Below the pieces are notes generated by a model. It worked only from the letters and a program-made list of their open reading frames with translations. It was not told the origin of the DNA and searched no databases. A DNA stretch of 44,874 nt from Planctomycetales bacterium 4484_113 (GTDB lineage Bacteria; 4484-113), in contig MVCR01000005.1 of the NCBI GenBank assembly GCA_002050035.1, positions 1 through 44,874 of the forward strand, written 5' to 3'. Of the stretch, positions 1-44,874 are shown in pieces; the first letter of the stretch is position 1, and every line of letters begins with the position of its first letter. The position numbers and the translations under genes were made by a program.

Positions 1-1
1 G

Positions 2-358
2 GTGCGCCTGACAAGAGAGAAGCATGCTTCCATCATTGACCCGGCAATGCGAGCGTTCGAGTTCAAGCTGGAACTGGCATCGGTGCCGTTTGATGCCGAT
101 ACGACTTATGTCGTGGTGAATCGCGAGGACGCCCCGGTGGAAGGAGCCAATACATACTCGGTGCGGTTTGAGCTCGCTGCACTGGCAGCGCACCTAACTG
201 CTTTCCTGTCCGAGCGGGAGTACACCCTAGTGGAGGAACTACCCTCGTACCGGCGCGAGCTCGAAGACGAGCTGCTGAACAGTTTCGTGCAGCGCTTCGG
301 CTCCTGCCTGCGGGAACCGAAAGCCCGCCGGCAGGAGCGGACGGAGTCAGTTGCCTGA
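2..358 (+). CDS. Hypothetical protein, possibly 5'-truncated by the window edge
   Basis: 118-aa ORF immediately upstream of gmk, same strand, starting at the window edge with GTG. No recognisable family; it does not resemble YicC or RemA, which often occupy this slot. Confidence 0.55.
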   Translation: MRLTREKHASIIDPAMRAFEFKLELASVPFDADTTYVVVNREDAPVEGANTYSVRFELAALAAHLTAFLSEREYTLVEELPSYRRELEDELLNSFVQRFGSCLREPKARRQERTESVA

Positions 359-372
359 CCCTACTGCATATC

Positions 373-978
373 ATGATCAACGGAATCGTCATTTCTGGAT
401 GCTCAGGAGTCGGAAAGACCACTGTTATCAAGCACCTGCTCCGTCTGCACCCCGATTTCGCCTTCTCGGTGAGCTACACCACCCGTCCACCTCGTGCCGA
501 CGAGGTCGATGGAAAGGACTATCATTTCATCAGCCGCGAGGAGTTCGAACGGAAGGCGCGCGAGCGCTTCTTTCTCGAATGGGAGGAAGTCTACGGCTGC
601 TACTACGGCACGCCAAAGCTGCCTCCCGATGAGGAAGAAGGGACCACACGGGTGGTCATATTCGAGCTCGACTCCAAGGGCGCTCTCAATCTCCAGCAGA
701 AATTCCCCCAGTTCACAACCATCGCCATCATCCCACCGTCGGTGGATGCAATCGGGGCTCGCCTTCGCGCACGGGGAAGCGAAACTGACGAGAGCATCGC
801 GGAACGCCGACGCCATATCGCGGAAGAGCTCCGTCGCCTGCAGCACCTCTCATACTGTGTCGTGAATGACGATATTGAGGCGACGGCACGTGAGATCGAG
901 ACCATTATTCTCGCCCAGTTCCACCGGCTGCCCTTTTTGGGGGCGAAGATAGATGAATTACTGGAGCTTCTGGCTTAG
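373..978 (+). CDS. gmk: Guanylate kinase
   Basis: P-loop SGCSGVGKTT, SVSYTTRPPR and DGKDYHFISREEF are hallmark guanylate kinase motifs. Confidence 0.96.
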   Translation: MINGIVISGCSGVGKTTVIKHLLRLHPDFAFSVSYTTRPPRADEVDGKDYHFISREEFERKARERFFLEWEEVYGCYYGTPKLPPDEEEGTTRVVIFELDSKGALNLQQKFPQFTTIAIIPPSVDAIGARLRARGSETDESIAERRRHIAEELRRLQHLSYCVVNDDIEATAREIETIILAQFHRLPFLGAKIDELLELLA

Positions 979-993
979 GAGGCACGGCCAATA

Positions 994-1461
994 ATGGACA
1001 AGGACAAGAACATCACAGAACGTGACACCCTGCTGTATCCACTGCTGGAGGATCTGCTACAGCGGATACCGAGCAAGTTCGAGGTTGTGGTTCTGGCATC
1101 ATTGCGAGCGCGCGAGATTATGCGCAAGCAGAAGTTGGGCGCCTCCTTCGACGGCGAGCTGGACGCTGACGTGGTCAGCGAACAGGAGACGCTGAAACCT
1201 CTGTCCCGTGCGCTTGCCGATATCGCAGAAGGCAAACTGGACCGCGAGAAGATGTACCTTCTCGAATACCTAGAGAGCTTTCGTCGGGGAGACGAGGATA
1301 TCGCCGCACCACCAGTACTGGAAGAAGACTCCGTCATCGCGCAGCATCCGTCGAAAGAAGCCACGGGCGACCTCCCACTCGCACTGCCCGCCGAAGCGGA
1401 GGCGAGCGCATCTGTGGCGGAGGAAGAACTCAAAAAGAGTGAAGATACCGACGAAGAATAG
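994..1461 (+). CDS. rpoZ: DNA-directed RNA polymerase omega subunit with acidic C-terminal extension
   Basis: N-terminal YPLLEDLLQRIPSKFEVVVLASLRAREIM matches the omega core; located between gmk and coaBC as in many bacteria. Confidence 0.85.
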   Translation: MDKDKNITERDTLLYPLLEDLLQRIPSKFEVVVLASLRAREIMRKQKLGASFDGELDADVVSEQETLKPLSRALADIAEGKLDREKMYLLEYLESFRRGDEDIAAPPVLEEDSVIAQHPSKEATGDLPLALPAEAEASASVAEEELKKSEDTDEE

Positions 1462-2686
1462 ATGTGTCCTGCTGGGCGTATGCGGCGGGATTGCTGCCTA
1501 CAAGGCCTGTGAAGTTGTCAGGCTGCTTGTCAAGGCAGGTGTGGACGTTCACGTGCTTATGACGCCCAACGCCACACGGTTCGTCTCTCCACTCACCTTC
1601 GCCGCACTTTCCGGCTATCCAGTCGCGGTGGAAGCTTTCCCGCCTTCCGCAAGCGAAGCGGGATCGAGCAGCACCTATGATCCTCTGGCGCACATAACGC
1701 TCTCGCATCAGGCTGAGTTGCTCTTGTTGGCTCCCGCGACGGCTAACACGCTGGCCAAGCTGGCAGCGGGGATTGCGGACAACCTTCTTCTCTCCACCGC
1801 CCTAGCCTTCTCAGGACCGGTAGTTTTTGCGCCGGCAATGAACTCCCGCATGTACGCGAATCCGGCGACGCGCGACAACATCGCCAAGCTCAAAGCGCGC
1901 GGCTGCATTGAGGTGGAAGCCGAGATGGGTGCACTGGCCTCGCTGGAATCGGGCATGGGTCGACTGGCTGAACCCGCCAGAATCGTACAGCGCGTCCTGC
2001 ACGAGCTTAGGCGCGAAGGCAGTCCACTGGAAGGCCGGCGCATCCTTGTGACCGCAGGTGGAACCCGGGAGTACTTCGATGATATCCGCTTCATCTCCAA
2101 CGCCTCCACCGGCACACTGGCTCTTTGCTGTGCTGATGAGCTCTATCTTGCAGGTGCCGAGGTCGAGCTGATAGCGGCGCCAAGCGTGGCGGAAGATGAG
2201 CTCGCATCACGTGCGTATCCCACCATTCGAGTAACTAGCGCTGAGGAGATGCTTACCCAGGTGCGCGAGCGCGCAATTGGGCTCGATGTCCTGCTGATGC
2301 TCGCTGCCGTCGCTGATTACCGTCCGCCACGCCGCAAGGGCAAAATCAAGAAGGATGACGCAGTGGAACTTGATTTGCGGCTGACTCGCACGGAAGACAT
2401 CTTGAGCTCCCTGGAGGAAGGGAAGCCCAACGTGCGCATAGGCGCGTCACTGGAAACCGAGGAAGTCGAGCAGAGAGCCGCGGCAAAGCTGACCGCGAAG
2501 AACCTCTCTGCTATCGTGGCGGTTGAGCTCGATCCTGAAGCGCCGCCGTTCGGGCAGCGCTCCTTGCGGGCCGGGATCCTCACTCCTCACGAGTGGCTGC
2601 TGCCCCTGTCCCGGCGCGACAAGATTGAACTGAGCCGCGAGATTGCACATCTAATCACCAGACTGTTGAATCCAAAGGAGCAATAA
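1439..2686 (+). CDS. coaBC: Bifunctional phosphopantothenoylcysteine decarboxylase / phosphopantothenate-cysteine ligase
   Basis: VLLGVCGGIAAYKACEVVRLL, APAMNSRMYANPATRDNIAKL (CoaC) and RRILVTAGGTREYFDDIRFISNASTG (CoaB). GTG start overlaps the rpoZ end by 23 nt. Confidence 0.95.
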   Translation: MKIPTKNRCVLLGVCGGIAAYKACEVVRLLVKAGVDVHVLMTPNATRFVSPLTFAALSGYPVAVEAFPPSASEAGSSSTYDPLAHITLSHQAELLLLAPATANTLAKLAAGIADNLLLSTALAFSGPVVFAPAMNSRMYANPATRDNIAKLKARGCIEVEAEMGALASLESGMGRLAEPARIVQRVLHELRREGSPLEGRRILVTAGGTREYFDDIRFISNASTGTLALCCADELYLAGAEVELIAAPSVAEDELASRAYPTIRVTSAEEMLTQVRERAIGLDVLLMLAAVADYRPPRRKGKIKKDDAVELDLRLTRTEDILSSLEEGKPNVRIGASLETEEVEQRAAAKLTAKNLSAIVAVELDPEAPPFGQRSLRAGILTPHEWLLPLSRRDKIELSREIAHLITRLLNPKEQ

Positions 2687-2689
2687 CCA

Positions 2690-3631
2690 ATGAACAGGTA
2701 TCTAACCCTGCTGCTGATTGCATTGGCGATAACGGCTGCGGGCTTACTCCCTGCGCACGCAGCCCCCGATACCGTCCTGTCAACCAAGGACGGTCAGAGC
2801 TACACGCTGGAGGACTTCCACATCTTCTATATGAAGCAACTGGGAGCCCGCGGGCTCATCACCTTCCTGGAGCAGATGGTGGTCTATGAGCAGGCCAAGA
2901 AACAGGGGCTCGCTCCGACAAAGGAAGAAACAGCTGAGTTCATCAAGAACGATATGACTCCAGAGATCTACAAGGGCTTCCAGCAGATCTACTCGCAGAA
3001 GGCACTCAATAAGTTCGTTGAATACACGATTATGAATCGGAAATACCGCAAGTATCTCGAGCAGAAATTCATCAAGGAAAAGGGCATCAACATCACTGAC
3101 GACGACGCACGGAAGTACTACGTGAAGAACATCGACAAGTTTCAGCTACCGGACCGCGTGCAGCTTTCTATCATCAGCGTGGAGGACGAGAAGACCGCGC
3201 AGGAGGTCATGGCACGTCTGGAGAAAGGGGAGGACTTCAACCAGCTCGCCGCCATCTACAACGCTGACGAGGAACTGCGCGCGAACAGTGGCTACGTAGG
3301 CGTTATTGGCAAGGGAATGGGATTACCGGAACCCCTTGAGAAGGTGGCGTTCAGCCTTGAGCCGGGGAATCACTCGGGCATTATCCGCGGCACGCTTTTC
3401 CACGTCATCTTCGTGCATAATCGGTTCCCGGCGAAGAACTACGAGTTTGCTGACGTCAAAGAGGACATCAAGAAGTTCCTCGAGGAGCAGGAAGTGGACC
3501 GCTACATCTCCGAGCATCTCAACAAGTTGTACCAGGAACAACTGCCCAAATTCGAGATAAAGGCTGAGCTATTCAAGGCGGGAGAAGATAAAGTGCCGAA
3601 GGGCGGCGCAGGGCCGGTGCCCTCGGAATAG
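2690..3631 (+). CDS. Secreted peptidylprolyl isomerase, PpiC/SurA/PrsA type
   Basis: Signal peptide; parvulin core VQLSIISVEDEKTAQEVMARLEKGEDFNQLAAIYNADEELRANSGYVGVIGKGMGLPEPLEKVAFSLEPG. Confidence 0.85.
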   Translation: MNRYLTLLLIALAITAAGLLPAHAAPDTVLSTKDGQSYTLEDFHIFYMKQLGARGLITFLEQMVVYEQAKKQGLAPTKEETAEFIKNDMTPEIYKGFQQIYSQKALNKFVEYTIMNRKYRKYLEQKFIKEKGINITDDDARKYYVKNIDKFQLPDRVQLSIISVEDEKTAQEVMARLEKGEDFNQLAAIYNADEELRANSGYVGVIGKGMGLPEPLEKVAFSLEPGNHSGIIRGTLFHVIFVHNRFPAKNYEFADVKEDIKKFLEEQEVDRYISEHLNKLYQEQLPKFEIKAELFKAGEDKVPKGGAGPVPSE

Positions 3632-3655
3632 CACCAGAGCTGGAACTGCTGTACA

Positions 3656-5827
3656 ATGACCTCCCCTGCCGGAAGCCAATCGGGACAGCCTGCAGTGAAG
3701 CTGGTTGAGGTACATCTGCTTGCCCACAAGATCTCCTTTCGGAGCTTCACCTATAGCGTGCCACCATGGTTGCCGGTCGCGCGTGGCGAAGTGGTAGCAG
3801 TTCCATTTCGCCGGAAGATCGAAGCGGGCATCGTAAGCGGGTCGGCCAAGCAAACCCCTAAGGGGCCTGCACTGCCCATTCTCGGACGCCTGCAGACACC
3901 TGGAACCCAACCCCAGAGCTTCGGTCACTTGCTGCTAACACTGGCTCACTACAATCTTGCCACTCCGGGAGAGCTGTTTGGCGATGTCGCTTTCGGGCGA
4001 CCTGAACGGAGAATAAACTTGCTGTTCTCGCGGCGGGAGGTTTCCCGACCGCAGAAGCATCTGGAAGAAGCGTACAGCGTGCTCCGTCTGCTTGCTCCCC
4101 GTGACCGCAACCGCATCACACAGGCTCTTACCAAGAAGCTGTTTCAGGCGCTGACACTGGACGAGCTGATCGACCTCGTCGCCAGCGGACTCATTGCCGT
4201 CGAGGGTGAGCTCGGTCTTGCGCCGTCCGCCCACGGGAAGCCGTTAGTGCACGCGCGCCGAAAGCTCCAGCAGCAACTCTTCGTCAGCGGCGCTTCAGGC
4301 GTACCCCTGCCGGCGAACAGCTTCCTCTTTCAAGACGCCTCGGAGTTTATTCAGAAACTGAGAGGTCCCAGCCACGTTTCCGACCACCTTAATCTCAGTG
4401 TGCGGCATATGAATTGGCGAAAGGTCGTCGATGGCGCTCTCGCGCGAGAACTGAGCGGTAGTCTACGCCGACTACTCATTCTCCCCAGCGAGTACTTCGT
4501 AGAGAGGTTTTTCAGAAGATTACCGAGAGCCATCTCCGGACAAGTGCTTCGCTTCGAGCCCGAAGCAAAGGCAGCCGCCTTCAATGGACTTTCACGCCGG
4601 TTGTCGCAGGACGAACCACTGCTTGTAGTGGGCAAGCGGGCGGCGCAGTTTCTCCTCTTGTACGGCTCATTTGACGATGTCGTGCTGTTCGATCCCACAA
4701 ACGATAATCTGCGCTCCGACCGATTCCCGCGATACGACACGATAGTGAACCTCTACCTGATTTCACTCCTGACTGGCACCCGCCTTACGCTGATCCCGCT
4801 TACGCCCTGCCCGCCGATCCTCAAAGAACCTGTACCGGTGCCGCACGTGGTGAACCTCCCCTCGACCGCCGGCGAGCGGATTGATGCGATAGTTGACTAC
4901 GTCACAGAGCAGGCTCGGTGTGGGCGCAAGCTGCTCGTCTACAACAATGCACTGGGCAGCGGGCAAGCAATCACCTGCACCACGTGCGGCGAGGCACTTC
5001 TCTGCCCTCACTGTGGACATCAGCTTGCCCACTCGCACCCGGAGCACCGGTTCTTCTGCACGCATTGCGGATTCAGCGAACCAGCCATGATCTGCGGAAA
5101 CTGCGGCAGTCGGGAATTCGCAGTTCGCGTTATTGGCGTTGATGGGCTGGCGCGGCGTGTGCGCAAGGCGTTGCGTGATCCGGTGCGTGAATGCACGCCG
5201 CGGGTGGGCGCTCTCTACGACGCACGGCGTCGGCGCATCCGCGAAGCCAACCTGGGGCGCACCGACGTCCTCATCGGGACGAGCACGCTCTTCCAACCTC
5301 TTGCCTTCTACCGTCCGGAGGAAATTGTGCTGGTGGCGCAGGAGCATACCCGAGCGGGGAAGACCGGCGTACCTGAGGAATCGACTCTGTGGGAGCTCTC
5401 GCGACTGGCAGCGCTTTATGGAACAGCCATGACGAAACTCACTGTACTGGCCGCGCCACCCATGACGACTTCTCTTCTCGCACGCACCGGTCCGTGCCGA
5501 TTGCAGACCATGGCGGACGAAGACGAACTGCGCAAGGAGTTCTTGCTCCCGCCCCATAGCCCTCTGATCGAATTCTCTGCATACGGCTCTCAGGAATCCA
5601 GAGTCGGCAAGTTCGTAGGCGAAATGCTGGGACAGCTTGAATACACACAGCGGGTCCGTCTTGTCGAGTGCGGCCCAGTGCATCGTACGCCGAGCGAAGA
5701 ACACTTCGTGATACGAGGGCGCTTCCTGCTGGCAACACCTTCCTTCTCCTTGCTGCGCGAGCTTCGCATTCAGGGCAAGCGGCAGCGAGTGGACATTGTC
5801 TACGCCCCTCGTTACTTCCTGCCCTGA
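3656..5827 (+). CDS. priA: Primosomal protein N' (PriA) homologue with degenerate helicase motifs. Start may be GTG at 3695.
   Basis: N-terminal PriA domain (VHLLAHKISFRSFTYSVP...GEVVAVPFRRKIEAGIVSG); eight-Cys Zn module CTTCGEALLCPHCG...FFCTHCGFSEPAMICGNCGS; C-terminal PriA domain. Walker A and DEEH not found at the aligned positions. Confidence 0.85.
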   Translation: MTSPAGSQSGQPAVKLVEVHLLAHKISFRSFTYSVPPWLPVARGEVVAVPFRRKIEAGIVSGSAKQTPKGPALPILGRLQTPGTQPQSFGHLLLTLAHYNLATPGELFGDVAFGRPERRINLLFSRREVSRPQKHLEEAYSVLRLLAPRDRNRITQALTKKLFQALTLDELIDLVASGLIAVEGELGLAPSAHGKPLVHARRKLQQQLFVSGASGVPLPANSFLFQDASEFIQKLRGPSHVSDHLNLSVRHMNWRKVVDGALARELSGSLRRLLILPSEYFVERFFRRLPRAISGQVLRFEPEAKAAAFNGLSRRLSQDEPLLVVGKRAAQFLLLYGSFDDVVLFDPTNDNLRSDRFPRYDTIVNLYLISLLTGTRLTLIPLTPCPPILKEPVPVPHVVNLPSTAGERIDAIVDYVTEQARCGRKLLVYNNALGSGQAITCTTCGEALLCPHCGHQLAHSHPEHRFFCTHCGFSEPAMICGNCGSREFAVRVIGVDGLARRVRKALRDPVRECTPRVGALYDARRRRIREANLGRTDVLIGTSTLFQPLAFYRPEEIVLVAQEHTRAGKTGVPEESTLWELSRLAALYGTAMTKLTVLAAPPMTTSLLARTGPCRLQTMADEDELRKEFLLPPHSPLIEFSAYGSQESRVGKFVGEMLGQLEYTQRVRLVECGPVHRTPSEEHFVIRGRFLLATPSFSLLRELRIQGKRQRVDIVYAPRYFLP

Positions 5828-5850
5828 GAGCGAATGCTAGAATTAGACCG

Positions 5851-6639
5851 GTGCGTATCGGAAAGACAGTACTTACGCTGCTGACTTTCGCGGCTCTCGC
5901 AGCCGCCAGCCTCACGATACCAGCTTCCCCCGGGGATTCAGCAGGAAACCAGGGCTCCACCACCACGCTGCAGGAATGGGAGCAGCATTCCCAGCCTCAA
6001 GGCGGTCTCTCCGCGAAGGCAAGTGCGCGATTGCACTCCGAGATCGAGAGCATCCTGCGCCGACCCGAGTTCAGGATCAGCCGACTGACCCGAGAGCGTG
6101 AGGCTCCCGCCTGGCTGCGCTGGTTGCGGGACAAATGGACCAAATTCAGACAGGCGCTTGCCGCGCTAAGCTGGCTTCCTGCCGGTGCCTCACGCTGGTT
6201 CTTGCCCGCTATCAGCATCTTGCTGGGACTCGCACTGCTATATATGGTCTACCGTGTCGCCCGCGAGAGTCTTCTCGGTGGGCATGGCGGAGCAGGGGAG
6301 GTCGCACGTCGGCAGGCGACGCCGAAGGAGCTTTTGCAGCAGGCTTCTGCATCAGCGGAGAGAGCGGATTACACTGAAGCTATCAGATTGATCTTCACCG
6401 CCACACTGCTTCTCCTCTTCCCACGCGAGGCTCCGCGAACCCCCACCCGGACGCTGGTATACAAGCTCAAGGCAAAGAGCGCAGCGCTGGCTGACGATCT
6501 CATGGGACTCAACGGGCTATTTGAAGTGCACTACTACGGGAACAAACCCGCATCAGCCTCTGGCTACCAGCAGGCGCTCACTATTTCCAGCCATATCACA
6601 AAGACGATGAGTGGAGGTTCAGGTGAGTCAGCTTCGTAA
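5851..6639 (+). CDS. DUF4129-domain membrane protein
   Basis: GTG start in frame with the longer ORF 5668..6639; signal/TM segment, central TM, and C-terminal RADYTEAIRLIFTATLLLLF...RTLVYKLK typical of DUF4129. Confidence 0.75.
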   Translation: MRIGKTVLTLLTFAALAAASLTIPASPGDSAGNQGSTTTLQEWEQHSQPQGGLSAKASARLHSEIESILRRPEFRISRLTREREAPAWLRWLRDKWTKFRQALAALSWLPAGASRWFLPAISILLGLALLYMVYRVARESLLGGHGGAGEVARRQATPKELLQQASASAERADYTEAIRLIFTATLLLLFPREAPRTPTRTLVYKLKAKSAALADDLMGLNGLFEVHYYGNKPASASGYQQALTISSHITKTMSGGSGESAS

Positions 6640-7945
6640 GTACCGCGGGCTGGTGACGCTGGCGCTGGTAGCGGTACTAGTGCTTGCGCTCCTGTGGATG
6701 CTGGCGGTGCCGTCACAAACGCAAACGGCAGAGCATCCACTCTCAGCCTTCGAGCCCGGCCCCCACGGGTTGCGGGCGCTTTACCTTCTGGGAAGGAGGA
6801 TGAACCTCAATGTGCGGCTTGGCACAACTTCGCCTGATTTGCTCTCGGGAGCGGGGACCATCGTGATTGGCGCAGAGGGGCACACCGCAGGTGCACCTTT
6901 GCCAGCTCCTCTTCAAATCGACGAGAATGACATCTGGACGCTTCTTGATCGCGGCATGCACGTCCTCTACCTCTCCCCCGTTGAAACACTGCCGAACGCC
7001 CCGGGCGGAAAAGCGCCGGCCTCGCATGAATCGGAATCCGCTGTAGAAGAACCGAGCAACGATCCTGCCGCCCGCAGTAGCGAAGCATCATCGCAACCAG
7101 ATTCACTAGGCAAGGAAGCAACAACCGTCAGCGAGCAGATTCCATTCGAGATGGCTGAAGACGGGACTGTTACGTTCCGCGTTGGCAACATCGACTCTCC
7201 CTTCTTTGCCAGTGCTCGCACACTGGAAGCCCCTGGCTTTGACCTGGGAGGCGAGTCACGTTGGAAGCTGTGGAAACGCCTCGCCGGAAGCGCACAGCAG
7301 GTCTACTGGCTTGGCGAGACGGGGAAGCCATTTCTGGCGGTCTATCAGGCCTCGCGTGGGAAGCTGGTGGCGCTGTTCGTAAGCGAAGTGCTGATCAACG
7401 ACAACATCGCGCGCGCTGACAATGTAGTGTTCGCCTACAATCTCCTGCAGCAGGTTGATTCGCCGCTCGGCACCTACTTCCTGGAGTCCATCCACGGTCA
7501 CTACCGTTCCAGCGTCGGGCTGACCAACCTGCTGGTTTTCACATCTTGGGGACACCTCATCATCCTGGCCGCCATTGCCGTTCTCATGAGTCTTATGGCG
7601 CAAGTCTTTCCGCTGGGTCGGAAGCGAGCCACACACCGGGAGCAGTTCCCATCGCCAATCGAGCGCGTTCGCGCACAGGCGCAGCTCTGGCGGCGAAGCG
7701 GAATGTTCGTGCCGGCAATGCACTTCGCTCTCGACTGCTCCTGCCCGGGCAAGGCGGGAACAGACGAAACAACTCGCAGTCTTAGCCGTGTACTTACCGC
7801 TGCCGGTATCAGCCGACAGCATATCCACGAAATCGAACAAGCAATGGCAGGGCAGCACAAGCTTGGTGCCACAGCGCGCAAGGAGATGATCCGAGCCTAT
7901 GGCGTTGCCCTGCGCAAGCGCGGGCACCAGCAAACCCGCATTTAG
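6611..7945 (+). CDS. DUF4350-domain membrane protein
   Basis: N-terminal TM followed by HPLSAFEPGPHGLRALYLLGRRMNLNVR and GKLVALFVSEVLINDNIARADNVVFAYNLL, typical of DUF4350; directly follows the DUF4129 gene with overlap. Confidence 0.78.
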   Translation: MEVQVSQLRKYRGLVTLALVAVLVLALLWMLAVPSQTQTAEHPLSAFEPGPHGLRALYLLGRRMNLNVRLGTTSPDLLSGAGTIVIGAEGHTAGAPLPAPLQIDENDIWTLLDRGMHVLYLSPVETLPNAPGGKAPASHESESAVEEPSNDPAARSSEASSQPDSLGKEATTVSEQIPFEMAEDGTVTFRVGNIDSPFFASARTLEAPGFDLGGESRWKLWKRLAGSAQQVYWLGETGKPFLAVYQASRGKLVALFVSEVLINDNIARADNVVFAYNLLQQVDSPLGTYFLESIHGHYRSSVGLTNLLVFTSWGHLIILAAIAVLMSLMAQVFPLGRKRATHREQFPSPIERVRAQAQLWRRSGMFVPAMHFALDCSCPGKAGTDETTRSLSRVLTAAGISRQHIHEIEQAMAGQHKLGATARKEMIRAYGVALRKRGHQQTRI

Positions 7946-7953
7946 GGAGAACT

Positions 7954-9078
7954 ATGCTGCATTCTTACACCAGACTGATTGTAGATCTCAACCAAGTTCA
8001 GCGCAATCTTGGGATAATCCGGAAGCACGTTGGTAAGAGGTTGCTCTTCGTCATCAAAGCCAACGCGTATGGCATTGGAGCAGTCGGTCTGCTCCCGGTG
8101 CTCAATGAAATGCCGGATGTCTTTGCTGGCGTTGCGGTGGTGGACGAAGCACTTGAGCTGAGGCAGGCAGATTACCTGGGCGACATCCTGGTGATGGGCT
8201 ACACACCTCCAGACCAGTATCGTCTCGCGCTCCGTCACTTCCTCAGCCTTGGTATCTACCGAACGGAGAATGTTGACCTGCTGGAGGACGCCGCCGCCGA
8301 GCTGGGCACGGTCGCCAAGGTGCACATCAAGCTGGACACAGGAATGCATCGGATTGGTGCGACTGCCGAGAGCTTGCCCACCTTTATGGAGCGCGTCGCC
8401 GGGAATCCTCATCTGGCGGTGGAAGGCATCTTCTCCCATCTGGCTGGCGAGACGGAATCGGGTGAACCCATCATCCCGATGCAGGTTGAGACCTTCCGTC
8501 AGCTAAGCCGCCAGATTGAAGAGCGATTGGGGATTTTCCCACTGAAGCACCTCGCAAGCTCCACCGGTGCACTGGGCTATCCAGAAAGCAGGTTTGATAT
8601 GGTGCGAGTGGGGATTCTACCCCTGGGGTACCATCCGACGGGATTCAAGGGTCCCCGCATCGATGTGAAACCTGTCTTCAAGTTGCTCACCGAAGTGGTG
8701 GACGTGCGCCGGTTGCCAGCAGGTACTGGCGTTTCCTATGGTCATTCCTACCGCACCAAGCAGCCGATCACCCTGGTAACCATACCCGTAGGTTATGCTG
8801 ACGGCATACCCTACCAGTTCTACCCCGCTGGCAGAGTCCTCTTCCGCGGCAAGCCCCGCGAAATAGCCGGAGTTGTAAATATGGATTACATGATGGTCAA
8901 CGTGGAGGACGAACCCAATGTTCGCGTGGGAGAGGAAGTGGTCATCATCGGGCGGCAGGGAGATGCCGAGATAACACTTGACGACTTCGCGGAAGCCGCC
9001 TCCACCGTCAACTACGACGTCATCTGCGGACTGGGAAGAAGAGTGAGACGAGATTACATACCGCTGGGGCACGACTAA
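7954..9078 (+). CDS. alr: Alanine racemase
   Basis: PLP-lysine motif FVIKANAYGIGAVG, KVHIKLDTGMHRIG, VSYGHSYRTKQPITLVTIPVGYADGIP. Confidence 0.96.
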   Translation: MLHSYTRLIVDLNQVQRNLGIIRKHVGKRLLFVIKANAYGIGAVGLLPVLNEMPDVFAGVAVVDEALELRQADYLGDILVMGYTPPDQYRLALRHFLSLGIYRTENVDLLEDAAAELGTVAKVHIKLDTGMHRIGATAESLPTFMERVAGNPHLAVEGIFSHLAGETESGEPIIPMQVETFRQLSRQIEERLGIFPLKHLASSTGALGYPESRFDMVRVGILPLGYHPTGFKGPRIDVKPVFKLLTEVVDVRRLPAGTGVSYGHSYRTKQPITLVTIPVGYADGIPYQFYPAGRVLFRGKPREIAGVVNMDYMMVNVEDEPNVRVGEEVVIIGRQGDAEITLDDFAEAASTVNYDVICGLGRRVRRDYIPLGHD

Positions 9079-9128
9079 GCGCCCGCTCTTGCGCCGCGTC
9101 GATTAAGCCCGTAGAATGACTAATCTCA

Positions 9129-11483
9129 GTGAAGAGAATCATCCTCATAATCGCGGCTGGTCTGATCGTGATTGGCGTCGCGCTCGCCATCTGGCGCGGC
9201 GTCATCTACCCACGCTCGCTGCGGTTTGAGCAGAAGATCGAGCGCGGCTACCTCCGACTCGCCAACGAGGAAGCTCTGGCGCAAGCAGCTTCTGCACCTA
9301 CGCCGGAGAATCTGAAGAAGCTGCTCCGAGTTCTTGTCCTGCGCGGCAACGTGGGCAGAGCGCAGGTTTTGTCGCGCCTTTACGGGCTCAGTGTGCCCTC
9401 GGTGGACACAGTCGAGGCTTTTCAGCGCCAGGTGCTCGATGAAGTAAAGCAGAAAGGCACAATCAAGAATCACTTCGCAGCCGGAGAGTTGAAGGATTTC
9501 AAGGGATTCCCGGTCTACGGCGTCCTCAAGTTCTTCGTCGGGTATCAGTTCGCGCTGCTCGGCGACTGGAACGCCGCCCGGGACTACTTCGCCCAAGCAG
9601 AGCGGGATGGCGTGGCACCGGAGCTCGCACCGTATCTGAAGTACTACTTCGCGCGAGCACTCATCATCAAAGGCGATGAGCCAGATAGAAAGCGCGGCAG
9701 CAAGATGCTCTCGTCACTGCTCACACCCACCGACACATACCATCTCAACGCGCGCATTCTCGTCAATCAGCTCAAGCTCGCCATCCAAAGTGGTGAGGTC
9801 TCCCGCTATCCCCGACTCCTTGAACGTATCCGCCGTCTGCATAATCGCTGGGAGTATGCCAAAGCACTCAACGATCTCGGAGCAGCGCACATGCATGCCC
9901 ACGAGCCAGAGAAAGCGCTACCACTGTTCGCGCAGGCACTTCTGGAGAAGAGCGTCTACGGCAGCAAAAAGGCATCGGTAGGGGGAATGTGGAGAGCGTT
10001 GCTGGACGAAGGAGCTACGCCCGAATCCACCAACGCCTCGTTTATCCCTGATGCGATCTATCGACTGGCGGAACTCATTGCCGGGACCAACCGCATTGTT
10101 GAAGCAACGCCGGCACTGGAGCAGATTGCAGATGATCCAACCTACGCTGAGGAAGTGCGCGGCGCGGCACTGGCAGCTGTTGCTCGCATCGGAGTGGAGG
10201 CTCCGGTCCCGCCAGACTACCAGGCACTCATCACACAGATCGAGAGACTCTCTCCTGGGAACGAGTGGATGCAGCTTGTTCATCTCAATTACGCGCGCCG
10301 CCTGGTCGCCGAAGGCAAATCGCGCCAGGCCGAGAACCAATACGCGCAAGCGGCGAAAATGGACGGTCCCTATTCCGACGATGCCACGATCGAGCACTAC
10401 CGACTACTCAAGGCGCGGGGCGGGCTCAACTTCGTGCTCACAGAGATGAAGCTGCTTGAAGCGCTCACAACGGATACGGCCTCGGAACATTTCTTGGAGG
10501 CGGCAGAAGAGCTCATTCCCCTCTGTCTGTATCGGCAGCAACGGGAACGTGCGTCAGCCCTCGTGGAGAAGGTTGCAGAAGTGGATGGTGCTCTTGCCAC
10601 CTACTGGCGGACTTTCCTGTCCGGGGAGCAGGAAGCCGATGCAGCTAATCTGCAGCCATCTGCACAGACCCCGCAGCTCAAGCGCTTCAGCTATTACGAG
10701 TTGGCATGCCGAAGGACAGTCAGCCGGGCGGACATCGTGCCGGGAAGCCTGTCGGCAGCACTCCAACCACCAGAGACCCCCGAGGAATTCCTCGCTGGCG
10801 TGTTCGCCACCGACCTCGCTCTCAGCGTTGCCGATGGGGAAGACATCCGCGACCTACCAGCAATGGCAGCAGCCATCGCCATCCACAACCTGGAGATAGG
10901 CAGCCTGCCGAACGTGAGTAGCTGGCACGCCACGAAGCTCCTTGAGAGCGGACAGCTGCAGAACCAACCGGTGCTGCCCTATGTGCTGGAGGTGGCGTAC
11001 CCTCGCCCGTATCTCGACACCACGCGCGCGGCGGCAAGGCGTTACGGAGTGGAGCCGGCGTTAATCTACGCAGTGATGAAGAAGGAAAGCAACTTCCGCG
11101 AGGACGCCGTTTCTGGTTCGGGAGCTGTTGGCTTGATGCAGCTCATGCCACCAACAGCAGCGCTGTTTGAACCCCGTCTTCCACCTGAGTTGCAGGACGC
11201 CCCACTCAATGAAGTCGGCAAGAACATCCATCTTGGGGCAGCCTATCTAGCCAGTCTGCAGGAAGCACTGGGAAGCGATCATCTTGTCCTAGCAGCCTAC
11301 AACGCTGGTCCGGGCACTCTCAAGGCGTGGAGGGAGCAGGTCGGTTCCGTGAGCGCTGAGCTCTTCATCAATCTCATTCCGAGTGCTGAGACCGAGAATT
11401 TCGTGAAGAAGACCCTCAAATACAAGAAAATCTACGAAATTCTGCTATCCAATGGTGTAGAGTCGATAGTTCGGGTAGAATAA
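9129..11483 (+). CDS. Slt-type lytic murein transglycosylase with TPR-like N-terminal region
   Basis: C-terminal YGVEPALIYAVMKKESNFREDAVSGSGAVGLMQLMPPTA and VLAAYNAGPGTLKAWRE; N-terminal TM. Confidence 0.92.
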   Translation: MKRIILIIAAGLIVIGVALAIWRGVIYPRSLRFEQKIERGYLRLANEEALAQAASAPTPENLKKLLRVLVLRGNVGRAQVLSRLYGLSVPSVDTVEAFQRQVLDEVKQKGTIKNHFAAGELKDFKGFPVYGVLKFFVGYQFALLGDWNAARDYFAQAERDGVAPELAPYLKYYFARALIIKGDEPDRKRGSKMLSSLLTPTDTYHLNARILVNQLKLAIQSGEVSRYPRLLERIRRLHNRWEYAKALNDLGAAHMHAHEPEKALPLFAQALLEKSVYGSKKASVGGMWRALLDEGATPESTNASFIPDAIYRLAELIAGTNRIVEATPALEQIADDPTYAEEVRGAALAAVARIGVEAPVPPDYQALITQIERLSPGNEWMQLVHLNYARRLVAEGKSRQAENQYAQAAKMDGPYSDDATIEHYRLLKARGGLNFVLTEMKLLEALTTDTASEHFLEAAEELIPLCLYRQQRERASALVEKVAEVDGALATYWRTFLSGEQEADAANLQPSAQTPQLKRFSYYELACRRTVSRADIVPGSLSAALQPPETPEEFLAGVFATDLALSVADGEDIRDLPAMAAAIAIHNLEIGSLPNVSSWHATKLLESGQLQNQPVLPYVLEVAYPRPYLDTTRAAARRYGVEPALIYAVMKKESNFREDAVSGSGAVGLMQLMPPTAALFEPRLPPELQDAPLNEVGKNIHLGAAYLASLQEALGSDHLVLAAYNAGPGTLKAWREQVGSVSAELFINLIPSAETENFVKKTLKYKKIYEILLSNGVESIVRVE

Positions 11484-11507
11484 TAGTATGAAAGGGAGGT
11501 ATGGGCA

Positions 11508-11903
11508 TTGGTCAACAATTTCGAGCTCTTTTCCGACGCTAAGGCAACAGCGAGGCTGAGCAAACGTAACAAAGAGGAAAGGCTTAAGACAACGAGGGAG
11601 GCGTTCGAGGCTCAGCCAGACTCGCTTGACTGTGCTATCAGTTACGCTGATGCACTCTTCGACTCGCACCACTTGGATGAGGCTCTGGAGGTGCTTATGC
11701 ACGCTGAGAAGCTGGCAAAGGACAGTCCTGAAGTGCTCTACAACCTGGCGTTTCTTCTCAACCTACAGGGAGAGACCGAGAAGGCGGGCAAGTATTTCCG
11801 TCGCGTCATCAAGCTTTCAAAGGGACAATCCCTCGCCAAGAGCGCCGAGTACGAACTCTGGCGCATGGGCGAAAAGATGGAAGCGAAGTGGATGAAGCGC
11901 TAA
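11508..11903 (+). CDS. TPR-repeat protein
   Basis: Helical repeats (DSLDCAISYADALFDSHHLDEALEVLMHAEKLAKDSPEVLYNLAFLLNLQGETEKAGKYFRRVIKLSKG); GGGAGG Shine-Dalgarno before TTG start. Confidence 0.75.
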   Translation: MVNNFELFSDAKATARLSKRNKEERLKTTREAFEAQPDSLDCAISYADALFDSHHLDEALEVLMHAEKLAKDSPEVLYNLAFLLNLQGETEKAGKYFRRVIKLSKGQSLAKSAEYELWRMGEKMEAKWMKR

Positions 11904-11949
11904 AGGCTTCCACTGACAGACCAACAAGTCCATGTGCTAGACTGGATTG

Positions 11950-12942
11950 GTGAAAATCCCACGCTACTTCATAGTAGATTCCCACCAAGATATCGCTTGG
12001 CACGTCTTCAAGTATCATCGTCCGTTCGCTGGGGTGTCGACCGGTGCCGAAGTGATGGTTACGCTGGACGCGCTCCTGCGCGGAGGAGTCGGCCTTTCGT
12101 TCGCTACCTACTTCGTGGATAGGGAAGCACCGCATGAAGCTCGCTGGCAGCGCCTGCAACGGGAAGCCGAGTTCTACCAGTCGCTCCCTCAGGAGTATGC
12201 GCAGGCGGTGCAGGTGCGCAATCTCTCCGACCTGGCCCGGCTTGAATCAGCTTTTTCCTCGGGAGAGAAAATATGGGGATTCTGCCTGCTGATGGAGGGG
12301 GCTGAACTTATCCGCTCCCCGGATGAGCTTGATCATTGGTATGAGCGAGGATTGCGCCTTCTCAGCCTTACCTGGAACGATGACAATCAGTGGGCGGCTG
12401 GAGCCAGGCAGCGCGGAGGGCTTAAGCCCGCAGGGAAACGCCTACTTGCCAGGATGGCGGAGCTCGGTTTCATTCTCGACGTTTCACACCTGAACCGCCA
12501 GAGCTTCTTTGAAGTGATGGAAGTATGGGATGGACCGGTCGTCGCCACGCATTCAAACGCAGACGCAATCTGCCCCCTCTTCCGCAATCTCACCGACAAA
12601 CAGCTCGCGCTCCTGTCTGAGCGTGAAGCCGTGGTAGGCGTGCTGCTCGGAAACGCTCTTCTTCAACCGGGATGGCAGGATGGCGATCCGCCGACTCCGC
12701 TGACGGTGGTCATGGCGCACATAGAGCACCTGATCCAACAGCTTGGCGAAGGTGGCGTTGGCATCGGATCGGACTTTGACGGCGGACTGACACCTGCGAA
12801 CACACCAGAAGGTCTCGATAGCGTTGCCGACCTTCCGCGAATTGGCGAGGCGATGTCAGAGCGCGGATTCAGCGATGAGCTTGTGTCAAAGGTCTTGGGA
12901 GGCAACTGGCTCCGCTTTCTGCGTCACCATCTGCCGCAATGA
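11950..12942 (+). CDS. Membrane dipeptidase, peptidase family M19
   Basis: IVDSHQDIAWH, LTWNDDNQWAAGAR, DVSHLNRQSFFEV, VATHSNADAICPLFRNLTDKQL, GIGSDFDGG. ORF track starts at TTG 11947; GTG 11950 is in frame. Confidence 0.92.
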   Translation: MKIPRYFIVDSHQDIAWHVFKYHRPFAGVSTGAEVMVTLDALLRGGVGLSFATYFVDREAPHEARWQRLQREAEFYQSLPQEYAQAVQVRNLSDLARLESAFSSGEKIWGFCLLMEGAELIRSPDELDHWYERGLRLLSLTWNDDNQWAAGARQRGGLKPAGKRLLARMAELGFILDVSHLNRQSFFEVMEVWDGPVVATHSNADAICPLFRNLTDKQLALLSEREAVVGVLLGNALLQPGWQDGDPPTPLTVVMAHIEHLIQQLGEGGVGIGSDFDGGLTPANTPEGLDSVADLPRIGEAMSERGFSDELVSKVLGGNWLRFLRHHLPQ

Positions 12943-12958
12943 AACTGCGTACTTCGCT

Positions 12959-14143
12959 CTAGCCTTCCACCTCGATCAGGATAGAATCGCCTTGACCACC
13001 TCCTGAGCAGATGGAGGCTATACCGAGTCCACCTCCGCGCCGGCGCAGCTCATAGGCCAGGGTCATCGTAACCCGGGTTCCACTCATCCCGATGGGATGA
13101 CCGAGTGCGATGGCACCACCGTTGACGTTGACCCGTTCAAAGTCCCAGTTCAGAATCTTCCCGCAGGCGAGAATCACCACCGCAAACGCCTCATTGAACT
13201 CAAGCAGCTTAATGTCTTCCAGCTTCTTGCCCGTCTTCTCCAGGAGCTTCTGGGTCGAGTATGCCGGCGCAACCGGGAACCGGTGCGGCTCCACGGCAAC
13301 CCACGCATAGTCTATGATGCGGGCGAGTGGCTTAATTCCCAGGGAATCAGCCACCTCACGGGTAGTGACCACCACGGCGCCGCCAGCATCATTGACGCCG
13401 GGAGCGTTGCCAGCGGTGATAGTACCATCTTTGGAGAAGGCAGGCTTGAGCTTCGCCAGCTTGTCCAGGGTGGTGCCGAAACGCGGGAACTCGTCCTGCT
13501 CAAACATCACAGGATCGCCTTTGCGCTGGGGTACCGGGAAGGGAGTGATTTCCTCAGCCAGTCGTCCTTCTTTGATCGCGGCTTCAGCAAGATTCTGACT
13601 GCGGCAGGCGTATTCGTCCTGCTCTTCCCGCGTGATACTGAACTCAGCAGCGGTACGATCGCCGTCATTGCCCATATGAATGTTGTCAAAGGCGCACCAG
13701 AGACCGTCGTGAATCATCAAGTCCACCAGTCTGTCATCGCCCATGCGCTTGCCCCAGCGAGTGGCATAAGAAGCGTAGGGAACCTGACTCATCGACTCCA
13801 TTCCACCGGCGATGATGAGGTTGGCCTGCCCTGCCCGAATCATCGTATCCGCCAGAGTGATGGCCCTCATCCCCGAAGCGCAGACCTTGTGGACTGTTAA
13901 CGATGGAATAGTAGGCGGAAGCCCGGCGCGAATCGCCGCCTGCCGGGATGGAATCTGACCGGCCCCCCCCATTACCACCATACCCATAATCACATCGTCA
14001 ACCCGCTCGGCAGCGATTCCATCGCGCTCCAACAGGGTCCTGATAGCGTGCGCCCCCAGGTCAACCGCCGGCACGTCCCTCAGCGTACCTCCATACTTAC
14101 CAATAGGCGTACGAGCGGCATCCAGGATTACTACATCGGTCAT
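12959..14143 (-). CDS. Acetyl-CoA acetyltransferase (thiolase)
   Basis: VILDAARTPIGKYGGTLRDVPAVDLGAHAI, VHKVCASGMRAITLADTMIRAGQANLIIAGGMESMSQVPY, GGAIALGHPIGMSGTR, GIASICSGGGQGDS. Start trimmed to MTDVVIL, with AGGAGG upstream. Confidence 0.96.
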   Translation of the reverse strand: MTDVVILDAARTPIGKYGGTLRDVPAVDLGAHAIRTLLERDGIAAERVDDVIMGMVVMGGAGQIPSRQAAIRAGLPPTIPSLTVHKVCASGMRAITLADTMIRAGQANLIIAGGMESMSQVPYASYATRWGKRMGDDRLVDLMIHDGLWCAFDNIHMGNDGDRTAAEFSITREEQDEYACRSQNLAEAAIKEGRLAEEITPFPVPQRKGDPVMFEQDEFPRFGTTLDKLAKLKPAFSKDGTITAGNAPGVNDAGGAVVVTTREVADSLGIKPLARIIDYAWVAVEPHRFPVAPAYSTQKLLEKTGKKLEDIKLLEFNEAFAVVILACGKILNWDFERVNVNGGAIALGHPIGMSGTRVTMTLAYELRRRGGGLGIASICSGGGQGDSILIEVEG

Positions 14144-14191
14144 GTCACTTCCTCCTAACGAAGTTGCCCCCATTCTAGCACACACCCAGCC

Positions 14192-15073
14192 CTAACGCCG
14201 CCTGAATATGAGACGCAGGTAACTGGCCACAGTTGCACAATGACCTGCGAGCATCCGCTGGGGTAGGCGCAACGCCAGGTACCAGCGGAACCACGGCAAC
14301 GGTCGCAGGGTTTCAAGATGCCGCTCCATTAAAAGAGCCTGGTTGCGCAGGAGAAGGCTCCGCTTCCGACGGTCTGTCATCACCTGATCCATCGTTTGTG
14401 AGTGCAAGTGCCGCACGACCACCTGAGGAGCAACGGCGACTTTGTAACCGGCCTCTTCTGCCCGCAGACCCAGGTCCACATCCTCCCAGTATGCCGGAGC
14501 GAATTCGCTGGCGAAACCACCCAGCTGACGAAACAGCTCGCGCCGGCAGACGAAGAAGGCACCGCAGAGAGGCACCGGCACGGGCGCCTCTCCTTCAAGC
14601 GCTAATTGCAGTCTCCCGATATCGGCAAGGGGAAGCTCATCCCGAGACCTGAGCCATACGAGCCCGCGCCGCTTCCAGATAGTATTCACGTTCTCCACCC
14701 TTCCTAGCCCTTCAGCAAAGATGAGTGGCATTACTGCGAATACTTCCCGTTTCCGCGTGAGTAAATCCAGGAGAGGCGCAAAGGGATCGTTATCCAACCT
14801 GATGTCTGAGTTGACAAAAGCTAGGAATTCGCCACCGGCTGCCTCTGCTCCCCGATTGCAGTTACCGCCGAACCCCAGGTTCCGCTCTCCCTCAACGATC
14901 CTTACCCATGGGTAACTGGCGCGTATGAGAGAGATGCTCTCGTCGGTCGAAGCATCATCGGCAACAATAACTTCAGACAAAGGAACATTATCAACAACGT
15001 CACGAAGCGCAGTGAGCAGATCAGGAAGCAGTTTCTCACCGTTGAAATTCGGAATGACTATGCTGAGGTGCAT
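14192..15073 (-). CDS. Glycosyltransferase family 2 (rhamnosyltransferase-like)
   Basis: LSIVIPNFNGEKLLPDLLTAL, VIVADDASTDES, ERNLGFGGNCNRGAEAAGGEFLAFVNSDIRLD, CRRELFRQLGGF...YWEDVDLGLR. Confidence 0.92.
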   Translation of the reverse strand: MHLSIVIPNFNGEKLLPDLLTALRDVVDNVPLSEVIVADDASTDESISLIRASYPWVRIVEGERNLGFGGNCNRGAEAAGGEFLAFVNSDIRLDNDPFAPLLDLLTRKREVFAVMPLIFAEGLGRVENVNTIWKRRGLVWLRSRDELPLADIGRLQLALEGEAPVPVPLCGAFFVCRRELFRQLGGFASEFAPAYWEDVDLGLRAEEAGYKVAVAPQVVVRHLHSQTMDQVMTDRRKRSLLLRNQALLMERHLETLRPLPWFRWYLALRLPQRMLAGHCATVASYLRLIFRRR

Positions 15074-15081
15074 ATGGCAAA

Positions 15082-15109
15082 GGCCCCGCTGCCAAACGGC
15101 AGCGGGGCC
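15082..15109 (-). terminator. Perfect 12-bp GC-rich hairpin; terminator-like or 5' regulatory stem
   Basis: GGCCCCGCTGCC-AAAC-GGCAGCGGGGCC on the + strand. On the minus strand it is followed by TTTGCC and then the GT2 start codon. Confidence 0.7.
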
Positions 15110-15135
15110 ATTCTAGCAAACGCCTGGATGCCTGC

Positions 15136-16945
15136 CTACGACGGAAGCGGCGTCAGACGAATCGTATCGTGCCTTGTCGTCTGGCCCGCCACAATGTGCA
15201 AGTCGCGCGTCAAGGTTATGTAATCCTCATGCATGAACTCCACCTGGTAGTCTCCAGCTGGAATGTCATCCATATTGAATCTCCCATGGATATCGGTTGT
15301 GGCAGACAGGGAAGTCCCGATGAGATGCACCGTCACTTCAGGAATCGCCTGATTAGTCACATCGTTGTACACTGCGCCCACATAGTAGCCCACGGTTGGC
15401 GGCAGATGCGGATAGAGATTGAAGTTGACGATGACCGTCTGGTCAGCTACCAGATCCACCGAGGCCGAATCAGTCGTGTAGCCAAACTTATCCGCGGTGA
15501 GGAAGTAGGTCGCCAGGGGCAAGCTCTCGAACCGATACTCACCATTGATGTTGGTCATCTGCGTTGCAACCAAACCGTTGGCATCGAGGATAGATACGGT
15601 AGCTTCAGAGATGGGAGATGGCGGCTGCGTCCCCATGTTGCGAACCAAGCCACCCACAGTGCCAAACTGCGGAGGCACCGGTTCGCCGAACACGCGCAAC
15701 CAGCCAATCCCTCCCCCTAGAGTATCCGCTACGAAAATAGTGCCGTCCAGAGATATCGCCACCTCACTGGGGGCAATCAGATGATTCCCGGAGGCGCCAC
15801 GGAAACCATCACCAATCTGAGACTTGAACTGCAGGTCCTTGAGCGAAGCTGCCCGGCAGCGCGCCACCAGGCAGCCCCAGAATGCGGTTGTAGCCGTAGA
15901 CGTTGTCCACGATCCCGCCTATCGTGTATTCATAGGGAACAGCGGTTTTGTCCACGAAGACCGCACTCACGCCCACGAAATCGCATTCCAGGATATTATC
16001 CCCGAGGTAAAGACGCTGGGTATCGGTGCGTGACTGTGGATACTTGTTGGAAATGGCAAGCTGCCCCAGGCTGCCCACCTGGTCGCCGAGACCACCCCAC
16101 CGGAACGGGGCTCGCGACATGCTGACGTTCCCCTGGTCATCCTCCACTGCGATCTGACCCGTTGGTCGCGGGGAGATGAGGTAGTCCTCCTGCGGATCGA
16201 AGAAGTACATCGTCATAGGCCAGTCAGGGAAGGGAGGGGTACAAGGATTGTCCGTGTCCGTGATAACAACAATGGTACCCTCTCGGGTCACATCGGCATC
16301 ATAGGTGCGGGCAATGAGCATGGGACATGGAGGGAGGGAGTCCGGTGCCGGAGTTGTGGGTTGGATACCGTAACGCAGGTAATCCTCGACCCGGGGGAAG
16401 TCATAGCGCTTCAGCACATCTGGATAATCCGCGTGCTCGACCGTCACATCATCGTCCAGATTCGGAGCATAGACTGAGGCAATACCTCCGGGAGGACCCC
16501 ACTGCTCCTGAATCACTACCGGATACTCGGGAAATGGGTAGTGCGTCTCATCCCCGTCTCCCGGATTGGGATCAGGCGGGATAACCACCATGCTCACCGC
16601 GATGCTGGGAGTCGCCGCCGTATTCACGTAGTTGCCGTTCAGGTCAAAGGCGTGAATGGCAGCGGTTTCGGCGACGTACACGTAGTGGGAGGAAACGCCC
16701 ACTCCCCTGATATCACCGAAAGGAGCGTTGCCAGGCAGGGTGAACCGCCCCAGGCTGAAAGGTGTCTGCTCATTCGGATCCCCAGCCGGGGGACCACCAG
16801 CAGGCGGGGTGGGCAGAAAACCGCCGCCGCCCCCACCAGCAGGCGGAGCGCCTCCTTCTCCGTCATCACCGCCGCCACATGCTACCGTGACGGTCATTGC
16901 GACCAGCAACAGCACCCACAGCAACTTCTTCGCCAGATTCATCAT
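15136..16945 (-). pseudogene. Gly-rich lipoprotein with NHL-like propeller and carboxypeptidase-regulatory-like repeats; reading frame disrupted
   Basis: ORF 15809..16945 (lipobox VTVACGGGDD) and ORF 15136..15867 are in different minus-strand frames but overlap. Downstream frame carries NHLIAPSEVAISLDGTIFVADTLGGGIG and VLDANGLVATQMTNINGEYRFESLPLATYFLTADKFGY. Confidence 0.72.
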
Positions 16946-17006
16946 ATCTGTCCCCTTTGCAACATCATCTCATTGAATGTGCCAGCGAATCAGTGGGTAG
17001 CAGCGG

Positions 17007-18773
17007 TTAGAACGCGCCGCCGCCACCGCCACCACCGCCGCCACCGCCGCCGCCACCGGTGGCGATTTGCGGCGCGGAGATATCAAAATCGATATGCCTA
17101 ACTCCTCCCGGTGCGATATCGAATTGCTTCTGCTGCGGAATGAACAGCCCCAGCGGACCTCCCTCGCTGTCCACCACCACGCATGTAACCGTGATCCGAC
17201 CTGCGGGCACAACAAGGATGTAGCTGTGGTCGGGGTTGGTGAACTCGTTCTGGTCAAACGTCGGATAGACGTAAGGACTCAGAGTGCTGCCGAAGAAGTA
17301 CTCGCCAGTAACCGTCCACTGGATATCCAAGGGAATCGTTACCATATCACCATTCTCATCCTGGTACGTGTACTCCTCCACGAAGTTGCGAACCCTACCG
17401 TGGATGAGCCCGGTGGAGACATCCGCCAAGCTCGGGTCGCGCGGTACATCGGTGCCGGTACCGTTAGTGGTGAAGGGATACATTAGGGCAAGCTGACCGG
17501 TCTCACGAACATCAGCCGGCACCATTTGACCCCCATAGTTTGGAGCTTGCATCCAGAAAATGTAGTGATACTTGGTGGTCAGAACCAGACCGCGCAGAAT
17601 CACCATTGCCTCGTCATTCAGGCTGAAGCCCTGCTCAGTCCAGTTTCCAGTGCTTACAGCCACCGCGGGCACTCCGCTACCCATCGCGTGGTCGGCGTAA
17701 AGCACCTTGTCGTTCACCTGAGCACCCACGTTAACCCAGGCAGCATCGGGAGGCTGATTTATCACCAGAGTCGCCGGAACCGCGTCGTCTCCACTAATGA
17801 GACTCAACAGGTAGTCATAAATCGCATTCTCTTCAGCATCACCGAAGGCACCGATATCGTTAACGAGCAGATACATCATCCGATCCTCAGGGGCACCGGC
17901 ACCAACGCCGCCAGCGAGCCACTGCCCGAGGAGATTGGCGAAGCTGACGCTGGAGAACTGCTGCACCATGCCGATTACGGTCCTTGACTGCTCGACCTCG
18001 TTCATCAGCAGGTCGGACAGCTGGTCGGTGGGTCCGAAGTAGACCTCAATCACGCCCATACCGCCGGCCACGCTGAAGGCGTGACGAATGGAATCCCGCT
18101 TTTCAGCGCCGAACCTGTGCTCCACGAACATCTGGTCGAACTGATCTTCGAAAGCTGCCGCAACATCTGCGTTGTTGATAATGAGGACATCGCCGATTGT
18201 CCGCTCGCATCCTTCGACCGACCAGTTGTAGCTGCCCATTACAACCTTCGCTCCATCAATGACCATGAAGCGAGAGTGCATCAGGCGCGGCTCACCATCG
18301 TTATCCGTCCGCACTTCGATGTTGGGGTGAGCATCCAGTTGCAGAATGAAGGGCCGGTACCGATTGTCCTCGGCATAGGCCTTCTCCGTAACGATGCGGA
18401 TAGGCACCTGCGAGGCCTTTGCCAGAAGAGCATCCACCAGTTCCTGCCGGTTGACCCGCAACACCGCGATATCTAAGCTCATTTGCGCTTCCGCAATCAG
18501 ACCGAAGATGGGGTCGTAGTTCTTCGGATCATCCGTGAAGTCCTGCTTCTCTGAGGATTTCACGACTCGATAGGTGTTATCAACAAAGTAAGCCTGCACT
18601 CCATTGAAAAGCTCCCATGGATGCGCCGCGCTGCCGGGCTCAACGTTCTGAGGCGTCGGCGTCGTGGTGCTTTCGTCATCACCACCTCCGCAGGCGTAGA
18701 GAAGTAACGCCAGCACCATCAGAGCGATTGTTATCCATATCCGCGACACACGCGAAAACCGGGACTGCGTCAT
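17007..18773 (-). CDS. Lipoprotein with phospholipase-D-like fold, degenerate HKD motifs and poly-Gly C-terminus
   Basis: Lipobox LLLYACGGGDD; PLD-like MHSRFMVIDGAKVVMGSYNWSVEG and KVLYADHAMGSGVPAVAVSTGNWTEQG; ends ATGGGGGGGGGGGGGGAF. Confidence 0.85.
   Translation of the reverse strand: MTQSRFSRVSRIWITIALMVLALLLYACGGGDDESTTTPTPQNVEPGSAAHPWELFNGVQAYFVDNTYRVVKSSEKQDFTDDPKNYDPIFGLIAEAQMSLDIAVLRVNRQELVDALLAKASQVPIRIVTEKAYAEDNRYRPFILQLDAHPNIEVRTDNDGEPRLMHSRFMVIDGAKVVMGSYNWSVEGCERTIGDVLIINNADVAAAFEDQFDQMFVEHRFGAEKRDSIRHAFSVAGGMGVIEVYFGPTDQLSDLLMNEVEQSRTVIGMVQQFSSVSFANLLGQWLAGGVGAGAPEDRMMYLLVNDIGAFGDAEENAIYDYLLSLISGDDAVPATLVINQPPDAAWVNVGAQVNDKVLYADHAMGSGVPAVAVSTGNWTEQGFSLNDEAMVILRGLVLTTKYHYIFWMQAPNYGGQMVPADVRETGQLALMYPFTTNGTGTDVPRDPSLADVSTGLIHGRVRNFVEEYTYQDENGDMVTIPLDIQWTVTGEYFFGSTLSPYVYPTFDQNEFTNPDHSYILVVPAGRITVTCVVVDSEGGPLGLFIPQQKQFDIAPGGVRHIDFDISAPQIATGGGGGGGGGGGGGGAF
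17016..17057 (-). repeat. GGN trinucleotide tract encoding 14 consecutive glycines
   Basis: + strand gcc/acc triplets directly before the gaa-cgc-encoded AF C-terminus and stop. Confidence 0.95.
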
Positions 18774-18804
18774 CTTGCGCCTCCAGATAATGCTTAACCG
18801 CGAT

Positions 18805-18834
18805 ATTATCCTTCACCTACCCTTTGGCTGTCAA
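18805..18834 (-). promoter_or_regulatory. Candidate sigma70-type promoter for the PLD-like lipoprotein
   Basis: Minus strand TTGACA-N18-GATAAT, followed by GGAGG before ATG 18773. Confidence 0.55.
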
Positions 18835-19010
18835 GGATAAGCCTGACCCCGCTCGGGGGTACCCGCTACATTATACCCCAGCACTGTCGCCCATCAAACT
18901 CGTGCCGCCCCGCGCATAGCATGGAGTCGCATACACACTAACCCCTTCGCAATTGCGTCGGCTAGAAGCCCTGCCCACTATCCCCGAGACAGATGCTCCG
19001 CCTGTCAGAT

Positions 19011-20321
19011 TCAAGCAAGCTGACGCGCTTTCAGGCTGAGGTAGCGATTCACTAGTTCCAGATTCAGTCGCTCGGCGAAAGTGCGCACGACCTCGATTCC
19101 CCCACGCCTCAACCTGCGGCACACTCTCTGTTTCTCCTGGAGGTAGGACAGCGCCGCCGCGTGAAGGTAAAAGCCATTCTCGTCTCTCGGCGACTCACTG
19201 GCCAAGGCACTCACCTCGGGAGTGTCGAGCATCACCACAATCACCTGATGCCGGTGGTTCATCATTTCCAGTGTCAGCATCGCGCGAGCGCCGGAAACGC
19301 AATCGGCAATCTCGGTCAGGATGAAGATAAGGGCCCGTCGAGGATGCTTCATTTGAAGGAAGGCATACAGATTGGCGAAATCACTCTCGCGGTGACGGGG
19401 ATGGAAGGGATAGAGCTCAGCCAGTACCTCTGGGCGGCGCGTGGGCGCGTGATAGAAGCGAACCTCACGGTCAAAGAGTAGGACCCCTAGTCGATCGTTC
19501 TGAAGCCGAGAGGCATAGCTCACTTGCACCACCGCATCCAGATATAAATCGAACCTGGTTCGCCCACCGATGGGAGCGAACATATTCCGTCCCGAATCCA
19601 GAGCCACGACAATCTCGCGGTTCTGCTCCGCACGATACTGCGTCACGATAGGGCGGCTCAATCGCGCGGTAGCCTTCCAGTTCACCTTTCTGTAGGCATC
19701 ATCGGGATGGTAGTCCCGTAGGCTATCGAAATCCGTGCCCTCGCCGTGCTGACGCAGCACCTGCAAACCTCGCTGGTACCACCGCCTTCGATGCAAGAAA
19801 GGCTCGAACGCGATGTAATCAGTGATACTCGGGTATATCTTGATAGAATCCCCCCGGTCGTAGCTACGTGTCATTAGCCACCAACCCCAGGGGCTGCCAT
19901 AGCGGAGATAGCTCGGACCGAGTTTCATCTCGCCGCGTTCACGGGCGGCGAACTCCACACGGAAGAGCCTCGCCTCCCCGGGAACCAGGTTGAACTTCGA
20001 GTCTGGCATCCGCTTGGGGAACGACTCCGACCAATCCTCTGCAAACTCGCCCCTCAGCCTCCGCTGCAGGTTGTTCACCACTTCCACCTCATAATGACCT
20101 TTGAGATTAACGCCCCAGATGTCAGGACTGCGACGAGTCACTAGTGGAGGTGACTCACGCCGCTGGCGGCGGTAGTCGATGAGAGCCACCAGCGCGATGA
20201 GAGCAAGGCCACCGGCGAAGCAGTAGTATCCCCGGTAGTCCCAGTGGGCAAGGTAGAGGAACCCCAAATTCAGCAGCAGAACAAGTCCTAGGTTCCGCGA
20301 AGGGATCATCGTGCTACTCAT
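19011..20321 (-). CDS. DUF58-domain protein (vWA-like)
   Basis: GTDFDSLRDYHPDDAYRKVNWKATARLSRPIVTQYRAEQNREIVVALDSGRNM is the DUF58 signature; two N-terminal TM segments. Confidence 0.93.
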   Translation of the reverse strand: MSSTMIPSRNLGLVLLLNLGFLYLAHWDYRGYYCFAGGLALIALVALIDYRRQRRESPPLVTRRSPDIWGVNLKGHYEVEVVNNLQRRLRGEFAEDWSESFPKRMPDSKFNLVPGEARLFRVEFAARERGEMKLGPSYLRYGSPWGWWLMTRSYDRGDSIKIYPSITDYIAFEPFLHRRRWYQRGLQVLRQHGEGTDFDSLRDYHPDDAYRKVNWKATARLSRPIVTQYRAEQNREIVVALDSGRNMFAPIGGRTRFDLYLDAVVQVSYASRLQNDRLGVLLFDREVRFYHAPTRRPEVLAELYPFHPRHRESDFANLYAFLQMKHPRRALIFILTEIADCVSGARAMLTLEMMNHRHQVIVVMLDTPEVSALASESPRDENGFYLHAAALSYLQEKQRVCRRLRRGGIEVVRTFAERLNLELVNRYLSLKARQLA

Positions 20322-20388
20322 CCTATCACAGCGCTTGTGGAATCACGCACTATCGGTAAACGAACAGGAGGTTAATCCGCCGCAGGAA

Positions 20389-20631
20389 CTAGAAGAGCTT
20401 GTATATGAGGGCGAGAACGAAGTTGAGAATGAGAAAAGTGTATCCCAGCCGCCTCAAGAGCTGACGCTTCTTCTCCTCTACGCCAACCACGCCCCGGTAG
20501 GCATCGCTCGCCTGACCCGTAATGGCCGCGCCCAAGCCCTCGCTCTTCGTATTCAGCGCGAGCGTAATGAGAATCATCGCAACCGAAACGAAAGCAACAA
20601 CCAACAGAATCAGCGTCGCCAGTATGTCCAT
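20389..20631 (-). CDS. secG: Preprotein translocase subunit SecG
   Basis: Short two-TM protein with central TKSEGLGAAITGQASDAYRGVVGVEEKKRQLLRRLGYTF; start trimmed to MDILATL behind GGAGAG. Confidence 0.7.
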   Translation of the reverse strand: MDILATLILLVVAFVSVAMILITLALNTKSEGLGAAITGQASDAYRGVVGVEEKKRQLLRRLGYTFLILNFVLALIYKLF

Positions 20632-20710
20632 TGTACTCTCCTTCTGAATTGTAGCAGAAGGACGATTACAACTCAAGCCGGAAGGGCAACCGAACCATCC
20701 TTCGCCTCAG

Positions 20711-22222
20711 CTAACGACCCTTGCCACCGAGAACAATTACGATGGTTCGCAGCAGAATGTAGATGTCAAACCAGACGCTGCAGTGTTTCACGTAATAGAG
20801 GTCATATTCCAGCTTGATCCGGGCCTCATCGACGCTGGCACCATAATGGAAGTTGACCTGCGCCCAACCGGTCATCCCCGGCTTGACCAGATGGCGGTAG
20901 CTGTAGCAGGGGATCTTCCGCCCAAGCAGATGCACGAATTCCGGCAACTCCGGTCGCGGCCCCACCAAACTCATATTGCCCCAAAGCACGTTCAAAAGCT
21001 GCGGCAACTCGTTGAGTCGATAGAGACGGAGGATACGCCCAAAGCGAGTCACACGGGAATCATTCACTGAAGCCCACTGGGAATCACTGAGTTCACGCGG
21101 CTGGTTCATAGTCCGGAACTTGAACACCAGTAGCCGGCGATTGCGACACCCGATTCGCGGCTGAAGGTAGAAGACAGCCCCGGGAGCATCCAGCTCAATG
21201 AAAGCGCTTATCACAAGTCCCAGCGGGAGTGCCAACAGGAAGAAGATTGAACCCAGCACAAGATCTAGAGTCCGCTTGGCAGCCAATGTCGCCGCACATG
21301 GCGGGGCAAGGTGCGCGTGTGCCCATTCTTCAGTCAGCGCTTCGACCGGAATGAGCCGCGCCGTCTGCCCGGCGAATTCGCTCAGAGACCACACCACCGC
21401 CCTAACCCCAGTCCGTCCATCTAACTGACGCGGCAAAACTCGCGTTCTCTCTTCATCCGCCACCACAGCTACAGACGAGCCGGCAGCCGGATCGAGCCCG
21501 ACCAATGCCTCATCATCCATGGCATTGTCTGGGCCATCATCAGATGGATTGGGAGTTCCAACTCTCTCCGGCTGAAGAAAAGGCCCCCAGGGCTGCGACG
21601 CCACGATTTCCGAGACGCGTCGGAACGCCAGCTCAGAACCCATCACAAGGAGCGGCATTTTCCACCGCCTGTCCGCCAGCACTCGCCATCCCAAAAGACG
21701 CAGCAACAGCCCGAGAACACCAAACAGGCACCCTCCCGCAAGTGGCAGTGGCCACAACGTTGAATGGTTCCCGCCGAAAAAACCCAGTACGAGGCTCGCG
21801 AGCAGAGCAATGAGAAGGGTTGTCTTGAGAAAACCTGCGACATCCGCTCTCCTGCGATGAGTCACACGTGTGTCGTAGTGGCGGTTTAGGTAGTACAGAA
21901 GAATCCAGCCGCCGAAAACCGCGAATACTGACCAGACAGCGGCAAGGCCGGAAGGTGGGGACCAACCGGAAACTTTCAGTATCATCCCAGCGACAAAGAG
22001 CGATAGGCCAAGCCCGACGCAGTCCAAGAGCAGAAGCAGAACCCGCCGCCAAGGCTGCGGCAGTGCGCGAGCACGCCTCACCGCTTGTGCAGTTTCCAGG
22101 GCATCCAATTCTCCAGCGAGGGTTTCTCTCATCCTGCGATTTCGGTAAGCTCCGAGCCACCCAAGCACACTGCGAGTTCTCGGAACACCCGCTCCTCCCA
22201 GTGTAGCAGCAATTCCCCGCAC
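20711..22222 (-). CDS. Polyprenyl-phosphate sugar-1-phosphate transferase (exopolysaccharide type)
   Basis: C-terminal KRTLDLVLGSIFFLLALPLGLVISAFIELDAPGAVFYLQPRIGCRNRRLLVFKFRTM, LYRLNELPQLLNVLWGNMSLVGPRPELPEF, KPGMTGWAQVN; N-terminal TM segments. Start uncertain. Confidence 0.93.
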   Translation of the reverse strand: MRGIAATLGGAGVPRTRSVLGWLGAYRNRRMRETLAGELDALETAQAVRRARALPQPWRRVLLLLLDCVGLGLSLFVAGMILKVSGWSPPSGLAAVWSVFAVFGGWILLYYLNRHYDTRVTHRRRADVAGFLKTTLLIALLASLVLGFFGGNHSTLWPLPLAGGCLFGVLGLLLRLLGWRVLADRRWKMPLLVMGSELAFRRVSEIVASQPWGPFLQPERVGTPNPSDDGPDNAMDDEALVGLDPAAGSSVAVVADEERTRVLPRQLDGRTGVRAVVWSLSEFAGQTARLIPVEALTEEWAHAHLAPPCAATLAAKRTLDLVLGSIFFLLALPLGLVISAFIELDAPGAVFYLQPRIGCRNRRLLVFKFRTMNQPRELSDSQWASVNDSRVTRFGRILRLYRLNELPQLLNVLWGNMSLVGPRPELPEFVHLLGRKIPCYSYRHLVKPGMTGWAQVNFHYGASVDEARIKLEYDLYYVKHCSVWFDIYILLRTIVIVLGGKGR

Positions 22223-22248
22223 CCGCCACTCGTGGCGGTGTCCGACAC

Positions 22249-22277
22249 TTCCATTCTCGCCCCGCCTTCGTTACAAT
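22249..22277 (+). promoter_or_regulatory. Candidate promoter for yebC-ruvC-ruvA
   Basis: TTCCAT-N17-TACAAT upstream of ATG 22305. Confidence 0.4.
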
Positions 22278-22304
22278 ATGAGGGTCAGGAGTGAACGAAC
22301 CACT

Positions 22305-23057
22305 ATGAGCGGTCACAACAAGTGGGCCAACATCCGTATTAGAAAGAGCGCGCAAGATGCCCGCCGTGGCAAGCTGTTCTCCAAGCTCATTCGCGAAGTA
22401 ACCGTAGCCGTAAAGGAGGGAGGCCCCGAGCCTGAGAACAACGCAGCCCTCAAGCTGGCCATCAGCAAGGCCCGGGACGCCAATGTCCCTAGGGATACGA
22501 TTGACAAGGCGATTGCACGCGCCTCTGGGGAAGGCGTAGGAAGTGCCTTTGAACGGGTAACCTATGAGGGCTACGGACCGCAGGGTATCGCGGTTATGGT
22601 TGACGTGCTCACCGACAACCGCAACCGCGCGGTTTCAGAAGTACGAAAGACATTTGCGCGCCATGGAGGCAATCTGGGCGAGAACGGCTGCGTCTCCTGG
22701 CTATTCAAGCGCAAGGGCCAATTCGCTATCGCCAAGGAAGGTCTGGATGATGACGATGTGCTGGAGCTGGTGATCGATTCAGGCGCCGAGGACTTCAAGG
22801 AAGAGGATGACGCCTACTACATCTACACCGACCCCGGTGACTTCGGCAAGGTGCGCGACTTCCTGGAAGCTCGCCGAGTTCACGTCCTGTCCTCAACCGT
22901 GACCATGATTCCAGACACCGTAGTCAAGGTGACAGACCAAAGCACCGCAGAGAAACTCATGCGATTGCTCTCGGCCCTGGACGAAAACGACGATGTGCAG
23001 CAGGTTTACGCCAACTGGGAAATGAGCGACCGGCTGCTGGAGAAGGTCGCCGGATGA
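22305..23057 (+). CDS. yebC: YebC/PmpR family transcription/translation factor
   Basis: MSGHNKWANIRIRKSAQDARRGKLFSKLIREVTVAVKEGG...NAALKLAISKARDANVPRDTIDKAI. Confidence 0.96.
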   Translation: MSGHNKWANIRIRKSAQDARRGKLFSKLIREVTVAVKEGGPEPENNAALKLAISKARDANVPRDTIDKAIARASGEGVGSAFERVTYEGYGPQGIAVMVDVLTDNRNRAVSEVRKTFARHGGNLGENGCVSWLFKRKGQFAIAKEGLDDDDVLELVIDSGAEDFKEEDDAYYIYTDPGDFGKVRDFLEARRVHVLSSTVTMIPDTVVKVTDQSTAEKLMRLLSALDENDDVQQVYANWEMSDRLLEKVAG

Positions 23058-23545
23058 TCCTCCTCGGCATCGACCCCGGCTACGAACGAATCGGCTATGC
23101 GATTCTCGAAGTGAGCAACGACCACCCTCCCGATTTGCTCTCAAGCGGGATCATTCATACGTCGCGCGAGCTTACGTTCTCGCGTCGCCTTAAACAGCTC
23201 AGCGATGAGCTGACCGCCTTGATAGAGCGATGGCAACCTGAGGAGCTAGCAGTTGAGCAACTCTACTGGGGCAAGAACGCGAAGACCGCCCTGGGCGTCG
23301 CCCATGCGCGAGGGGTCGTGCTGCTTGTCGGCGAGCAAGCCGGACTCACTGTTGCCGAATATGCACCCACGGAGCTCAAAGCTGGCTTGACAGGCGAAGG
23401 GCAGGCGAAGAAGCAGCAGGTGCGCTATATGGTGGAGCAGATGGTGGATATCCCCCCAGACAAGAACACGAAGGACGACGAATACGATGCTATTGCGGTG
23501 GCGCTGCTCCATGCGATGCGCAGAGGATTCACTTTCACGGGATAG
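23054..23545 (+). CDS. ruvC: Holliday junction resolvase RuvC
   Basis: ILLGIDPGYERIGYAI, LAVEQLYWGKNAKTALGVAHARGVVLL, DDEYDAIAVALLHA. ATGA overlap with yebC. Confidence 0.95.
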   Translation: MILLGIDPGYERIGYAILEVSNDHPPDLLSSGIIHTSRELTFSRRLKQLSDELTALIERWQPEELAVEQLYWGKNAKTALGVAHARGVVLLVGEQAGLTVAEYAPTELKAGLTGEGQAKKQQVRYMVEQMVDIPPDKNTKDDEYDAIAVALLHAMRRGFTFTG

Positions 23546-23546
23546 G

Positions 23547-24161
23547 ATGGAGAAACGCGAAATGCTAGCATTCATAGAGGGACGCGTGGTGGAGTGCACA
23601 GGTGATGGGCGCACTGTGCTCAAGGTTGGGGATATGGGCATTGCGGTGGAGATGCTGCGCCGGGAAGCCCAGGCTTTGGAGCTTGACGAAGAAGTCCGTC
23701 TGCACACGGTGCTGCATATCTCGACTCAGGAGCCCAAGCCCACACTCTACGGATTCCTGCAGTCGGACGAGCGGGACATCTTCGAGTTGCTTCTGCGAAG
23801 CCACGGCATAGGACCGAGGGTTGCCATGACCCTTTTGGAACTGGAACCGGCAAGCCTCGTCGCAGCCATTGAGAACGAGGAGCTGGCGGTTCTCACTTCG
23901 GTGCCCGGAGTGGGAGCTAAGACCGCGCAGCGCTTGGTGCTGGAACTCAGAGGGAAGTTCAAGGAACTTGCCGAGAGACTCCCCGAAATCGCGATAGTCG
24001 CAGGTGCCCAGAGAGACCTTGCCGATGCACTGAGAGGACTCGGTTTCAGCCCGCGCGAGATATCGTCGGCGCTAGCAGCCTTGAAGAAAGCGGGACACGA
24101 AGTCGAACAGCTCCCCGTGGACGAGCTTCTCCGGCTGGTGCTCGGGGAAATGCGCCGTTAG
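23547..24161 (+). CDS. ruvA: Holliday junction DNA helicase subunit RuvA (start 23547 or 23562)
   Basis: MLAFIEGRVVECTGDGRTVLKVGDMGIAVEM, HGIGPRVAMTLL, SVPGVGAKTAQRLVLELRGKF, ALRGLGFSPREISSAL. Confidence 0.95.
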   Translation: MEKREMLAFIEGRVVECTGDGRTVLKVGDMGIAVEMLRREAQALELDEEVRLHTVLHISTQEPKPTLYGFLQSDERDIFELLLRSHGIGPRVAMTLLELEPASLVAAIENEELAVLTSVPGVGAKTAQRLVLELRGKFKELAERLPEIAIVAGAQRDLADALRGLGFSPREISSALAALKKAGHEVEQLPVDELLRLVLGEMRR

Positions 24162-24184
24162 CCGCAGGCGCACGGGCCACGCTT

Positions 24185-24550
24185 TCACTCCCCCATGAGC
24201 CGCTTCCTGATCCGCTTCACTTCCTCCTCCGGCCGGAGATGTACCTCAACTTCATCCACTTCGACTCCGTAGTCTCTCTCCAACCGCGCACGCAGCTCAC
24301 GAGCACTCGATTTGAGAGCCATCCGAGCCACACTGCTGGAGACCATCAGCACCAGAATCCGTCGACTCTGCCCGGCATCCACCTCTTCGCGGATGACGGA
24401 AGGGGTTGCATATGGCCGCAAGGACTCGTCCAGAGCAAGAAAGGCGAGGTGCAGTTCCTGCTCCTCAGCCGCGAGCTGCTTCACGCGCTTGGGCAGGGAA
24501 TCCCAATAGCGGCGCAAGATATCTCCGAGGCGGCTCTCCTCAGTCATCAC
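24185..24550 (-). CDS. Small conserved-type protein, possibly DUF721/DciA-like
   Basis: 121-aa ORF; C-terminal part ILVLMVSSSVARMALKSSARELRARLERDYGVEVDEVEVHLRPEE weakly resembles the DUF721 core. Confidence 0.5.
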   Translation of the reverse strand: MMTEESRLGDILRRYWDSLPKRVKQLAAEEQELHLAFLALDESLRPYATPSVIREEVDAGQSRRILVLMVSSSVARMALKSSARELRARLERDYGVEVDEVEVHLRPEEEVKRIRKRLMGE

Positions 24551-24604
24551 TGACCAGTTTAAGCGAATCCAGTGCTTCTTGCCAGGTTTTCAGACGGTCA
24601 AGCC

Positions 24605-25258
24605 TTAAGCGTCATCCTTGCGGAAGCTCACCTCTATATCCTCACCGTAGAGGACGACCGCAGCGCTCATTGCCAGGAGAGCACCCGGATTCACGAACAC
24701 AGTGCCACGGTGCCGGTCAATTCCCCGTGCCTCGTGGATGTGCCCCGACAGCACCAGCCGCGGTTTCAATCGATCCACCAATTTCCGCAGGCTCTGGCTG
24801 CCCACGTGTTTCCCCTCTGAAACGGCATCCCGATAGCCATGAGCAGGCTGGTGCAGCACCAGTATCTCGGTATCCTCAGCCACCCGAGACAAGCTGTCGG
24901 CAAAGGTTTCGTCATCTTCCTCAAACGGAGTTGGGCTCGGACAGGGGATGGAACCGCCCTTGCCAGCGAATCTCAAGCCGCCAATCTCCAGCTGGCGATT
25001 GTGCAAGCTGACAATACCCTCCGCTTTCTCCAAATCAAGCAGGATGTCCCGCGGATCACAGTTGCCAGGAACGACCACCACTTTGCTTGCCAGCGATGCC
25101 AGATCTCGGATAGCCTGACGAGCGAAGCTCATCGGCGAGAAGGTAATGAAATCTCCCAGGAAAACCACGACATCCGGAGCCTCGGCATCCGCGAGCTCGC
25201 AGAACCAATTCATTCCCCTGGCGTTGTTATGAAGGTCAGCTCCAACCAGTAGTTTCAT
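24605..25258 (-). CDS. Calcineurin-like metallophosphoesterase
   Basis: KLLVGADLHNN, VVVFLGDFI, VVVVPGNCDP, LVLSGHIHEARG, FVNPGAL. Confidence 0.92.
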   Translation of the reverse strand: MKLLVGADLHNNARGMNWFCELADAEAPDVVVFLGDFITFSPMSFARQAIRDLASLASKVVVVPGNCDPRDILLDLEKAEGIVSLHNRQLEIGGLRFAGKGGSIPCPSPTPFEEDDETFADSLSRVAEDTEILVLHQPAHGYRDAVSEGKHVGSQSLRKLVDRLKPRLVLSGHIHEARGIDRHRGTVFVNPGALLAMSAAVVLYGEDIEVSFRKDDA

Positions 25259-25373
25259 CTTCCCTCAATAATTGCGCAGTTTGCCCGCAGGGATGGGAGT
25301 GTACGCTTCATCTCGGTCACCCGAAACCCCCGCTGAGGTCGCGAGCATTATATCACGGCAGCGGGACAGCTCT

Positions 25374-25381
25374 GGTATAAT
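25374..25381 (+). promoter_or_regulatory. Extended -10 element (TG-G-TATAAT, TG at 25373-25374) directly before ATG 25388
   Basis: tctggtataatcgaccgATG; only 6 nt between the -10 hexamer and the start codon. Confidence 0.55.
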
Positions 25382-25387
25382 CGACCG

Positions 25388-25894
25388 ATGAATCCAGCGC
25401 TGGTCAGTTCCTTGCTGCAGGACATCCAAGCTGTGGTGCTCATCACGGCGGCCGCGGCAATTGCTATCGCCGTATGGTGGGCCTTTACCTTGTATCGCAG
25501 GTTTTCCGTTTCTGCGAACAGAACCGCGGAGAATCTAGCTGAGTTTACCGCAGCACTCCGCGATGAAGAATTGGCACATAAGCTCTCACTGCTCTTTGAC
25601 CAGCTCCGCAACGCTGCGGAGAACGTCGCCGGAGCGTCGAGAGAGCTTCAACAGTTCCTGGCAAATGAGGAGTTCGTCGCACTGCCGGCAGAGAGCCGGC
25701 ATGCCATCGCCCGATTCCACGAATCGATGAAGAGCTTCACCGCAGCCCTGAACCGGGTGGATGCTTATCTGAAACTGCCCGAGCAGACCAAGCAGAAGTT
25801 GGACCTCCTCAAGCAGGTGGTGTCGGCCGTCGGGGCAGGTATCGCCGCGGGCTGGGAAGACCTTCGAGGGAAGAAAGGTCCCAAGAGTAACTAA
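25388..25894 (+). CDS. Single-pass membrane protein with coiled-coil region, unknown function
   Basis: N-terminal hydrophobic helix VVLITAAAAIAIAVWWAFTLY followed by a long helical region. Confidence 0.7.
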   Translation: MNPALVSSLLQDIQAVVLITAAAAIAIAVWWAFTLYRRFSVSANRTAENLAEFTAALRDEELAHKLSLLFDQLRNAAENVAGASRELQQFLANEEFVALPAESRHAIARFHESMKSFTAALNRVDAYLKLPEQTKQKLDLLKQVVSAVGAGIAAGWEDLRGKKGPKSN

Positions 25895-25955
25895 GCACTG
25901 CGTCTCCCACTCCTCTCCTCTGTGCTATAATGTATTTGGATCTAGGAGGATTGAT

Positions 25956-26282
25956 ATGTGCACGGACGAACATGGAGACGCAACAGGACGAAACCTGGGC
26001 GTTCTCATAACTGGCTTCATTCTCGGAGCGCTTACTGGAACCGCGCTCGGGCTCTTCTTTGCGCCCAAGTCTGGTCGCGAGCTCAGACAGGAGGTTAAAG
26101 AGAAAGGTGGCGAGTATTACGGGCTGGCCAAGGAGAAGCTGGCCGAGGCGTACGAAGCAGGAAAGCAGAAAGGCGCTGAACTCAAGGAGAAGGTGACCGC
26201 CACCGCCGCGAAAGTGAAAGATAGCGTGGACACGGGCGTGAAGAAAGCCAAACAAGCACTGAAGAAGGAATCCGAGGAATAA
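25956..26282 (+). CDS. YtxH-domain protein
   Basis: Glycine-rich TM FILGALTGTALGLFFAPKSGRELRQEVKEKGGEYYGLAKEKLAEAYEAGKQKGAELKEKV; TGCTATAAT extended -10 and AGGAGGA upstream. Confidence 0.85.
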   Translation: MCTDEHGDATGRNLGVLITGFILGALTGTALGLFFAPKSGRELRQEVKEKGGEYYGLAKEKLAEAYEAGKQKGAELKEKVTATAAKVKDSVDTGVKKAKQALKKESEE

Positions 26283-26353
26283 GCCCGGTTCGCAAACTCA
26301 ACGGCTTCGCTCCGCAGGGATCATCTTCGATGCGTGCCTTGAAAAGGTAAAGC

Positions 26354-27265
26354 GTGAAGGAGCTAATCCTACTCACTCGTCATCCCGACCTCCCTACAGT
26401 TTCCTCGTTTCTCCGGGCGGCTGATGACTTGGGCATTCCAGCACGCGTGCTACTTCCTGACGAGCTGCGCATTCTCCGTGAGAGACCCACTCCGTCATCA
26501 GGATCACTTCATGTGTATACTGCCGAGGGGGACTCACTGGAACCGCCGGGACTGGTGCTTCCCAGAGTCGGCTCAACTTCCGATGAGCGCACGATTAGCA
26601 CCGTGCTGGCACTCGAGCAGGCTGGATTCACTATGGTGAATCGCGCTCATTCACTTGAGCGTGTTCGCAGCAAGCCAAATGCGCTGATGGAGCTTGCCGG
26701 AGCCGGCTTTCCAACCCTGCCCTTCGCCTATCTGCGATTCCCCCGGCAGCTGGGAGTGGAAGTGCGGCGGCTGGGAGGTCTACCCCTGATGGTGAAGTTC
26801 ATCCGGGGAACGCAAGGGTTGGGCGTAATGAAGGTGCACGACCTTGGAACCGCAAGCGCCCTTGTCAATTCCTTCAACGCGCTCGGCTACGACGTCTATC
26901 TCGAGAAGTGCATCAGTCGCCGGGAGAAGCATGACTTGCGGCTGGTCGTTGTGCGAGGGAGGGTGCTGGCGGCAATGCGACGGATGCCGGCCCGCGACGA
27001 TTACCGTGCCAATGTCCATCGCGGAGCTCGGACGGCGGCTCACATCCCGACTCCTGAAGAGACCGAATTGGCCGAGAAAGTCAGCCGGTTCTTCAAGCTG
27101 GGACTGGCGGGTGTGGACTTGCTGCGTAGCCGCAATGGTATCGCCCTGCTGGAGATCAACTCCAGCCCAGGGCTGGAAGGCATCTCCGAAGCAACTGGCA
27201 GGAACCTGGGAAAGGAAGTCCTCCTGGAGTTTTACCCTCGATTGAAGCGCAAGCACAACAGGTAA
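26354..27265 (+). CDS. RimK-family ATP-grasp ligase
   Basis: MVNRAHSLERVRSKPNALMELAGAGFPTLPF, PLMVKFIRGTQGLGVMKV, KHDLRLVVVRGRVLAAMRR, GLAGVDLLRSRNGIALLEINSSPGLEGI. Confidence 0.92.
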   Translation: MKELILLTRHPDLPTVSSFLRAADDLGIPARVLLPDELRILRERPTPSSGSLHVYTAEGDSLEPPGLVLPRVGSTSDERTISTVLALEQAGFTMVNRAHSLERVRSKPNALMELAGAGFPTLPFAYLRFPRQLGVEVRRLGGLPLMVKFIRGTQGLGVMKVHDLGTASALVNSFNALGYDVYLEKCISRREKHDLRLVVVRGRVLAAMRRMPARDDYRANVHRGARTAAHIPTPEETELAEKVSRFFKLGLAGVDLLRSRNGIALLEINSSPGLEGISEATGRNLGKEVLLEFYPRLKRKHNR

Positions 27266-27272
27266 GACCGAC

Positions 27273-27920
27273 CTAAGGCTCGAAAACCGCATCCTCTCCC
27301 ACGTATGGATTGTCCTTCTTCTCCTCGCCGATCGTGGTCGGCGGGCCGTGACCGGGAAAAACCACCGTCGAATCAGGAAGATTAAACAGCCTCTCGCGGA
27401 TGGAAGTGAGCAGCAGTTTCCCATCACCGCCGGGCAGGTCCCAGCGACCGATACCGCCCCGGAAGATGACGTCGCCGGAGAAAAGCCCTGCAGTGGTGAG
27501 AAAGGAAACATGCCCCGGCGTGTGCCCAGGAGTACTGATAACTTGTATCTTCTCCGCACCCAGCAAGAACTCGTCGCCATCACCACACCAGACATCTACC
27601 GGCGGTGAGAGCTCTGGCGTACCAAAGCCCCAGGAGACAGCAGCCTGTGCTGCGTGCCGGAAAACCGCCTCATCCCCGCGAGGGCATATCAACGGAACGC
27701 GCCATTCCCGCTTGAAGAGAGCGTTGTTCCAGATGTGGTCGAAGTGTCCGTGCGTATTGAAAATATACTTCGGGACTAAGCGTTCGCTCTCGGCGAAATC
27801 AGCAAATCCTTCCGACCCGATCGCCGGGTCAATGAGTGCGGCCTCGCGGGTGCTTTCATCCCATAGCAGATAGACGTTGTTTCCCAGGGGACCGCAGACC
27901 TCAGTGTGCACCTGTATCAT
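27273..27920 (-). CDS. MBL-fold metallo-hydrolase (glyoxalase II-like)
   Basis: IFNTHGHFDHIWNN, VISTPGHTPGHVSFLTTAGLFSGDVIFRGGIGRWDLPGGD, VFPGHGPPTTIGEE. Start trimmed to MIQVHTE. Confidence 0.93.
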   Translation of the reverse strand: MIQVHTEVCGPLGNNVYLLWDESTREAALIDPAIGSEGFADFAESERLVPKYIFNTHGHFDHIWNNALFKREWRVPLICPRGDEAVFRHAAQAAVSWGFGTPELSPPVDVWCGDGDEFLLGAEKIQVISTPGHTPGHVSFLTTAGLFSGDVIFRGGIGRWDLPGGDGKLLLTSIRERLFNLPDSTVVFPGHGPPTTIGEEKKDNPYVGEDAVFEP

Positions 27921-28032
27921 CAGCTTGGGGATAATACCGCAATCGCACCGCTTCGCGGAATACCTGAGGCTGAACGCAGTAACCCGCGCCAGGGCATGCC
28001 GGGCAAACACAACCGCGGGTTCTACCGCGAGC

Positions 28033-31662
<3,630 letters not shown>

Positions 31663-31822
31663 ATCAATCCTCCATGCCGGATAGTATCAGTTGAGAGGAG
31701 GCTTCACGGCTTCCTTCTCGGCAAGAGTGACTCGCTGCTCGTGGGCAACGCGGCGGGCGATGGCCTCGCCTTCCACGAGGCTTACTCACTTCCCGCTTCA
31801 TACCCCACCTACACCTGTAATC

Positions 31823-31836
31823 GTGATGAATATCAC
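31823..31836. promoter_or_regulatory. Palindrome GTGA-N6-TCAC, candidate CRP/FNR-superfamily site upstream of nifJ
   Basis: GTGATGAATATCAC about 160 nt upstream of the nifJ start in a 350-nt gap; TTGACT lies 2 nt away on the minus strand (31839-31844). Confidence 0.35.
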
Positions 31837-32012
31837 TAAGTCAACCGCAGAGAATCACTCGAATCCACTCAATAATACCACATTGCCCAGCACTTTCTTG
31901 CCTACCTGCGCGAATCTCCGCAGCCCGTGTGGAAACGGCGTTCGCGGCTCCCGAAAGAGAATGGAGTAACTGACCAGATGGCAATTCCGCCAACGCGAAC
32001 TGCAATGAGGAG

Positions 32013-35000
32013 CTACTCAGTTGCAGAGGGTTCGGTAGTGCCCTCTTCCACCGGAGCCAGCAGTTGGTCGAAGGGCTTCAAACTGGCACCCACGGCGAAC
32101 TGCGGCGTGCTTTCCGCCAGGAAATGCGGAGCTAGCTCTTGAGCGGTTGCCTTCGTGAGGTCATGGCTGAGGTCAACGAGAAACAGACCCTCCGACCCCT
32201 CGAAGGAACCATAGCCCACCAACAGCTTCCCGTCTGGGCTCAGTCGCCAGCCAGACGGGGTGAAGCCGTTGAGCCTGGAGATGTTGAGCGGAAATGAAGG
32301 TGCCCCTCCCGTTGAGGAAAGGTCCTGCGCAACTACGATTTCACCGCCTTCGAGATTGTAGGCGACCACGCTTCCAGACAGGCTAACCCTAAGATTGAAC
32401 TTCCGGCTTGAGTCAGCGGTGAGCTGCGCCCGCTCTCCAGTGGAAACTGCGACGCTGTAGACCTGATTGTCCGAGCCCAGCAGCACCGCCGAGGAAGCAT
32501 CTCCCAGAAGCTTCCCTTCCACCACGCCCTTCATCATCTGCATCGGCTTACCGACGCTACCAGTGAAAGGATCAAGTCGGAAGAGGCGCGCGAGCCCCTC
32601 TCGATCGAGCGTGAGGATCGCCTTGCCGTCCGGGGTGATGTCGAGTACTCTCTCGCCATCGCCGCCGACAGGAACTATGCCGGACTCTTTCTGATAGAGG
32701 TAGCCGCGTGTGCCGAGGTCGGTCTCAAGGTTGAAGGCAAAGACTTCAGGGCTTGTCGCAAGCTGGAGACTGGCCACCCGACCGTGACTTGGAGCGAAGC
32801 TGAAAACCTCGGTGCCGTTTCCCAGCTGGTAAAGGTGGAAACCACCCGCAGAGGAAACGGCGAGCATCCGGCCGCCGGGAGACAGCTCCACTTCCTGCGG
32901 GTTGGCTACGAAGGGCGGAAACGCCGTGCGAGCGCTGCCGTCGAATTCGGTTAGCTTGATCTGAAGCATGTTTGCCTTCTCATCCCGCTGGACAAACGCA
33001 ATCGGATACCGGTACGCGGGGGGAGCACGGAAAACCCTCACTTTCACCGGGTCAGTGTCGAAGGAGGTTCCCTTGCCGTCCGAGACGGTAAGCTGCAATT
33101 GATACTCTCCCGGCTGGTCGAGGATAAAGCGGGGTCTCTCGCCTTCGCCGAAGAGGTCACTCACCTTCCAGCGGTAGAAAAGAGGGAAAACGCCGCCGTT
33201 CACAATTGCACGAGGCTTGAGGGTGAAGGGGGCTATCCCGAGAAGAGTGGCTGGCAGGTCGATGGAAGCCATCAGCTCGCCTCCCCCCACAGGAACGGTC
33301 CGCTCCCGCTCGTATGTCCGGAAGCCATCGCTTACCGTCATACGCACACGATAAACCCCCGGTCTCGCATATCGTTTCTTCGGGCTCCCCACTCTGGATT
33401 GGGTGCCATCGCCAAAATCCCAGCTCACACTCGCACCACGCGGAACCTCTCGTGGTTTGAAGACAACCTCAAGCCCATCACGAGCGAACTCCGGTATGAA
33501 GCTAGGCCGTCCCAGCGCAGGCTGGACGCCCGCTAGAGCTTCCTCTTCATCAGCCCCCACGCTCACGGGCACGAACGCCTTGTCGCTTCGACCTTGGACA
33601 TCAGTCAGTAGCACGGTGAGGATGTAGTAACCAGCATTCTCGAAGCGAACACTGAAATCGGTCTGCTCAGCAGTGATCGGTTCCCCTACGCCGGTGTCAA
33701 TCTCCAGGCGATACGGAGGCTGACCGTTTCTCACTTCCACCGAAAAGCTCGCATCACCAGGGCGGGCGAGCGAAACGCTCATCGGCTTGAGGCGCAGGCG
33801 AATCCGTCCCTCCGCCATCCGGCTGGCGGGGAGAATCTCTGCCGCGACCTGGCGATGCACTTCGACGCCCTCGGCGTCTCGAAGCGTCAGCTTGAGCGTC
33901 CGCTTCCCAGGGCTGTCGAAGCGGAGCAGCACCGCCTGCTCATCTGAGGTCTGCCCTTCTGGAAGCTCCCAAGCAAAGCTGTAAGGCGGTGCCCCGCCGG
34001 TAACGGATGCGCCCACGACCACCTTGCCATCCACCCTTTGCTGGGCCGGAAACACCATCGCATGCACGGCGAGTGGCATCACAGGATCAGCTGCACCCTT
34101 CGGTAGCTCTACCGCGGCGAAAGCAATGTCGCTGCCCACCGGCTGCTGGTCGTCTTCAACACGGAGGACGGTGAGCACAGAACCGTACGTATCGTAGTGC
34201 TGAGTGACTTGAGGCTGCGAGGAGACTTCGTCAATCACGCCGTCAGCATCCAGGTCCCAGAAGTAGCCGGCGATCTTGCCATCCTCGTCGGTAGATTCTT
34301 CAGCGGAGTACTCCACGGTGTATCCAGGCTCTGGCGGCGGTTTCTCTGGGGTGGGTTCCTGCTCGACCAGGAATCCCCTCTTCCCTGGTTCCGCCGCCGG
34401 AGGCTCCACCAGGCGCTCGGGAGGGACTTCAGGTTCCACGCCCGTCTCCTCTGTTTTCCCGGAGGCCTGACCTTCCGTACCAGTCGCTTCTCCGGCTCCC
34501 GCTGAGACTTCCCCTTCACCACGAGTGGGGGACTGCTTCTCTGACGATTGAGCGCTGCCCGCATCCTCGGGGGGAGAATGAACGGGCTCGGGCTGCGCTT
34601 CCGCTCCGGGAGCTTCCGCTGGCGTCTCCGTTGCAGGTGCTTCCGTCTTCGGAGCGCCTGCCAATGCCTCTTGACGCGCTTCCCCTGCCAGTGGCTCCGC
34701 AGCAGCGGGAGGTACTTGTTGAGCCGCACCTTCTTCAGCCGCCTTCTCCTTCGCCGCCGCTTCTTCCGCCGTGACCAAGTCGTATGTCAACCTGGCCACT
34801 GGCGGCTCGTTGATGAACGGTGCTTCGTGAGGGATTACCTGCAAAGCGTAGGTCGCGAACTTCGTAATCCGTGTGCTGGCGACGTTGTTATATGTATCTA
34901 GGCTGACCGCCGCCAGCGGCATCCACTGACCGCTTATCTCCTGGACAATCGTGATGTCGTCCTCGCTTTCGTCGGCCGCGAGGTCATCATCGAAGTAGTG

Positions 35001-35390
35001 GATGGCGAGAAGTGCTGGCTTGGCGAGCACCAGGTCGTTCGGTGTAAGCAAATAGGCACTCTCGCGGACAAAGCCCTCGGGGGCATCTGTCGCCATCTGC
35101 ACCTGGACATAGGCATCGGCGGAAATGGCTCTCGAAGGAATGGTGAGCTTCAAGTTGCGGAAGATGAGCTGACCTCCAAAGGCGCCAATGAGCTTTCGCT
35201 CCCTCAGCGAGGAGGCTTGCTCTTCCATCTGCTGGCTTGCCGTCTTCTCCGGTTCGGTCCGCTCGATGGGCGTGCCCACGGGCCCGGTGCCCTGGCAGCC
35301 GGAAGCAGCCAGGATAGCCAGGAACAACCCACTGAATAACCACAACTTCAAGTACAAACTACGCATCTTAGCTTTTGGGAGCGATTCCAT
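32013..35390 (-). CDS. Large lipoprotein with ZU5-like N-terminal region, several PKD-like domains and a C-terminal propeller-like region
   Basis: Lipobox LAILAASGC; GGQLIFRNLKLTIPSRAISADAYVQV (ZU5-like); YSAEESTDEDGKIAGYFWDLDADG and VSWDFGDGTQSRVGSPKKRYARPGVYRVRMTVSDG (PKD); repeated beta-propeller-like strands near the end. Confidence 0.82.
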   Translation of the reverse strand: MESLPKAKMRSLYLKLWLFSGLFLAILAASGCQGTGPVGTPIERTEPEKTASQQMEEQASSLRERKLIGAFGGQLIFRNLKLTIPSRAISADAYVQVQMATDAPEGFVRESAYLLTPNDLVLAKPALLAIHYFDDDLAADESEDDITIVQEISGQWMPLAAVSLDTYNNVASTRITKFATYALQVIPHEAPFINEPPVARLTYDLVTAEEAAAKEKAAEEGAAQQVPPAAAEPLAGEARQEALAGAPKTEAPATETPAEAPGAEAQPEPVHSPPEDAGSAQSSEKQSPTRGEGEVSAGAGEATGTEGQASGKTEETGVEPEVPPERLVEPPAAEPGKRGFLVEQEPTPEKPPPEPGYTVEYSAEESTDEDGKIAGYFWDLDADGVIDEVSSQPQVTQHYDTYGSVLTVLRVEDDQQPVGSDIAFAAVELPKGAADPVMPLAVHAMVFPAQQRVDGKVVVGASVTGGAPPYSFAWELPEGQTSDEQAVLLRFDSPGKRTLKLTLRDAEGVEVHRQVAAEILPASRMAEGRIRLRLKPMSVSLARPGDASFSVEVRNGQPPYRLEIDTGVGEPITAEQTDFSVRFENAGYYILTVLLTDVQGRSDKAFVPVSVGADEEEALAGVQPALGRPSFIPEFARDGLEVVFKPREVPRGASVSWDFGDGTQSRVGSPKKRYARPGVYRVRMTVSDGFRTYERERTVPVGGGELMASIDLPATLLGIAPFTLKPRAIVNGGVFPLFYRWKVSDLFGEGERPRFILDQPGEYQLQLTVSDGKGTSFDTDPVKVRVFRAPPAYRYPIAFVQRDEKANMLQIKLTEFDGSARTAFPPFVANPQEVELSPGGRMLAVSSAGGFHLYQLGNGTEVFSFAPSHGRVASLQLATSPEVFAFNLETDLGTRGYLYQKESGIVPVGGDGERVLDITPDGKAILTLDREGLARLFRLDPFTGSVGKPMQMMKGVVEGKLLGDASSAVLLGSDNQVYSVAVSTGERAQLTADSSRKFNLRVSLSGSVVAYNLEGGEIVVAQDLSSTGGAPSFPLNISRLNGFTPSGWRLSPDGKLLVGYGSFEGSEGLFLVDLSHDLTKATAQELAPHFLAESTPQFAVGASLKPFDQLLAPVEEGTTEPSATE

Positions 35391-35528
35391 CCATTACTAG
35401 GAATCCCCCGGGCGCAAACTTGTTCAAGTCCCAGTCGTTTGCGATTATAGCATCAGAGCGCGTGGTTTTCGCGGGAATCCACCGCGCCTATAGCGTCAAT
35501 TCCCCAATTCGGGTAGAATACAGCGTCG

Positions 35529-35885
35529 ATGATAAAAGAGGGCTACCTGCTCGTGGTCATACTGCGTGAGGTCGGATACCTGGAGCCAATTCTCGACGCG
35601 CTGATGGAAGTGGGTATCAGCGGAGTCACGGTTCTGAGCTCCCGAGGAATCAGCGCCGACACTTATCGCCATCACATTGAGGAGTTCTCCATCGCAACCC
35701 TGATGGACCATCTGCTCGTGTCGAACAAGGCGGAAAGCAAGACATTGGTCGTGCTCGCTAGGTATAAGAAAGTGCTGACCAAGGCGCGAAAGCAAATCGA
35801 AAAGGTAGTCGGCGACATTGACGAACCAAAGAACGCTATCGTTTTCACCATCCCGGTGCAGGACATTTGGGGAATCCCCGACTGA
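35529..35885 (+). CDS. PII-like (GlnB-superfamily) small regulatory-type protein
   Basis: YLLVVILREVGYLEPILDALMEVGISGVTVLSSRGI resembles the PII ferredoxin-like fold start; 118 aa, ending KNAIVFTIPVQDIWGI. Confidence 0.65.
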   Translation: MIKEGYLLVVILREVGYLEPILDALMEVGISGVTVLSSRGISADTYRHHIEEFSIATLMDHLLVSNKAESKTLVVLARYKKVLTKARKQIEKVVGDIDEPKNAIVFTIPVQDIWGIPD

Positions 35886-35925
35886 TTCCACCTAGGCGCC
35901 AGGAACGACACTGGAGAACCAGACT

Positions 35926-38901
35926 ATGAAGCATACGGCATCATTGCTCGGCAAGTGCGGCATCGCACTGCTGCTGATTACGCTGCTTGTATCCTGCGGG
36001 CATAGCCGCTCGCTAATCTCATCGGTTCCCTCTGCAAGCGGCGGGAGTGGACCGAGCGCAAGCTCGCTAGCTGACGGCGCATATGGCGACTACTCGCTGG
36101 CTGGAGAAGCTAACTCTACGGGCCTGCCGGCGGACGCTCGATATAAGGGGCCCTACCGGCTGCCGGAGGGGCGCATCGTCTACACGCAGGAGACGATTGA
36201 CGAGTATCCGTTGCTCAAGGAAGCCGGCATCCAGCCAGGAATATACCAGATGGATGAGCCTGTGGCGGGGAAATCATCCAGCACGGTGAACATCGACCAC
36301 GAGGGGATGATTGCGCCCTCGACCGGCAATGTAAAGGCGCTGGTGCTCAAGGTGCAGTATGCATCCACCGCGGGGAATCATCATTGGACGAATACACAGA
36401 TCAACCACCGCCTCTTTGAGCCGGACAGCGATATCGACATCGAAGGCAGTCTGCACGACTTCTATGAGCGGCAATCCTACAACCAGCTACATATCGACGG
36501 CGACATTTACCCGACGGATGAGGACACCTATTATCAGGTGTCGGGAAGCCCGCAGATTTTCGGAAACATGCTAAAACTCACCCGCACACAGTGGCTTGAT
36601 TTGATGAATCAGGCTGATGCTGACTTGAACTTCAACAACTACGACAGTGATGGAGACCACAACGTGGATTGCGTGTATCTGCTCTTTCGCAAGTTCACCG
36701 GCGTGGAGATCAGAGAATATGTGGGCTTTCCAGGAATCGGCGTGACGTGGTATCAGAGTGACTTCAATTACGACAACGTTAAGGTGATGCGGGTGGTCGT
36801 GCTTGATGACTCCGCCATAGAGCCGAACGTTTTCGTGGCTTTCCACGAGACCGGCCATGTTCTGGGGCTTCCTGACTACTACGACTACGGGGGCGACTAC
36901 TCGGAAAGGGACAATCCGGGGCCCGATGGAGATGAGAGCAACGGGTGCGGCTTCTGGGAGCTGATGGCGGCAGGGAACTACGTCTACCCCTGCCAGGGGC
37001 TTTCGGCGCTGAACAGATATATCTTGGGATGGGACACGCCCATTAATGTAACAACCAATATGCACGACGTGCACATCCCCCCTCGGGAATCAGGGATGGG
37101 GCACATCTATCGTTTGTGGAAAAACGGCGTTGAGGGACCGGAGTACTTCCTCATAGAGAACCGGGGCACCAACGGGGAATGGATAGTAAGCCACTTCAAC
37201 AGCAGTTATTACCCCTCGAAGGTCTACCTTCAATTGATGCCCCTTGACTTGCGCAAAGTGCCACCTGGGCTGCTTATCTGGCACGTGGACGAGAATGTAT
37301 ACAACGGGCTTGTTAGCGATCAGGATGTGGGCAAGTGGGGTTACGGCTGCAACGACTACGAGGAACACAAGTTCCTGGATTTGGAGGAAAGCGGCGCTAC
37401 CTACTCGATCAACTACGATAGCTGGGAAACCATCGTGGACCACCGTGATTACGGGACCAACAAGTCATATAGTGGCGGCACTTACGACCCGTGGCCGGAA
37501 ACCTTGAACTCAGTCGTCTACGACCGCTTCGGACCGGACACGATTCCGAACTCACACTCCTATGATGGGGAAAACACCTATGTTGAAGTCAGCCATATCC
37601 GCTGGGAGGGAGACGATATTGTTTGCGACCTGACCATCGGGGGGCCTGATATTGAGTTTGAGTTCCCGAATCCGGCGGTGCTCTCGGGAGTAGTTACCCT
37701 TACTCCCACCCTAGCGACCAACGTCTCTTCGGTGGACTACTACATCGACGATGACCTGCGCGCAACGATTGATGCGGCACCGTTCTCTTTTGAGTTTGAT
37801 ACCAGCGGATACGGCTTCGCCAGCGTACGCCTGAAAGCGGTGGCGCACGGCATTGATGTTCCTCAAGACGACATCTTCGAGCTTGACCTCATCATTGACA
37901 ACACTGATGGCGCATTCCCGCAGGTGGTGGACTTCGATGGCGGAGGCACCGAGATGGCGGGAAGCAGCCTGCCGGCAACAACATGGTTAAGCCAGATTAA
38001 CGGCGGCTATCAGGGAAGTGCGGCCGCATACGGAACCCACCGCGACGGCGGAGGATACGACGACAGCCTGCAGGCGCTGGCGGTGCTGCCACTGTTTGAT
38101 TTAACCGAGGAGACAGCGCCCACCCTGGTGTTCTTCCAGCACTACAATCTGGAATCGGGCCCCGATACTGTTTCCGTGGTGGTCAGCAGCGACAGTTTCG
38201 CCAGCGACTTCACTGTGGCTGACACCCAAGCGGGCAATGATGCCACCTACACCGGCTACCGTGAGGACTGGCAGAGAGTACACGTTAACTTGAGCCCCTG
38301 GGCAGGGCAAAAGGTGCATGTAGGCTTCCTCATCACCACCAACGGCAACACCGTTGGCGAGGAGCCGAGTGCACCTGCCGGCTGGTGGGTGGACCACATC
38401 GTGCTGGCGACACGCTACACCGATTCCGTTCCCATGATTCAGGACCCGGGCATCAGCTCAGGCGCCACGGTTGGCATCGTACCCCAGCTTCCCGAGCTTG
38501 TCTTCACTCCCAGCGCCTCGGGTGACCCGCAAGAGCTCGACTACGTGCTGCTCCTCGACGGCGGAGGCGACATCGATGGCACGGTGAATGCTCCGCCATT
38601 TGAGGCGCACATCGACGTGAGCCACCTCAACAACCAGCGGGCGGTGTTGAGATTGCAGGTGTTCAATGAAAATGACGTGCCCAGCCCGGCAGTTGAGGTG
38701 CCGCTTTTCATCTACAACCTGCGCTCGGATGCGAACAGCGACGGTGTCGTGGATGAGAGTGACCATGCAACCATCGTCTCCGCATTCGGGCTCAACACGT
38801 CCAGCCCCGACTATCGCCCGTGGCTGGATACGAATAGCGACGGAGCGGTAGACGAGCGTGACCTTTCAAGTGTGGGCTACGATTTCGGTAGGACGCTGTG
38901 A
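35926..38901 (+). CDS. M6-family metalloprotease lipoprotein with C-terminal dockerin-like repeats
   Basis: Lipobox LLVSCG; VAFHETGHVLGLPDYYDYGG zinc motif; C-terminal DANSDGVVDESDHATIVSAFG and DTNSDGAVDERDLSSVGYDFG duplicated EF-hand-type repeats. Confidence 0.9.
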   Translation: MKHTASLLGKCGIALLLITLLVSCGHSRSLISSVPSASGGSGPSASSLADGAYGDYSLAGEANSTGLPADARYKGPYRLPEGRIVYTQETIDEYPLLKEAGIQPGIYQMDEPVAGKSSSTVNIDHEGMIAPSTGNVKALVLKVQYASTAGNHHWTNTQINHRLFEPDSDIDIEGSLHDFYERQSYNQLHIDGDIYPTDEDTYYQVSGSPQIFGNMLKLTRTQWLDLMNQADADLNFNNYDSDGDHNVDCVYLLFRKFTGVEIREYVGFPGIGVTWYQSDFNYDNVKVMRVVVLDDSAIEPNVFVAFHETGHVLGLPDYYDYGGDYSERDNPGPDGDESNGCGFWELMAAGNYVYPCQGLSALNRYILGWDTPINVTTNMHDVHIPPRESGMGHIYRLWKNGVEGPEYFLIENRGTNGEWIVSHFNSSYYPSKVYLQLMPLDLRKVPPGLLIWHVDENVYNGLVSDQDVGKWGYGCNDYEEHKFLDLEESGATYSINYDSWETIVDHRDYGTNKSYSGGTYDPWPETLNSVVYDRFGPDTIPNSHSYDGENTYVEVSHIRWEGDDIVCDLTIGGPDIEFEFPNPAVLSGVVTLTPTLATNVSSVDYYIDDDLRATIDAAPFSFEFDTSGYGFASVRLKAVAHGIDVPQDDIFELDLIIDNTDGAFPQVVDFDGGGTEMAGSSLPATTWLSQINGGYQGSAAAYGTHRDGGGYDDSLQALAVLPLFDLTEETAPTLVFFQHYNLESGPDTVSVVVSSDSFASDFTVADTQAGNDATYTGYREDWQRVHVNLSPWAGQKVHVGFLITTNGNTVGEEPSAPAGWWVDHIVLATRYTDSVPMIQDPGISSGATVGIVPQLPELVFTPSASGDPQELDYVLLLDGGGDIDGTVNAPPFEAHIDVSHLNNQRAVLRLQVFNENDVPSPAVEVPLFIYNLRSDANSDGVVDESDHATIVSAFGLNTSSPDYRPWLDTNSDGAVDERDLSSVGYDFGRTL

Positions 38902-38986
38902 GCTGCTGAATTCTTCTTGATAAGTCGTGTCGCTCCGCGTTGAAGATTCGCTCGCGCAATTTCACCTAGTCGTTGCGCTCAATCAC

Positions 38987-39014
38987 TTGCAATCATCTTC
39001 CGCGCGTTTATAAT
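38987..39014 (+). promoter_or_regulatory. Candidate sigma70-type promoter for dnaB
   Basis: TTGCAA-N16-TATAAT in the 185-nt gap upstream of dnaB. Confidence 0.5.
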
Positions 39015-39086
39015 CGGCAGCAATCCTTCGGCGTCGAGAATTCCAGCGCGGAAGGTCAACCGCAATACTGTTGAACGGGAATCGGC

Positions 39087-40508
39087 TTGGATGTAGAGAG
39101 GGAAAGCGTCGAATTTCTGGGAAGAGTGCTACCGCACTCGCAGGAGCTTGAGCAGGCGGTTCTGGGAGCTATTCTTCAGGATGCGCAAGACGCTCTGCCG
39201 GTGGCGATGGAGATTCTCACCCACGAGAGTTTCTACTATCCCGCACACCAGATAATTTTCGATACGCTTACTCGGCTACATCTACGCGGCGTGCCGCCCG
39301 ACCCGCTGGCAGTGATTGAAGATTTGCGCAGCCGCGAGCTTCTGGAGCGGGTAGGAGGCGAGAGCTATCTCTACGCCCTAGTGACGGCGGTTCCTGATGC
39401 CAGCGCGGTAGAAACGCACGCCCAGGTGTTGCGTGAGAAGGAACTGTTACGCAGGCTGATTTCTGAATCCAACGTGTTGCTCAAGGAGGCTTACAGCCAG
39501 GAGAAGAGCGTGCAAGAGATCCTCGATGACGCCGAGCGTCGCATTCTGCAGATTGACGCCGGACTCATGAGTGGTCGCTTCTCGGATTTGGATACAGCAT
39601 TACGCGAGTTCATGTCCGCCTACGAGGAGGAGCAAAGGGTTGGCCCCGATGGCCAGATGATATCCACGCTGAAAAAGCTGCGCGGTCTTGATTCGGGCTA
39701 CCCGCAGCTTGACCGCCTGCTCGGAGGGTTCAAGCGAGGCGACCTTATCATTGTGGCGGCTCGACCGGGCGTGGGCAAGACAGCACTGGTTCTCAACTTC
39801 GCGCACCGCATCGCCACCCGTGGCAAGGCTGTCGGTATCTTCTCCATGGAGATGGGCAAGGAGCAGGCTGCAATGCGGCTCCTTGCCATGACCTCTGGCA
39901 TTTCTAGCAGTCGCATTGACCGGGGAGAGTTCAACCGCGAGGAGATGAGCACTATCCGACGCTGCTACGAGGAGATGGCTTCCCTGCCCATCTACATCGA
40001 CGACTCCTCGATGCTCAACATCCGAGCGCTTAAGAACCGCGCCCGACGCCTGTGGGCACAACATCAGGTGGAGATAATTATGGTAGACTACCTCCAGCTG
40101 ATGGAAGGCATGCGTCCGGGCGAAGAAGGCAGGGTGCAGGAGGTAACGGAAATCAGCCGCGGGCTCAAGCAAATCGCCCGCGAACTGAAGATACCGCTCA
40201 TAGCTTGCAGCCAGCTCTCGCGCCAGGTGGAACACCGTTCAGACCGCAAACCCTTGCTATCCGACCTGCGAGAATCCGGCTCCATCGAGCAGGACGCGGA
40301 TGTGGTGATTATGATGTACCGCGAGGACTACTATGAGCTTCAGCGTGGCGAGCACGCGACTTCAGAGGTTATGGGCAGCGTGGTCGATCTGAACATCGCC
40401 AAGCACCGCAACGGTCCAACCGGACAGGTCAAGCTAACCTACTTGCATCCTTACCTGCGCTTCGAGCCGTACGCCAGCGAGGATATCCCCATCGGCGACT
40501 ACGAATGA
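39087..40508 (+). CDS. dnaB: Replicative DNA helicase DnaB
   Basis: LPHSQELEQAVLGAILQD, LIIVAARPGVGKTALVLNFA, IFSMEMGKEQAAMRLLAM, IIMVDYLQLM, DLRESGSIEQDADVVIMMYRED. Confidence 0.97.
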   Translation: MDVERESVEFLGRVLPHSQELEQAVLGAILQDAQDALPVAMEILTHESFYYPAHQIIFDTLTRLHLRGVPPDPLAVIEDLRSRELLERVGGESYLYALVTAVPDASAVETHAQVLREKELLRRLISESNVLLKEAYSQEKSVQEILDDAERRILQIDAGLMSGRFSDLDTALREFMSAYEEEQRVGPDGQMISTLKKLRGLDSGYPQLDRLLGGFKRGDLIIVAARPGVGKTALVLNFAHRIATRGKAVGIFSMEMGKEQAAMRLLAMTSGISSSRIDRGEFNREEMSTIRRCYEEMASLPIYIDDSSMLNIRALKNRARRLWAQHQVEIIMVDYLQLMEGMRPGEEGRVQEVTEISRGLKQIARELKIPLIACSQLSRQVEHRSDRKPLLSDLRESGSIEQDADVVIMMYREDYYELQRGEHATSEVMGSVVDLNIAKHRNGPTGQVKLTYLHPYLRFEPYASEDIPIGDYE

Positions 40509-40527
40509 CAACAAGGAGGAATGGCTC

Positions 40528-41937
40528 TTGAAGGTTCTGGTCATTGGTAACGGCGGACGTGAATGCGCCATCGCCAATACTCTGCTGGTTTCGCCTAAGG
40601 TTACGCGTCTCTATATCACGCCGGAGAATTACGGCGTCTGGGACCCGTTCGGGCGCGGTCGTGTATATCTGAAGAGCATCCCGGCGACCGATATAGATGC
40701 TCTCCCGCGCTTCGCCAGTCAGGAGGAAGTGAATCTCACAGTGGTCGGGCCAGAGGCTCCGCTGGCGGCGGGCATTGTGGACAGGTTCCGCAACCAGGGC
40801 TTGCGCATTGTAGGACCGGATCGCGAAGCCGCCCAGCTCGAAGCCAGCAAGAGTTTCGCCAAGAGATTCTGCCAGCGCTATGGCATACCAACGGGCAAAG
40901 CCGAGCTGTTTTCCGACTATGAGAAGGCGGTGGCGTACCTGAAAAACACCGACTATCCCACAGTGATCAAGGCGGATGGACTCGCCGCGGGCAAAGGGGT
41001 CATCGTGTGCAAGGACTTTGAGCACGCGCAGGAAGCGCTCGACCGGCTGATGATCAAAGACGTTTTCAAAGGCGCCGGCAAGCACGTGCTAGTAGAGGAG
41101 TACCTGGAAGGGCATGAGATCTCATTCTTCTGCTTCTTTGACGGGCGAGAAGCCGTGATGATACCGCCAGTATCTGACTACAAGCAGCTCAAAGATGGAG
41201 GCGAGGGGCCCAACACAGGCGGAATGGGCTGCATGGCGCCAACCCCTTATGCGACCCCTGAGGTCGTTGAGGAGTGGAAAACACATATCCTGACGCCATT
41301 CATCGCTGGCTGCCAGAGCGAGGGATTCGACTACCGCGGCGTCATCTACTTCGGCACGATCGTGACCGAAGACGGGCTCAAGCTGCTGGAGTTCAATGTG
41401 CGCATGGGGGACCCGGAGGCGCAGGCAACGATGCCGCTGCTGACGGGCGATCTGATGGACATCATGGTCGCGATGGAGAGCGGCACGCTGAACCGGATTG
41501 AATCCGCTTTCAGTGATGAAGCTACAGTCACAGTGGTTGTGGCGTCCAAGAACTACCCCTACGGCAAGTCAGCACCGGCGCGAATCGAGGGATTAGAGCG
41601 GGTATCGCAGTTCTACAAGCTGCGCGAGGAATTCACCGACGGCACCATCTACCGCCGACTGCCGGCGGTGAATGTTTTCTTTGCCGGGGTCAGCAAGGGC
41701 AGCAGTTTCGTGCCCGTGGAGGAAGCCGAGGATGAAAGCGATATCGGTCGGGATGTCGCGCGCACTTTGCGGCGAGGGGAGGAACGAGCGGAGTTTTTCG
41801 CCACCGGCGGTCGCGTGCTTAGCATCACGGCCCGAGGCGACAACCTATCCGCTGCCCGTAAGCTCGCCTACGAAGTCGTCGGCAACATCCACTTCGACGG
41901 TATGCACTACCGCACCGACATCGCCAAGCTGGAGTAG
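40528..41937 (+). CDS. purD: Phosphoribosylamine-glycine ligase
   Basis: KVLVIGNGGRECAIA, LTVVGPEAPLAAGIVD, VIKADGLAAGKGVIVC, GEGPNTGGMGCMAPTPYATPE, LLEFNVRMGDPEAQATMPLL. TTG start. Confidence 0.97.
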   Translation: MKVLVIGNGGRECAIANTLLVSPKVTRLYITPENYGVWDPFGRGRVYLKSIPATDIDALPRFASQEEVNLTVVGPEAPLAAGIVDRFRNQGLRIVGPDREAAQLEASKSFAKRFCQRYGIPTGKAELFSDYEKAVAYLKNTDYPTVIKADGLAAGKGVIVCKDFEHAQEALDRLMIKDVFKGAGKHVLVEEYLEGHEISFFCFFDGREAVMIPPVSDYKQLKDGGEGPNTGGMGCMAPTPYATPEVVEEWKTHILTPFIAGCQSEGFDYRGVIYFGTIVTEDGLKLLEFNVRMGDPEAQATMPLLTGDLMDIMVAMESGTLNRIESAFSDEATVTVVVASKNYPYGKSAPARIEGLERVSQFYKLREEFTDGTIYRRLPAVNVFFAGVSKGSSFVPVEEAEDESDIGRDVARTLRRGEERAEFFATGGRVLSITARGDNLSAARKLAYEVVGNIHFDGMHYRTDIAKLE

Positions 41938-41942
41938 GAAGC

Positions 41943-44874
41943 TTGGATAGGTTATTCAACAAGCTGGACGCGGTGTTGGACGAAGCGCCACTTCTCACCA
42001 AGAAGATCCATGATGCAGCGCGCAGAGCCGCAAACGAGGCGGAATTCCGCAGGCCGATCCTCAATGCCCTCGAAGAAGTAGCGAAGAAACACGAATTGAA
42101 GTCTGAAGTGCGAGAGGAGCGGTTCATTTTCGATACCGGCAGAACCGACGCGAATTTCTCCCATCTCATCCTGGAGTTCAAGACACCCGGGGTCCTCAAC
42201 AAGCCAGCTCGCGGGTATCATCCTTGACGGGAGGCTGATTGTATTCGTCCGCCACGTCAGGCACGCCGGATGGTTAGCGGAGTCACCCGTAGAAGTAACT
42301 CAGGCATCAGTGGAGAAGCTCTTGCGCATCCTCGCCGCCTCCGCCTACGGCAAAGCCATCTCGCCGGAGAATTTGATAAGCGATTTCGGCGGCGGGAAGG
42401 AGCACGCCAAGCGAATAGGAGCTCTCTTCTACAGCCTAGCTCAGAAGGACCCCAAGACACTCGCAGGCTGCATCTTCAACCAGTGGCGTGAGTTCTTTAG
42501 CGAAAGCTGCGACTATGAGGAGGGCTCAGGCAAGCTAAAGCGAAAAAAGACCCTACAGAAGTTCTGCACTGATATGGGCGTCCCCTACAAAGGCGTGGAT
42601 GTCGAACGACTCATCTTCGCGGTGCACACCTACTACGCCTTCCTCATCAAGCTCATCGCCTACGCGGTCATAGTCTCGAAGAAGACCAACGGCGGGAACC
42701 CGCTTTCTGAAATCCCAATCATGACGACTGTGGAGTTGCGCAGCCATCTTAAGGACCTTGAGGCGGGCGAGCGTTTCACCAGCTACTGGGGAATCCGCAA
42801 CTTCCCTGAAGACCCCTATTTCACATGGTATCTGCACGTCTGGAATGACGCCCTAGCGGATGCAGTGCGCCGTCTCGCCGACACCCTCAGTGAGTACGAC
42901 CCCGCAACATTCCGCGTAAAGCCTGAAGGCGCGCGAGACCTCTTGAAGAAACTGTATCAGTTCCTCATCCCTGGCGACATCCGCCACGACCTTGGCGAAT
43001 ACTACACTCCCGACTGGCTTGCGGAGCTGACGCTCGACCGCGTCGGCTACAAGGGAAAGGCGAAGGAGAGGCTCCTCGACCCTGCCTGCGGTTCCGGCAC
43101 CTTCCTTGTTCTCGCCATCCAGCGAAAGATGCAGTACGGCCGGGAAACCGAGAGAATCAGCGATGAAACCCTCATGAAGTCGATTCTTGAGACCATCAAG
43201 GGGATTGACCTAAATCCGCTCGCGGTTACCGCTGCCCGTGCAAACTACATCTTCGCCATTGACGAGATTCTCCACTACTACCCGAGAGGGCGAGAGATTC
43301 CCATCTATCTCGCCGACTCCATTTACCCTCCGCAGTCCTCAAACGACGTGAGCAATCCGAATGTTCGCCGATTCCACACCGTGGTAGGGGACTTTGAGTT
43401 CCCCATCGCCGTGAGTTCCGAAGCCGGAATGAGCTGGCTCGCGCAGTTCCTGCACGACCACATAGAGAAGGGTTTCGCCTTTGACAGCTTCGTTGAGAAG
43501 CTTAAGCTGAGCAAGAAGTACCTGGACGATGAGCTGTTTGACGATAGCGGCGAGGCAAGCGAAGTGAATGTCGAGATTCTCGAAAGGGTCTACAATCAGC
43601 TCACTGAGCTAAAGAACCAGAAACGAAACAGCATCTGGGCGACCATCATCAAGAACGCTTATATGCCGCTATTCCTCAAGGGATTCGACTTTGTCGCGGG
43701 CAATCCCCCGTGGGTGAACTGGGAAAGCCTGCCGGATGGCTACCGGAAGGAAACCATGCATCTCTGGGCGGACTGCGGGCTCTGGCGGCTCAAGAAAAAG
43801 GGCGGGATGGAAACCATCCTCGGCAAGAGCAAGCGCGACCTCTCCACGCTGATGCTCTATGAGTCAATGCGGCGCTATCTGAAGGATGGCGGACGCCTTG
43901 GCTTTGTCATCACGCAGTCCGTCTTTAAGACCGGTGCGGCGCAAGGATTCCGTCATTTCAGGATTCTGACTGACCACCGCTCCAAGGAGATCCCGGTGCG
44001 CGTCGAATCTGCCGATGACTTCACCGACTTCCAGCCCTTCGAGGGAGCGACGAATCGGTCGGCGATGATTGTGCTGCGAAGGGGATTGCCCACAACCTAT
44101 CCGATGAAGCGCTACACCGTATGGCAGAAGCTTCCTGGGAAGAGCCTGCGTGCGGAGCTGAATCTCACCCTAGAAGAGGTCAAGAAGCTCACGCGCCGGC
44201 TTCCTTATCACGCCAAGCCAGTTGACGCGAAGGACAAGACCTCCTCGTGGATTACCGCCCGCGAAAAGGCGCTGGACGCGCTGAAGAAGGTGCTCGGGAA
44301 GTCGGACTATCAGGCTCGTGAGGGAGTCAATACTGGCGGCGCAAACGCCGTTTACTGGCTGAAGGATGTTGAGCCTGTGGGGAAAGACCCGCATACGGGA
44401 AAGCAGCTCATTCGCGCACTCAACCTAACCGAAGGTCAGAAGAGCGGGATTCGTCAGATTCACGAGCCGTTTCTACTGGAAGAAGAGCTGGTTTATCCGC
44501 TTCTGCGCGGGCGCGATGTCCAGAGGTGGCGTGCAAAGCCCTCCGCGTGGATTCTGATGGTCCAGGACCCAAAGGCACGACGGGGAATTGAAGTGCTGAA
44601 GATGCAGAGAGAGTATCCCCACGCCTGGAGCTACTTAAAGAGATTTGAGGATGAACTTCGGGAGCGTGCCGCGTTCAAGAGATACTTCACGCGGAAGGAT
44701 AAGAACTCGCGCAAGGCGGTTGAAACCGGCCCCTTCTACTCGATGTTGCATTCAACCCCAGAAAGCTCCTCCATCGGCAACTGGCGGAGCTATCGGAGAA
44801 GGCGCATAAGCTCGCTGACGGTGAGGAATGGCAGGAACTTGCCGAGGTGGAGGAGAAGATAGACCTCCTCGTGG
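41943..44874 (+). pseudogene. Type IIG (Eco57I-like) restriction-modification protein; frame broken near 42200 and apparently deleted/frameshifted near 44745, running off the window end
   Basis: ORF 41943..42227 carries a PD-(D/E)XK-like GRTDANFSHLILEFKTPG; ORF 42310..44862, in another frame, carries N6-MTase motif I DPACGSGTFLVLA and motif IV NPPW. The frame of the second ORF extends upstream past its listed start as QLAGIILDGRLIVFVRHVRHAGW. Confidence 0.8.

Follow-up and report, generated by a model that had tools for sequence, protein, structure and literature searches.

PriA restarts DNA replication that has stalled. Degenerate helicase motifs are a feature of the actinobacterial branch of PriA (NCBIfam PRK14873 series). 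Outside Deinococcus-Thermus, good conservation of the PriA motor has been reported (PMC4504706), and the PriA of that group is the best experimental precedent for the protein described here. PriA of D. radiodurans binds forks with a Kd of 108.5 nM, compared with 52.1 nM for E. coli PriA; its ATPase activity was not measurable, its unwinding activity was negligible, and it contacts DnaB (PMC4504706). According to work cited in that paper, a conservative exchange of K for R in E. coli PriA abolishes ATPase activity. A second kind of known system bears on relatives of the locus: slippage at runs of nine A or nine T is efficient in vivo, and such runs are used by T. thermophilus dnaX and by Shigella mxiE (PMC1088944, PMC5009743).

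The window, that is, the whole stretch of 44,874 nucleotides of Planctomycetales bacterium 4484_113 analysed here, encodes a protein that its fold, domains and gene order identify as a PriA orthologue and that lies outside the helicase equivalog (Table 1). The 3'DNA-binding domain (3'BD) was found above the gathering score, with 29.7 bits against a cut-off of 22.7 (E 6e-7). TIGR00595, the helicase equivalog model for priA, matched with an E value of 9e-15, but the 54 bits obtained did not pass its cut-off of 230. The best PDB sequence matches were PriA chains, and these chains as well as the PriA models matched mainly over residues 408-676. Inserted in lobe 2 is a zinc module with eight Cys (residues 441, 444, 450, 453, 468, 471, 480 and 483), all of them invariant across the nine aligned members of the phylum. 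In a tenth member, G008, seven of the eight are present.

An AlphaFold model built from 31 sequences (mean pLDDT 80.8, pTM 0.83) had the overall PriA fold, and the nine best PDB hits in Foldseek were all PriA (E 9e-29 to 8e-19); a model from nine sequences (pLDDT 71, pTM 0.60) gave the identical top nine. The TM-scores to these structures were moderate (0.43-0.56), and therefore the arrangement of the lobes is uncertain. The order gmk-rpoZ-coaBC-ppiC-priA also occurs in both relatives from family 1, and G009 retains ppiC-priA. Domains, fold and gene place thus support orthology with PriA. A sequence-only reading of the window had already claimed a PriA homologue with an ORF intact over 723 codons, all eight zinc-binding Cys and the N- and C-terminal PriA domains; the profile, E-value, PDB and Foldseek matches confirmed the homologue, and the ORF, the Cys, the 3'BD and the C-terminal domain were all recovered.

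Table 1. Features of the window and of the priA genes of three relatives (G007, G008 and G009)
Feature	Position	Strand	Remarks
gmk, rpoZ, coaBC and PpiC-type gene, upstream of priA	373..3631	+	order kept in relatives
priA pseudohelicase CDS, 723 aa	3656..5827	+	ORF, profile, PDB-sequence, model and Foldseek evidence
3'DNA-binding domain (3'BD), PF17764	3737..3979	+	
Probable winged-helix region, residues ~134-186	4055..4213	+	model secondary structure; domain assigned by analogy with E. coli PriA
Helicase lobe 1 scaffold without motif I, residues ~223-385	4322..4810	+	
VRHMNWRKVVD, aligned to GVTGSGKTEVY	4400..4432	+	Walker A lost
DPTN replacing DEEH (motif II)	4691..4702	+	first Asp kept
Zinc module	4976..5104	+	eight Cys
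IGTS, retained motif V core	5273..5284	+	T542 invariant
SRLAALY replacing QVAGRAGR (motif VI)	5399..5419	+	RLxxLY-like pattern kept in relatives
LPP motif and C-terminal domain	5546..5812	+	
DciA-like helicase-loader candidate (PF05258)	24185..24550	-	beside ruvC/ruvA; 24.1 bits, cut-off 24
DnaB replicative helicase	39087..40508	+	
T9 run in priA of G007	L138:907-915		
T9 run in priA of G008	L146:9074-9082		
T9 run in priA of G009	L122:17400-17408		

When aligned with E. coli PriA and with PriA from 45 other families, the window protein was found to be without GxTGSGKT, DEEH, GSATP and QxxGRxGR. Motifs I, II, III and VI are thus missing, and the protein does not carry the motif set of an SF2 helicase. 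The residues quoted in the sequence-only reading were as stated, with VRHMNWRKVVD at 4400 and DPTN at 4691-4702, and the altered QVAGRAGR region that it had placed at about 5396-5430 was found to contain ELSRLAALY from 5393. Its equation of VRHMNWRKVVD with the Walker A position held in one alignment, whereas the 45-family alignment placed motif I at a neighbouring segment; neither segment contains a P-loop. An intact Walker A or DExH elsewhere would have argued against the loss, but a scan of the whole protein for GxxxxGK[ST] and DExH detected neither. The sole GKT (residue 568, RAGKTG) was rejected as a hidden Walker A, for it has no upstream Gly and is absent from the relatives.

Some positions of the motor were nevertheless invariant in the nine aligned phylum members: P277 (motif Ia), G326 (GTR), D346 (motif II), T542 (motif V) and R583, the first Arg of GRxGR in motif VI, the end of which is represented by Y588 of the new RLxxLY-like pattern. 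Read against what is known of SF2 helicases, this suggests that residues lining the DNA path are preferentially kept and that most residues of the ATP site are lost. The invariance of D346 and R583, together with the retained lobe fold, could also mean that nucleotide is still bound or hydrolysed at an unrecognised, remodelled site. This is very improbable, since a P-loop is lacking altogether, replacement has affected all of motifs I, III and VI, and even the conservative K to R exchange cited for the E. coli enzyme is enough to abolish ATPase activity. A loss of ATPase activity in the window protein is what its sequence would predict.

The loss is clade-wide and not peculiar to the window genome. 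In the sample of this small, uncultured phylum, which comprised 10 genomes from four families including the window genome, every PriA was without the helicase motifs (10/10) and none scored above the TIGR00595 cut-off. A second, canonical priA, which would have made the copy in the window a paralogue, was sought in the window genome (77% complete) and the nine relatives and was not found; two further TIGR00595 hits in G000, one in an 881-aa frame of C80 and the other in a 735-aa frame of C89, were read as Mfd and RecG from frame length and the matched region across genomes. The ten PriA proteins form a single group in the tree (99/96), with identities of 37-39% within the family and about 22% across the order, and the motif loss is most simply explained as one event in an ancestor shared by the whole phylum. 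The priA gene of G008 (L073) is extremely diverged; its sixth zinc Cys is replaced (CPEGHG), and the adjacent His may substitute for it.

Losses were also seen elsewhere. In a coarse, domain-wide survey with one PriA from each of 45 other families, motifs I and II were both missing in four (G022, G035, G044 and G054), and G046 was without motifs II and VI; these genes with lost or damaged motifs lie at L098, L028, L019, L097 and L031, respectively. Four of 45 in so coarse a sample suggests that losses of the PriA motor are commonplace. A single clade of all losers, including these five, was not rejected by the AU test (p 0.64), a test weakened by long branches and by the shared missing motifs. 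The test shares the pull of the long branches, and the motifs may have been lost once or several times.

What could a PriA without a motor do? The window protein is very probably a pseudohelicase that serves as a fork-binding scaffold and helps to reload DnaB without unwinding. The 3'BD and the lobes would bind stalled or repaired forks, where the protein would neither hydrolyse ATP nor unwind the lagging arm. It would instead act as a landing platform that returns DnaB to the fork, probably together with DciA, so that the likely loading route would consist of the PriA scaffold, DciA and DnaB; the lagging strand would be cleared by other helicases, of the RecG and UvrD types. By analogy with D. 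radiodurans PriA, fork recognition and passive recruitment of DnaB are the most likely activities.

Candidates for these partners were found in the phylum. DnaB is present in nine of the 10 genomes, UvrD-family proteins in all 10, and RecG-sized proteins are present as well. The DciA-like protein of the window has homologues in both family 1 relatives, and three family 2 genomes gave DciA hits below the cut-off; in most of the phylum, DciA appears to be highly diverged or undetectable. PriC was sought in the phylum genomes and not found, and the search for a DnaC/DnaI-type loader (PF01695) revealed none beyond frames of about 450-500 aa, which we take to be DnaA, and one protein of the IS21 type. 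A link between motif loss and DciA was considered and discarded, as four of the five other genomes whose PriA is damaged contained DciA, and so did most of those whose PriA is intact.

The extreme divergence of the protein could also indicate that it has moved from replication restart to another DNA-binding task, such as regulation or repair with RuvABC/RecG. This is very unlikely, because the gene stands in the ordinary priA order, encodes the sole PriA found in the genome and keeps all DNA-binding and zinc parts of PriA, and because DnaB and a DciA candidate are present. A scaffold for replication restart thus remains the preferred reading.

A PriA that has lost its catalytic motifs is here kept by selection. 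The dN/dS of priA was 0.137 in the one close pair available (G001 and G002; dS ~1.2), a value that is supportive rather than precise, with 0.144 in lobe 1, 0.108 in lobe 2C and 0.25 in a short stretch of lobe 2N. Neighbouring genes of the same pair gave 0.142 (coaBC), 0.147 (ppiC), 0.060 (gmk) and 0.080 (alr). The chance of 723 stop-free codons by composition alone is about 5e-11. The identity of priA was 37-38%, whereas gmk, coaBC, ppiC and alr reached about 50-67%; such faster divergence than in most neighbours would be expected if part of the protein had come under relaxed constraint. Missing core motifs and this divergence would also fit a gene whose PriA function is lost and whose ORF is on its way out, but that is the least credible reading of all, as the ORF is intact and syntenic across the genera of family 1, all 10 genomes share the loss, dN/dS is near that of coaBC and ppiC and the eight zinc Cys are invariant in nine members; a pseudogene was rejected on conservation and dN/dS. 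Since selection persists and a conserved RLxxLY occupies the QxxGRxGR site, the gene is not decaying. The sequence-only reading had argued for a selected non-helicase PriA and had suggested a survey of related genomes and dN/dS among its checks, both of which came out in its favour. The window PriA is a real, selected, phylum-wide pseudohelicase, and a whole phylum without a PriA motor is a natural experiment that separates fork recognition from unwinding. The role of the PriA helicase becomes a question for comparative and biochemical tests.

The most novel lead comes from the relatives. In G007, G008 and G009, three genomes from the two most divergent families, the 3'BD and the remainder of PriA do not share a frame. 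Each of the three genes changes to the -1 frame at G-TTTTTTTTT-GC, a sequence that is identical among them and occupies one and the same position of the alignment (FFF). This position matches strand 120-126 of the window model, after the 3'BD and before the winged-helix region. The normal frame ends 7 to 42 codons past the T9 run, giving a protein with the 3'BD only, and the -1 frame runs on for 585-645 codons. Against PF17764, the N-terminal piece of G007 scored above the cut-off, that of G009 just below it, and that of G008 was weak. The pieces of the G009 gene lie on two contigs with a 27-base overlap and were joined by hand. The genes of families 1 and 2, with that of the window among them, have a single frame at this position and no run.

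The T9 run is likely to be a slippage site, as judged from its sequence. As a control, 614 kb sampled from the three genomes was scanned; 24 A/T runs of at least eight (counted per strand) lay in continuous long frames, and no run of this length other than those in priA marks a frame switch, the G009 priA run itself being missed because it lies at a contig end. In G008 (64% GC), the T9 run of priA is the sole A/T run of at least eight in 66 kb. The control scan and the rarity of such runs in G008 therefore make a shared assembly error behind the switch unlikely, as far as can be judged from the assemblies. In G009, a T7 at L117:11403 also has a switch pattern, with 166 codons open upstream and 376 downstream in the other frame; it may reflect two genes or another recoding site. 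Short hairpins that might stimulate frameshifting were present downstream of the T9 run in all three genes, but none was better than in shuffled sequences (z -1.2, +1.0 and -0.5). The literature searched contained no account of priA recoding.

On balance, we lean towards one priA for two proteins in the two most divergent families, a free 3'BD (~130-170 aa) and the full-length scaffold, made by way of the conserved slippery T9. Normal reading would yield the 3'BD-only product, and the full-length protein would arise from mRNA that carries a single additional U, or through a shift of the ribosome to the -1 frame. Alternatively, the gene may have undergone fission, with the second part starting at an internal codon, but its first candidate start codon lies well downstream of the T9 run and at no shared place. 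If slippage at T9 is productive, priA would join dnaX among the replication genes with two products and would be a new example of the kind, its fork-end sensor freed from the dead motor.

The split genes resemble Thermus thermophilus dnaX and Shigella mxiE, in which slippage of RNA polymerase at coding runs of A9 or T9 leads to two products; the longer product of mxiE requires an extra U, as would priA of the relatives (PMC1088944, PMC5009743). This likeness applies to G007, G008 and G009 and not to the window, and it is a likeness of sequence. The window PriA shares domain order, zinc module and fold with E. coli and Klebsiella PriA (PDB 8fak, 4nl4 and 6dgd), but these are active SF2 helicases with GVTGSGKT, DEEH, GSATP and QVAGRAGR. 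It also differs from actinobacterial PriA, which fits the remark in the sequence-only reading that the window does not otherwise look actinobacterial: its best PRK14873 match (34 bits, cut-off 812) was below TIGR00595 and several PRK05580 models, so that general PriA models outscore those of the actinobacterial branch. The protein is most like that of D. radiodurans, an orthologue without working Walker A and B that keeps its DNA-binding parts and is likewise proposed to aid DnaB reloading without unwinding (PMC4504706). D. radiodurans belongs to a different phylum, and function was measured there, whereas the window protein is known from sequence and model. Moreover, the P-loop of D. radiodurans PriA is mildly degraded (Lys of GKT to Arg), whereas the P-loop, DExH and motifs III and VI of the window protein are unrecognisable. 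This kind of pseudohelicase is already known; new are the lineage and the completeness of the loss.
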